Below are positions 1 through 64,000 of a stretch of 64,000 nucleotides of DNA, one piece after another. A program made the translations under genes and the position numbers. Below the pieces are notes generated by a model. That model searched no databases. It was given only the letters and a program-made list of their open reading frames with translations, and was not told where the DNA came from. The DNA comes from Micractinium sp. NFX-FRZ (Eukaryota; Chlorophyta; Trebouxiophyceae; Chlorellales; Chlorellaceae), in NCBI GenBank assembly GCA_029339195.1, contig JAPTJF010000039.1:1-64000 (forward strand), written 5' to 3'. Each line of letters begins with the position of its first letter. The stretch's first letter is position 1.

Positions 1-96
1 CTCACCTGCCCCAACACTTGCTGCGGCGAGTGCTACCGCATCGACAGCCCCCAGTGCTTCAGCTCAAAGTGCTTCATTGGCATTGGCAGCTGCTGA
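1..96 (+). CDS. Last exon of a small secreted Cys-rich protein (copy A, 5' part outside window)
   Basis: Frame 1 is open from the first base to the TGA at 94-96 and reads 31 residues ending in CFIGIGSC. Seven cysteines of a ten-Cys pattern are visible, including a CC pair (TCCGEC). The same exon recurs at 20709-20882 (minus) and 47159-47332 (plus), and the 31 shared residues are identical. In the complete copy B this exon follows an exon coding a signal peptide, so the product is probably exported and disulfide-stabilised. The 3' UTR (97 to about 330) also matches the other copies and carries a TGTAA at 310. I do not recognise the family; the function is unknown. The 5' part, including any start codon, lies left of the window, so integrity of this copy cannot be judged. 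Confidence 0.8.
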   Translation, partial: LTCPNTCCGECYRIDSPQCFSSKCFIGIGSC

Positions 97-309
97 GCAA
101 GCGGCAGCTGCTGAGCAAGCGGCACAGCGGGCCCAAGCGGCATGGGCGCGGCGGCAGCAGCAGCACTCCACTTGCGCACCTGGAGTCCCGTTTAAGCCTG
201 GCACCTCTCCCAGCCACATCTCACCCTTCAGTTGTTCTGTATGCCTGCTCTGTTCTGTATGCCTGCTATGTTCGAACACATTCTCAGAAGCCTGCTTCAC
301 CTGCCACGC

Positions 310-314
310 TGTAA
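310..314 (+). promoter_or_regulatory. TGTAA poly(A) signal of Cys-rich copy A
   Basis: TGTAA sits inside the block TGTAAATATACAC, which is conserved at the same place downstream of copies B and C. TGTAA is the usual nuclear poly(A) signal of green algae. It lies about 215 nt after the stop codon. Confidence 0.7.
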
Positions 315-512
315 ATATACACAATCTAGCGTGCACTGGCATGCCACAGCAGGGCGCAGCAGGGGCAGCAGGCCAGCGCGTTGTCAGTCAGACGAACCCC
401 ACACGGCAGCACGTCTCAGCCGCTGTCCTCTTCATTCCAAATGGAGGGAGGATCTGTGAGTTTGCCTTCAGGGTTACGTCGTCACGGTGCCACCTTGCAT
501 GGCTGCGTCCGC

Positions 513-2945
513 TTAACCAGCCACGCGCTTCTTGATACGCCGCAAGACTGTGAGACCTGCAGCAGGCGAGGTGTTTCTGAGTGAAGCAGCTTGCATTCAT
601 TAGGCTGCCCAGCACACCTAGCGCATCTCACCCGCTCCCCGGCTTCCCCAGCCCACCCACACTTCTGTGCCGCCTGTGCAGCGCCCAGCCACCCCACGCA
701 CCGTTGTTGTTGTGGTACCGCTTGTGCAGCACCCACTCCCCGCTGTGGGCGTCCAGGAATTCGTCGATGGCGGGCTGCAGGCCCTTAGTGATCTCCGCCT
801 CTGGGTAGCCAGACGTCTGGGCCTGCAGGCGATCGGCATCGCAGCAAGGAACGTTGAAGACAGAAGGGTGAACAAGGGGCGCGCTTTGTAGCACGGGGGC
901 AACCTGGACCTGCAAGGTGCTGACAGAGGAACGCGTGTGCAGTGCCCGGGGAGGCGGGCGGGCACATCAGCGCACGACTGGGAACCAAAGCAGTGTCGGG
1001 GCATGTCATGTGGCCCGGGCAGCGAGGCGGCGGGGTGGCAGGCGCCAGCGGGGCGGCACTGTGGGCCCAAGCACAGCCCTGCCAGGCAGTCTGTGCAAAG
1101 CGCCCGCTGGCTGGCTGCCGGCTGCCGCGCTTGCCAGCCAGGCCAATGCTGCAAAGCAGGTGTGTCCTTGGCTGCCAGCTCACCTGCTCTGTGATGTTTG
1201 TGTTGAACCACGGGAGGTCGTCGTCAGCGTTCCTGATGCTCTCGCCCTCTGCAGGCAGGACAGCACGCCGCGGTTGGCCTCAGGACGGATTTTGGCCTGG
1301 TCTGTGCACGCCCCGCCGGCACGCGCACGACACCACCCGCACAGCCAGCCAGCCTGTGCCGGCCCCAGGCAACACTGTTGGTGGGCCTGGTCTCCACCTT
1401 GCACAGTCCCAGCAGGGGCGGGACATGCCTGCCTCCATAGGTGGCAGCAAGGGCCCGCCCCCGCCTCCTTCATCCATCGTGAGCATGCGTCATGCACCAC
1501 CCGGGGAACCTGACCACCGCCAGGCACCCGCACCACGCCAACCACCCTCATCTCTTTGGTACCTGATCACCGCCAACCAGCCGCACGTGGGGGGGGGACA
1601 TTGAACCCACCTTCCCCATCTATCTCGGTGTCATGCATCACAATGTACTTGTTCGCCATCCCGCTGTGCTGCGCCAGCTCCCGCTTCAGGTGCCCGTACA
1701 CGTGCCTGCAGTGCCACATAAGAAGGACACGTCCACGACGTCAGGCCCCACCCAAGGTGAGGCTTCGGCTGGCCAGTGGGGGCGACTGGGGGCGGCGCAG
1801 GGCGGGTCAGCTGGTGTGAGCACCCTCAGCGGTGCCTCATCCCTGGTGCTGCCACTGCTCAGCACGGGGGGTAGGGAGGGGAGTCGCATGCCGAGCGTGC
1901 CCACTTCCGCCCTCCTCGCCCCTGGCCTCCTGCATGATCAGCATCTCACCTTGCCCCATCCATTCCCGCCTCACTCCTCTGCCCACGCCTCTGCCCTCGC
2001 TCCCTCCCCGGCCCCCCGGACCCCCCGCCTCTCATGCGCCCCCGCCCACCAGCCCATCCACCCACCACGTGTCTATGAACAGCAGGTCCACGGGCCAGGG
2101 CAGCTGGAAGGTGGCCGAGTCGTGCTGCACCACGGTCACATTCACGCCCTCCTCAGCCGCGGCCGGCACCAGGCGCTGGAACTCCCAGATTTTTGTGACA
2201 TCCAGGCACAGCAGGCGGCGTGCGGGCTCGCCGTCGCTGGTGTCGGGCGGCACCCGGCTGTCGCGCAGGCCCTTGAGCAGCGCAAAGGTGCTGACCACTG
2301 CGAGCAGCGGGGTACAGGTCAACAGGTGGGCAAGTTTGTCAGCAGCACTGCACAGGCTGTGATGCATTGAGGGACACTTTTGGCCGGAGCGCAGGAATGT
2401 GCAGCATTGCGGGCCACTGCTTGGGGGATGGCAGAGGTGGTGGGCTGGGAAGCGGTGCGGGCTGAGGGGTAGGTTCAAATGGCGGGGGCAGGTGGGGCAG
2501 GGGGGTGGGTTGCATCAAGCAGGGGAGGCAGGACCCTGGAGTGTAGCAAGGAGCGGGCAGGGTGCAGCAAGCAAGTCCACTTCAGTGCAGGCCGGGGAGG
2601 GGCACAGGGATGCAAGTGGGCTGCGGGCACTGGCTCAGTCCGGTACAAGGCCAAGCAACAGTGGAAGGTACAGCCCTGGCCACATGGGAGGCGCGCACCG
2701 CTTCGCACGCCAAACTCTGCCACGGTGCTGCACTCCCTGGCGAGGTGGTAGATGGTGGGCAGGTGCTGGTTGATGTCGCCTGCGGTGCGGCACACCCGGC
2801 GGTAGTGTTTGTCTATGTAGGGGAGGGGGCGCAGGCGGTCAAAGGCCAGCAAGGCCAGCGCGAGCAGCACAAGGGCGGCAGCCGCCTGGCAGGCGCGGCG
2901 GCGAGTGCGCCAGGCACGCTGGGCACGCGCCCAGAGCTTGCTCAT
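513..2945 (-). CDS. Membrane-anchored methyltransferase-like protein
   Basis: Six exons on the minus strand (2945-2699, 2297-2066, 1705-1611, 1248-1184, 822-702, 556-513) join in phase into 267 residues. The N-terminus is basic (RRRAC) and followed by a hydrophobic stretch (about residues 20-36), suggesting a type II membrane protein of the secretory system. Then come VAEFGVRS and STFALLKGL, LLCLDVTK, DLLFIDTWHVYGHLKREL and KYIVMHDTEIDGE. This order (EFGV loop, acidic strand end, FIDT-H-Y, MHDT) is that of Rossmann-fold SAM-dependent methyltransferases related to the Methyltransf_24/CmcI group; substrate unknown. The exon 1/2 join rebuilds Ser-Val-Val-Ser across the intron, supporting the model. 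The C-terminus is short and basic (RRIKKRVAG). It converges on copy A of the Cys-rich family. Confidence 0.82.
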
Positions 2946-3681
2946 GGTTATGCTGCAAGTTAGTGGGGGGAAGGTGTGGGGCGCAGTGGGCTGGAAAGAG
3001 TCCCAACGCTGCCTGATGCAGGGGGGACGCAGCGGCGGCAGGTGGCAGGCGGCAGGCGGCGAGGCTGCTAGGGCAGTGGCGGTGGGAGGTGCTGCGCTCT
3101 ATTGCGTACCGTGACGGCTCCAGAGGTGCAGAGCGCAGCTGCAACCCCTGGGGGAAGGTGCCGTGCGTGAGCCACACTGAGCTGGACGCGGACTTGCCTG
3201 AGCGGAGCTCTGCGCAGGCCTTGAGGCGTTGCTAAGAGTGAACAAGCAATGCTAGATCTGTTTCAGTTGGTTGCAAGCGCTTTCGTCACGCCTCTGCAAC
3301 CCTCCAAAACCCTACTTGTTCGCAACGGCGCAAGTCCGGACAGGCCAGGGACAGGCCAGGAGCACAGCGCGGGCGGGCTCTCAGGGCCGTTTCCGCGCAG
3401 AATGGAAGGAGATACTTGCAGCTTCGGAAGGGCATCCAGGACATGCTCGGGTGTCTGTGGTGCACATGGGGTGATGGGGATGGAGTGAGCTGGATCCCGA
3501 TGATGCGCCGTACCGGATTGGCGCCAGGAAGGGCCGCCACCGCAGTGTGTCACACTGTCACTGCTGAGCGCTGGCCCAACAGCCATGCCTTGTTGATTGG
3601 CCTGCTGACATGTCGCATGGGGCGACGCCGGCACCCCGCTGCATGGCGGCAAAGCCCTCTGCCGGCTCAGGCAAGCTCAGG

Positions 3682-3686
3682 TTACA
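3682..3686 (-). promoter_or_regulatory. TGTAA poly(A) signal of the F-box/LRR gene
   Basis: TGTAA on the minus strand, about 285 nt downstream of the stop codon at 3971. It is the first such signal after that gene. The interval 2946-3970 otherwise holds the 5' flank of the methyltransferase-like gene and this 3' UTR; I see no other gene in it. Confidence 0.5.
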
Positions 3687-3970
3687 GGCGCACCACCCTG
3701 CATGCCCGCCTGCCCGTATCCTCTTTCGCGCACGCTTACCACTGAAAGACTGTACACCGCTAGCGCATGCATGTATGTGATCGATAATCTATCTAAGAAT
3801 CTATCTATGTATCCACCTACCGCGCACTTGCATGGCAGCGCATGTACGTGGGCACCACTGTAGGCGGGTGGGTGGAAATGCAGTGTGCACTCCGCAGGAG
3901 CTGCGCTGCTCCTGCATGACTCAGCAGTGCTCGAGGCCTGCTCCCATGTGCCTCACGGGAGGACACGTCT

Positions 3971-6900
3971 TCACTGTATGGTGCAGGCATCCTCCTCGCC
4001 GCCCTCCTCAGCATAAAAGGCGGCCGGCGGCCCCAGGTCGGAGTCCTCCCTCATCCCCTGGCCATAACCGTACCTGCGCCACGCTGGCGCCAGCAGGCGC
4101 GCATGCGGGGCCACCGCCCACACATCCTCCTGCAGCAGTGAGCAGCATGCCTGCTTCAGTGAAGAGCAGCAGGATGCCTGCTGCTGCAGCGGTGAGCAGC
4201 GTGAGTGCTTGATTTGAAAAGGGCCGGGATGCCTGCTGCTGCCTCCGTCTGCCAGCTGAGTCATCGCAGCCTGTGCAGGCAGGCAGGCAACCAAGCAGAC
4301 CCCACGCCATCACCCCTACCTGCGTGATGGGCTGCTCCTTGTCGGCGCTGGTGATGCGCAGGGCTCTCAGACTGGAGGCGCTGGCAGCCAGGCAAGGCGG
4401 TACCTCTGGCAGGGGGGTGCCCCCCAGGTCGACTGCAGGCCGGCCCCTGCAGGGCAAGGGTGTCATTGAGTGAGTGAGTGAGCGTAATGCAAGCTGCTCT
4501 GCTGTTACTGTGGCCGTCTGTCCAGGCACCCGCAGCCTGCAGGCTGTGCCAGATGAGCAGCGCCCAACAGGCAAGGCTGCAGTCACAGTCGCCGGCAGGC
4601 GACCCCAGTGCAACACCCGCGCACGGAGGGAGGAGGATGCTCTGTTGCCCACCGCCCGGCGCGCTGCCCATGACTCCCTCCCTGCAGCCTGCCGAAGTGC
4701 TTCCCACTCACCCTCCTCCAGCCCAGTGGCGCGCTCCCCATAATCCAGTCCTCTGATCCCCCGGAACCCCACTAGCGCCACGCGGGTGACGCCGGGAGGC
4801 AGGGGGACAGTGACCGGCTCCTCCTGCTGCTTGAAGCTGCCATTGACAATCTCCACCTCCTGAAGACAGCCACATGAAGGCAGGGCAGGCGTAACATCTG
4901 TTGGGTTCAGGTGAATGGTGGGCATTGCCTGCCGGAGCATGCCAGCTGCGGGCAGTGTTCAAATGCGGGTGCGGTGAGCCAGCTGCATGGGCGGAGCTCA
5001 AGCGGAGCCAGAGCCCTGTGGTGGCAAGAGTCACACCCCACCTCACCCGCAGGCTGCCCAGCCCGGCACGGTATCTCCCTGCCACCAAACAGCAACCAGC
5101 CCCCCCGAAACCGCCATGGCCCCGCCCTCACCTGCAGGCTGCCCAGCCCCAGCAGCAGGCCCCCAGGGCTCTCCAGCCCGCCAGTGGTGTTTTGGTGCGT
5201 GTGGAAGTTCTCCTGAACCTCAATGGAGCTCTCCCTCAGCACCAGGCGGCGCAGGCCCTGCGGGGGAGCAGGGGCAAGGGAGGGGAAGGGTTCGGCACAC
5301 ACCACGGCCAGTTGCTTGCCATGTGCAGGCTGTGATTGCCCCAATGAGTGAGGCAGGGAAGAGTGCTGTAGATAGTGTGCATTGCTAGCGGTGTGGCTTG
5401 ATGGGCAGCCAAGGGGGGAAGGCGCGTGGCTGGAGCAGGCACGCGTGCGAGCCAGCCGCACCCAAGCCGTCGGTCAAGCAAGCAGGGAGGGAGGCAGGGA
5501 GGCACGCGGGCGACAGCGGCGCCTCGCCGGCAGGTTGCAAGATGAAACCATGCAGCTTGTCACCTTCAGGCCGGCGATGGCCTGAGGCAGGCGCCTGAGC
5601 TGGCAGCCGTAGAAGTGCAGGGCTTCCAGGGTGGTCAGGCGGGAGAGCTCGGGTGCCAGGCTCAACTCCTTGCGGCCCACGCCAAACATCGCCATGCCAC
5701 CAGCGGCGAGGGGGCAGCACTCGAAGGCCAGGTGCTTCAGGGTGGGCAGGGTGGCCAGAGCGGCGGGCGCCGTGGCCAGGGTGCAGGCGGAGAAGCGCAG
5801 GGAGGTGAGGGCGCTCATGCCTGCGTGCAGGCGGGGCGGGGGGCCGCATGGGTGGGCACAGCGTGCACATCATGTGGCGCTGCACATCCCGACGCTAGCA
5901 TGCACTGCACAGGCCCCGACAGCCGAACTTCAACGCACAGAACAAGGCATCCACCAAAGTGAGGAGCAAGGCTGGTCAAGAGCAAGGCACACACGCTGAG
6001 CTCGTCCTGACCCAGCCCGGCCCCGCTGCACCCGACAGGTCGATGTCCTGGTCCACAAATGCCGACAGCCTGCTGTTCTTGAAGGCCACCTCCTCAAGAG
6101 ACCCCATCCCAGCCAGCTCCTGCAAGCAGAAGAGGAATTCCTTCGAAGCTTACGGCCCGAGGGCGTGGGGTTGAGGAAGCCAACAGGGAAGTAAGCCAAA
6201 GGCATCAGTCAGCTACCATCAGCTCATGCAAGCATGCCTGAGGGCTGGGTGCCTGTGCTTGAAGCCACAACCACAACACACCGCTGCGCTGCGCTTAGGC
6301 AAGCCAGCGCGGTGCTCGCGTCGCTCACTCACTCCACTCCCGGGCCCAAGCAGCCTGCCAGGCAGCCCAGCCGGGCCGCCACCCCACCTCTGGGAACTCG
6401 TCGAACCAGCAGTTGTAGAAGCGCAGGCGGCGCAGGGCAGTGCAGGCGCCTATGTCGCCAGGCAGGTGGAAGCGGTACAGCAGGATGCCGCCGCCGCCGC
6501 CGCCCTGGCCGCCAGCCTGCCCGCCCTCCTCGCCCTCCTCCTCGCCCTCCGCCGCATCGCCCCCCTCGTCCTCCGCCTCCCCGTCCCAGCTGATGCGGGC
6601 CACCAGGTCAAGGCTTTCCAGCCTGCACAACAGCATGGCACAGCACAGCACAGCAGCGGGGGTCTGTCAGGCAGGGAGCCCACATGCAGGGCCACCCTGC
6701 GGGCCCACCTTGCACACATGCATGTCTGGCATGGCAACAGGGCAGCCACTGGCAGCAGCCTGGTGGGCAGTGCCTGAGGCGGCAGCAGCCTGGCGGTTTT
6801 GGCACACCAGCCGCCCGCTTGAGCTAGGGTGCATGCTTAATTTTACCGCTCTGCCGGAACGAACCGTGTCACTCCAAATGAAGTTGAGGGCCCCTCTAGC

Positions 6901-8522
6901 AAAGGGTACTTGTGTGAAGCTGTAAAGACTAGACTAGACTAGACCCCCGCTCCTCAGGGGGCTCCCTCTTCTGTGCTACGCCCTCCGCCTGCCAGCCACC
7001 CAGAGCTACATGCCATGCTGTCAGAATCGCTGAGCAGCCCCCACCGCCCCACCTAGTGAAGTTGCGGATCAGCGGGGGCAGTGCACGCAGGGAGGGCTGC
7101 CTGCACACCAGGGCAGCAATGTGGGCGGGCGCGAAAGGCACCGCCAGCGCCCCGCCAATGTCGGCATTCGTGCCCAGCTCCAGCTGCCTCAGCCCCGTCA
7201 GCCTGCAGGGTCGGCCGGCATGCAGGCCAGCAGGCACAGGCACATGGTCGCTCAACGCCATGAAGACATGCTGCCTGCCCCTGCTGCAGTATCATGATGA
7301 TAGCGGCATGCAATGATAGCGGCAAGCTTTGGCGTGACCTTCACAGAGGCTCCCAAGCGCCATTCTGCGCCTTGGTCAAGCCAAACCAAGCCAAGCCAAG
7401 CCGAGCCAGGCGGCCAGCTGGCGCCCACCTGGGCAGCTGTGAGCCCGCCTCAAACAGCAGCTGCAGTCCTCCCTCCTGTAGGCCCCGCACCCCCTTGAAC
7501 TCCGGGGGCAGCAGGATCTCCATCTTGAGCTGGGCGAGGCTGGCGGGCAAGGCGGCCACGAGGTCGGGGCTTGAGGTGTCCAGGCTCAGGCTGCGCAGCT
7601 GGGTGCAGGCTGCCAGCAGCTGGGGGTGGGCGTCCAGGGGGGGAGGGCTGCCCCTCCCCGGCAGGGAGACCTCCAAATGGTGCAGGCCTGCTGGGCGGGG
7701 CAGGGACGCACGGCAGTAGGTAGGCAGGGGAGCGCATGCAAGGGAGGGGGCAGGCAAGGATGATGCCAGGCGGAGCGGGATGCCAAGGGAGGGGCGAAGG
7801 CGGCGCATGCTATGGGCAGAAGAACATTGGCGTGCCAAGCATATATGCGCACGGCCTAGGTTCAGCAGTGGCAGCCGGCCACGTCACAGCATGCTGTGCG
7901 AGGCACCACCAGCACCTGCGACTGCCAGCCCCCCTGGCGGCCCCGCGCACCCGGCCCGGCGCCCCTCAGCGCCAGCGGCAGCAGCTGGGCCAGCTTCTCC
8001 CCCTCCTCCCCCTCCTCCCAGCAGTTCACGGTGAGGCCCCGCATGCCGCGGCTGCGCCGCTCAAACCAGGCTGCTGTGTAGCGCGGGTCTGCGGCGGGGC
8101 GTGGGGCCACCCCATCGCCCTCCGCATCCTGCTCGGCGGTAGCAGGCGGAGCCACCGCCAGCGGCACCCAGCCGCCGATGTCGACGCCAGTGTCTTCCTC
8201 CCCCAAGTGCATGCTGCCCCACAGCTTGGCTGAGGAGCAGCTGGAGTCCAGCCAGGCCTTGCAGGCGGCACTGGCAGACACCCTGCAAGGCGTGAGAAGG
8301 CCGCGGCGCGGGCAGCTGAGCGGGCGGGCGCCGCCATTGCTCACAGGCGCAGCCTTGGGGCCCGTTTCAGCCGCTCCCCGTGCAGCCTGCAGCCTCGATC
8401 ACTGCTGCTGCGAGTACCAACCTGTCTTTGAGCGTCAAAGCGTCGCAGGCCAGGACCAGCTCCAGGGCGGGCCCAGGCAGGTCGGCCCAGCTAGGGATAG
8501 TTACCTCATCGGTTGCCTCCAT
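3971..8522 (-). CDS. F-box / leucine-rich repeat protein
   Basis: Eleven exons (8522-8422, 8282-7951, 7687-7429, 7202-7053, 6622-6388, 6119-6032, 5820-5564, 5257-5132, 4859-4712, 4432-4320, 4129-3971) keep phase throughout and give 655 residues. Residues 10-60 form an F-box-like segment split by intron 1: WADLPGPALELVLACDALTL, then VSASAACKAWLDS and SAKLWGSM. The rest is irregular LRR, for example LTSLRFSACTLATAP, LEALHFYGCQLRRLPQAI and ALRRLRFYNCWFDEFPE. Exon 5 holds an acidic/glycine run, probably a loop. The C-terminus ends EEDACTIQ. By family knowledge such proteins recruit substrates to SCF ubiquitin ligases; the target is unknown. A decayed inverted copy starts only 160 bp upstream. The ATG at 8520-8522 was chosen because the inverted copy aligns from the same codon. 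Confidence 0.85.
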
Positions 8523-8681
8523 GGCGCCAGAGCACAGCAGCAGGAAGGGACAGAGTGTCATGAAAGCACATGCCGGCAGCCTCATGCGTGTGTGGTGGAA
8601 AGCGAGCCCAACCTCGGACCACAAATCATGACGGCTGTGCACGCATGCACGCTGCCTGCATCCTTCATTAAATCCGGCACC
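8523..8681. promoter_or_regulatory. 159-bp head-to-head spacer between F-box gene and its inverted copy
   Basis: This spacer separates the two opposed ATG codons. It must hold the core promoter and 5' UTR of the minus-strand F-box gene. I see no clear TATA box. Confidence 0.4.
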
Positions 8682-10020
8682 ATGGAGGCAGCTGACAAGG
8701 GCACGTGTCCCAGCTGGGCTGACCTGACTGGGCTGGTCCTTGCCAGCAAAACCCTGACGCTCAAAGACAGGCCCATGGCTGGGGTAGGGGCAGCATGGGG
8801 CACAGTTGAACGCTCTCCAAGGCTGACCTTGGGAAGGAGGCATTGCTCCCCCTCCAGCTGCCCGCACTGCCGCCCACCACCAGCCTGCCCCTTGCAAGTG
8901 CAGGGTGTCTGCTAAAAAGGTGCCGCCTGCGAGTCCTGGCCGGAGTCCAGCTGCTCCTCACCCAAGCTGTGGGGCAGCATGCGGCTTGGGAGGAGAGTCG
9001 CAGCTGGTTAGGTGCTGGCATCGCCACCCTGGCAGCCGCGCTCTTTGGCGGGAGCGGCGGTGGCGGTGGCGGCGGCGCCCAGCCTGAGCAGGAGGGCGCC
9101 TCTGGCCCGGCCGACCCCCGCTGCACAGCGGCCTGGTCTGCGCGGCGCGGCAGCGTCATGCGTAGCCTCACCGCAACCTCGTGGGAGGAGGACGAGTCGC
9201 ATAGGCTGGCACAACCGCTGCCGCTGGCGCTGCGCGGAGCAGGGCCGGGTGCGCTGTGTTGCCGCACAGCTGTCGCCTGCGCACATCCCTCCCGACTGCC
9301 GCCTGCTCCTCCTGCCCTTCCTCATTCCTGCCGCTCCTGTTGAGGAGCTTCCCTGCCCCTCCCAGCAGGCCTGCACCATTTGGAGGTCTCCCTGAAGGGC
9401 ACCCCTCCCCCCCTGGACGCCCACCCCCAGCTGCTGGCAGCCTGCACCCAGCTGCAATGGCACCCAGCTGCGGGGCACCCAGCTGCGGGGCAGCGAGCGA
9501 GGCTGACCGATGCAAGCAATCAAGGCACGGGCTCTCAGCCCCACCTCCCTGCCCTCCCCTGCCCTGCCGACCCTGCAGTAGATCTGTCGTTCATGCCCCT
9601 GCCAGAGCTCTCGAGGTACCGCCTTGCTGCCTGGCTGCCAGCGCCATCAAGGCGCCCATCACGCAGGCAACGCGGGCCGCATAGGCCATGGTGGGTTGCA
9701 GGGCATGTGCCTGTCTGCGAAGAGCACAGCAAATCGCTGGCTTTGTACAGCCTCTCAGCTACACCCGGACACCCATCATGCAACAGTAACTGTTACTGCT
9801 AGCCATGCGTGCCCCCGTACACGTCATCCTGACCCCGCTGCCCGCATCTGGCTGTGCAGAAGGACGTGTGGGCCGTGGCCCCGCACGCCCGCCGTCTGCC
9901 CGCTGGGAGTGCACCCATGGCGTGGGACGAGGGGAGAGGCTGTCAGACGATGCTGACCTGGGGCCAGCTGCGGCTTTCCATGCTGAGGGGGCCATTGAGG
10001 ACGCCTGCACCATCCAGTGA
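8682..10020 (+). pseudogene. Decayed inverted partial copy of the neighbouring F-box/LRR gene
   Basis: The plus strand repeats pieces of the minus-strand gene in order. At 8682 it reads MEAADKGTCPSWADL against MEATDEVTIPSWADL in the intact gene, followed by LTLKDR. At about 8935-9240 comes the second-exon equivalent (SSCSSPKLWGSM, then PLALRGAGPG). At 9365-9455 it has GLHHLEVSL and AHPQLLAACTQLQ. At 9575 it has VDLSFMPLPE, and at 9935-10020 the C-terminal DADLGPAAAFHA and EDACTIQ with stop. Signs of decay: the intron-1 donor GT is gone (AGGCCC instead of AGGTTG), part of the F-box is deleted, a TAG and frame shifts break exon 2, and the central LRR exons are missing. No continuous model can be built. 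Confidence 0.8.
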
Positions 10021-11105
10021 GGCTGATGTGCGAGCTCCCTGCTTCTGGACCGCGAATGCAGTGCTTAGGCGGGTTGAGGAATGACCCACACTCTGCCTTG
10101 CATTCCCCATGTCCTTGCCCTGCGCAGCGCATGTGGGATTGATGGACTGATGCATGCGTCGTGGCAGTGCAAGCGCATGGGCACTGGGCTAGCTCTGTCA
10201 CCGCCGGCACGTGCAGGCGTAGGCCGATCTGCAGGTGTGCTCGGCACGCTGGGGCTGCATGCATGCTGCAAACTGCTGTATGCAGCTGGCTAGAGCAGCT
10301 GCTGCAGCTCAGCCCGCGCCCCGTGCCGGTTGAACACCTGTCTGTAAGTCACGCAATTCCTGGTTTCTCAACTCACGACATTGGGCCGTAACGTGCTTCT
10401 TCTTCATTCATGCATTGCCCGACACATTGCTGCAAGTGGGCTTACAAGAACGTGTGTTTGAGCTTCGCTCGATGGAGCCAGGGACAGCGCTCGTGCAGGC
10501 TGGTGCTTGCATGTCACTCCCTCATCAGGCACCCGACTTGCACGGGACGGCGGCGTCACCCTGATGTGTCTGGCGCCGTCCCGGAGCCATTGCCAGCAGG
10601 GGCGAGCGGGCCTGCACAGGCCAATGTGATGATCAGCGGCCAGAAACCGTAGTATACTCGCGTTCGGGGACCTCTGCCCTCCTCAACTGCCATCCTATCC
10701 ACCAGTCAGTGGGCGGTGCTGGCGGTGACTGGTGGATGGCAGTGACTGCCACGTGAGCCACATGACTGTTCGCTGTCCGTCGTTTGCCCGGCCATCACTT
10801 AAACATTCCACGCTTGAGCGCGTTAGCGTACAAGCGGTGGCAGCGCGCGACACGCTGCCCTCGGCCACCCTCACAGGTGGCCGCGCGAAAGGGGACCGCG
10901 CGAAGCAGCTCGTAGTTTACCGGAGTCTACCAGAGTGCCGCGGCCCATCCAGCAGTGGCCTGGCGGGCGGGTGCCGTGGGCAGGTCACAGCAGGGCTTGC
11001 CACCGCGGGCGCCGCCCCGCCGCCGCTCAGCTCATCCTGGGTGCGCCACACTCGTGCCGTGCCAAGCGTCACCCTCCTCCCTGCTGCATAAGCCCCAGAC
11101 CTGGA
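10021..11105. other. Intergenic, no gene seen
   Basis: No exon-like reading frame with plausible splice signals was found. It contains a strong hairpin at 10689-10741 and the 5' flank of the receptor kinase gene. Confidence 0.5.
10689..10741. repeat. Inverted repeat (hairpin)
   Basis: TGCCATCC and CACCAGTCA on the left (with four extra bases between them) match the reverse complement of TGACTGGTGGATGGCA on the right, around a G-rich loop of about 17 nt. The role is unknown; it could fold as RNA or mark an old element end. Confidence 0.6.
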
Positions 11106-14100
11106 ATGTGCCATGGCACACATCAACCCACAAGGACATCTCTAGGGCAACAGCTGTGGCTGCAGTTGGTGTTGCTGCTGTCCATGCTGCTGGCGGCGAC
11201 AGTGGCGACAGCGGCGGTGGATGAAGGTACGGGGAGGGGCTGCGCTCTCGACAAGCACAGCTGCTAGGGCACGCGGCGTGAAGGCCCATGCATGCAACCC
11301 CACCTCCCCTTCTTCTTGCCCTGCTGTTCCAGTTCCTCAGTCCTCTGTTGCCCCCCCGCCCTCTACTTCCTTGCCCCGGCCGCTGTAGTGGCCATCATGC
11401 AGCGCCTGCGCCAGGCACTGCACGACTTGGGTGCTGCCGCCGTGGCTGACAGGCCTGGCTGGCAGCTGGGCAACGCCTCCCACCCCTGCATGTGGGACCG
11501 CGTGGTGTGTGAACACGCTGCCTCAGGGCAAGAGCAACACGTGACTGCAATGTGAGCCCCAAGCTTCCTGCACCCGTAGCAGCCTGACAGGTTGTTGGGT
11601 GCACAGCCCTCACCCCCTAGCGAGGAGATGCGGCTCAGTGGGCTGCCTTACTCCTCTTCTTACAGCTGCCATTGCCCGTGCGCGCTTATGCAGAAACCTG
11701 GTGTGCTCAAGCCAACGCCCTCTACCTTACGGTACCGAGCCCACCACCAGCAGCAGAAGCGGCGGAGACGCTGCCTCTGGACCTGGGCTGGGGCCGCTGC
11801 TGCCCGAGCTGGCACAGCTGCCGTGGCTTGAAACATTCAGCTGGGACTGCCCCAGAGGCCCGCCGCCCGGCTCCATCCCGCCTGAATGGGGCACACCCAC
11901 CGCCTGGCCCCGCCTCAAAGCGTGAGCACCCCATCCGCAAACCCTCGTACCTGCTGCCTGCCCCTGCATCCCTGGCTGCACGCTGACCCACTGGCTATGC
12001 ATCGCACCTGCGCAGTGAAGCCAGCCTGTGCGGCCCCGTGAAGCCGTCTCTCAGCCTGTACCCACCCACCAATACGACCCAATGTCGCCCCCTTGTCCTC
12101 ACACCTTCCCCTTGCCTCCTCCCTGCCCACCTGCCCCCCAGGCTGGCCATCCATACTGACGTCCTGGAGGGAGGCCTGCCGGACATACAGCCAGGGGCGC
12201 TGCCGCGGCTGGAGGAGCTGCACTTGACGGTGCTGGCCATGCGGGCGACGCTGCCCGCCTCCTGGGGAGCGGTGCCCCAAGTGCTGCCCGCGCTGCGCCA
12301 GCTGTCGCTGCAGTACAGCGCACCGGGCCAGCTGCCAGCACAGTGGGCAGCAGGGTTCCGCCAGCTGGAAGTTCTTACTGTCAGCAGCGCGCCAGGCAGC
12401 GAAGGCCAGCCACAAATTCCCGTGCCAGCCACAGCCGACGCGCCCACCGCCGTGCACCTGCCGCCCGAATGGGGTGCCCCTGGCAGCTTCCCGAGGCTGC
12501 GCCATCTGGCTTTGGCAGACTTACAGGCCTCTGGCTCCTTGCCGCCTGCCTGGGAAGCAGGCGGCTTCCCCTCTCTTACACACCTGTGGGTGGGGTCAAG
12601 GCTGGGGCGGGGCGGCCAGCCACAGGCACACTGCTTGCATGGGCACTGCACACCTGTTCTGCCTCTGCCTGCCTCTTCTTGGCCCGCCTGCCCGGGCCCC
12701 ATGCATGTGAGTAGCCTTACCCCCGCACCCCGCCTGCTCCTCCACACCTGCCGGGCCCACAATGCCTGCAGGGATTTGTCGCGTAACAGCCTCACAGGCA
12801 CCCTCCCGCCCCACCTGTTCCAGTCGCACCCACGGCTGGCGCGGCTTTGGGTGATCACACTGCGCTGTGCTGTGCTGTGCTATGCCATGCCGTGCTGTGC
12901 CATGTGCTGCACATGAGCCATGTGCCCTGCTCTCCACTGCGTGCCCAGATCTGTACTGTATGCACCGACACCCGCACGGCTGCTAAGTGAGTACCGCCCT
13001 TTCTTGGTGACTACGACTTGTGCTGCCTGCAGCGGTGTGTGCCCCACCTGCTGTTCCTGCAACTCACAGAGCTGCCCCGCCCCGCCCCCCTTGACCATTC
13101 CACCCATGTGCAGCTTGGGGGGAATGGCTTCCAAGGGAGGCTGCCTGACGAGTGGGGGCAGTCCCTGGTGAGTGGGTCTGGCTGCAGGTAGCCAAGCCAC
13201 ATTGCCCCTGCCGGTGTGGCATGCCCCCTGCGTGCTGCCCACCAGCCCCTCTGCCTCAACCTGATAGATGCACGCTATGAACCTCCTCCGCTGCTGCAGG
13301 TGGCCGAAGAGCTTGACCTGCACGGCAACGCCCTCACCGGCCCCGCCTTCCCGCCGGCCTGGCTGCGGCCCGGCAGGCTGCCGAGCTTGCAGATGCTGCT
13401 GTTGGAGGGCAACCCAGGGCTGACTGGCACCCTGCCGCCCACGCTGTGGGCCAATCTCACAATGATGTGAGTGGTTGGCCTCAGTTCTCATGAGACAACC
13501 ATCATGCGGGGGTAGCAATGCTGTTATCGAGCAGCAGCTTTTCCACGTGCATTATCGGCATGCAGACGCAATTGAAGGCTGTGCCCCCACGCTGTGTTGA
13601 GTCATGCGTCTGTGACGGCGCTGCCCGGCCTCTGTCTGCCGAGATAGCGCTCAAGCCTGCCTGCGAGCCACCCAATGATCTCGCCTCCTCCTGCCCCCCC
13701 CCCGACCTGCAGATCCTTGGCTGACACCGCTGTTGGCGGCAGCGTCCCAGCCAGCTGGTGCGAGCTCCCCATGCTGGTCGTCTCACTGCAGCACCTGTGA
13801 GGCGGGCGGGAGGACGGGCAGTTGAGTGAAAGGCGCCGGCAGGCAGGTAGTGCATGGGGAGAGGCAGGCCGTCTGGGATGTAATTAAATGTCCGGTGCGC
13901 AGTGGGGCCACGGTTGAGGCAGGTGTGCCTGGAAGTTGGGGAGGCAGGTGTGCTAAAGACCGCCCACCATATTGCGGGGGAGCTTCTTTCCAACAAGCAA
14001 GGCGCCTCTTTCCACCACCGCCTCCCCTGCTTGTCCCAGTGCTTTTCACCTCACGCCACCTCTTCCTGGTTGCTTTTGCAGTGAGACGGCTCACACAAAT

Positions 14101-16920
14101 ATTGACCCACTGCTGCCAAAGTGCATAGAACAGGCGCCACCAGTGATCATAGAGAAGCAAGCCTCGCGCCCGCTCCCAACGGCGGCCGTCGCACCGCAGG
14201 TGCCACTGTGGGTGCTACCAGCGGTGGCTATGCTGCTGCTTGGGGTGCTGGCTGCATTGGTAGGCTGGCGGCGCAGGCAGCAGCAGCAGCGGCAGCAGCA
14301 GCGGGGCCCATATGTATTGCTGGCAACTCGGGGGCTGCAGCAGCAGGGGTGGCCTGCAAGTGCTTGTGATGCTGACGAGGAAGGCAGCGCAGCACGGCTC
14401 GGCAGGCGTGCCCGCGTGGGTGCCCTGCTGAGCGCACAATTGGATAGCCAGGGGAGGGGCATACTAATGGCGCCTCTAGCGGAGCAGGAGCAGGCATTTG
14501 CGCACCAGCTTGGGCACAGGGAGCAGCCGGCCCGGTGGGAGTGGGACAGCTTGAGGGCTAGAGAATCTGACGCTCACACACGCCTGCTACAGCAAGGCAG
14601 CAGCATGGCCGGCAGCGAAGGAGCGCGGCCCTTATCTTGGGAGACGGCGGCAGCGGGCAGCAGGCAGTGGGGGCTGCCCACCCAATCGCTCAGGCTGGCA
14701 GTCTCTGAGCTTGAGGTGGGTGCATCCTTGTTGGGGCACCTCAAGAGCATGCACGGGTGTAGTGAGTGAAAGGGATTGCTTTTTAGCACGTTCAAGTCTG
14801 CAATGATGCCAGTCCCCAGCAGACGGATGAAGCCATGCCCCTCGGCCGTTTCGACGCACTGCCAGCGTGCCGCCCACCCCCTGCTTCCCCCCTGCAACCG
14901 CAGCACTTGCACACGCTGGCATTGACCTGGCTGCCCTTCCTGACCCCTGTGCCCCCTGCCCGGCCTCCCCTCTGCCCACCCCACGCAGTTTGTTGTGGAT
15001 GAGCAGGGCACGCTTTCAGTGCTGGGGGTGGGTGCCCATGCTGTGTGCTACCTGGCTCGGCTCCAAGGAGTGCTGGCTGCGGTCAAGGTGAGGCCAGTGA
15101 AGCAGGCCCCTCTCGGAAAGGGCTGCCTGGCTGCCTCCAACTGCCACGGTCTGCCCGGTGCCACCCCGCCCTCGACCCGCAGTGCAAAGTGCTGCATGCG
15201 CCTCTGCATAAACCTGTCTCCCTCTTCCCCTGCTGCCCACACCCCTGCCTGCGTGTGTGAGCAGGTGTGTGAGTTAAAGCCTGACGTGGATTCACGTGAC
15301 GCGTGGAGGGAGGTGGCGCTGCTGCAGGCATGCGTGCACCGCCGCGTCGTGCCTCTGCTGGGGGTGGCACTCAAGGTGGGTGGGAGGAGCATGTGTTTGG
15401 GGTGAGGCGCGCCAGCAAAGGCGCGTATGATGGGACGCCGGCGGATGCAGCCTGCATGCCCGGGCAAGCGGCCACCACCAGGCAGGCAACTCCAGATTCC
15501 ACCGATCTGTGCGTGCCCCGCCTTCAACTCCAGCTGTCCCCGGCTGCTTAGCGCTCGCACACCCTGCCTCCTGCTGCCTGCCTGCCTGCCTGCTGTATCC
15601 ACCCGCCCCCATGCAGGCCAACCTGCTCATGGTTGCCATGCCCTTCATGCAAAGCGGCAGCCTGGCTTTTGCGCTAGCACAAGAACGCACGCGCCCTGAG
15701 CTGCGTTGGGAGGCCTGGTGAGCGGCGCGGTTTGGCGGGGCCGCCAATGCAGTGTGAAGAAGGGCTCCAGTGCAAATGCTGCCGTGTTGTGGCTGTGTGC
15801 ATGCTGCCGTTTCGTGCAGTAGGGGAGGATACAGAGCAAACAGAGGTGTCCACTTGCCGAATGCCTGAGGGCTCGGCCAGCTGCAGGCCTCTGACCACAC
15901 CCGGGGCTGCCTGCATGCACTGCTGCAGCGGGCGGCAGGTGGCGCTGGACGTGGCGGAAGCGCTGGCGTACCTGCACGGGCGCAATGTGATGCACGGCGA
16001 CCTGAAGCCTGCCAACATCCTGCTGTCCCGGGAGAACGAGGCATACATCGCAGACCTAGGGGTGGCACGAGTTATGGGGGCCGGGGGCCCCGCGCCCGGC
16101 TGCACCCGCACGTTTGCAGGTAGGTGGGTGGTCCCACGCTGTGGCTCGCTTGCAGGCACGTGGTGAGGCTGCTGCCCATGCCGCTGCTGGCACTGCCCAT
16201 CATCGAAGCAGTGCTCCCAGCGGCCCATCCCGCCCCTCCCCACTCCGCCTGCTGCTGTCCCCCCTTACCTCACAGCTGCTGCTGCGCCCCGCTGAACCGC
16301 ACCCTGCTTTTCGTCCCCGCTCACCCTCCCCGCCCGCCGCAGCCCCCGAGCAGCTGATGGGCGCGCCCTGCACCCTGGCAGCCGACATTTATTCCCTGGG
16401 GCTGCTGCTCGTCGTGCTGACCACGCAACGGCCGATGCACAACCGAGGGGAATGGACGCTGCCGCAAGCGCCTGAGGACTGCCCGCAGGTAAGGCAGAGG
16501 CTGGATGGGATGGGGTGCGCATTTCTTGGTGGGCGCGATTGTGGTTGTGGGGATGGGCGCGAGGTTGGAGCCGTGTAGCTGGCTGGTTTGGCCACCCACC
16601 CATCCACCCGACCACCCTTCCAACCAAACTACCACGCAAACTACCACGCAAGCTACCACCACATACCCTTGGCTTCACTGCCCTGTCTCACTCTGCCTGC
16701 CCGCCTCCACCTCCGCCCCACCCTCCACCCCGCCCTGCAGGGGGTGGTGTGCCTCATTGAGCGCTGCATCCAGCCCAGCCCGGAGCAGCGTCCCAGCGCA
16801 GCAGAGGTGCTGCAGCAGCTGCGGAAGACGGGCAGGGTGGGCAGCGACGGTGGCGGCAGGGGCGGCAGCGGCAACAGGGCTGGTGGCGGCAATGCACCGG
16901 ACGCACCTTGCACCCAGTAA
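11106..16920 (+). CDS. LRR receptor-like protein kinase (non-RD)
   Basis: Sixteen exons (11106-11226, 11389-11551, 11694-11921, 12016-12057, 12142-12585, 12772-12850, 13114-13167, 13300-13466, 13713-13796, 14082-14715, 14989-15087, 15265-15375, 15617-15717, 15929-16119, 16343-16488, 16741-16920) close in phase to 947 residues. Order: signal peptide (LVLLLSMLLAATVATAA), LRR N-cap with the plant-type PCMWDRVVC motif, about nine LRRs (DLSRNSLTGTLPP, ELDLHGNALTGPAFPP), one membrane span near residues 500-523 (LPAVAMLLLGVLAALVG), a long juxtamembrane part, then kinase. Kinase landmarks: GVGAHAVCYLA loop, AAVK lysine near 705, HGDLKPAN near 798-805, DLG in place of DFG, and APEQ. The HRD arginine is glycine, so it is a non-RD kinase. 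It should sense an extracellular ligand; ligand unknown. Exons 3-4 have the least certain ends. Confidence 0.85.
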
Positions 16921-17895
16921 GTGGGCGTCACTGCCAATCATTTGCTCATTCACTCACGACAGAAATCACGTATTCTTTGAAATTTCTTGAACGTATTCTT
17001 TAACAAAACACTTTTGGCTGTGTCGAGCTCCGCAGGAAGGGCTGGGTGCGTTGGTGGCTGACACGAGTAGGAGGGCAACGGAACGTGCGCTGCTGCCGTG
17101 GTGCTGGCCGTGGTGCACGGCCAGAACCTCCCACTGCACCCGCAACCCTCACCTGCACCTGATCACACTCTCTCCTGCACCCAGCAACCCCTCAACTGCA
17201 TACACTCTCACCGACCCCAACCAGGCCTCTCCTGCCCACACTGCCATGCGTAACTGACCTGCTGCCCTCCCGGACCGGCGGTGGGCTGCCCAATTTGCCC
17301 CGCATGCTTGCCAGGGTGGTGTTACAACCAGCATGGCCGGACATAGATGAGTCGCGCAATGTGGAGGGTGGGTGCTAGCAAATCGTGCAAACTGTTGAGG
17401 TGGACCGTTGTGGGCGCACAGCCAGCTCAGCGCCAGAACATCTAGGCGATGTCGGTTGGAGGCGGGTAGCAAAAGTTGGTGCGGCAACTGATGTCAACAA
17501 CACATCATGCTACCGAACATCGTCTGGTTGATTTACTACAGCTTCATTATTGGTACATTCAGGATTCCAAATGCATATCGCGATATCCCTTTGCAACAGC
17601 ACGTGGGTGCGGTTTGTGCTGAGCGGCGGCGGCGCCCGATGGCACCAGCCTGGCGCCAGCTGAAGCCTGCTGCGCTCTAGGAGCCGCACCCGCCTGGTTT
17701 CGCCCTGGTTTCACCCAAGCCCGCACCCTCCGCACCACTGGCCCCGACGAAACTCTTCTAAGTTGACGTTACTTTTTGGCGCGGCTCACCAGCTGCTCAG
17801 GACTCTCCGCGAGGGCCGTTGCGGCATCAAGAGGGGAGCTGAAAAGCCAGCCGATCGCCCGGGCGCGTGCAGAAGAGCTCAAGGCGCGGGCCGCG
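16921..17895. other. Intergenic and 5' UTR of the Rab gene
   Basis: It holds the 3' flank of the receptor kinase and the promoter and first 5' UTR exon of the Rab gene. No coding exon was seen. A GT-AG pair at 17896-18059 looks like an intron in the Rab 5' UTR. Confidence 0.45.
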
Positions 17896-18077
17896 GTGAG
17901 TGCCGGAAAGGCAGCAGCAGGCTCCCGGTGCCCTGGCAGTCTCGCTGGACCACGGCCACCGCGGAAGGCGCCGCCGATAGCCCCGTGTGGCCGCTGCCTC
18001 TTGCCGCCGCCGGCTGCCGACGCCCGCCGACCCTGCAGCCTGACACACGTTGCTTGCAGGACGTGTGAAGAGGCAGC

Positions 18078-19867
18078 ATGGCGAAGCGGCAAGACTATGA
18101 CTACCTCATAAAGCTACTGCTCATTGGGGACAGCGGTGAGCACAGAGCCGCTGCTTGGGCTGGGCAGTAGCCTGCCGCAAGGGCCCAGCAGAGGGCCTGG
18201 CCGACGCCGATGCTTACACGCTTCTCCTGTACTCCTTGCAGGCGTGGGCAAGAGCTGCCTCCTGCTGCGCTTTGCAGAGGACAGCTTTACCTCGAGCTTC
18301 ATTACCACCATTGGGTGAGTCAGCGCCGCCGGCCGACCCTCCTGCCACTTTCCTACCTGGTCCTGCCTGGGTGTGTACGCTCCACACGGGGTCCCATCCA
18401 ATGCTTGCACTTTGCCGTTTCCTCTGCCTGCAGCATCGACTTCAAGATCAAGAAGGTGCTGATTGATGGCAAATGGGTGAAGCTGCAGATCTGGGACACC
18501 GCAGGGCAGGAGCGCTTCCGCACCATTACTAGCGGTGCGGCCCTTGCTGCCCTTGCTGCCGCTGCTTGTGCCTGCTTGCTCTGCGCACACGCTGCCATTT
18601 GCTGTTGTTTCTGCTGCCGCCGCTGTGATTCGATGCCCAATCGTGTGCCAGCTCTGCTTCTTCTGCTGTGTCAAACAAGGGGGCAGCTGATGGTGGGTGG
18701 TGGGGCAGCAGCACTTTGCCTGCTCTCGTGGCGGGCAAAGCTGGACGGTTCCTGCTGGTGCGCGGCATGCCTTCCCTTCACCCACCCATCCTTCTACCCT
18801 CTCCCTGTGCAGCCTACTACCGCGGCGCCATGGGCATCCTGCTGGTGTATGACGTCACCGACGAGGCCTCCTTCAACAACATCCGCAACTGGATGAAGAA
18901 CATTGAGCAGCACGCCAGCGACAATGTGGTCAAGGTGTGTGGGGTGGGGTGGCGGGATGGGCGGCTAGGGTTAATGTTTCCCGGGTGAGATTAATGAATG
19001 CGTGCTGTACCGCTGCCCCAAACCACTGCACATGGACGCCAGGAAGCCAGGCAGTGCTATATTGTGCACCACTGCTGAGTCTTGTCTCGCCTTCCGCTGC
19101 CGCTACCGCTGTCCCCACCTGCCCCTGCCACCAGGTGCTGGTGGGTGTGAGCCCACCAGCAGTGCCATGCTCTACACTGCTCCCACCATGAATCACTTCC
19201 CTACTGCTGCTGCTGTCGCTGTTGCAAACATCCTCAGGTGCTGGTGGGCAACAAGAGCGACATGGATGAGAGCAAGCGGGCGGTGCCGTACAGCCGGGGC
19301 CAGGCCCTGGCCGACGAGTTCCGCATGCAGTTCTTTGAGACCAGCGCCAAGAACAACACCAACGTGGACGAGGTGTTCCAGGTGGGGCGGTGGCTTGGGA
19401 GGCGGGCAGGAGTGGCTGTGTCTGCCTCGGGACTCCTGTGGGCACCTGCATGCGTCTGTTGGCTCCTGGGTTCTCTTGGTGCGCCTGTGAGTGTGTTTGG
19501 AGGTGTTCCAGGTTTACCGTGGGCGCCGGCGGGGCCAAGACTGAGGAGGAGGGGCATGGGGCTGAACATTCCCTGTGTGCCTCATCTACACCCAGCTCTC
19601 TGCTGGCTGCCACGCTGGCAGGTCCTGCTCCGCTATTCAACTCCTGTTTGCTGATTTCATTGCTGAATGTGTGCCCTTCATCCTCTCCCACCCCGTGGCT
19701 TGCCCTGCTGTGTTGCGCTGCAGTCGGTGGCACGGGACATCATGACGCGGCTGAAGGACACGCAGCCGGATGCAGCCAGCGGCAGCGGCGGCGGCGGCGG
19801 CCCCAGCCTGCGGGTGGGCCCAGCGCAGCGCGGCAAGGCGGCAGCCAACAAGAGCGGCTGCTGTTGA
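18078..19867 (+). CDS. RAB8: Rab8/RabE-type small GTPase
   Basis: Six exons (18078-18135, 18242-18314, 18434-18534, 18813-18934, 19238-19381, 19724-19867) give 213 residues, the usual Rab length. All G motifs are present: GDSGVGKS (17-24), TTIGIDF effector/switch I (about 41-47), WDTAGQE (64-70), NKSD (123-126) and ETSAK (152-156). The C-terminus is KSGCC, a double-geranylgeranylation signal that anchors the protein to membranes. The N-terminal [14 protein letters not shown] and the switch I sequence are those of Rab8/RabE, which directs post-Golgi vesicles to the plasma membrane. The start codon is fixed by family alignment. A probable 5' UTR intron (17896-18059) ends 18 nt upstream of the ATG. 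The hypervariable tail carries a glycine run. Confidence 0.97.
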
Positions 19868-20432
19868 GCGGTGGCTGCAAAGGCAGCAGCAGCCTTGCAG
19901 GGGCTGCCCCGCCGTGGGGCGTGCCGTGCATGGCGCCTCAGCAGCACAGAGTACGCTGCCGGGCTGCCTGTATATACAAGGCCAGTCGCGTCCTGCTGCC
20001 GCCATCAAGACGTAGTCCACATTGCCTCTGTCTCTCCTCTTTTTCCGCACATTCTTTTTAGCACCACTGAGGTGACTAGTGCTGCGATGCGCAGCAATCA
20101 ATGGACCACTTGAAACTGTCACAAAGAGAGTATTGTGTCATGTGTTGCTGCTGCTGGTTGCATTCAGAAGGACAGCCCCTGCTCGGATGGTGGATGTGCA
20201 CCTTTCCACAGCGAGATTTGGCAGCCGGTCTTCAGCTACCGTGCCCTGTTGTGGAGTGCAGTGTTGGCACTGCAGCAGCAACACATCAGGAAAGGTGTAG
20301 CAGCCAGCAGTTGTGGCGCGCTGCAACGTGAGGTCAATCTGCCTGCCGCCCGTGCTGGTGTGTCGCCTGCCGAACCCTGATGCCACTGCTGCGCCCTGCT
20401 GTGGCATGCCACTGCGGCTAGAGTGTGTATAT

Positions 20433-20437
20433 TTACA
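20433..20437 (-). promoter_or_regulatory. TGTAA poly(A) signal of Cys-rich copy B
   Basis: Minus-strand TGTAAATATACAC, the same block as after copies A and C, about 270 nt after the stop. Homology with copy C continues past this point to about 20260, so the duplicated segment is longer than the transcript. Confidence 0.7.
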
Positions 20438-20583
20438 GCGTGACAGTTGAAACAGGCTTCTGAGAATGTAACCGAACAAAGCAGGCGAACATACAGAGCA
20501 GGCATACAGAGCAGAGCAGGCATACAGAACAACTGAAGGGTGAGGTGTGGCTGGGAGAGGAGCCAGGCTGAAACGGGACTCCA

Positions 20584-20693
20584 GGTGTGTGAGTGGAGTG
20601 CTGCTGCTGCCGCCGCGGCCATGCCGCTTGGGCCCGCTGGTGTGTGAGTGGAGTGCTGCTGCTGCCGCCGCGGCCATGCCGCTTGGGCCCGCT
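20584..20693. repeat. 55-bp direct tandem duplication in the 3' UTR of copy B
   Basis: Two adjacent near-identical 55-bp units, each starting GGTGTGTGAGTGGAG on the plus strand, lie between the stop codon and the poly(A) signal of copy B. Copies A and C have one unit only, so the duplication is specific to B. Confidence 0.8.
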
Positions 20694-20708
20694 GCTTGTG
20701 CCGCTTGC

Positions 20709-21319
20709 TCAGCAGCTGCCAATGCCGATGAAGCACTTTGAGCTGAAGCACTGGGGGCTGTCGATGCGGTAGCACTCGCCGCAGCAGGTGTTGGGGCAGG
20801 TGAGGCAGGGGCACATGCCGGCGCCACAGTCAATGTCGGCATGGGCACCGTCCACAGGGTCAGAGCTCAGGAGGGCACGGCCCTGCAGCAGGGTGGGAGT
20901 TTGGTTGATGGTGAGAGGGCTGAGGTCGGAGTGGGGTGAGGCAGTGAGAGCATGAACACTACACAAGTGGCAGGTTTCAGGGGTTGTATGCAGAACGGGG
21001 TGGGCAGGTGTGAGCAGGGGTGGGCAGGGGTGTGCTGCCTTTGACGCTGATGCAGGCAGACATGCAGGCAAACAGGCAGGCTGGCAGGCAGGTGGGCTGG
21101 CAGGCTGGCAGGAGCCGCACTGGGGCGCCAGGCAAGCCAGCGGGGTGATGGAGCGGGCTGGGTGTGGCTCACCTTGCTTGACGACTGGTCAGAAGACACC
21201 TTGACATCCATCTTGAGCCCCGACCAGCCCGCGGCCTGCTTGACGTCACGGGCGGCGGTGGCAGCCCCCGTCAGCAGCACCAGACCCAGGCACAGGGCGA
21301 CGGCCAGGTTGTGACGCAT
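20709..21319 (-). CDS. Small secreted Cys-rich protein (copy B, complete)
   Basis: Two exons (21319-21173, 20882-20709) join in phase 0 into 106 residues. The N-terminus is a clear signal peptide (MRHNLAVALCLGLVLLTGAA, then TAA before the likely cut). A linker and propeptide-like stretch (GRALLSSDPVDGAHADID) precede a compact ten-cysteine domain with spacing C-x4-C-x-C-x2-C-x3-CC-x2-C-x7-C-x4-C-x6-C, ending at the last residue. Ten cysteines allow five disulfides. I do not recognise the family. Length, secretion signal and Cys density resemble secreted peptides with structural, defence or signalling roles, but nothing in the sequence decides between these. Copies A and C share the second exon; C lacks the first. 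Donor (AAG/GTGAGC) and acceptor (CTGCAG) are both strong. Confidence 0.85.
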
Positions 21320-21980
21320 GGCTGGTCAGATGGTGTTGAGGAAGGGATGCGGGTGAGGTTGAGGCAGGCGGGTGGGCACTAGATGAGGTGGGGTGGGTTG
21401 CAGAAGGAGGCAGAGGATGGGTGCAGCACCCGCAGCCCGCCCCATATGTGGACGGGCACACAGGAAGGTGGGTGACAGGCGGGAAGGTGGTGGGCGGCTT
21501 GAAGGTTGGACCTGGACCGTGCGGGCACGAAGGGATCTCGAAGGCTGGTGCCTGTACGCCTTCCCAGGGCGAAGGTTGTGCCTCCTTTGGCTCCAGTGGC
21601 AGGCTGGCTGGCGAGGGCCCCCTTCGACGTCGGCCTTCCGAGTGTCGCTCACATTGGAAGACAGAGCGCCGCTGCCTGCTGGGCTGCTCAGCTTGCCGGA
21701 GCTCTGTTTGTGTGAGGTTCAGACGCAGCCGGTGCATGCGACGGCAGCAGTCACAGCGGGCCGCCCGGGTTTCACGGCTCTCAGGTGCATACCGATTGCT
21801 TAGCTTTATTAGGCAGAAGTGTCACAATGGTCTTTCCTAATTAGTATACATGGCACTGGCACCAAGTAATGTAAATAGACCCTGTCACGAAAGGACGCAC
21901 GAAAGACTGCGCTTGCTAGCGCTGCCAAGCTTCTGCCGTCACCGCTGCCAAGTATTCTGCACTGCTCGCATGTCTTGCCC
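21320..21980. other. 5' flank of Cys-rich copy B and spacer
   Basis: The part 21640-21760 matches sequence upstream of copy C (46795-46915), so it belongs to the duplicated unit, probably as 5' UTR or promoter. An AT-rich stretch near 21840-21855 (TATACTAATT on the minus strand) could be a TATA element. No further gene is seen. Confidence 0.4.
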
Positions 21981-24900
21981 CTAATGCTGCATCTGCTGCG
22001 GCTGCTGGGGAGGGTTGGGGCCTGCTGTCAGCGCCCCGGTCACCGCAGGCGGCAGCCAGAAGATGTGGCGGCCCACACTGAGCTGGGCAGCTGCCTGCTG
22101 CACCATGCTGGCATCCAGTGGCTGCATGCTGGCGCCGCTCTCTGTGACCGCAGCTGCCAGGCGACCCATGAGCTGGCGCCACAGCGGGAGCAGCGCATCA
22201 GGGGAGGGCAGGCCTGCACGGGGCAGCAGCCCCGCAGAATGTACCTGCCCCAGCGCTGCCGCCATACTGGCCAGCTCCCGCACCCCGGCGGCCCCTGCTG
22301 CCAACCCCGGCTCCTGGGCGGCTAGGGCGGCTGCGGCGGCTGGCAGCAGCGCGCACAGCAGCTGGGGGCGGTCAATCCCCAGGGCTGCCAGCGAGGCAAG
22401 CATCTTTGCCAGTGCCCCCAGAGTGAACCCTGGGGCCAGCTGCATGCCAGGCGGACGCTCCTGCTGGCTCAGCAGGCCCAGCGCACGGTCGCACACCGCC
22501 TCCACTGCCTGGGCAGAGGGCTGCGTGGCTGTGAGGGCGTGGTAGTGCAGGAAGCTGGCCAGGCTGCCTCCAGAGTAGGCGTTGGCCAGCACGTGCCTCT
22601 CCAGCTCCCGCAGCGTGATGTCGCTGCAGGGGCAGGGGCGAGAGGAAAGGCAGGATGTGAACAGGAGAGGAGGCATTCAACAGCGCATGCCTTTCATCTC
22701 TTGAAAACTCATGTCCCTAAAGGTACAGGGCACAAGCAGGGCGGATGGCAGGAGACCTGCCGATGGCACAGGCGGGCAGGCAGAAGCGTCCTGCCTATCA
22801 GGCAGGTGGGTACGCCAGGCGCCAGAGCTGACCATGCCCACAAATCCACTGCCCAAGCAAGTGAGTGATGAAGCGAGGTGTGCGGCAGGAGCTAGCGGCG
22901 ATTGCCAGGGCAGCAGGCAACCCACGTGAGCACAGCAGAGGGCCAGGTGGCGGCCAGGCGACCCAGGCAGGAGAGGATGGCACCGACGTGCTGCGAGAAA
23001 TAAAAAAACGGTTGGGGCAATCGGTTGTTAGAGGGGGGTCAAGGAGCACAGCCCCCTTAAGGGCGGAGGCCCATTTTTGGGCTGAATACCAATCGGATTT
23101 CACATCCAATTACATCCCCGTGCTCCTCATGATACGTTCTGCAAAAATAAGCGTCCAGAGGGCCGCTCCGCTCCTTGAATTAGACCCGCCTGGGCAGCGG
23201 TTACACCAGAGCACGCACAGCACGGGTCCCTGTGGAACCATTTTGCGGGCAATTTATCGCATTTCGTGCATTACCAAACTGCGATTTGCCCCTTTCGAGT
23301 CATTTGAGGGAGGGCGGACCGTTTCCGTGCACAAGAACTACGGCACCATGCCGGCCCTCGCGTAATTTGAATGCCTATCGCGAGCCTGTGGACTCAAAAC
23401 CCTAGCTAGGAGTGCAAAGAACAACCTGAAAAAGAAAGCGCAACAATCCGTGCAGTATCCGGCCCGGCATGGGCCGCCGCCCTTAAGGGGGCTGTTCTCC
23501 TTGACCCCCCTCTGTTAGGCTCCAAGGCATCGGACCAGCCCATACAAACAGCAAGCTTTGAACGTGCCTGTGCTGCTCTGCCACCCCTCCCCACCTCCCC
23601 CATGATCTAGGTGCGCACCTGCCCCGTCAGCGCCAGCTGGCAGGTGGACCTCGGCGAGCGGTGCGTGGTCAGGTTAGCGCGGGCCCCCAGGACTGTGTCC
23701 AAAGCATCAAAAAACGACTCCACGACCTCGGGAGGCAGCAGACGGTCGGGGTAGCGCCGGCTGCCGCTGAGCATGCGGCGCAGCGCGCACACCAGGTCTG
23801 CGAGCTGCTGGCAGCTGTACCGCTGCAGCGTCAGCTGCTGGCTGTCACTGTCGCCTCTGGGAATAGTGGCGGGCACCTGGCAGCGCTGCATGCCCGAGCT
23901 GCTGGAACTGCTGATTTCGGTGGCATAGCCGCCCTGCATGACGTCATCATCCATGCCAGCACGCCTGGCAGCACCCCTGCCAGCTGTGGGCGCCGCCGCA
24001 TGGCTGTCTGTGCCGCCCAGGTGCGCCAGCAGCGCCCGCAGCACCGAGGCTGGCGGGGCGTAGCTGAGCTCCCCCAGCCCCAGCATGAAGTTGCACACCT
24101 CCTGAGGAAGACGACAGGGAGGAATGGGGGGGACAGGAGGGGGCAGGCAGCATCATCAGTGCATTGGCCCAACCCACACGCAGAAGGCAAGCAGGCAGAA
24201 GGCAAGCAGGCATTGCACCTCAGACGTAGCTTGCATGACTACCTCTCCCAGGCAGCGCAAGCAGGTGCCACCCACAACGAGGGCAACACGAGCCCAGGCG
24301 TGCCTGCGGCTTGGTTGTGGCCAGGCTGGCAGCCAGTGCCTCCCCTAGTCCATCAATCACGTTGATGTACAGCCCCTGCTCCGTGCACCAGTGGCAGCGT
24401 GGCTGGAAGCCCAGGCGGCCAAAGGCGTGAGTGATGAGGCTGGCCGCCTGGGGCGACGGCTGCTCCTGGCCGCTCTGCAGCCTGCAGAGGTGGAAGGTTG
24501 AGGGTAGGATTGGCCAGCAATGGCAGGTGGGTGCAGGCAGCAGGTTCGTTCAGCCAGGATAGTCGGGCAGGCACCTGAACAATTTTCCGTCTATCGAACC
24601 CAAAAGCCAGGCGCCCCTTTGAGAAGCCCACCCGCGCGCCGCAGCAGTGGCCATGGCATGCAGCAGCGCCTCGTCACGGTAACGCTGCGGCCGCATCTTG
24701 GTACAGGCGTGCAGAACCTGCGAGGGGCAGGCAACCACAAGGGAGACGGAGGAGGGTGCCGGCAGGGACTGAGCAAGTCTGCTCGGGCGCCTGGCACGCT
24801 GCACTGGCCACACCTGAGGCCCATGTTGGCAGCAGCCATAGTGAACCACAATATATCAACACCCAGCTCCTCCCGGAGGCCCACTCCGTGGGGCCCACTT

Positions 24901-26404
24901 CAACCCAGCACACCTGCGATATGCCCTGGAAAGTCAGGCCGCCCGCCGCGGCCCGCGCCGCTGCCGCCAGGCGCGGCAGCAGGTCGGGCGCCTCTGCCGC
25001 CAGGTGCAGCTCCTCCAGGGAGCACCGGCTGCTGAGCTCACCCAGCGCCCACCAGGCGGTGGACACACCCTGCAGGGCGGAAGAGAAAGGGGAAAAGATG
25101 GTGCGTGGGGCGCTGCAAGTACTGACTAGTACCTGCAACGAGGGCGCATCTCACCAGCTGCCTCACTTGCAAGCCCCACTTGAAGCGCTCCTCTTCCCAC
25201 AACCCCGCCCAGCGCTGTGTTGTCCCCTCGTCAGCAAGCACCCACGAGGCGGAACACTGGCGCCCCACGCCCCATGCACACCCACCATGCCAGCACCCAC
25301 CCACCCGACCATGCCAGCACCCACCTGGGCGTCGAGCGTCGGAGCCGCTGCCCACAGCGCCTCAAACAGCAGCGCCTTCACCGCCAGCACAAGCGGCTTC
25401 AGGCTGTCCAGGTCGGCGCCGATGCACCACAGCACCTGGGTGAGCCCCCGGCTGGTGAGGCGGGCGGCTGGCGCGGGCGCACCCAGCACCCGCCGCAGCG
25501 GCGGCAGCAGCGCGCGCAGCAGGGTCGGCGACAGCGCGTCCAGCTTGCACAGCGCTGCCAGGCTGTTGGACACGCACTGCGCTCCAAAGCCGGGCGAAGC
25601 AGCTGCTGAGGGCAGCTGGTCAAGCAGCCACACCCAGCGGGGTTCGCCATGCAGGCGGCGCTGGCAGAAGGCGGCCGCCCCTCCGGCCTCCGCCTCTGCC
25701 ATGCATGTCAGGCGGTGCAGCGCTGCCGACAGGTTGATGCAGTCGATCGCTTGCCAGCTGTCCGTCAGAGTTGTGAAGATCTCCTGCCAGGGGGCACCGG
25801 AACAGCGAGTGAGAGAGTAGTTGGGTGCAGAGATATGGGGGGCCAGCACCCAGCAACATGCAATTAGGAGGGGGCGTGGCTGCCCGTCTTCCACCCATTT
25901 TCAGGTGCTCACCTCGGCGCTTGTTGCACGGCGTAGGCGGTTTGTGAGGCGGCGGCACTCATTGAGGGCTGCCAAGGAGGGGGCGGCCGGCGCGGTGGGT
26001 GCTCCGGCAGCGGTTGCAGCAGCGGCAGCCGTTTCACAGTGCGGTTTGTGCCCCAGGTGGCCGTTGAAAGTGTTGTGATTATTGGCTTGCGCAAGCACAC
26101 GAGGCGTGTGGGCGTGGTGAATGTACTGCTGCTGTTGCTGCCGCTGCTGGTGGTATTGGTAGTTCCTGGGCGCTGCCGCTCCAGAGGGCTGCTGCGGCAG
26201 CGGCGGCGGCGGCGCTGGCCCCCACTCCTCCGCCCAGGCTGCTCCTGGCTGTGCAGGCGGCGGTGCCCAGTGCTCTGGTGCTGGCTGCGGTGCAGGCCAG
26301 CCCCAGGAAGGGTGGCCACGCTGCTGCTCAAAGTGCGGGTTCATGGCGTGCTCTCCCCAGGCCTGCTGCTGACGCCCCCAGGGCAATTGCTGGTGTGCGT
26401 ACAT
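21981..26404 (-). CDS. OPR-like helical-repeat protein (organelle RNA factor candidate)
   Basis: Seven exons (26404-25913, 25783-25325, 25069-24914, 24717-24632, 24481-24361, 24101-23650, 22623-21981) give 802 residues in one frame. The first exon is Gln/Pro/His-rich and disordered. From exon 2 on there are repeated helical units such as CINLSAALHRL, SNSLAALCKLDALSP, LTQVLWCIGAD, GVSTAWWALGEL and SLITHAFGRLGFQP. These resemble octotricopeptide repeats, the green-algal family that guides processing or translation of single chloroplast or mitochondrial transcripts. The assignment is by general appearance, and a targeting peptide is not obvious. Weak points: the exon 6 donor (AG/GTCCAC) was chosen only because it keeps phase with exon 7, and the exon 5 donor (GTGATT) is weak. 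The intron between exons 6 and 7 contains a TIR element. Confidence 0.7.
23031..23512. mobile_element. Non-autonomous TIR element (MITE-like) in an intron
   Basis: The ends are inverted repeats of about 70 bp: both begin GAGGGGGGTCAAGGAG and continue ACAGCCCCCTTAAGGGCGG with one mismatch between the blocks. Further in, the arms agree as GGCCCAT, then ATAC and CGGATT with mismatches. Directly outside, TGTTA occurs on both sides (23026-23030 and 23513-23517), a 5-bp target-site duplication. The 482-bp body has no coding capacity and is visibly less GC-rich than its surroundings. It sits in the large intron of the OPR-like gene. The superfamily cannot be set from the ends alone. Confidence 0.85.
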
Positions 26405-26586
26405 GTTGAGCAGGAGAGGCGGCAGAACAAGGGAAGAATCTCAGGCTTCTTGACTGAGCTGTCGTCCAGGCTGTCCTGGCCCATGCAAGCGGCGGTCTTC
26501 AAGCGCATCCACAGTTGCATGTGCCATCTCCACGGTTTCCTCTCTTGAAATCGTGTGTCTCGATCCTGCAAGCTAACTGTCCAACC
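26405..26586. promoter_or_regulatory. Divergent promoter of the two helical-protein genes
   Basis: Only 182 bp separate the ATG of the minus-strand OPR-like gene from the ATG of the plus-strand gene. The interval must serve both. No clear TATA box is seen. Confidence 0.5.
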
Positions 26587-29500
26587 ATGCAGCGGGGTTC
26601 CCAGAGCGTGCTGCGCCCCACAAACCTGGTGAGAGGCTCGAAACTGCTTGGCACTGGCCGCTCTCTCCCACGGGGTCGTAGCCCCATCACACTGCCCTGC
26701 TTCACCGCTCCTGTGCAGGGCCTGCCGGCCGTGAGTGCCAAGGGGGGAGCTGCTGCCAGGCGGGGACTGCCGCCACTGGCGCCGGTGCCCGAGGAGTCGG
26801 CGCTGCCGAGCCCGCCAGACGCGCCGCTTGCAGACGGCCATGCAGGCAACGATTTGCCGCCCCTCAGCAAGTTCAAGGTGGGTTCCAGTGGCAGCCCGTT
26901 TTGGGCTGCAAGCCTACACATATCTGAAATACAGACTGTTGCCGGGTCGCCCATGCGCAGAGCTTGAGCAAGGCCAGCACCCACCTGCCGTCCCCTCCTT
27001 CCCGCTGCAGGACTGGCAGGCTGTGAATGGGCTGCCACGCTTTGCTCAGTTGCAGGCGCAGCACCCAGCCTCCGCGCAACCGGCGTGCTCTGCTGCAGCC
27101 ACTGCTCGCCCACCGCCTACCGCTGCCGGCTCCGCGGCAGATGTGGCACGGCTGGTGCACTCGCTGCTGCAGCAGGCGGCAGGCACAGAGCGCGCAGCAC
27201 CCAGCACCTCAACCGCCGCCGGGCTGGAAGGCAGTCTGACAGCTGTGGCCGATGCTGCCGTGCTGGCGCTGGCCACCGACTCTGTGCTGGCAGAGCTGCT
27301 GACTGGGCTGCAGCCGCTGCTGTGCTACAGCTGCGCCACGCGCCAGTGGGCGACGCCCGGCCTGGCCGCCCTGCTCACCCCGCTGCAGCACTCGTGCCAG
27401 GTGGGGGCTTGCGGAGCCTGCATCCCGCCCACCTGCATGTGTGCCTGCTCGCCTGCCTGCACCCAACTGTGTTCACTCTGGTCCCACTCACCAATGGACG
27501 CTTCCCTCCCCCTGCACCTCTTCTGCAGGAGCGCCTGCTCCGCACCTCGCTGCCCTGCGACGCCGTTCTGGCAGGCGCAGCAGCGCGCTTCTTCACCCGT
27601 GTGATCCGGGAGGCGGGAGCACTTGCGGTGGGGGACGGCCTGCTGGCCGCCACTGTAACATACACGCAAGGCAACTGCCGCCTCCTGAGCGGCGGGGTGA
27701 GTGCTGCGCTGGCGGGGTCTGATGGGTGCTGGCGAGTGGCTCTGTGTGAGTTGAAGGGCCTGTGCTGGGAGATCAGGCCAAGCCAGCAGCAGGACTGCCA
27801 GCTTGCCTGCACCTGCAGCTCATTCTTCGTTGCCTCTGCCCTCCCTGGCCCTGCCTTTCCCGCCCTGAAACTCCAGGTGCTGGCAAGCTTGCTGACCGTG
27901 CTTGCCACAGCACGCTACCAGCCTGCCACACCCACCATCTTTGGCAGCCACTGTGTGGCCCGGCTGCTGCGCCTGCAGCAGGGCAAGACGGGCCTGCCAC
28001 TCTGCAGCTTCGCAAGCGTGGTGGGTGCTGGACGGGGCAGCGGCCGCGGTTTTGTGCGTGCTGGGTGGTGAGCACCCAGTAGCCTGTATTGCTGTGCACG
28101 CCCACGAGTGTCTTGCTGTGAACGCCACTCAATCCAATGCCTCACTGACTCATGCCCACCCGCCTGCCCTACTCTCTCCCACCCCAGGCTGAGGCGCTGG
28201 CACAGCTGCGCTGTATCAACGCCACCTCTGCCCACTCCCTGGTCTCCCTCGCCGTCTCCACCGCACACAAGCTGGAGTCTGGGCAGCAGCTGGTGCTGAG
28301 CCAGCTGCTGCTGCTGGCGCGTGTCATGCAGTCCATCGCAATCATTGCAGGTGGGTGCTGCTTTTACCGCGGTCTGGGGCTCTTGTGCCGCGGCCTGCCT
28401 CTGGCAGCATTTACGTGGCGTGTGGCATTGGGACCTGAGGCCTGCTCATCGCAAGGCCCTGTGACTCTGCATCTGCATTTGTTCGTCTTTGTGCCTTCTG
28501 CCTGAGTTTATTTACACACAACCGAGCCCCCTCCTGCCTGCCCCTGCAGCCACCACCCCGGTGCCATCCCCAACGCTGCTGGCCGCCACGGCCGCCTGGC
28601 ACCTGCTGGTAGTCCGGGCGGAGTCGATGACCGAGCGCCAGCAGCAGCAGCCGCAGCAGGGGCAGCAGGCTTCAGCTGCACCGGCAGCAGATGGCTCGCA
28701 GCACCTGGGGCTGGCCCTCAGCCGTATGTGGTGCGCCAGCCGCCTGCTGATGGCAGTCACCAAGGCCTCGCCCGTGCCTAGCTACCAGCTGCCCGACCGC
28801 CTGGGGTGAGTGCACCTGATGGCAGCTGACATGCTATCATTGGAACCTGGCATGCAGTTAGCGCAAAGTGGGCGGCGGAATCAGGCCTTCCTGGCGTGAC
28901 ATAGTCTTGGCTCTTGAGCGCCCCTCCCTGCCGATTGCCCACTGCTTGACTCCCTGTATGCAGGGTGGCCTCCCAGTCTGCCTGGCTGGACCGGGAGCAC
29001 CGCGCCTCCTCATCTGGCCTCTCCTCTGCACAGCGCCGCGTGCTGGCTGCTCTGGACGCACTCGAGGTGGGTAGTCTAACAAGGGACGGCCTTCCTGCAA
29101 TGTTATGGTTGCAGAATGCCGCTCAACAATCAAGCCTGGGGTTGTCATTGGTTGCTGGAAGTTATGGACAGTCACAAATTGGGTGCTGCGAGCTGTATGC
29201 CCTGCTTCCTATCGCTCTTTCTCCCCTCCCATCCACTGCTGAACCTCCCCTCCTGGTTCCCCACGCCCCGACTATTTCAGGTGCGCTCCAGCCACATAGC
29301 CACCAACAAGGAGGTGTGCGAGGGGCTCTTCCACATAAGCGTGGCGGTGAGCAAACAGGGCTGTGCTGTGCTGCGCTGTGCCCAGCGCTGCTGTGCTGCG
29401 CTGCGCTGTGCCCAGCGCTGCTGTGCTGCGCTGCATTGCGGTGCTCTGCGCCATGCTGCACTGTGCTGGCAGTCCTCCACTTGCATGCCTGCATTGCATT

Positions 29501-30164
29501 CTCTGGCACCCTGCTTCTCGCCTGCAAACACCATGGATGCTTGCTTCCCACCTGCGATGCACGCCACATTGTATGCAACCCCTGCCACACCGTGCCATGC
29601 CCGCGCCCCTCGCAACATTGCCCCCACTCCTTTCGCACCCATCTCACACACTGCAGGTGCGCATCAAGATGCAGAGCAATGATGAGACGCGGCGCATTGC
29701 CATCCTCATTCGTGACCTGCGCCACCTCATGTCAAACAGCGGCCCCGCTGGGCCCGCACCGCTGGGCTTCCAGGCGGCGCAGGAGAGCCTGCTCAAGGTG
29801 GGCGGGTGGCTGCCAACAGAGCCGTTGGCCTCTGCCTGACCGGTTCCTGTGCACAGGTGCATGCCAATCCTGCTTGCATGCCCATTCTGCCTGTGTGCGA
29901 GCACGTATGCCTGCCTGCCCGCCTGCCTGTCCACCTCGGGCTGACTGCCACTGCGTTGCACTGCAAGCTGATGCCTTCGCGATCCTCATCCCCTGTCGTG
30001 TCCACTCCCTTGCCAATCTGGCTGTATTGCAGGCCGCCGGCTGGCACGTGGTGTGCCTCGACTCCCCCACCTGCCTGTCCCTGCCCGTCTCCCTGCTGGC
30101 TGATGAGCTGGGCGCTCTGCTGATGGGGGACACCGCAGGCAGCAGCCTGAGGTTCGCAGCCTGA
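26587..30164 (+). CDS. Unrecognised helical protein, probably organelle-targeted
   Basis: Ten exons (26587-26877, 27011-27400, 27529-27696, 27877-28020, 28188-28350, 28550-28805, 28964-29066, 29281-29346, 29657-29797, 30033-30164) are in phase and give 617 residues. The first about 40 residues are rich in Arg/Ser and poor in acidic residues (MQRGSQSVLRPTNLVRGSKL), typical of an organelle transit peptide. The body is alanine/leucine-rich and helical (VARLVHSLLQQAAG, LVLSQLLLLARVMQSIAIIA). The end, LLKAAGWHVVCLDSP, recalls the last strand of RAP domains, which are common on algal organelle RNA-binding proteins; this is a weak resemblance. It is divergent from an OPR-like gene, so a shared organelle RNA role is possible. 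A start at 26515 in the same frame is an alternative only if a non-ATG codon is used. Confidence 0.72.
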
Positions 30165-30184
30165 GCGCAAATCGGTAGCAGACC

Positions 30185-30189
30185 TTACA
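30185..30189 (-). promoter_or_regulatory. TGTAA poly(A) signal of the RGG-tail gene
   Basis: Minus-strand TGTAA 64 nt after the stop at 30253. It lies almost against the stop codon of the convergent plus-strand gene (30164), so the two 3' UTRs must overlap. Confidence 0.55.
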
Positions 30190-30252
30190 GCGGCGGCATG
30201 AGGGCATGGGGGCATGAGCGAGGCGCACAGCAGGCGTGCCAGGTGGGCAGGC

Positions 30253-32325
30253 TCACTGGCCGCCGCCATCCCACCACTTCATGTCAACGCCGCCGCCATC
30301 GCCGCCGCCCTCTGACCGCTGCGGCCGCTCCCACTGCCGTGGCGGACCGGAGCCTCGGCCACTGCCACGTCCCTCGCCGCGGCCGCCACCACGGCCCCTG
30401 CCACCGCGGCCACCTCGGCCGCCGCTGGGAGCCCTGCCATCCGTGCTGCGTCTCACGCCGTCGTACCAGCGCTGCTCGCCCTGCTGCCCCACCTCCCGAT
30501 CCCGCCACCGCTGCTTTGGCGGCTGCTCGCCCTGCTGCCCCACCTCGCGATCCCGCCACCGCTGCTTGGCTGGCTGCTCGCCTTGCCCTCCCGTCTCCCG
30601 GTCCCGCCACCGCTGCTTGGGCGGCTGCCTATCGCCCCCCTGTGCTCTTGGCTGGCGGTCGCTGCCGCTGCCCCGCGGCGCCCCACCTTCCTCTTGTTCC
30701 CGCTTGGGCGGCATGAAGCGAGACGATGCTGCAGGATGGCATTGCAATGACACAGACAGAAACGTAGCATTAGATATGAACATGCACTGTTAGTTAGGTC
30801 ATTTCAGAACAATCGTTAGAACCCGCACCTCTGCGCCACAGTTTGGGGACTGCAAAACTCTCCCTGCTGTCAACCTATTTAATGCTCTGCACCTGCCTTC
30901 CACGCTTTCAATCCTCCTCCTCCCGCGACTTCCCTTCACTGTGGATGTAACCCCCCAGAGCCCGCCCAGCACCACCACAGGCCCCAGCTGCGCCCCACCT
31001 TGCGCCGCCACCGCCGCCAGCGCTTCCGGGGTCGCCTCCGCCGCCGCCGCTGCCCGGATGTCGGGCAGCAGGTCGACAGCTGCCTTCATCAGCGGGCGGT
31101 ACATGCTGGCATCGCGCTCGTCGCAGGCTGCCAGGGAGAGGAAGACGCGCATGACGTCCTGCAGCTCAGCTGCGCCGCCCTCGAAAGGGCGCAGGTGGCG
31201 GCCCTCCAAAATGGAGGCTGTCAGCCGGCGGTGCGCGTTCTTGATCTGTGGCAGGGGTGGAGGGTGCGGCCCAAGGCGGGGAAGGGCCGGGAGATCGGTG
31301 TGGAATGGGGAGTGCGTGCTGGAAGGACACAGGAATGGTCCGGAGTGCAGCACAGGAGACGCAGGGTTGCTCCATATCCCTACCGCGGCTCACGAACACT
31401 GCTGCTTGCCTGCGTGCGACCTCACCCCACTCTTGCCCAGCTGTCCTTTTGCACCCATCCTCCTGCGCTGCCCTGCCTCTACCCCTATCCCGCACGCAGC
31501 GGCCTTCCAAATAGAACCCCGCTTTGACCATCGCCTGCCCACCGACATCCCCACACATCTGCCTCCCGCCGCACAAACCCAGCCCGCCCTGTCTCAGCCC
31601 ACCCCACCTTGCGGTCCTCCACGGGATACCCCGCCTTGACCAGCGCCTCCAGCTTGGCGGGCTGCAGCACGTGCAGGACGTCGCCACGCTGGCGCGCCAG
31701 GCTCAGCACGGCGCGCTTCATGACGCCGGCGCTGTCGGCCAGCGCCTCCCGCCGGGTGCCTGGGTCGGCAGAGTAGTGGCCCTGCGGCAGCAGGGGCGGC
31801 AGCAACAAGTGGCGTAGGACGGGCAGCAGCGGTGTGTGGGTGTTTTGAGAGGTAAGGCGGTTGACTACTGTCACAGGAAGCAGGCAGTTGGGCCGGGGCA
31901 GAGGGGGCAGGGAGATGCAACAGAAAGGGGCCACAGCGGCCATGCTGCATACGACCGAGGGACACTCGCTCTTGCCAACAGACGCTGCCCGCCTGCAACC
32001 CACCCACCTGGTCAAATGCCTGCTCTAGGAACCCCATCCACTGCACCCGCCACTCCGTGTAGCTGGGAGCAGGGGCGCTGTTGATGGTGTCTGCAGCGGC
32101 CGCTGGGGCGCTGCCGCTGGCGTCGCCGCCGCCTACGCTGTCAGCCGCAGCCGCCGCTGTTGGCTGTCCAGGCGCCCCGGCCGCCGACATCGCGGGTCTC
32201 CAGGCGATGCATAAGCTCTGCAGGGGTAGAGGAGCCTCAGCAAGGCCGCTCCTGACTCCCGCAGATTGCAGTCGCGGCATGCGGTGGAGCAAGACGCCCC
32301 GCATGGTCGCCAAGCGTCCAAACAT
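30253..32325 (-). CDS. Unrecognised targeted protein with RWRDRE repeats and RGG tail
   Basis: Four exons (32325-32008, 31781-31608, 31245-30999, 30728-30253) give 404 residues. The N-terminus (MFGRLATMRGVLLHRMPRLQ) is basic and without acids, like an organelle transit peptide. Residues about 85-240 are a helical domain I do not recognise (WRVQWMGFLEQAFDQ, DVLHVLQPAKLEALVKAGYP, NAHRRLTASILEGRHLRPFE). The C-terminal exon codes four copies of a 17-residue unit around KQRWRDRE, then an RGG-rich tail and MKWWDGGGQ. RGG tails usually bind RNA. The exon 3/4 junction was chosen for phase (CAAG/GTGGGG); a longer exon 3 is possible. It is divergent from the Gln-rich gene with an 85-bp spacer. Confidence 0.7.
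30475..30627 (-). repeat. 51-bp tandem repeat coding KQRWRDRE units
   Basis: Three full units and one partial unit with a 51-bp period in the last exon of the RGG-tail gene. Each carries the block for RWRDRE. The length is a multiple of three, so copy number can change without a frame shift. Confidence 0.75.
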
Positions 32326-32410
32326 CGTGACTTGGGAATATGGGGAATGCGACACGAGTTGCGGCGCTCGCCTGGAAGCAGTTTCCGCCCCATGCAGCCT
32401 CGCGACAGCA
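32326..32410. promoter_or_regulatory. 85-bp divergent spacer
   Basis: Separates the ATG codons of the RGG-tail gene (minus) and the Gln-rich gene (plus) if both starts are right. This is very short for two promoters; the plus-strand start may lie further in. Confidence 0.4.
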
Positions 32411-35400
32411 ATGCAAACTGATTTTTTGAGGGCTGCCAATCGCTTGTTGCCATTGTTCGTCCGCAAACCAAGCATGGTGCTAGCTGCGGCACTCGCTGTG
32501 CCAGTCGAGGTGGCGCTCGCGCTGTCTCGAACGCAGGAGCAGGTGCGTGGCCGGGCTGCCTGGGCAGACGCACCAGAGGCTGATGGCAACTGCACTCCGA
32601 TCAAAACGACTACGCGCCCTGTGGGGCCGCAGCCAGTGCGCTGCTGGTCTACCGCCTTCCTGCCGCCGCCGCTCACCGCCGCTGCCGCTGCCGCTGCCGC
32701 CTCCTCTTCCCAGGCGCTGGCGCTTCTGGAGACCACGGCCCGGGGGCAGCAGCTGCAGCAGCTGGCAGAGCTGCAGGCGGTGCATGCCTCGTGTGGTGAC
32801 ATGGCCCCGCTGCAGGCCTTTTGCACCCAGGTGCTCTCCCAGCGCAACTCAGGTGGGTGGTGGGTTGAGCAGCAAGCGGGGCAGCATCAAGCCTGCTGAC
32901 TGGCTCGAGTGGTCAGCCTCCCCTGGTCAATACTTGTCAATTCCTCTGTTTGGCAGCGCCAGCACCAGCACAGCAGCAGGGCTCTCCACACTCGGTAGAC
33001 TCAATTTACATGCCCCTTCCCCTTCCCCTTCCCTGCTTCTCCTGTGCCCTCCCGCGCTCTGCAGCCCTCTCACCTGCAGTGCCCCTGATCACCCAGACAC
33101 TGGCAGCCCACCGGCGTGCGGAGGCCTTGCTGGCAGCGCAGCAGGCTGAGGCACTTGAGGCGCTGGCGGCCTTGGGCCGCATGCTTGCGCAGCAGGCGGA
33201 GCAGAGCGGCGGCGAGGCGCGGCGCCTGGCGCAGCAGCCGCAGTGCCTGGAGCTGGTGAGCAGGAGGGGCGGTGGTTGGCATGGTGTAGGGGCTGCCATG
33301 AATGTCTCACAAAACACATAATTTCGCAGGATGCGCCACGGTGCAATGCAGCCATGTGGCGGCCTGTCATGCAGCACCCGGCACGCGTTCCACCCTTTTT
33401 GGCTCTCGTCGGCATGGACGTGACCACTCCCCTGCCATCCCTCGCACACCTGTGCGCATGTGCTGCCGCCGTCGCAGGCGGTGGAGCGGCAGCTGCTGTC
33501 CTCCATCCAAGCTGAGCTGGCGCAGCGTGCGCAGCACATAGCAGCCTCCAACGGCCAGCTGGGCGCACTGCCGCCCTTCTCCGCCGCCCTTGAGCAGCTC
33601 AAGGCAGAGGCGGCAGCAGCACTGGAGCAGCTGAGTCAGCAGCAGGCGCAGCAGGCGCAGCAGGCGCAGCAGGGCGGGGCGCCACCCGGCCAGCTACCTG
33701 GGCCTCATGCGCAGGGCGTTGTTGCAGCAGCAGGGCCGCACATTGAAGGGCAGCAGAATTTGCAGCTGAGTCAGCAGCAGCACGGGGAGGCACTGCCGGC
33801 GCAAGGGGCTCCTCAGGCGCACGATGTCCAGCTGCTGGCGGCCAGCGTGCAGCAGCTGGCTGGGGAAATGCAACAGCTTAAAGCCCTGCTGCTCGGCCAG
33901 CAGCACCAGTTGCAGCAGCAGCAACAGCAGCAGGCGCCGGTGCTCGCGCTGCTGCAGCAGCTGCTGCCAGCCATGCTTCCTTCAGCGCTGCAGCAGCTCG
34001 AGCAGCCGCAGGGGCAGCAGCAGCCGGCGCTGCTGCAGTGGCATCAGCAGCAGCAGCTGTCGCCGCAGCCCGCAAGCCAGCAGCAGCAGCAGCAGCTGTC
34101 GCCGCAGCCCGCAAGCCAGCAGCAGCAGCAGCAGCTGTCGCCGCAGCCCGCAAGCCAGCAGCAGCAGCAGCAACAACAGCCGCCGCAGCGGTTGGAGCGC
34201 ACGCCGCCGCCGCTGCAGCAGCAAGGGGAACCTGGGGCGGGGCAGCGAGGGCAGCGCCAGCAGCCGCGGCCATCAGTTTCCGGCCCTGCAAGTTTCACGG
34301 AGCTCTCACCGGCTGCGCTGCCAGCTAGGCCTGAGGTGACAGCAGGCCCACAGCAGCAGCAGGAGCAGGAGAAGCAGCAGCAGCTGGCAGCAGGGGCCAG
34401 CACACCAGGCATTGTGGGTGCAGGGCAGGCGGCGGCTGCACCAGCTGGGGCAGATCCGGCAGAGCTGCTGCTGCCTGCCATCACACCCTTGGCAGCAGCT
34501 CTCAGAGAGGCAGCGCCAGGCAGCGACCGTGCACTGCACACCGCGCTGCGGGGCGACGCCGCCCCCAGCAGCAGCAGCGATGAGCGTGCAGCAGCTGTGC
34601 TTTCGCTGCCGGCTGGCCCGACTGCCAGCCCGCAACAGACGACTGCAGCTGCGTTCCAGGCGGCAATAGTGGCAGGAGGCAGTGGCAGCGGCAGGGAGGG
34701 CGCCGGGGCGGCAGCAGCGTTTGCCTTCCCACAGCTGCCGCCGCATGCACCAGCGCCCACGCCACCGCTGCCCACAGACCACCCCCCATGGCAGCCTTTG
34801 GCAGCAGCAGCAGCAGCAGTACCAGAGGGGAAGGAGAACCTCACCAGCAGCCAGAGCAACAGCCAGGAGGCGGTTCTGCCGCCCTCGCTGCTGCCGCAGC
34901 TGCCTGGCAGCGCTTCGGCTGGCGCTGCTGCTGCTGCTGCTGCTGGCGACGGCAAGCCTGCAGGGCAGAGGGTGGCAGCTGGGGCAGCAGTGCTTGACAT
35001 AGTGCCCGATTCGGAGGAGCAAGCTCTGCCTGGCACCCAGCCCTTGGGGTCGCCAGCTCAGCAGCTGCTGCCCTCCCTGGCAGCGCACGCCGCCGCGGCA
35101 GCAGTAGAGGCAGCCGTGGCAGAGGCAACGGCAGCAATGGCTGCCAAAGGCAATGTACAGCAGCAGCAGCAGGCACAGCAGCAGGAGCAGTGGCCTGAGC
35201 AGCAGGAAGAGGAGCAACATCAGCGCCACCGTCAGCAGCAGCAGCAGCAGCAGGCTGCGGTGCTGCAAGGGCCGTCAGCAGGTGCGGAGCCAGCCGCGGC
35301 TCCTGCTCAAGGCACACAATGTGAGGGGACAAGGTTCTGGGGCTGCCTGCGGGGTAGCATGCAGGGAGCAGAGGGTCATTGCCAGCTGCCCACACTCCTC

Positions 35401-36865
35401 GCTGAGCAGTCTTCCTAACGCGCTCGGTGCGCTGCCAGTACGCACCCAGCAACCTCTGCCTTTCTACGTCCCGGCGTCCACCCCTGCAGGCACGCCAGCA
35501 CCCTCCCTGGCTGCCCTGCTGGACAGCCAGCGTGACTCGACCTCGCCAAAGGTGCCAGGCAGCAGCCGGCCGCACAGTGCCGGGGCTGGCGTGGCGCCAC
35601 CCAGGCTCGGCCCCAGCCCCAGAGGGCCAGCTGGGCAGGGTACCGCAGTACCGCTGCCAGCAAGCGACCCTGACTCAGCAGGCAAAGCGCGGGCCAGCAG
35701 CGGCAGCGGCAATGGCAGCGCCGTGGCTGCGTGCGAGGCAGCAGCAGCAGCGGCGGCAGCGCGCCCTGCGGACCCTGCTCTGCGGGCATGTGCGGTGTTG
35801 GCCCAAGCGCAAGCTGCCAATTATCCAGCAACAGGCGAGGGCGAGGCCCTGGCAGCACAGCCCCTGCAGGAGCAGGCCCCGGCAGCACAGCCCCCGCAGC
35901 AGCAGGCGCCGGCGCAGCAGGCAGAGCGGAAGCGCCCCGCCTCCCAAGACGCCGAGCGCTGGCAGCAGAAGCGCAGCCGGTTTGCGCGGGAGTCGCAGGA
36001 GCAGCAGGAGCAGGAGGAGCAGCGGCGGCAGGAGCAGGAGCAGCCGGCACAGCAGGCGGAGCAGCAGCAGCAGCAGGCACAGCAGGGCGAGGCGGAGCAG
36101 TATGAGGCCGAAGCCCATGACTTGCATCCGCTGCTTACACAGGGCGCGGAGCAGCCGGCAGCAGAGCAGCAGCAGCAGGAGCAGGAGCAGGCTCCACTGG
36201 AGGGCTCAGAACCCTGCAGCAGCAGCGGCATCCTGTGCACGCAGCAGCCCATTGGCAGCGACGAGCACATGCCACCGCTGCCGGCGGGGCACGCCTCGGG
36301 TGCCGCAGCAGGACCTGGCTCCTTGGCCGCTCTGCACCAGCTGTGGCAGCAGCAAGGCGCAGCCTCTCCGCTCGCTGCCCTGTTTGGCACACCCGGTATG
36401 GTACCGCCGATGGCTGCCTGGCAGCAGCTGCCGCCGCCTCAAGAGGCAGCGCCCGGGTCCGGCGGCGCCCGCAGCCCCTGGCTGCCTGCCAGCTGGCAGC
36501 CGCATCCTGTGGCAGGTGCAGCCAAGGGGGCCACACCTCGGTTTGTGGGCCCCACAGGCGGCTCGCCAGCGACAGCGCCAGCTCCGCCCCTTGGGGCGCC
36601 GCCGCACTCTGGGGCCACCCCTTTCCAGGCACTGCTGGGCCTGCCTGTGGCAGCGGCTGCCAGAACAGAGCTCGTACTTGCTCCAGCGGCTGCCGTGTGT
36701 GCTGGGCAGCAGGCAGAGCCGCAGCAGGCACAGCAGGCGCAGGCACAGCACCGGCTGGCACGTTCCAGCTCACCGCTGGAGCTGGCGGCTGGGCTGGTGC
36801 CGGCGGCGGCCGGGGCGCCCAGAGCACAGCAGCAGCAGCCGTCAGCAGGTGACCGTTCGTTCTGA
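32411..36865 (+). CDS. Very large Gln/Ala-rich low-complexity protein
   Basis: Four exons (32411-32852, 33065-33255, 33478-35320, 35490-36865) stay in phase for about 1283 residues. The first part (AHRRAEALLAAQQAEALEAL, then VERQLLSSIQAELAQRAQHI) is predicted coiled coil. The rest is Gln-, Ala- and Pro-rich with polyglutamine runs, a 13-residue repeat (LSPQPAS plus Q6), charged E/Q stretches and a basic patch (KRSRF) that could be a nuclear signal. No catalytic domain is visible. Composition is like that of Gln-rich transcription or RNA-granule proteins, but that is only a resemblance. The start is uncertain (later Met codons exist), exon 2 may begin at 33080, and exon 4 may begin at 35439; all keep phase. 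The C-terminus recurs as a fragment at 40019-40131. Confidence 0.7.
34054..34173 (+). repeat. 39-bp tandem repeat in the Gln-rich gene
   Basis: Three units with CTGTCGCCGCAGCCCGCAAG at 34057, 34096 and 34135, each followed by a CAG run. They code LSPQPAS and six Gln. The period is divisible by three. Confidence 0.9.
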
Positions 36866-36978
36866 ACCACCTCGACTCTTCGATTCATCCTCACATTCCA
36901 TGCCAGTCCCCTTCTCTGGCACACAGCCCTGTTTGGCCTTGCTCCTTTGTTCAGCATTGACCCTTCTGCCCCATGCGT

Positions 36979-36983
36979 TTACA
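36979..36983 (-). promoter_or_regulatory. Possible TGTAA poly(A) signal of the zinc-ligand gene
   Basis: Minus-strand TGTAA 411 nt beyond the stop at 37394. It lies inside the 3' UTR of the convergent Gln-rich gene, so the two transcripts would overlap by about 50 nt. Confidence 0.35.
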
Positions 36984-37030
36984 ATATAAGCCAGACTGCC
37001 GATCAATGTGGCCCATTCTGGTGATACCAA

Positions 37031-37035
37031 TGTAA
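37031..37035 (+). promoter_or_regulatory. TGTAA poly(A) signal of the Gln-rich gene
   Basis: First plus-strand TGTAA after the stop at 36865, 166 nt downstream. Confidence 0.55.
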
Positions 37036-37393
37036 GACAGGAATGTACATGCACCCACGACTGAGCAGAGTGCATCAGCCCCGTTATTCAAGACCTAGAA
37101 TGAGGCTGGAAAGTGGTAGAGCAACAGGCTGGCTTGCGAAGCAGGTGGCGTATGGTACAGGGAAGTATGGGCCTCCCTTGTGTGTGGGTGTGCCGCCGCC
37201 CAGCGTGGGCTGTGTGTGCGCATGCTTTGTGTGCGTGGAGCAGGTGCCGGCTACAAGCGAGCGCAGCTGCTGGCACCCTCCCCTGCCCCATATATATCGC
37301 AGGCACCCTCCCCTGCCCCATAGCGGCAGAGTGAGGGAGGGGAGGGCAGAGGGGGGGAGGGGAAGGGCGACACGCTGTCTAGCACTGTGCTGG

Positions 37394-38463
37394 TCAGGCA
37401 AGGTCAACGAGGCAGAAGCGGCTGCCCCGCATGAATGCAGTGCTGTGGTAGGGCATGGCGGGGCAGAGGCCCGACCCCAGGTGCAACCTGCTGCCTGGCA
37501 CCCAATCAAAGCCCCAGCGGCGCAGGGTGCACGCCCGCAGCACGGCTCCCAGTGCAGTGATGGCGTCCTCGACCCTGCATTCCAGGAACTCAGTGGACCC
37601 CTCTGCGCGGGGCGGCTGCGTGCGGTAGCGCTCCAGCTGCGCAAACAGTGCGCGCTCCACCAGGTAGATCTGCAGAGAAGTCAGAAAGGGGGGCGGGTCG
37701 CTGACAGTCAGCAATGGGCACTTTCCTTTCAAGATGCAAGCTGGCGGGGCATGTGCATGTCGTGTGCTGCCCCATGCCTCTGCGACAACGCTACTACAGG
37801 AGCTCCCCTCCCGCAGGCCCACCTCTGGCACGTGGAAGACATTGCCCATCATAAGTATGGAGGAGTCCTCCGCGCCTCCTGCGTTGTTGCGCGCCTCAAT
37901 CTCCTCCAAGCGTTCCTCAACAGGCCGGGTGGTGACGCCGGCCTGCAGTAGAGGCGGCAGGGACAAATGCAACAGGAGGGCAGACTAAGCATGTCGCAAG
38001 CACTGGAGGCCCGTAACGGAAGAAGGGCTGTGACAGTAAAAGCCTTTTCAGTAACGTGCAGAAGAAGGGCTGTGACAGTAAAAGCCTTTTCAGTAACGTG
38101 CAAACATGCCCCAGATAGGAAGGCCGGCTGTTGGAGTAGAGGGCACACCGCCAGAATGCTGTGGGTGGAGATGATAATCTCCCGGCCCACTGCCGCCTCT
38201 CCTACCTTCAAAAATGTGTTATTCAGGCCCAGGTCGCAGAAGGAGACCTCTTGGGCAATGTACACACTGCCCCGCCGCTCTCCGATGATGTGGTAGAGTG
38301 CTGCAGGGCTGGGCACAGCCAGGTCCCCTGCAGGCTGGGCCTGCCGCCCCTGGCCTGCATCGTTGCCCTGCCCTACGTGGAGGTCGCAGTAGCCGGCAGG
38401 AGAGAGCCCCCAATAGGCCCGGCAGCGCCTGCCATCGCGAGTAGTCCCCCTGCAGTGCGGCAT
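37394..38463 (-). CDS. Small protein with N-terminal C-x6-C...C-x2-H zinc-ligand motif
   Basis: Three exons (38463-38206, 37942-37823, 37669-37394) give 217 residues with all junctions in phase 0. The N-terminus has CRGTTRDGRRCRAYW and YCDLHVG: the Cys-x6-Cys, then Cys-x2-His layout of a small zinc-binding module found in many algal, phage and bacterial proteins of unknown role. The middle (GSVYIAQEVSFCDLGLNNTF) looks like a beta-rich fold, followed by a charged helix (ERLEEIEARNN) and a helical C-terminal part ending FCLVDLA. I do not recognise the whole protein. An upstream in-frame ATG at 38610 exists, but 38463 puts the motif at the start, as is common. Intron 1 carries a 42-bp tandem repeat. 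Confidence 0.75.
38019..38102. repeat. 42-bp tandem duplication in an intron
   Basis: Two exact 42-bp units starting GAAGAAGGGCTGTGACAG at 38019 and 38061, within intron 1 of the zinc-ligand gene. The identity suggests a recent event. Confidence 0.9.
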
Positions 38464-40018
38464 AGCTGGTCGGTGATTCGGGCAGTGGCACACAAGCACT
38501 GGAAGTGGAGGAGGCACTGTGCAGGGCGGGGAGGAGCCCGGCTCTCGATCGGGTAGGATGCGGATACGCCAGGGCAGGTTTTCCAGAAACGGCCAGATTG
38601 AGACTCTCACTCGGTGATGAAGCGCCTGGGTTCATTGCAGATGCTGGCCCAGCGCTACAGGGTGTTGCCGACAGCAAGCCTGCGTGCACACAGCAAGCCT
38701 GCGTGCACACAGCGTACATCACTTGGGTAAGGTCACTGCCGCAGCGTGGCAATTTAGCTTCAAACTTCCTTGCTCCCATTGCTGCGACAGATGTCTGAGT
38801 GTGTAACTTGTGTGCCTGACATGTGTGCGCCCTGAGCTGGAACAGCGGCGGAGTATTGCTGGGGCTGGCACCGGCGCGCTGCTCCTTTTTGGCCTGCCCT
38901 ACGAAGTAGGCGGGCCTTTGCATCCGGCCGAGAGCGGTGTTTGTTCCACCGAAGCACGCGCAGCATTCTCGAGGCCGGCGAGGGCGATCGTCGTGCGGCC
39001 CGATGACAAGGCGGGTACGAGGGCCGCGAGTTCTTCGAAAACGGGGCCTTCTTAGCGTGAAAATGATTTATCGAGCTGTGCCTTGGAGTAAAACTTGCGC
39101 CTTTGGCCTGCCGAGGGTGGAATTGCTGTGTTTCGTGGTTGCCTTGTCATTTTCCAAGGTGTGCTGAGTCATCATTCGAAAACGGGGCCTTCTTAGCGTG
39201 AAATTCATTAAAGAGCTGTGCCTTGGAGTAAAACTTGCGCCTTTGGCCTGCCGAGGGTGAAATTGCTGTGTTTCGTGGTTGCCTTGTCTGTTTCCAAGGT
39301 GCGCTGAGTCATCATTTGGATCCCCACCTAGCAGCTAGCTGCCGCCGCTGGCTGCGGCAGCAGCAGATGTCGTCAGGTGCCGCGGCGGCGGTTTCACGTC
39401 ACTGATGCATCTGTGTGAGGCATGATGTTGTCCCACCCACATCAATGCCCTCTGGGTACTAATGCATGTGTCTGAGGTGTGGTGTCGCCCCACCCCCCTA
39501 ACCCCTCAATGCGCGGGTGGAGGGTGGGGCGACATCTGCGCAACCATCTGTAACCACCGTTGGTTCTCTCCTTCCCCGCTGCTATTTCACTCCACAAAAC
39601 CACAACAACAAAAAAATTCCTTCCCGTCGGAACAGGGCAGGCCTACTCGCGCGTCAGCCCGAATTATCTGGGACAAGTGCGAGGTGCGTGCCAGCCTGCT
39701 GCAGTTGGCGCGGGTGCCCCGCACTGCTAGCACGCCTGTTTAACATATGTAGATGTACTTGCCTCAGCATCTCGTTCTCTCTCAGCTCACCCCTGCAAGC
39801 CACACCTGCGGGGGTCCGATGTAGGGGGTGGTCGTGGACCGGTCGAGCGGTGTGTTGTCTTTGCGCCCGGCTGGGTCGGCAGCGCCATTTTCCCCTCTTG
39901 CCAAGACTCAAAATCGATTTCGAAGAGTGCTTTGGCATTAAGCGCAAGTAACAGCCCGCTGTGCTCGTCCTAAAATCCTATAGGTCGACAATTTGCCCAG
40001 AAGGTTCTGCTGCATCAG
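38464..40018. other. Spacer with several tandem repeats, no gene seen
   Basis: It holds a 19-bp tandem pair (38671-38708, unit ACAGCAAGCCTGCGTGCAC), a 141-bp tandem pair (39036-39317) and, from about 39450, AT-richer sequence with an A-run near 39608. No exon chain could be supported. Short open frames are present, but none has splice signals and protein sense together. Confidence 0.5.
39036..39317. repeat. 141-bp tandem duplication
   Basis: Two 141-bp units, each starting CGAAAACGGGGCCTTCTTAG (39036 and 39177) and ending in GCTGAGTCATCATT. They differ at about ten positions. No long open frame is shared. The high conservation over the whole unit could mean a recent duplication or a functional non-coding unit. 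Confidence 0.88.
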
Positions 40019-40131
40019 GAGCTGTCCAGCTTGAGCTGGAGCTGGCGGCTGGGCTGGTGTCGGCGGCGGCTGGGGCGGCCAGAGCACAGCAGCAGCAGCA
40101 GCAGCAGCCAGCAGCAGATCTGCCAGTGTAA
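40019..40131 (+). pseudogene. Fragment of the Gln-rich gene's 3' end
   Basis: It reads LELAAGLVSAAAGAARAQQQ and more Gln, then a stop. This matches the last residues of the Gln-rich protein (LELAAGLVPAAAGAPRAQQQ at 36776-36837), with a longer CAG run here. A TGTAA overlaps the stop at 40127-40131. No upstream exons of that gene are present, so this is a detached fragment about 3.2 kb downstream. Confidence 0.75.
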
Positions 40132-40524
40132 ATTGTGTAGTCCCTCTTCCGCACGCTGCATTCCAGTGTGTTTAGCTTTCACAACGGCCGCCCCTCTTCA
40201 ACAGTACTCGACTCGTGCAGCGCGCACCAACGCCTTGGCTGCGAAACTTCCGGCATTGGTGCCGACGATGCCCTTTGAACAAATTCATCCACTCCACCAT
40301 CTTATTCAATACTATAATATATCATCCTCGCTGAGGTTGAGGGGGCACGGCATGTAGAGAGACGGTGCCAGAGAGGCCACTGCAGCACCGTCATCTGCGC
40401 CAGGTAGGCCCGCACAACAGGCCGGCCGGCACGGCGCTGCGCTGTGCGGGCCAGGGCGTCCAACACCGTGCCCACATTTCGCCTTTGATCGGACAGCCGG
40501 CTAGATTGGTTCTTCTTGCATGTA

Positions 40525-42128
40525 ATGGCGCTCAAACCCCGCGGTGGTCTGGACGGCTCAACAGCCACCACCATCGCCGCTCTGCCGGACCACCTGCTCG
40601 TCCAATGCCTCGCACCGCTCACTCAGGAGGAACGGTGCGTGACCAGGGGCGCGGCGCACCGCCGCCAGGAGGCCGCCAGGCCGCCTCTGCCCGTGGGCGC
40701 CCACGGGGCGCCTCCCGGCTGGGTGTGCCCCGCGGTGGAGCCTGAACTATGGCCTGTCCGCTGCATGCTGATCTCAGTGTGCTTTACTTTGATCCAGGTT
40801 CAAGCATGTGCCCCTGGTTAGCAATTCCTTCCGCTCTGCCAGCCTGGCACCGCAGCTGCTGCATTCGGTGGCCTTCAGCCGTGGCTCGACAGAGCACCTG
40901 CTGCCGCGGCTGCAAGCATTCTTGAAATTCCTCTTGGTGCATGCACGGCATGTGCGCATTTTTAGCATCGATGATGAGGGAGATGCCACTTATGTGGAGG
41001 CAGCAGGCAGCCTGGCAATGGACTGCCTTTCGGCCTGCAGCACGGCGGGCTGCCTGATTTCTCTGGTGGTCAGCCCCTGGACGCCCCTGCCAAACATGGC
41101 CTGGCTGCCAGGCCTCACTGCGCTCACAAAGCTAGAGATCGGCGACGAAGAGGAAGAACTCCACCTGCCAGCCGGCATCAGCCTGCTCCAGCAGCTGGCG
41201 GATGCAGAGCTGTGGGGCGCACCCATCCGGCTGGCGGGCGAGCACCTGTGCAACGGCCTCACGCGCCTCTGCCTGCACGACTGGCGTAGCGAGCAGCTGC
41301 CACACCAAGTGAGAACCCGCAGCATCCTGGCATACTCAGCACCTGCTTGTGCCCGACCGTTTCCCCAAGCAGCCCAGTATCCTGCCTTGCACTGTGTGCC
41401 TCCTGCAGGTGTCACAGCTGCGTTCGCTGGCTTGCTTGGAGCTGTGCGAAACTGCCTACAACCCCGACAGCTACAGGCACCTCTACGCACTTCCGGCCCT
41501 TCGGTGCCTGTCCCTGACAGACAGCAATGATCACCCCATACGCCTGCCCGCCAGCCTGTCGGGAATCACACAGCTGGAAGAGCTAGCAGTGGGACCCTTG
41601 GACGGCACGCCCGAGAACGAGGCGACCCTGCAGGCCATGCTACCCTGCCTGCAGCGCCTCACCTGCCTCGCCCTCTGGGTCAGCGGCGCCCTGCCGCACG
41701 CTGTCCCGCCCGCCATCACCGCCCTGCAGCAGCTGCAGCGGCTGTGCATCGACGATGCGTTTGTGGAAGACTCAGCCGACGTTAATGACGTCTCGCTGCC
41801 TCCTGGGCCCTGGCTCCAGTCCCTCCGCTGGGTCGGCCTGCCCTGGGACGTGCTGGCGTCGGGGGCAGGCGTGCTGCGGAGCGCTCCGCGCCTCGAGTAC
41901 CTGGCTTCCCTGTACCCACCCGAGCACGGCGCCACCGCCGCCGAGCACGGCCAGTGGGAGGCGTGGTGGGAGTTTGTGGCCACCCACCCACCCCTGCAAT
42001 GTCTCTGCATCGAGGTAGGGGAGGACTGGGAACTGCCCCGCCGCTTCTTCCAGGCAATGTGCGCCCTGCACCACCGCCGCCCCAGCCTGCGCTGGCGGTG
42101 CGCCCCCTGGGGTGCAGCAGCTAGCTGA
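40525..42128 (+). CDS. F-box / LRR protein
   Basis: Three exons (40525-40634, 40798-41308, 41409-42128) give 446 residues in phase. Residues about 18-60 are an F-box-like segment split by intron 1: TIAALPDHLLVQCLAPLTQ, then VPLVSNSFRSASLAP. After it come LRR-like units: LPGLTALTKLEIGDEEEELH, LRSLACLELCETAYN, LYALPALRCLSLTD, LSGITQLEELAVGP and LQRLTCLALWVSG. The C-terminal 120 residues are less regular. The likely role is a substrate adaptor of an SCF ubiquitin ligase, by family. It has far fewer introns than the other F-box/LRR genes here. The ATG was chosen as the first in frame before the F-box; no earlier in-frame ATG is present after the last stop. Confidence 0.82.
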
Positions 42129-42822
42129 CATACCAGCTGACCCCTCCTCCTTCTGACCGCCCTCCTTCTGACATCGACACAGGGCCCTAGTGTGCCCCCT
42201 TCACTTCCTTACCTGCTATCGCTCTCCTACTACCGTTCTCCCGCTACCCCGCCTGCCTTGTGGTTGCTATCATTGGCGCTCCGTACCTTTCTGATGTCAA
42301 CCGCTGGCTGAGAGCAACTGCCTTGCTGTTTTGTGCCAGTTTGCCCCTTGCCGCCCCTCTGCTTGCATGCATCTCGTAGCCATGTACATGCACAACCTGA
42401 TCAGCATATATGCTTGACGCATACCCACTCTGAATGCGACGCAGCGCCGGTGTGACCAGGGCAGGTGCTTTGCGACTGCTTTGGCAATCATAGCAGGTGG
42501 GGGCGGTTGGAATGCTGCGCACTTGGCTGCGATTTGTGACCCAGGGCTCCAGTGCAACGCCCTCCCTCGGGTTGGCCCCCAGCCCGAATCAGCTGCCCGC
42601 TCCGCCGCTCTGCACTGCCCGTCCCGCCCCGCCCCAGCATGACCAGCACGCTGTTCTTTTCAGATTAGCGCCCCGCCCACAAATTGAGGCCCCCATTCGG
42701 CTCCAGCAGTGATCGACACAGTATACAGCCAGCGCCTCGCCCGTAGCTTCACCTCCACAGCGCTGTTGCCCCCAGACCCGCCGCACCCTGAGCGCGCCAC
42801 GCTGCAAGGTTCACGGGGCACA
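42129..42822. other. Intergenic, no gene seen
   Basis: It contains the 3' flank of the F-box gene and the promoter and 5' UTR of the acyltransferase gene. No coding exon is supported. Confidence 0.45.
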
Positions 42823-43269
42823 ATGACTATGCCTAGAGCTCTCAGGCAGCTGCTCTTCCTGCCGGCCTACCTGTATGGAGTCGGCGTTCTGTTCTGGTGC
42901 TTTCAAGGCGCCGCCCTCACGGGCTTCCTCAAGTGGTGGCGGCTGGGAGGCGCCCGCAGCGACGTGAAGGCAGTGTGAGTGGCGCGCCTGCGCGGCTAGC
43001 CACATGGGCCAGGTTACGCGCCCGGTCGGCGGGAGGGCGGGCGGGTGCGTGTATCCGCCGTCTGGGTCGCTCACTTGTGCACATCACCCTTCTCCTGTCC
43101 CCTGCAGCCTCTGCTACCTCAAGGCTGCCTTCCAGTACCGCATCGTGAAGCTGCCGGGCCCAGATGTGCATCAGGGCAAGGTTGTGTACCTGGTGAGCTA
43201 CGGATGAGCAGCACGGTTGTCTCATGCAGGCGAGCGTGCGTCGGCCTGAGCGGCAGGGGGACGGGGTGC

Positions 43270-43304
<35 letters not shown>

Positions 43305-46300
43305 TGCATGTCCTGCAAATGGGGCTGGGGGGGGAAGAGACTGGCAGTGTGCACCCGGGCAGAATTTCATTGTGGGGCAGCCCAGCGGGCAGCTGCCGCC
43401 AGCTTGTGGTGTGCCCATCCCCGCGCTCCCTCCACTGCATTTCTCCCCTTCCGCCTTCCCTGCCGCCCCTGCAGTGCAACCACCGAGCGTGGTGCGACTT
43501 TTTCGTAGACATGTGAGAAAACGGGCTGTGCTGGGTTGAGCCGAGCCTTTGGATTGTGCCGATCTTTAAGAAAGGGAAGGGAGGGTTCAGCGCCTGGCGC
43601 CAGTGCTGCACACATCCCTGCCAACTTGTTATGACTGCTGCCGACCTCCACAATGTCGCTGCTGCTGCTCTGCTGCAGGTGGGCCACCGGGGCGCGCGGG
43701 CTGCCGCTCAGCAGGTAAGTAGCAGCCAGCCAGGCCGCCCCACGGCGTCGCCTTCCCATGCACACCAAGGCACCGCCCCTCCCCTGGCCGCACCTCGCCT
43801 GGCAGCAGCGGCCTTCTGTGCCTCTCTGTTGCCCAGGCCCTGGGCTCCCAACATTCCCAGTTCGTTCATGCCCACCGCTCCCTCTCTGCCGCTCCTGCAC
43901 TCCTCAGTCACTGCCAAAGCCCGGCGTGTCGCCCTGCCACACCCCGCATCCACTGAACCTTCCTCTCGGGCACCTCCCCCTTCCTGTGATCAGCCGCTCC
44001 TCTGCTGGCCGCTGCCGCCCCTCCCCCCGCAGGCTGGCCGTGGGCATGGCCTTCCCGGCCTTCACCTCCTCCCTGGTGGCCATCAAGTCAATCCTGCTCT
44101 TCAAGCGGTCGGGCATCAAGGACACTGAGGTGGGTGGCGCGTGTGTGTGTGTGTGCGTGGCAGCAGGGGGTCCCATTGTGACACCTGCTGCAGCTGGTCC
44201 CACCACCAACCCACCCAGGCGGGCTGGGCGGGTGGGATCATCTGCGTCAGTCGGCAGGTGGGGCCAGGTTGGGCAGAGACGACTGAGAGTTGGGTCCTGC
44301 TTCTGGTGCCCTGCCTGCCGCACACCGCTCCCTAGCCTACCGCCCTCCACCCAACCCTTCCATACCCCGACAGCCCCACCCCACCTGATCCCAACATTCT
44401 GTCCCTGCCTCACCACCCAACCCCATTCACCCCCTGCCCCTTCGCTGGCCCTGCAGACCTCATGTTGCCTGGAAGGTCAGGGACCACATTGTGTTGCCAC
44501 CAGTGACGGTTCCCACCCTGCCCGCCTGACCTCGCTCCTTTCCATGTGTGTTGTGGTGCCGCAGAAGTTCAACGCCTGGCTGGATGCTGAGGTGGCAGAG
44601 GGCCCCCAGACCTCGCTGCTGGTCTACCCAGAGGGAACACGCAGCCTGAAGGTGGGCCGGGCAGCCCTTCGTCGCTGCTCCGCTGCCATGGCACCAAGAT
44701 CGCCCGCTGCTTCTCTCCCCCAACTTGCAGGCTGCCTACGCTGGCGCATGCTGTGCACGGCTGGTGGGCGGGCAGCCGTGCCAGTGTGCCGCCCGGGCGG
44801 GCACCACACCTGCAGTACCAACGCCCGCAGGCCGCCCCACCCCTGCCCCCACCCCACCCCATCCCTGCAGAACCAGAGCCTGCCTCTGAAGCGCGGCATG
44901 CTGCGCTACGCCTTCTCCCGCAAGCTGCCGGTGCAGGTGGGGCAGAGCAGGGCAGGGCAGGGTCGGAATTGGCCGTGGCAGCGCGTGCCTGTGCGGGGTG
45001 CCAAGTGGCACAGCGTGATGCATGCCTCCTGGCTTGCAGCCGCCGTTCACAGCCTGCGTTTTCCTTGCCGTGCGTGCGCCTGCTCGGCCCTGCGCGGTTG
45101 CTGTGAGACATGCAGCTCAGGCTGCCCCACTGCCTACGCTGCCCAACCCTGTTCTGCCCTCGCAATTTGGCCCCCCCGCCGCTTGTCACCCGGCCCCGCC
45201 CACCACGGTGCCCCCTGCCGCACAGGCTGTGGTGACAGCTGGCAAGGAGGAGGTGATGAACGAGCGCCAGCGCTGGGTGCACTTTGGGCGCACACTCGTC
45301 ACCGGCTGTTCAGGTTGGGGGCTGCTCCGGAGGGTGGGCGTGGGTGGTGGGTTGGGGGGGAGGCGGGCGGGCGGTTGGTTTGTACAGGATCAGTTGTGCC
45401 CCACACAGATCAAACTGCCTGGTTGTCTCTGACCCCAAATCGGCCTTCCAGCCACCTTGCCCCTTGCGCCCCCTTCCATCGTCCTCACCCGCCACGCCCT
45501 GCTATGCTCCGCCCCGCCATACGTGCGTTGCCTCAACTGCAGGTGTGCTGGAGAGCGCCACGTGTCAGGACTGTGAACACTCGTACCTTCGTTTGTATAA
45601 CCCCACTAACATGACTGCAGAGGTGCTGGAGAGCAGCAAGTTTGAGGACTTTGAGGAGTTCATGGTGGCAGTGCAGCAACTGTGGGACAACGAGTGGCAG
45701 CGCGTGCACGTGGCGCATGCGGCAGGTGCGCCCGTGCTGGCCGGTGGCCATGCTGGGTGGTGCCGGCGTGATGCCCTCAAGCTGAGGCCAAGCGCAGCCC
45801 TGCTCGATGTCGGCGGCTGCTCCGCCCGTGCCCACCGCTGCACAGCACTTTGCCCCTCTTGCCCCCATCGTAGCATGGCGCAGCACAGCACAGCACAGCA
45901 CAGCGCCCCTGACCCGCGTGCTTCTCTGCCCCTGCCCTGCCTTGTCCCCATCCCCCCTCTTTACCCATTCCCCTCGTTTGCCTCCCGCAGGCGCCACCAA
46001 GGGCCTGCCCCTACTGCAGCCCCACTTCCACACCCAGCACTACTCGGCCGCCACCCTGGCAAAAGAAAGCGCCGCCCTGGGCTTCTGGACCGCCCTGATG
46101 CTGGGAGGCGCCTACTACGCTGCACGTGCGCTGGCGGCGCTGGCGGCCAGCGGGCCGGTTGGAACGGGCATCTTGGCAGGGCTGGGGCTGTGGACAGCTG
46201 CATCACTGGCGGCTGCCTGGCTGCTGCCGGTGCCGGCGTCCGGCAAGGGCGGCAAGGCCAGCGGCGGTGGCGTGAGCAGCAGCGTGCAGGCCGCGCCGGC

Positions 46301-46337
46301 AGCGGCCTCTGCTGCGCTGTCGAGCAAGGAGGACTAG
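42823..46337 (+). CDS. Membrane acyltransferase of the LPAAT/AGPAT family
   Basis: Ten exons (42823-42974, 43108-43192, 43475-43512, 43679-43714, 44033-44129, 44565-44651, 44871-44936, 45226-45313, 45543-45725, 45991-46337) give 392 residues. Block I is NHRAWCD (81-87, the NHx4D catalytic motif) and block III is PEGTRS (158-163). An N-terminal membrane span (LPAYLYGVGVLFWCF) and two C-terminal spans (GFWTALMLGGAYYAARALAA and GILAGLGLWTAASLAAAWLL) place it in a membrane, probably ER. The family transfers a fatty acyl chain from acyl-CoA to lysophosphatidate or a related lysophospholipid; the exact acceptor cannot be told. Block I is split over a 38-nt exon. Exon 9 has two in-frame acceptors 78 nt apart (45543 or 45621). 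A TGTAA lies at 46457. Confidence 0.88.
43271..43303 (+). repeat. (CAG)11 microsatellite in an intron
   Basis: Eleven perfect CAG units in the intron between exons 2 and 3 of the acyltransferase gene. Confidence 0.95.
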
Positions 46338-46456
46338 CTGCCTAACAAGGGACACATCTTTGACACCACGCATTCCCGCCAGTCATGACGCGGCGTTGTA
46401 CAACCTTCATCACACTTTTGTTCTCGGTGTTTCCGGCATGTGTCCAGTGCATGCCA

Positions 46457-46461
46457 TGTAA
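46457..46461 (+). promoter_or_regulatory. TGTAA poly(A) signal of the acyltransferase gene
   Basis: First plus-strand TGTAA after the stop, 120 nt downstream of 46337. Confidence 0.6.
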
Positions 46462-46787
46462 CACACGCACTCTCTTATTGGCAGTATAATTTGGGAAGCC
46501 TGCCAGCTCAAAAGATCTGCTGTGCGGCCTTCTTTTCTGGACCTGATTAGCTAGAATTGCAAGCGGTCCAGAGCCAGGCAGCACGGGGGCTGTTGCAGTC
46601 GAGAGCACAATTGCACCCCTAAGTGGATGTCGTCTCTTCCAGCCCCCGCTGCCGATGGCGCTGAGCTGCTGATCTGGTATGTCATGTGCATATGCACACC
46701 GTGATGCGCAGTCAAACAACTGGGATGACACACATCTGATTTGATGCACCATGGTGACCAACAGAGGGCTGCCACCAAGATGCTGCT

Positions 46788-47332
46788 GTGCCCGCTGCCA
46801 TCACATGCGCTGGCTGCATCATCCCGGCTGCGTCTGAACCCCACCCAAGCAGAGCTCAGACAGCTGAGCAGCCGCGGCAGGCACAGAGGACTGCCTTCCA
46901 ATGTGACCTTTCTGCTGTGCCCCCTGCCAGCCTGCCAGCCTGCCAGCCCACCTGCCTGCCTGTTTTCCTGCCTGCATGCCTGCATCAGCGTCAACGGCAG
47001 TACACCCCTGCCCACCCCTGCTCACACCTACCCAGCCCGTTCTACATACAACCCCTGAAACCTGCCCACTTGGTGGGTGCCTGCGTTCTTTGCACGCTGC
47101 CTCACCCCACTCCGACCTCAGCCCTCTCACCATCAACCAAACTCCCACCCTGCTGCAGGGCCGTGCCCTCCTGAGCGCCGACCCTGTGGAGGGCGCACAT
47201 GCCGACATTGACTGCGGCGCCGGCATGTGCCCCTGCCTCACCTGCCCCAACACCTGCTGCGGCGAGTGCTACCGCATCGACAGCCCCCAGTGCTTCAGCT
47301 CAAAGTGCTTCATTGGCATTGGCAGCTGCTGA
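46788..47332 (+). pseudogene. Cys-rich protein copy C lacking exon 1
   Basis: Exon 2 (47159-47332) is intact, with all ten cysteines and the same stop; only SS to SA and D to E changes are seen in the propeptide part. The intron from about 46925 and its CTGCAG acceptor also match copy B. Sequence 46795-46915 matches the region upstream of copy B (21640-21760). What is missing is the block between: roughly 530 bp that in copy B hold the rest of the 5' UTR, the ATG, the signal peptide and the exon 1 donor. No replacement start with a signal peptide was found in frame, so this copy is probably dead unless a new first exon has been recruited. Homology continues 3' to about 47700. Confidence 0.8.
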
Positions 47333-47514
47333 GCACGCGGCACAGCGGGCCCAAGCGGCATGGCGCGGCGGCAGCAACAGCACTCCACTCGCACACCTGG
47401 AGCCGTTTCAGCCTGGCTCCGCTCCCAGCCACATCTCACCCTCCAGTTGTTCAGAACCTGTACAGAAGCTGTATGTTCGGTTACAATATCAGAAGCCTGT
47501 TTCACCTGCCACGT

Positions 47515-47519
47515 TGTAA
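47515..47519 (+). promoter_or_regulatory. TGTAA poly(A) signal of copy C
   Basis: The conserved TGTAAATATACAC block is retained downstream of the truncated copy C. Confidence 0.6.
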
Positions 47520-47846
47520 ATATACACACTCCAGCGAGGCAGTGGCATGCCGCAACAGGGCGCAACAGTGGCATCAGGGTTCAGCAGGCGAAGACCAGCA
47601 CCGGCAGCATGCAGATAGTCCTCACGTTGCAGCCTCACGTTGCAGCGCGCCTCAACTGCTGGCTGCTACACCATTCCTGTTATGTTGCTGCTGGAATGCC
47701 AACTCTGCCATGTGCACTCATGCCGCTGTGAGTTGTAGAGTTGCGCATGGTGGGTGGGTGCCGCGGCGGCGGCAGCCGCAGGGGTTGGTGCGGCCTGAGG
47801 CAGCAGGCGGATGCCCTTCAAGTGGAGTATACAGAAGCCCGAAAGT

Positions 47847-47851
47847 AAAAA
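47847..47851 (-). terminator. T5 Pol III terminator
   Basis: On the minus strand TTTTT follows the last base of the tRNA 5' half (47856) after only four bases. A run of four or more T is the Pol III stop signal. Confidence 0.75.
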
Positions 47852-47855
47852 TGGC

Positions 47856-47957
47856 TAGGAAAGCAACGCACTATCCGATTGTGCTACGCGGCCCAATTTC
47901 TTGGATATCGAGTGGTCATAACGACCACGGCAGGACTCGAACCTGCAACCTTTGCCT
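47856..47957 (-). tRNA. tRNA-Arg(CCU) gene with permuted halves
   Basis: Read on the minus strand, the 3' half (47957-47922, positions 38-73) comes first, then 28 nt, then the 5' half (47893-47856, positions 1-37). The 3' half has anticodon-stem strand GGCAA, variable AGGTT, T-arm GCAGG-TTCGAGT-CCTGC, acceptor strand CGTGGTC and discriminator G. The 5' half has acceptor GGCCGCG, TA, D-stem GCAC and GTGC round the loop AATCGGATA, G26, anticodon-stem TTGCT and loop TTCCTA with anticodon CCT. The acceptor strands pair at all seven positions (two G-U) and the anticodon stem at all five (one G-U). T8, A14, G18G19, T33, A37, T54T55C56 and A58 are in place; A20 fits arginine identity. B box precedes A box. 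No other half lies nearby to make a normal tRNA from either piece. Confidence 0.88.
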
Positions 47958-48029
47958 GTCTCCTATCGGAAGCGGGTAGCTCCCGCATCGGGATTTGATC
48001 GAATTACCAGCTCCTTATATTAGTTAACT

Positions 48030-49431
48030 GCCACGTCACGCCACGTCAGCAAAATGGCCCTGGGTTCCGGGTTCGATCCTCGCAGGGTTCTTGTTGTGAC
48101 GGGTCACCCACCTGGGAATGCCGATAGACGAGACAACCACTGATTGATCACAAGGCCCGCGCCTGCTCCCCTAGCTGCTAGCGTCATGGTGCCCTGGTTC
48201 TAGCGTCTCTGCTCGGGGTAGGTGAACCTCATCTACCAGCCTCCCCTCGTCAGCCACTCTCCATGGCAGCTCAGCTTGGTGGGCGGCACAACCCCGCACG
48301 CGGCTGCAGCTCTGGCTGATGCGCACCCCTGCTGACACACATGCCGGTGTGTGGGATGCTGGTCGCCGCCAGCTGACAGCTTGCGCGCTGCATGCGCGCC
48401 ACGCTGAGGAGCGCCCATCCAGCAGTCGCCACCCTCCACCGCCTCGCCCCTCACCCACTCAGCTTGTGGCCGGGGCTCAGCGACACGCTATCGCTCGCTT
48501 CTGGGACTGGGAACTGCTTCAAGATCTGCGTGCCCCGACCTTGTGGCTCTATCTAGCTCACGGCAGCAGGGGCGCGGGGTCCCGCCCCGTGTTTTGGCTC
48601 CCCCCACTGCAGTGCCTGCCCGTCTCCCAGTGAGCAGCCTTGGGTAAGTTGCTCTGATCTCGTCCTGCGAAGCTAGCGCGCGCATCTCAATGTTTCATTT
48701 TTTATTTCTTTCTTACCTTGTTTGATTGATTCATTGAGCAGCACAGGGTTGTGCTGACAAGACGTGCAACCCTCCACCAGTCAGGCGGACAGGAAGTCGG
48801 TTATCACGCAGAGGAGCAGAAGCAAGGTAGGGCGTGCTGCCCAGCGAGCATCTTGCCATGCACCAGTCTGCAGGAACAACAACAGAGTGTACCCTTTACA
48901 TGCCAGCCTCGCCGCATTGCTTAACCGCAGCTAGCTGCTGGCTGATGCCATGTCCTACCAGCTCTGATGGCCCAAGCACGTGCACGGGCCGGCTGGGCGG
49001 CAACCCTTGGTGAGGTGGCAGGCAATGGCCGTTTGGTCCCACCACACCCAAACCTGGCCGACAGCCAGGTTTTTACGTTTCATAACCCATTCTTATAACC
49101 TACGCCAGCACAGGCACTGCTGCCGCGTGTGGTGCAAGCCTCGCCTCCCCGCTCCTTGCCTTGCTGCCATGACCATTCCCCACTCCACATTCTTGTTATC
49201 GCAATCGACCCATGGCAGCGCCAGACGAGGGCAGGCAGGGTTTCAGGGCGTTCAATGTGCTAGGGTGAAAACCACAGTGAGCAGGAAAGCCAAACAGAAG
49301 AGCAAGGCACGCTGGCAGAGGCGGCAGCAGAGGGAAGCAGCACACAATGTATTCATGGGTGTGCGGGAGCTGCACAGCGACTTGACATCTATACGCGCCA
49401 ATCATATGAATTGTGACAGGCTGTGCAGGTC
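48030..49431. other. No gene seen
   Basis: About 1.4 kb without a supportable gene. A B-box-like GGGTTCGATCC at about 48069 (plus) has no matching T-stem or A box. A basic reading frame near 49270-49400 (SRKAKQKSKARWQRRQQRE) lacks a start and splice context. The right end is 3' flank of ALADIN; TTACA at 48896 could be its poly(A) signal on the minus strand. Confidence 0.45.
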
Positions 49432-52400
49432 TCAGGCATAGAAGAGCGGGATGGTGGCAATGTGGCTGCCGGTGCGCACCGCCAGCACAGCGCCCTGCGC
49501 AGCCCCTGGCATGAAGGCCAGCTGCGGCCGGCCAGTGGGCCCAGCGCCGCCACCGGGCGCAGCCGAGCGTGCAGCCACGCAAACTGCCCCGGCTGCTGGC
49601 GCCACGCCGGCGCCAGCCCGGCTGCTGCCGCCCACTGCGCCCGCAGCCTCGGCCACCTCCTCAGGTTGGATCTCCTCCCACCCCGCCTCTGGGTCCGGGC
49701 GCCGCGAGGGGCCCGCCCCCGCGCCAGCTGGCGCCAGCGGGGCCAGCGCCAGGAATCCAATGAAGCGGGCCGACAGGATAGGGTCGCAGCGTGTGTCATA
49801 CAGGGCTACAGAGCCAGCCGCGGGGTGGCCGCTGCCCAGCGCCACCGCAAGGCGCTGCGCCTTGGCGTCCCAGGCAACCGCCTGGATGAGCGGCGCACCG
49901 TTGCTCGTGGTGCCTGCACAGGCAGGAGGGGGCCATGTTTGAGGGGAGGGTTTCATGGTTGCTTTGTAGCTAGCACTTTTGGCGGAAGGTAAGGGGTCCT
50001 GGATGAGGGGCGCCTTGCTGGCGCCAGCGTGCGCTGCATCCAGAAAGCAGGGGGCAACGCGAGGACGGGTCAGGCGAGGCGAGGACAGCTGCTCCTGCAG
50101 CAGAGGCGGCCTGTCATGCTGACCTGGACCAGCTGCGGATGCGGCACCCTGCAGATGCGGCACCCTGTGCTTGCAAGCTACAAAGAAGCCCAGCTGTGCG
50201 CTGAGGTGTCACCCAGGAGATGGTGGCCCTCCTACCCTAGTAGGTGCTGCATTGCTGCCACTTGAGTGCAACCAACCAAGCCCAGCCGGCGCACAGAAGT
50301 AATGACCTAGCACGAAATGAGCGGCTGTAGTGCTAGCACCCTTGCAGCACCGCGTGGCACCGTCCGTCCCGGGCTCACCTTTGGCGTTGAGCTCCGCCAG
50401 CGGCAGCGGCAGCAGCTGTGCCTGCAGGGAGGGCTGCTCCGAGGTGAAGTGCAGGGAGACGAGCTGCAGAGGAGGGGGAGGGAGGGAAGGAGGAGGGAGA
50501 GGGAGAAACGACAGGGGAGTGATAATGTTGTTCGCATGAGCAGCATGAGCGGGAAGGGTGGGAATGCACCGCGTCACACAAGCTGTATGGGCTACCTGTG
50601 CCAGCGCCCTGCCTGCAAGCACACTGTCCCCTCCTCAGCGACTTCAGGGGTGGGAAGGCCAAGGGCATTTGGTTCCTTGGGAACTATGTGTCAAAAAACC
50701 CGTATCGGAGGCAGGTAGTGTGCACCCCTACCTGTGGCGAGTTTTGGTATGCCAGCAGCAGGGCGCGGGAGTCGGGGGCCCAGCAGGCCTCCACCACGCC
50801 GCCACCCGCGGCGCCATCGGCCCCGCCTTCAGCCGCCGCCCAGCGCTGCGACCACCAGGTCTGCGGGGAGGAGGCGGGGGAGAGGCAATTTGCCAGGCAG
50901 AGAGAGAGCTTCTTGCGAGCTTAGACATGACGCAAGCACACACACATTCCCCTCCCTGTCCCACATGTTCGGGTGGCTTGGGTGTGTTGCTGGCGGGCCG
51001 GACAGGCATGCACTTCGGGCCGGGCACCAACAATGGAGCGGGTTTGGGTGGCGTTGGCAGCAGCATCCCTGTGTGAACACCTTGCACACACACACACCTG
51101 CGTCTGCCAGATGCGGAAGTCGCCCGCCGGGTGCGCAGCCAGCAGGTAGGTGCCGCAGGGGGACCAGCGCAGGAGCGTCACTGGCTCGGGGCCCGCCTGC
51201 CCGGGAGGTGGGGGAGGGGGCATGGGGTGGGAGCAGGTTTCAGGGTGACATGAGGAGGGGGGAGGCAGCTGCATGAAGGTGCCGCCGCTGCAAGGCGAGC
51301 AGATGCCTCTGGTGTCAGGCAGGGCGGTCACCGCGACAAGGCTGAGAACAGGCAGGCTGGCTGGCTGCGTGCCGGCCGGGCAGGTAGGCCGGGAGGGAGG
51401 AGCAAGGGCCAGAAAGCCTCTGCAGCTGCGGCCGCAGCAGCAGCCACAAACCACCAGCAAGCAGCAGCAGCAGCACAGCAGCAGGAGCTGCTGCTGACGA
51501 CTGGTCAGCAAGCAGCAGGCCCGAGGTGCCAGCTCACCGCAATGGGTGTGGCGCTCCCGCTGGCCACGTCCCACACATAGAAGCCCGAGGCGTCAGCGCT
51601 GGCGACTGCCAGCAGGTGCCCCTGCACAGCAACGGGCACACACACGGTATCACGCCACAGCGCACGTTAATGATGGGGAGGCCTACAGGTGCAGTGAGGG
51701 CGGCATGGGTCCCGGCAGGCATCAGCAGTGGGTGCCCCCAGCGTATGTGGCCTGATGGAAGTTGAACATTGCGAGCCAGCGGGCTGCTGGTATCACACCT
51801 GTGGGTGCCAGGAGAGGGTGGTGACGGGGCCGGGGGCGGGGGCCTTGAGCCAGGTCATCCATGCGCTGCTGTCAGACCTGCGGCACGTAGAGTAGGAGCA
51901 GCAGGCAGGCAGCTCTGGCCACCTGGGCATCGAATCACCTGCTGGCCCGTGCCCCACATACCCCTGGTTTACACATGCCCGCCCGCCCGCAACCCGCCGC
52001 ACCGACTTGCCTGGACCCGCTGCCCGGCGGCGGGCGGCCCAGGTGCCAGAGGCAGACGCCGTGCGCGGCGCCCACCGCCAGGCAGCGCCCGCCATGCGGG
52101 CGCCACGCTGCGCACGCTGCGCCCTGCTGGAACTCGTGCTGCAACACCAGGGCCGGCTGCAGGGCCGGCGGCGGCGGCCCGCCGCTGCTGCCCTGCCCCA
52201 GCACCGGCAGCTGGCCTGCATAGTCGTACAGCTGCACCCGCCCGCAGCTGTCGACGGCTGCCAGCAGCGGCTGGCGCGGGTGCCAGGCCAGCGGCGCCCC
52301 CGGCGCCGCGCCCGCCTGCAGCCCAAGCAGGCGCTCCAGGCGAGGGCCGGCGCCGCCAGGCAGGCGGCTGGCCAGCTGACGCAGCAGCGGGCGCAGGCCG

Positions 52401-52950
52401 CTGGCGGCAGCAGAGCCGCCGGCAGGGGAGGAGCTGTCCCAGGAGCCGTCGGCTTGGTCGTAAGAGGGAGGCCACTGCCCGCTGGGGCACTTGACCACTG
52501 GCGCGTACCCTGCCAGCTGCTGCTGCTGAGCGCCAGAGGCCGCGGCAGAGAGGTCGACGTCGGGGCAGGCCGGGGCAGGCTGCACGGCAAGCGAGAGGGT
52601 GGCGCAGGGGGCGGGCGGCGACGGCTTGAGCAGCGGCGGCAGTGGGCAGACGAGAGGTAACGAGCGCCGTGCACACGCCCACATGCACGCGGTGCCGATC
52701 CTGGAAGCCCTCTACATGCACAGGAGGCTGCTTAGCGCAACGCGCCATGTTGATCGGTCGGCAGCTCTCACCAGGCTTTGCCCCCCCTCAGCTGGGACCG
52801 TGACTGCATGAACATAACAACGGGACGTCAGTAATTCAATAGATATCCCACAGGGGCAGGGGTGCCACCCAGTGGTGCCACCAGCTCACCGAGACGGCAC
52901 TGAAGCTCGCACAGCGTCCGGCTGCCGGACGGAGGGGCTTGCTGTTGCAT
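49432..52950 (-). CDS. AAAS: Nucleoporin ALADIN (WD40)
   Basis: Eight exons (52950-52882, 52579-52017, 51877-51799, 51621-51538, 51196-51098, 50860-50732, 50463-50379, 49913-49432) give 529 residues, close to animal and plant ALADIN. WD-repeat units are clear: APLAWHPRQPLLAAVDSCGR with VQLYDYAG, CAAWRPHGGRCLAV with VCLWHLG, VTTLSWHPQ then ADASGFYVWDVASG, VTLLRWSPCGTYLLAAHP with FRIWQTQ, and VEACWAPDSRALLLAY. The C-terminus AVRTGSHIATIPLFYA matches the ALADIN end. The protein sits in the nuclear pore scaffold. The first exon is short (TLCELQCRLGEL corresponds to the conserved N-terminal TLYE segment); its donor (52882, or 52890 by phase) is the weakest point. A low-complexity Ala/Gly insert interrupts the last repeat. 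Confidence 0.9.
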
Positions 52951-53570
52951 GGCTCGCTGCTGGCATGAAAGCAGAGGCGCCCAGACGCACCGGGATTTTG
53001 ACGCTTGGAGGTGACAGGGTGGCGGCAGACTGGTGCCGACAGCGGGGCGGTGTGCCATAGCCATAGGACTATAGGAGATTGGCTGGCAAGTCTTGGTCTA
53101 CCAATGCAGCAGTGATCTGTCGATAATGGTGGTGCATCGTGTGCCGGAATGCATGAAGCGCCCATGTCTTCGTACCTGCAAGCGTCGCTTCAACGGGCGG
53201 TTCGGTTGGCAGCTGCTGCCTACCCGCCCCACGGCCCGGTGCTCGTGCCTGCAAATGAGGCACAGCGTAGACATCTTGTGCCACCTTCACCACACCTCGC
53301 ACTGCACCTCATTACAGAATAATGTCACTTGCTGATGCTGATGAGCTGAGGGGCAACACTTTCCGATTTGGGGCGCCACACACGAGTCGCTACCAAGTCC
53401 TGACGTAATGTGAGCTCGGCCTGGGGTTGTGGCACGCTTAGTAATACTACAGATACCAGGGTTGCGAACCATATTGACTGCACACCGCGGAAGAAGGCAA
53501 GCAGGCCGTTAAGCAGGCAATACATGCGTGTGGGCAGTCACGTGCATGACTACACATGACAGTGGGCGGG
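52951..53570. other. Intergenic, no gene seen
   Basis: 5' flank of ALADIN and 3' flank of the next F-box gene. No exon-like frames. Confidence 0.45.
53312..53316 (-). promoter_or_regulatory. TGTAA poly(A) signal of the downstream F-box/LRR gene
   Basis: First minus-strand TGTAA after the stop at 53571, 255 nt downstream. Confidence 0.5.
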
Positions 53571-56090
53571 TCACCAGTGGCTGGCATAGGCGCATCCGGC
53601 CCAGCTGTAGCGCGGGCAGCCGTCGTCACTCGAGTCTGAATCTGACGAGTCGTAGCCGCCATAGCCGCAGCCATCCCCGTCTTCCGAGCCGCCGGCTTCC
53701 GGCATCACCTGCATGCCCCGAGCACGCGCCAGGTCACGCACGTGGGACAGCACCCACTGGTCGAGGCACGTGTCTCCTGCTAAGTCCAACAACTTGAGGG
53801 CGGGCAGGCTGTCTAGGAGTGCCTCCATATCTTTGCAGGTGGCGCTGAGCGGGGGGTTCTCTGCCAGACCCAACTCCACCAGAGTGGCGCCGGCAGAGGC
53901 GAGAGCGGCGGTGGGCAGGGCGGCAAAATTGTTCTTGCCCAGCTGCAGGCTCGTCAGGCCTGCAGGGCGGAGGGTTGGTGGTAATAGAAGAAGCGCAGGG
54001 CGGTGGGCACGAGGGTTAGCGCCGGCACTGAACATACAGCACGTGAGCATGGTGGCTGCGAGGCTAGGCCAGCTGGGCAGGCGGCAGGCGGCAGCACAGC
54101 TCAGCGGAGACAGATGCGCAGGTGATGGCAGCAGCGCATGCAGGCGGGCGGTGCGCGTCTCGCAGCGGCAGCAGCGGGCGGCCTCGGCTCACGAGAGAGG
54201 TAGGGGCCGGGCGGGAGGTGGGACAGCTCGTTGAACAGGCAGCTGAGGTTGACCAGTTCTTGCAGGGCGAGCACAGCGGGCGGCAGGGCGGTCAGGCCGC
54301 AGTTGGCGAGATTCAGGGAGGTGAGGTGCGGGGAGTGGGCTGCCAGCTGGCCCACCCAGCCCTGTGCGCCGCCGCAGTCGGTGAGATGCAGGGCGCCCAG
54401 GTGTGCCACGTAGGGCGAGCAGCCCTCGACGGCGGCGGCACCCGTGGGGAAGTGCGCGCGTGAGAGGCTCAGCGTTTCAGGCAGCCAGCCGGGGAGCTGC
54501 AGCGCCGCCAGTGCAGGTGCAAGAGCCTCTGCCCGCAGCTGCTCCAGCTCTAGTGAGCACCGCCAGTCCCCATCGTCTGCCTCGTCCAGCCAGCACATGG
54601 CGCTGCGCACGGTGGCACCGGCGACCTGCGGGCGGGACGTGGGGAAGGAAGGGCAGCAAGGGAAGGGGCTTGGTGAGGCGGGAAGGCAGCTGGACCGACG
54701 CACCTGGGCCCTGTTTGGCAGAGCAACTTGGATTGGCCTGCCATGCAGCAAAGCCCGGTGCCGCACAGCACAGCATCTTGCAGCCCAAGTGGCGCAGCGC
54801 AACAGCAAGGTGATGACCATGCACAGCACAGCAGGTGCAGCACAGCCCAGCATGTCACAAAGCGCGCATGCCGCCAGACAGGGGTCAACAGCGTGCAGCA
54901 TGCATCCAAACACAGCTCTGCTGCCGCCCCAGCAGAGCAGTCCACGGAACTCCAACACGCCCTCACAAAGCAGCGGCATACCTCGATCCGTGCGCCCTCG
55001 GCGCCCGCCAGCTCAATCGAGTGCAACCCCTCGAAATCCCTGGGCAGCGGCACTTGCGCAGCAGCGCCGCCCGTGCTGCCCTGGCAGCCGATGAGATCCA
55101 GATGGCGGAGTTGGCGCAGGGCCGTGAGGGTGATCAGGCCGGCAGGCAGCGGCACGGAAGGTGCCGTGGATGCCAGGCGCAGCTGCGTCAGGGTGGTGGC
55201 CTGTGCAATGCTCTCCAGCAGGCCGGCCGGCAGCGGGTGTGCGCTGACGATCCAGAGTTCTGCCAGGCACAGCTGGCGCAGCACCGCGGGCGTGCAGGGC
55301 GGCAGCGGCGGCCCGCCCTCCGCCGCCACCTCCAAGCTGAGGCTCTGCAGGCGGGGGACCGCTGCGGGAGGGCCTGCAGCACTGCCGCTGCCGCACGCTC
55401 TGCCTCTGGCTGCGGCGCCGGCGGGGAAGCGGGGGCGGTCATGGCATTGTGGAAGTTCAGGTAGCTGTTTGTCGGGCGCTGGGGCGGGGCAAAGCGCAGG
55501 TTGAGCCCCGCTAGCTGCGGGTGGATGAGAGGCAGCAGCGCCTCGGCCACCGCCCAGCCGAGGCGCCCCTCCTCAACTTCGATGCTCGCCTCCTCCACCA
55601 GCCCGCCCACCCGCTGCAGCAGTGCCTGCTTGCAAGCCGTCCACTGCTCCCGGAAGATGCGCATGCGCAACAGCACGGAGGACTGGGAGATGGGAAGGAA
55701 GTGCCACAGGGCAGGCTCGGAAAAGAACACATCCCGCCACCGGCGGCACACGCAAGTCAGGCGCTCCCTGAGTGCGGGGCAAGGCAAGGCGAGGCAAGGG
55801 TGCAGCCAAGGCAGGGGGTGGTATGGGTCAGCCTCAGGTTTATGTGTTGCTCATAGAGTGGCATGTGCGGACGAGCTGCGTGGGCAGGAGGCTGAAGGGT
55901 CGGTGGCGCAGCGCAGCTGGGGGCAGTGGGTGGCGGCGTGAGCGGTGAGCGCGGCCACAGCTGCAGGGCGTCGGTCTGCCCCGCGATTGAAACCGCCTGC
56001 TCACCCTTCCTGCCTGCCGCAAGATGCAAACACTCTCCCGAGCAGTGCGTCTGGGAGGTCGGTGATTGTGACCGCCTCGACTGGCGGCAT
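53571..56090 (-). CDS. F-box / LRR protein with a one-base frame break
   Basis: Four exons (56090-56005, 55767-54982, 54625-54193, 53959-53571). The F-box is unusually clear and split by intron 1: TITDLPDALLGRVFASCGR, then RERLTCVCRRWRDVFFSEPA and LWHFL. LRR units follow (LTQLRLASTAPSVPLP, LGALHLTDCGG, LTSLNLANCGLTALPPAVLA, LTSLQLGKNNFAALP), and an acidic Gly/Ser/Asp tail ends the protein. All junctions fit, but exon 2 changes frame at about 55353-55357: before it the frame reads AAAAVLQALPQ, after it RLQSLSLEV. No intron of workable size fits there. The break sits at a run of five C on the minus strand. It is either an assembly error or a real mutation that inactivates the gene. With the frame kept the product would be about 564 residues. 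Confidence 0.72.
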
Positions 56091-57486
56091 GGCTTCCTTC
56101 CCGCGGTTGCAATATCAATAAATTCAAATGAGCTCGATGCGCCGCTGGAAACTGCGCCGGGTGGCCGGGCGGGGGGATGCGCCGTCATCCAGTGTGAATC
56201 CACTGTGCATTCCGCCACGGCGGCGCAGGCAGCACCAGTGGCAGCTCGTAGCAGTCCACGGGCATCTTACCTAAAATATCCATCCATCTTCCTGTGCCAG
56301 CCTGCACCCCCTCCCATAAACATCCCATACTTTGATGCCCAGACCAAGGCTTGCAGTGGGATGGCTGCTCGGGAGGGAGTGCGCTACATGGGGGTGCCGG
56401 TGTCAACACAGCACAAACTACGATAGGCTGCAGGGCAGAGGGGCCAGCAAACATGCTGGGCAGATGTACTGCGGAGGACGCTAGGACGGTGAATATCAGA
56501 AGAGTAGACAAGGGGGCGCTGGGAGTCTCTACAGCTTCTGTCAAAATCCTGGTCGGGATGAGCTAAGCAAGCAAGCAAGCAAGCACACAAGAAGGCAAGC
56601 AAGGTGGAGCACTCTACACGCTACACACAAACACAAACTTCGCTACACACAAGCACAGAGTTAAAACTGGGTGGGCCCACAGAAACCAAGAGCGGTCCCG
56701 ATGGGCAGAGACGAGCAAAGACATGTGGGCAACAGGCGCAGCCGGCTGCCTGTCGGTAACAGGGTGGCGCAGCGCTTGTAGCCCTAACACTACGTGGGGA
56801 GGGGGGTGGGTGGGGGCTCAAAACAGGGGTGCGTGTGCGCCCTGGGGAGGACCGGGGGAAAACCGGGCGCACGGCGGCCAGGGAGGAGAGAAAACTGGAT
56901 GCGCTAGAAAACCGCTAACAAGAAGAGGATCCAGAGGGGCGAATTGAACACTATGAAATGGGGGGTGGTGTGGTTGAGAGGTGTGGGTATGTAGAGGGGT
57001 GTGGAGCCTAAACTCAAGCGCTAGGCAGGCGACGGGGTTTGGAGCATGGGCAGGCGAGGTTTGGGGTCAAGCGAGGCGCTTCGGGGAAGCAAATGGGTCA
57101 GAGGAAGTGCTTTGGGTGTTGTCGACTCTAGCAAGGTTGGGGCCCGCCGGCGCAGACGCGGGAAAATTGCGCGGCAGGCCAGGCTACTATGCGAGCGCAC
57201 AGGCGAGTCTAGGGGGTCGCTAGCAACAGGGGCAGGGGCTGGCAGTCTGCGTGCCAGGCCGGCAGGTCTCTAGTCGCCAAAAGAATGGGGCCGTCTGGCG
57301 GCCCAGTCACTAGGGGGGCCACAAAGTTGTGGGTCCCAAGGAGAAGCCAGTGCGGGTCATGTGGCACAGCCTCGAAGGCGGTAGGATGGAGGGTGCAGGC
57401 CGTAGGATGGGGGGCGGGGGGTGCAGGCCTGCCAGCGCAGCACCATGCGGCGCCCTGGAGGGCTGCAGCCTGGTGCCGCAGCATCA
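56091..57486. other. Intergenic, no gene seen
   Basis: About 1.4 kb with no supportable exon. It includes an (AAGC)5 microsatellite at 56565-56584 and, from 56760, G-rich sequence that is partly 3' flank of the next minus-strand gene. Confidence 0.45.
56565..56584 (+). repeat. (AAGC)5 microsatellite
   Basis: Five perfect AAGC units, with related AAGGC and AAGC pieces to about 56602. Confidence 0.9.
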
Positions 57487-60400
57487 TCAGTGTGGCGCCA
57501 TGCCCGGCCGCTCCAGCTGGACGCACAGCGTGGGCAGCGTGCGCGCCAGCTGCATCAGCACGCCCACCGACTGCGCATCCCAGGCGGCACCGCTGCCGAC
57601 GCTGCAAGCGCGGGGGGCACCGGGGGGGTGGTCAGCGAACAGCAAGGCCAGCTGGCTGGGCTGGCCGGGAGCAAAGGGTTGACAGCCACGTGGACCAGCG
57701 GGGCAGCACAGTAGCAGCAGCAGCAGCAGCAGCTGCACCCTTGAAAGTCACTTTTGCACCCCAAGCCAAGACTATGCATGCCCGCCTGCCATCCCCCATT
57801 CTCACGACCGCCACAATGCCTGGCTCACGCACCAGATGTACGGCCCAAAGCCAAAGCCGGCGGGCTGCCGGCTGATGATGAGGTGGCGCAGGCTGTGCAT
57901 GTAGGCCAGCAGGCAGTCCACGTCGGACGCCTGCAGCACCAGCCTGCACGTGAGCAGGGGGCAAGCAGCAGGCGAGGGCATGGCGCAGCAGGTGAGGGAA
58001 TTGCCCCTCGGCCAGCCAGGCGCCCGCACCCTCAGTTGAGCAGCCAGGCAGGCGGCCACACCATCTGCCCAGGCAGGCCCCCCCCCACACACACCACCAG
58101 CTCACCCCTCGTTCTCCCCCACATCCAGCACCTCCATGTGCTGTGCCTCCGCCAGCGCGGGGGGCAGCGTGCACAGCGCGTTGCTGCGCGCCACCAGCAT
58201 GCGCAGCTGGCCCAGGTAGGGGCCGGCGGGCAGGGAGGACAGGCTGTTGAGGCCCACGTCCAGGAAGGTCAGGCCGCCCAGCTGGGCCACGCAGGAGGGC
58301 AGCACCTGCAGGCAGGCGGCATGAGGAGGCAGGGACAGCAGGCGGGCGGGAAGAGGGCCTGGTGGTGTGAGGCCAGGCAGGCATTCTGTACTGGGAGCAG
58401 CAGGTGACCACTAGCTGCAGGCACCAAAACGTCCCTGGGAGCAGGTGAACCAGTGCGAGCAGCAGGTGGCTAGTTGCTGCGTGCATCCCAGCGTCCCTTG
58501 AGGCCGGTGCACCAGCCAGGGCAGCAGCTGTTGGGGAGGCCCACCATGCCCTGCAATTCCTGCCCCGCCAAGTGCCCACCTCTAGTCGGCAGGCGCGCAT
58601 CTCTAGGTGCTGCAGGCCTTGCAGGGCAGCAAATTCGGCGGGCAGGCGGCTGCCAGCCAGCTGCGTGCCGTTGAGCACCAGGCGGCGCAGCGCCTGCGGA
58701 GCAGAGAGGCAGCAGGCACGCAGGGTTGAGCAGCATGAAACGGTGGGTGGGCTCTGCTGCAGCTGTGGCTTGGCTGGCAACATGCACCGACGTACACTCG
58801 GTGCCCATCGCCTGTGCAGCCTGCTGCACGCGATTGTAACTTCCCCAAAGGCCCGGTATAGGTGCCTTGCAGGCAGGCTCACAGCACATGACCCCCTCCC
58901 ACCTGCATGTGGCAGCACCAGCTGGGCGGCAGCGCCTCCACTATGCTGTGGGTGAGGTCCAGATCAGCCAGGCGGGGGAGCTGGCCGGGCACCAGGTCGG
59001 GCAGCGAGGTGAGCGCCACTGGCAGAACCAGGGCAGTCAGCGAGCTGCACGCACGCAGCGGGGGCAGGTGTGGCGTGGTAGGACAGATGCCACGAGAGGT
59101 TCAGGCAAGCCACGGCGCAGCAGCTGGCTGACAGCTGCGGTGTGCTGCACCACCCTCTACACTTGTAAGGCCTTCCGGCATGACACAGCATGGCACCACG
59201 TAACCAAGCAGGCGCACCTGCAGTCCATGATGCCATCAGGCACAGAGCCCTCCAGCATTTCATACGGCAGCACAGCAGCTGTGCCTGGCCGTGCGCCGCC
59301 CTCGTCGTCGTCATCAGAGGGCGCCTCCGGCAGGCCGGCACCCACCGCCAGGTGCTGCAGCCGCGCCAGCAGCGGCAGCTGCCCCCAGATGGGGTGCTCC
59401 TGCCAGCGCTGCATCACGCCGCTGCTCTGGCACTTGCTGGCGGTGGCGCTGCTGGCGCCGGAGCCCCTGCTGCCAGCACTGCTGGAGCTGGAGCCCCCGC
59501 TCTGCTGCTGGGCCGAGCCCTCCTGTAGCTCTTGCTGCACCTCCCGCCAGCTCTGCACGCTGATGCCCAGGCGGGTCAGCTGCTGCATCGCAGACGCCGC
59601 CTCTGCCGCTGCCTGGTCCATGCTTGCGCCGTGCAGCTCCAGGCTGTGCAGGCCCGTCAGCTGGCGCACCACCGCAGCAGGCAGCCGGCACTTGGCTGCA
59701 GGGCAGGACGCACGGCAGGGGGAGCGCCAAGGTCGTGGTGGGCGGCGTGGCACAGGCTGATAATGCATGCTCTGAACACTTGTGCTGCCACCCCATGCAG
59801 ATGCACCCTCCTGGCTGCTTCAGGGGTTTAACCAAGGCCAGGTGCGGAGCATCAGAGAGGGCAGGCAGGGCGGGCAGAACAGGCAGACATAACATCCCAC
59901 GCCCCGGCTAGCACCAATGCCGGCACGCCGCCCGCACCCGAGATGGACAGGTGCTGCAGGCGGTTGAGGCAGCGGAAGAGCGCGGGCGGCAGCGAGCCGC
60001 GGATCTCTCGGGCGTGCAGCTGCAGGCTGAGCAGGTTGCGCAGCGGCTTGAGCCTGCACCAGGGTGAAGGCACCAGCGGGAGTAACAGCATGAGTTGCGG
60101 CGGCCTCGGAATGGCAGCAGAAAGGTGGCCAGTGCCCCGCGTCCAAAAGGCAGCAGTAGGCGCTGGGACCGGCACACCACCTGCTGCAAGCAACCAGCCA
60201 GCGCACCAGGCGGGTGACGCAGAGTCAGCCAACCAGCCAGCCAGCACCCCACAGAAGCTGGCCTGCCTGGCATAGCTTCCAGGCATCCCTGCCCTGCCAG
60301 CCATCCCCCCCGCTGGCTGCCCCACCTGGCCAGCTCGCGAGCCCGCACCACCAGGCCCTGCCCGGGTGCCAGCGCCGGCGCCAGAATGTCGAGCAGCTGC

Positions 60401-61145
60401 AGCGAGGTGAGGCCCTGCACCTCGGACAGCAGGCGCGACAGGCTGGCGTCTGTGCCCACGTAGCTGAACGCCTGCAGCCGCCCCTCCCGGCTCAGCAGCT
60501 GGGCCAGGCCAGAGGCAAACGACTCCAACGGGTGGCAGGGGCTCCACAGGCGCACGGCGCGCATCGCCTCCAACCGGGCCCCCAGCCAGGCCATCACGCT
60601 GCCGGCAGAGGACGAGGCGGCGGCCTGCGTGGCGGGAAAAAGCAGCACAAATGGGCCTGAGATGCACCAAAAGCAGATGGAGGCAGGAAAAACTGGGCGG
60701 CATGGGAGGCATGGCGGGTGCTGGCGTGCAGCACCCAGGAGCGCAGGCGGCTGCAACAACGCCGCACCCCCCACCTGCCTCCCGCTTGCAAACTCTGCCT
60801 ACCTGCATGATGCGCTCTCCTGACAGCAGCACGGTGCCCCAGAGCTTTGTGGATGAGTTGTGGACGCGGCGCCACAGGCGGCACACGGCGGCGGCGCTGC
60901 GGCAGTCCTCTGGCGGCAGGAATGTGAAGATCAGCTCGATGGCCTCCTCGTTCAGCTCGTGGATCACCACTGCACACGGTGTGATAGGCAAGCGCCCCGC
61001 ACTGCTGCTGCGTTGCCGCTCTCTGCTGCTGCCGGCGCCGCCAGCGTCACACGTCGCTGCCGACACCGCACGGCTGCCGAGGCGCACCAGAGCGCCGGAG
61101 CTGCCCGATGCGGTCTCCGAGGAATGGCCGGGTTCCGTGCTGCAT
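57487..61145 (-). CDS. F-box / LRR protein
   Basis: Ten exons (61145-61088, 60969-60803, 60624-60326, 60053-59938, 59695-59218, 59044-58903, 58693-58580, 58305-58106, 57943-57833, 57601-57487) join in phase to 599 residues. The F-box lies at about residues 23-65: IHELNEEAIELIFTFLPPED, then AAAVCRLWRRVHNSSTKLWG. LRR units: LTSLQLLDILAPALAP, LLSLQLHAREIRGSLPPALF, LHSLELHGASMDQ, LADLDLTHSIVEALPPSW, LRRLVLNGTQLAGSRLP and LTFLDVGLNSLSSLPAGPYL. Exon 5 contains a Ser/Gln/Asp low-complexity loop. The C-terminus is helical (VGVLMQLARTLPTL). The ATG at 61143-61145 was chosen because its short exon ends in a good donor in the phase needed by the F-box exon. The role as an SCF substrate adaptor is inferred from the family. 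Confidence 0.85.
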
Positions 61146-62442
61146 TGGGGAGGCGGTGTGAGCCGCGGTTATGACCCACAGGCGCTGCACGACAGGTGGG
61201 CATAATTAGGGGCAGCCTACTCAGCCGCCCCGCAGGGCGGCTATCGCGCTTCCCCACCTCTGTTTACGAGGCTTGGCATCATTGGGCGACCTCGCTGCAC
61301 TCCCGCCCGCCGCTTCTGCGGCAAGCTCCCGCCTTGCTACCATATTCTAGTTGGGCGGGTTACGATCGAACAGCCATGAGGGCGTAGGGAAACGAGCTGC
61401 GATGGGCTCGGGCTGCCGATAGCAGGCTGGGCTGGGTGGAAGTCAGGAACACGAGATGAGACGGTGTTCACTTTGGTCTTCAATTTTGCATATGTGAGGG
61501 GCATGTATCCCCAGGAGGCAATACCCATTGCCAACCTGCCCAGTGCACCGCTCTCTCCCGCCCGGCAGGCCAACTCTCAGTAGCGGGACGGCGGTGGGCG
61601 CCTGCCTGGGCAGCAGATGCTGAGCAGATGCATGGAGATAGTGCATAGTATGTTATAAACCTCAGCCCTTGGGCAGACACGTGTCTGCACCGGTGGCACC
61701 AGAACAAGATGCCCTTGCCAAGCTGCACTTGATGCTCGTCTGCTTGGTACAGCCCGAGCTGGCTTGCCTGGGCTCGACACACTACACTCTCCTGCGCTCT
61801 CAATGCCGCAGGCTCACCTGCGAGGCTGAATCCACAAGTCACGACGACATGCATGTCTTGCAGGGACACCAGCAGCAGCAGCACCGGACTGGCCCACACG
61901 TCATGGGGGGCGGTACCTGCACTCCCACTGGGCCACGAGGCACAGGGTCCTGCCTGGCTCACGTGAGTCAGGCTTTGGTGGCCGAGTAGAGACTCCTCGG
62001 ACCCATCCCTCATGCTTGTGATGCGTGCATCATGCCAAGGGCACAGCTTTGTGAACGTGAGTGCATCCATGCATTCAGGGGCCGCCTCTTGCCGGCGCTT
62101 GCCCAGCCTTCCGCCAGCGGCGCCCTGTTGGCATGTTTGCTGCCCATGGGAACGGCGACGGTGATACCGGCGCATAAGCAAATGCAAGTGCTTGCCAAGA
62201 TCTGCAACTGAATCAACCTGCGATTCGGAAGGTGACGAGAAACCCCAGCGCGCCGCCACAACCTGCCAGCGGTGCTCTCACGCATAATGGCATAAACACA
62301 CTGGCTCGCTCTATTTCTCGTCCAATCGTACCATCCGTTCGGGTTTAACGCCTAGCGAGCCAAGGGGAGCGCGCAGGGTTTCACCTTATCAGCGCCTTGA
62401 CTTGCTGGCCCCCCGTGCCTCCCACCCTGGCCTCCAGCCCTC
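61146..62442. other. Intergenic, no gene seen
   Basis: Separates two divergent genes. A 260-codon minus-strand open frame (61480-62259) starts only with GTG, has no recognisable protein content and is not supported as a gene. Confidence 0.45.
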
Positions 62443-64000
62443 ATGAAAGCCTCGGCTGCGGGCGCCGGCACATCTAGTAGGCCCACAATGCTGGCCCGCT
62501 ATGCAGGCCTGCACAGGGCTGTGCCCGCCCTGGTGCGCTCAGTCCAGCACCCGCACGGGCTTGCGGCAGCAGTTGCAGCCAGCGCACGGGCCCCAGTTGG
62601 CCGCCGATATGCCTCGATCAGCAACGTCGCCACCCCTGAGGCGCCCCAGCGTCCCAAGCCGGATCAGGCAGCCTCCTTTGCTGCTTCCGCTGCTGCCGGA
62701 GTGCCCTACGCCGAGCTGAGCGTGGGTGCGTGGGGCGATCTGCAGTCGGGGAAGGCCGAAGGGGTGTCGGGCCAAGGGTGTGGCAGGTGCCGCTCCCGCC
62801 TGCGGGGATACGCCTGGATACGGTGGCGGCAGGCCCCAGGAACCACTGCCTGCCGCTTATCTTTCTGCTACATCCACACCCGCCTGCCCCCCCGCAGGCG
62901 TGCCCCGCGAGATATTCGAGAATGAGCGGCGCGTGGCGCTGACCCCTGCGGGGGTGGCGGCCCTGCGCAAGGCGGGCTTCAAGTCGGTGGTGGTGGAGCG
63001 TGGCGCCGGCGCGCTGGCCAACTTCTCGGTAAGCATTCGACAAGCACATGGGGCGTGCTGATAGGGCATGCTGATGGGGGATGAAGATGGTACATGGGGC
63101 AATGAAGGTAAATGCAAACCCACCAAGAGGGGCATTGGGCCAGGGCAGCATGCCCTGCTGGCTGCGCAGCCAGCCAACCTGAGAATTCAAATGTTGCCCT
63201 GCCCGGCTTGCCCCCCAACACATGCATGCATGCATCACGCTGCTTTCCTCTCCTGGCCCTGCTCCTTCATGGCTGCTGCCTGCTCGCCATCATCTCTCTA
63301 TGAACCGCATCACTCCACCTGCGAGACGAGGAAACGCATGCGCCAGCGGGGCACCGCCATTTCCTCCTGGCCCCTTGCATGCTACCCCACGGCTGCCCTG
63401 TCGCCTGCCTCACCTCACCTCACCTCGCATCACATCACACGATGTCACATCCATCACCTCGCATCCCATCACATTACCCTTCGCCAGGATGAGGAGTACA
63501 CGGCTGCAGGCGCCACCATTGGCTCCACCACGGATGCATTTGGCCAGGACATCGTGCTCAAGGTCCGCCCTCCGGGTAAGGCAGACAGCACATCACGCAG
63601 TGCACTCCACACTGACACTCTGACAAACAGGTGGCCAGCGCCACACACATGGCTCTTACCCTGCGCGCCCGTGTTTGTCCCGCCCCCCGCGCCCCCCGCC
63701 GCCGCAGATGCCGCCAAGGAGGTGGGCCTGTTCAAGGAGGGCGGCCGCCTGGTGTCCTTCCTGTACCCCGCCCAGAACAAGGCGCTGGTGGATGCGCTGG
63801 CGGCCAAGAAGATGACCGTGCTGGGTGGGTGGGGTGATGCCAGAGCACGCGAGTTACAGTCAGTCATGTATTGGGGTGATGAGGAGCTCTGGGGTGGGAT
63901 GTGCTGGCGGCCAGGGAGGCGACTGTGCTGGGTGAGTGGTGTTGGGTGAGTGCTGATGTCAGAGCACGCGAGTTACAGTAATGTATTGGGGTGATGGGGA
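62443..64000 (+). CDS. NNT: NAD(P) transhydrogenase, mitochondrial (5' part; continues past window)
   Basis: Four exons are inside the window (62443-62725, 62898-63028, 63488-63575, 63708-63824); the last ends with a donor and the gene runs on. About 90 N-terminal residues are Ala/Arg/Ser-rich and act as a targeting peptide ([26 protein letters not shown]). Then the alpha-subunit N-domain begins: [66 protein letters not shown] and [20 protein letters not shown]. This is the alanine dehydrogenase/PntA-like NAD-binding part. The enzyme moves hydride between NADH and NADP+ driven by the proton gradient of the inner mitochondrial membrane. Exon junctions rebuild the family consensus (V-G-V-P-R-E-I-F). 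The intron after exon 4 holds a partial tandem duplicate of the exon end. Confidence 0.92.
63795..64000 (+). repeat. About 119-bp tandem duplication covering an exon end
   Basis: CAGAGCACGCGAGTTACAG occurs at 63841 and 63960, and GTATTGGGGTGATG follows both times. Between them, GTGCTGGCGGCC and TGTGCTGGGTGAGTG (about 63900-63945) repeat the end of exon 4 and its donor in mutated form. The second unit runs off the window. Confidence 0.7.

Follow-up and report, generated by a model that had tools for sequence, protein, structure and literature searches.

We identified a well-formed circularly permuted tRNA-Arg(CCU) gene on the minus strand of the window (the whole 64-kb stretch of Micractinium sp. 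NFX-FRZ DNA that was analyzed). The gene is real, in that the 3' half of the tRNA precedes the 5' half and a complete cloverleaf appears when the halves are exchanged, and it is very probably functional. Taken together, the evidence points to a functional nuclear gene of type II (junction 37/38) that is matured via a circular intermediate, a reading to which we assign a probability of about 0.87.

A tRNA-Arg(CCU) gene with exchanged halves

The sequence of 48200-47700, read on the minus strand, contains the tRNA 3' half (positions 38-73; 36 nt, 47922-47957), followed by an intervening spacer of 28 nt (47894-47921), the tRNA 5' half (positions 1-37, with anticodon CCT; 47856-47893) and then, after four trailer bases, a T5 stretch (47847-47851), an RNA polymerase III terminator. 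The 5' half has 38 nt for positions 1-37 because its D loop has nine bases. The limits of both halves are given by the sequence itself, by ARAGORN, by pairing and by the covariance model R1 described below. The window has a G+C content of 65%; among the ten open reading frames scanned in it, one holds an Aladin-like propeller exon that scores under the Pfam cut-off, and two others gave weak leucine-rich-repeat matches.

When the halves are exchanged, all 21 stem pairs of the resulting tRNA-Arg(CCU) are standard: seven in the acceptor stem (five Watson-Crick and two G-U), five in the anticodon stem (one of them G-U), five in the T stem and four in the D stem. By the same check, six of 10 ordinary nuclear tRNAs have one non-standard pair. 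Reading of the joined sequence also finds the conserved bases U8, A14, A15:U48, G18 G19, A21, U33, the T loop TTCGA and G73, and ARAGORN names the joined halves tRNA-Arg(cct). The initial annotation had described the 3' half as lying before the 5' half with 28 nt between them on the minus strand, which proved exact to the base on re-reading, and a T5 terminator after the 5' half, which is present at 47851-47847. Its further claims that seven acceptor and five anticodon-stem pairs form on exchange and that the conserved tRNA positions are then in place are borne out.

An ordinary or intron-containing tRNA gene was considered and rejected: the 3' half comes first, ARAGORN found no tRNA in a 141-nt stretch in native order even with introns up to 3000 allowed, and Rfam at gathering thresholds returned no matches in the 64-kb window, where ARAGORN likewise reported 0 tRNAs.

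The contig that carries the locus is 234 kb long and belongs to a draft assembly (838 contigs, 66.07 Mb), in which the 361 nt around the gene were found once. The joined tRNA sequence matches solely its own two halves when compared with the whole assembly, organelle contigs included; an organellar insertion was rejected, as the joined sequence matches no organelle contig. A draft in 838 contigs could have misordered two ordinary tRNA fragments, but such an artefact is highly improbable at a site inside a contig of this length, with no second copy found as the source of a wrong join and with halves that complement each other in both of the stems they share.

A covariance model of the permuted order

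To obtain a model of the permuted order, ordinary nuclear tRNAs of the same genome were split at 37/38 and rewritten with the 3' half first and 14 N between the halves (model R1). Ten of 12 prepared tRNAs were used for training, Ile and Arg-TCG being excluded for their D-loop length; the gene in the window was absent from the set. From the 20 nuclear tRNAs then known, the preparation had omitted duplicates, class II tRNAs and the single tRNA with an intron. R1 matches 47957-47856 with 59.2 bits and an E-value of 1.5e-15 in the 64-kb window (E-values are rough, from a short calibration), and the next matches within the window reach 8.4 and 8.2 bits. Over 35 of 54 loci, rich in ordinary tRNAs, the best other match was half a tRNA at a contig end, with 30.2 bits. 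R1, built without the gene itself, excludes a chance origin of the permuted cloverleaf over 64 kb. A permuted model made from a genome's own tRNAs can thus separate this gene, at 59 bits, from ordinary tRNAs, which did not exceed 30 bits at any locus searched.

The Rfam model of the bacterial Y RNA YrlA (RF02553) also detects the locus (38.1 bits, E 7.9e-7) and places its parts in the same order; when five loci of ordinary tRNAs were compared with this model, none was matched at E up to 1. YrlA contains a tRNA-like domain (PMC7790460), and alignment to the locus shows that this domain is permuted, with the T-arm before the D-arm. The locus might be read as a non-coding, Ro60-bound Y RNA whose tRNA-like module has the same permuted order, and five of the six pairs of the YrlA outer stem are indeed standard here. 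However, the score is far below the gathering score of 69, the inner Y stem keeps just one standard pair out of seven, with the bases for the other six absent, and no TROVE/Ro60 domain was matched at E up to 1 when the genome was scanned exon by exon, in a search that detected the control from Deinobacterium chartae. The anticodon arm of the locus is, moreover, complete, with U33, CCU and A37, none of which a Y RNA needs. We consider a Y RNA a very remote alternative to a permuted tRNA gene.

The 37/38 junction and its leader pairing

The halves meet at 37/38, the commonest junction in green algae, so that the break falls after position 37, the normal intron site, as the initial annotation had it. 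Its claim that a leader strand, TAGGAG (47965-47960), pairs with loop positions 32-37 and leaves an ACA bulge also stands, as a possible pairing: six consecutive pairs, one of them G-U, can form with positions 37-32, and the ACA left as a three-base bulge (47957-47959) contains the predicted cut, between C (47958) and A38 (47957). Equally good pairing in this exact register is offered by 0.19% of the 127,984 8-mers of the window and by 0.23% of 200,000 random 8-mers. No outer helix was seen at the junction on inspection, and the junction therefore resembles the relaxed hBH form that Soma 2014 gives for green algae (PMC3978253). By the pairing rules, it forms a bulge-helix motif in this relaxed form, at which cleavage is predicted. 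The tRNA-Arg(UCU) gene of the same genome has its intron after position 37 as well, and a G at intron position -3 could pair with base 32, as read by hand. This gene (contig C21, 132004-132094, minus strand), which ARAGORN calls tRNA-???, has one non-standard anticodon-stem pair, T29/C41, by the same reading.

In the predicted fold of the precursor, a seven-pair hairpin (47967-47985, minus strand) lies just upstream of TAGGAG and may insulate the splicing site. The predicted minimum-energy fold of the single strand favors a hairpin between spacer and acceptor strand (-35.7 kcal/mol) over the cloverleaf with the leader helix (-29.0 kcal/mol). In this hairpin (47912-47928, minus strand), GACCAC of the spacer complements GTGGTC of the 3' acceptor strand around a GTTAT loop. 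We take the hairpin as noise, because single-strand prediction also misses the cloverleaf in eight of 10 ordinary tRNAs of the same genome and because shuffling the spacer gave an equally good match to the reverse complement of the 3' half in 138 of 500 cases. On the strength of the same shuffles, we dropped the idea of GACCAC as a decoy designed to pair with the acceptor strand.

Transcription signals and proposed maturation

The locus is laid out as one transcription unit, with a T-stretch after the 5' half and a spacer that lacks a terminator; no runs of T4 or longer occur in the 3' half, the spacer or the 5' half, and the leader has one TTTT, which begins 97 nt before the 3' half. For comparison, we used 15 of the 20 nuclear tRNA genes; the other five were set aside, in part because they are truncated at contig ends. 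A stretch of T4 or longer is found within 40 nt downstream in 14 of these 15. No clear promoter is seen. TATAA at 48015-48019 (minus strand), 62 nt upstream of the 3' half, is a possible promoter element; it is farther away than the 50 bp given for Cyanidioschyzon merolae (Soma 2014, PMC3978253). Two of the 15 ordinary genes have TATA within 120 nt upstream, at -58 and -62. The A+T content of the 80 nt upstream of the permuted gene (0.50) is unremarkable beside the 0.35-0.55 of the ordinary genes.

We suggest that RNA polymerase III would produce a single transcript that extends from the leader through the 3' half, the spacer and the 5' half to the T5 stretch. On folding, the anticodon and acceptor stems would bring the two halves together, the leader would pair with positions 32-37, and the tRNA-splicing endonuclease could then cut on the 5' side of A38 and on the 3' side of A37. 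Joining of 37 to 38 by a tRNA ligase would close the RNA into a circle, with the spacer connecting positions 73 and 1. RNase P, probably the protein-only PRORP, and tRNase Z would process the ends of the tRNA by excising the spacer from the circle, and after addition of CCA and charging, the mature tRNA would read AGG. Genes for several of these enzymes are present in the genome. The catalytic domain of the tRNA-splicing endonuclease (PF01974) was found at two loci, on contigs C185 and C18, both above the Pfam cut-off; RtcB-like exons lie on C265 and C74, and PRORP exons on C588 are above the cut-off when combined with neighboring exons.

Among the origins proposed for permuted genes is a tandem duplication whose outer halves are then lost (Soma 2014, PMC3978253), and the locus could be a permuted relic that is not expressed. 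Its expression is predicted from sequence, and a stretch resembling a tRNA 3' half is found nearby on the opposite strand. Nevertheless, the 21 stem pairs are intact, the leader is complementary to positions 32-37 and T5 is in place. The flanks also show no similarity to the halves: 486 of 500 shuffles score as high as the upstream sequence does against the 5' half, and 376 of 500 as high as the downstream sequence against the 3' half. Any outer halves can thus no longer be recognized, whereas the inner ones are intact. If mutation eroded the outer halves, selection has preserved the inner ones; the argument is weaker if the outer halves disappeared in a single step or were never present. We set aside a tandem-array remnant, given flanks without recognizable outer halves beside intact inner halves, and regard an unexpressed relic as unlikely.

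The nearby stretch (48063-48090, plus strand, upstream of the permuted gene) resembles a tRNA T-arm and 3' acceptor strand. Aligned locally with the reverse complement of the 3' half, it scores 26, a value that one of 500 shuffles reached, and R1 matches its T-arm with 8.4 bits. No 5' half to go with it was seen by eye, and it is perhaps a tRNA relic. The reading of the locus as a permuted tRNA gene is supported as a better fit than an ordinary gene, an intron-containing gene, a relic or a Y RNA.

Arginine isoacceptors and the nuclear tRNA set

The initial annotation had suggested a search of the rest of the genome for a normal tRNA-Arg(CCU). None was found, in a search that was not exhaustive: neither a second copy of the gene nor an ordinary tRNA-Arg(CCU) appeared among the 63 of 639 RF00005 first-look candidates that were scored or in DNA queries. 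The alga's own arginine isoacceptors and a human tRNA-Arg(CCU), used as queries across the assembly, pointed to no other place, and an Arabidopsis tRNA-Arg(CCU), used without a positive control, gave no match. The nuclear arginine isoacceptors found were TCG and ACG, by ARAGORN, and TCT, by hand.

The RF00005 search lists 64 tRNAs, 20 of which lie outside C837 and C838, two contigs taken as organellar. On C838 we also noted a sulfate-transporter ATPase of the CysA kind, above the cut-off, and a TilS-like protein under it. Together with the base composition and the Aladin-like exon of the window, these are in keeping with a Chlorella-like trebouxiophyte. Raising E to 10 gave the same 64 matches. 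The list is incomplete, since it rests on 63 of 639 candidates and since two tRNA-Pro(AGG) genes that a DNA query found later are absent from it. DNA queries with plant and human tRNAs, which could have revealed further permuted genes, recovered only Lys, Trp, Pro and Glu genes, all of them ordinary; most such queries matched nothing, so that a missing match does not imply a missing gene. Plant and human initiator tRNA-Met sequences, for instance, gave no match. In all, only 22 nuclear tRNA genes were found in the 66.07-Mb assembly (20 by RF00005 and two more by DNA query). So small a number could be due to the limits of the searches, to sequence divergence or to additional permuted genes.

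Two other features of this set deserve mention. Two identical tRNA-Ser(GCT) copies on C714 (248-328, plus strand, and 689-769, minus strand) are inverted, lie 360 bases apart and share the same short flanks, and are either a real palindrome or an assembly fold-over. A tRNA-Leu(TAA) gene on the 506-kb contig C5 (370915-371000, minus strand) gives the impression of being bacterial or organellar in type and has no T4 within 40 nt downstream.

Relation to known permuted tRNA genes

Soma 2014 counts 34 permuted genes in six algae and one archaeon and describes the circular intermediate (PMC3978253). The prasinophyte genes tabulated there are close to the gene described here: they too are nuclear green-algal genes with a 37/38 junction, of the relaxed hBH type and with no intron, and their spacers of 11-64 bp compare with 28 here. 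They differ in that the permuted arginine tRNA listed is UCU rather than CCU, and in that expression was tested for them, whereas for this gene it is predicted (PMC3978253). Cyanidioschyzon merolae has a permuted tRNA-Arg(CCT) with the same amino acid and anticodon, but its junction is 59/60 (type IV), its spacer is 23 bp and it has an intron at 14/15, whereas the gene here has a 37/38 junction and no intron (PMC3978253). The permuted tRNA-Arg(CCU) gene of this alga is an arrangement independent of that one. Two more permuted tRNA genes are described for the Amorphochlora nucleomorph (PMC4494063).

The initial annotation knew of no permuted tRNA gene established in this kind of alga. The novelty that this implies is unsupported: permuted tRNA genes were reported in 2025 from the trebouxiophyte Auxenochlorella UTEX 250-A (PMC12633428, PMC12636532), and the lineage is therefore probably not new for such genes. 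As in our case, the Auxenochlorella genes are permuted nuclear genes of a core chlorophyte that a standard tRNA finder missed (PMC12636532). No further report from Trebouxiophyceae was recognized among the papers that the literature searches listed, as judged by title, abstract or term counts.

Implications

Permuted tRNA genes are rare, and earlier examples come from a few algae and a single archaeon. The gene described here adds a well-formed case, from a green alga with a 66-Mb genome, on which ARAGORN and Rfam are silent at default thresholds; that both missed it supports the view that green algae have more permuted tRNA genes than have been counted. More tentatively, at somewhat less than an even chance, we propose that the alga has no other source of tRNA-Arg(CCU), so that reading of AGG by its cognate tRNA would depend on the circular pathway, and that this gene belongs to a larger set of unannotated permuted tRNA genes, several in number, that standard finders have missed across the nuclear genomes of core chlorophytes (Chlorella-like algae). 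A permuted gene as the sole one for its anticodon has been seen in T. pendens, and is not a requirement. If this gene is indeed the sole tRNA-Arg(CCU) gene, the importance of the circular pathway would be testable in a living alga.
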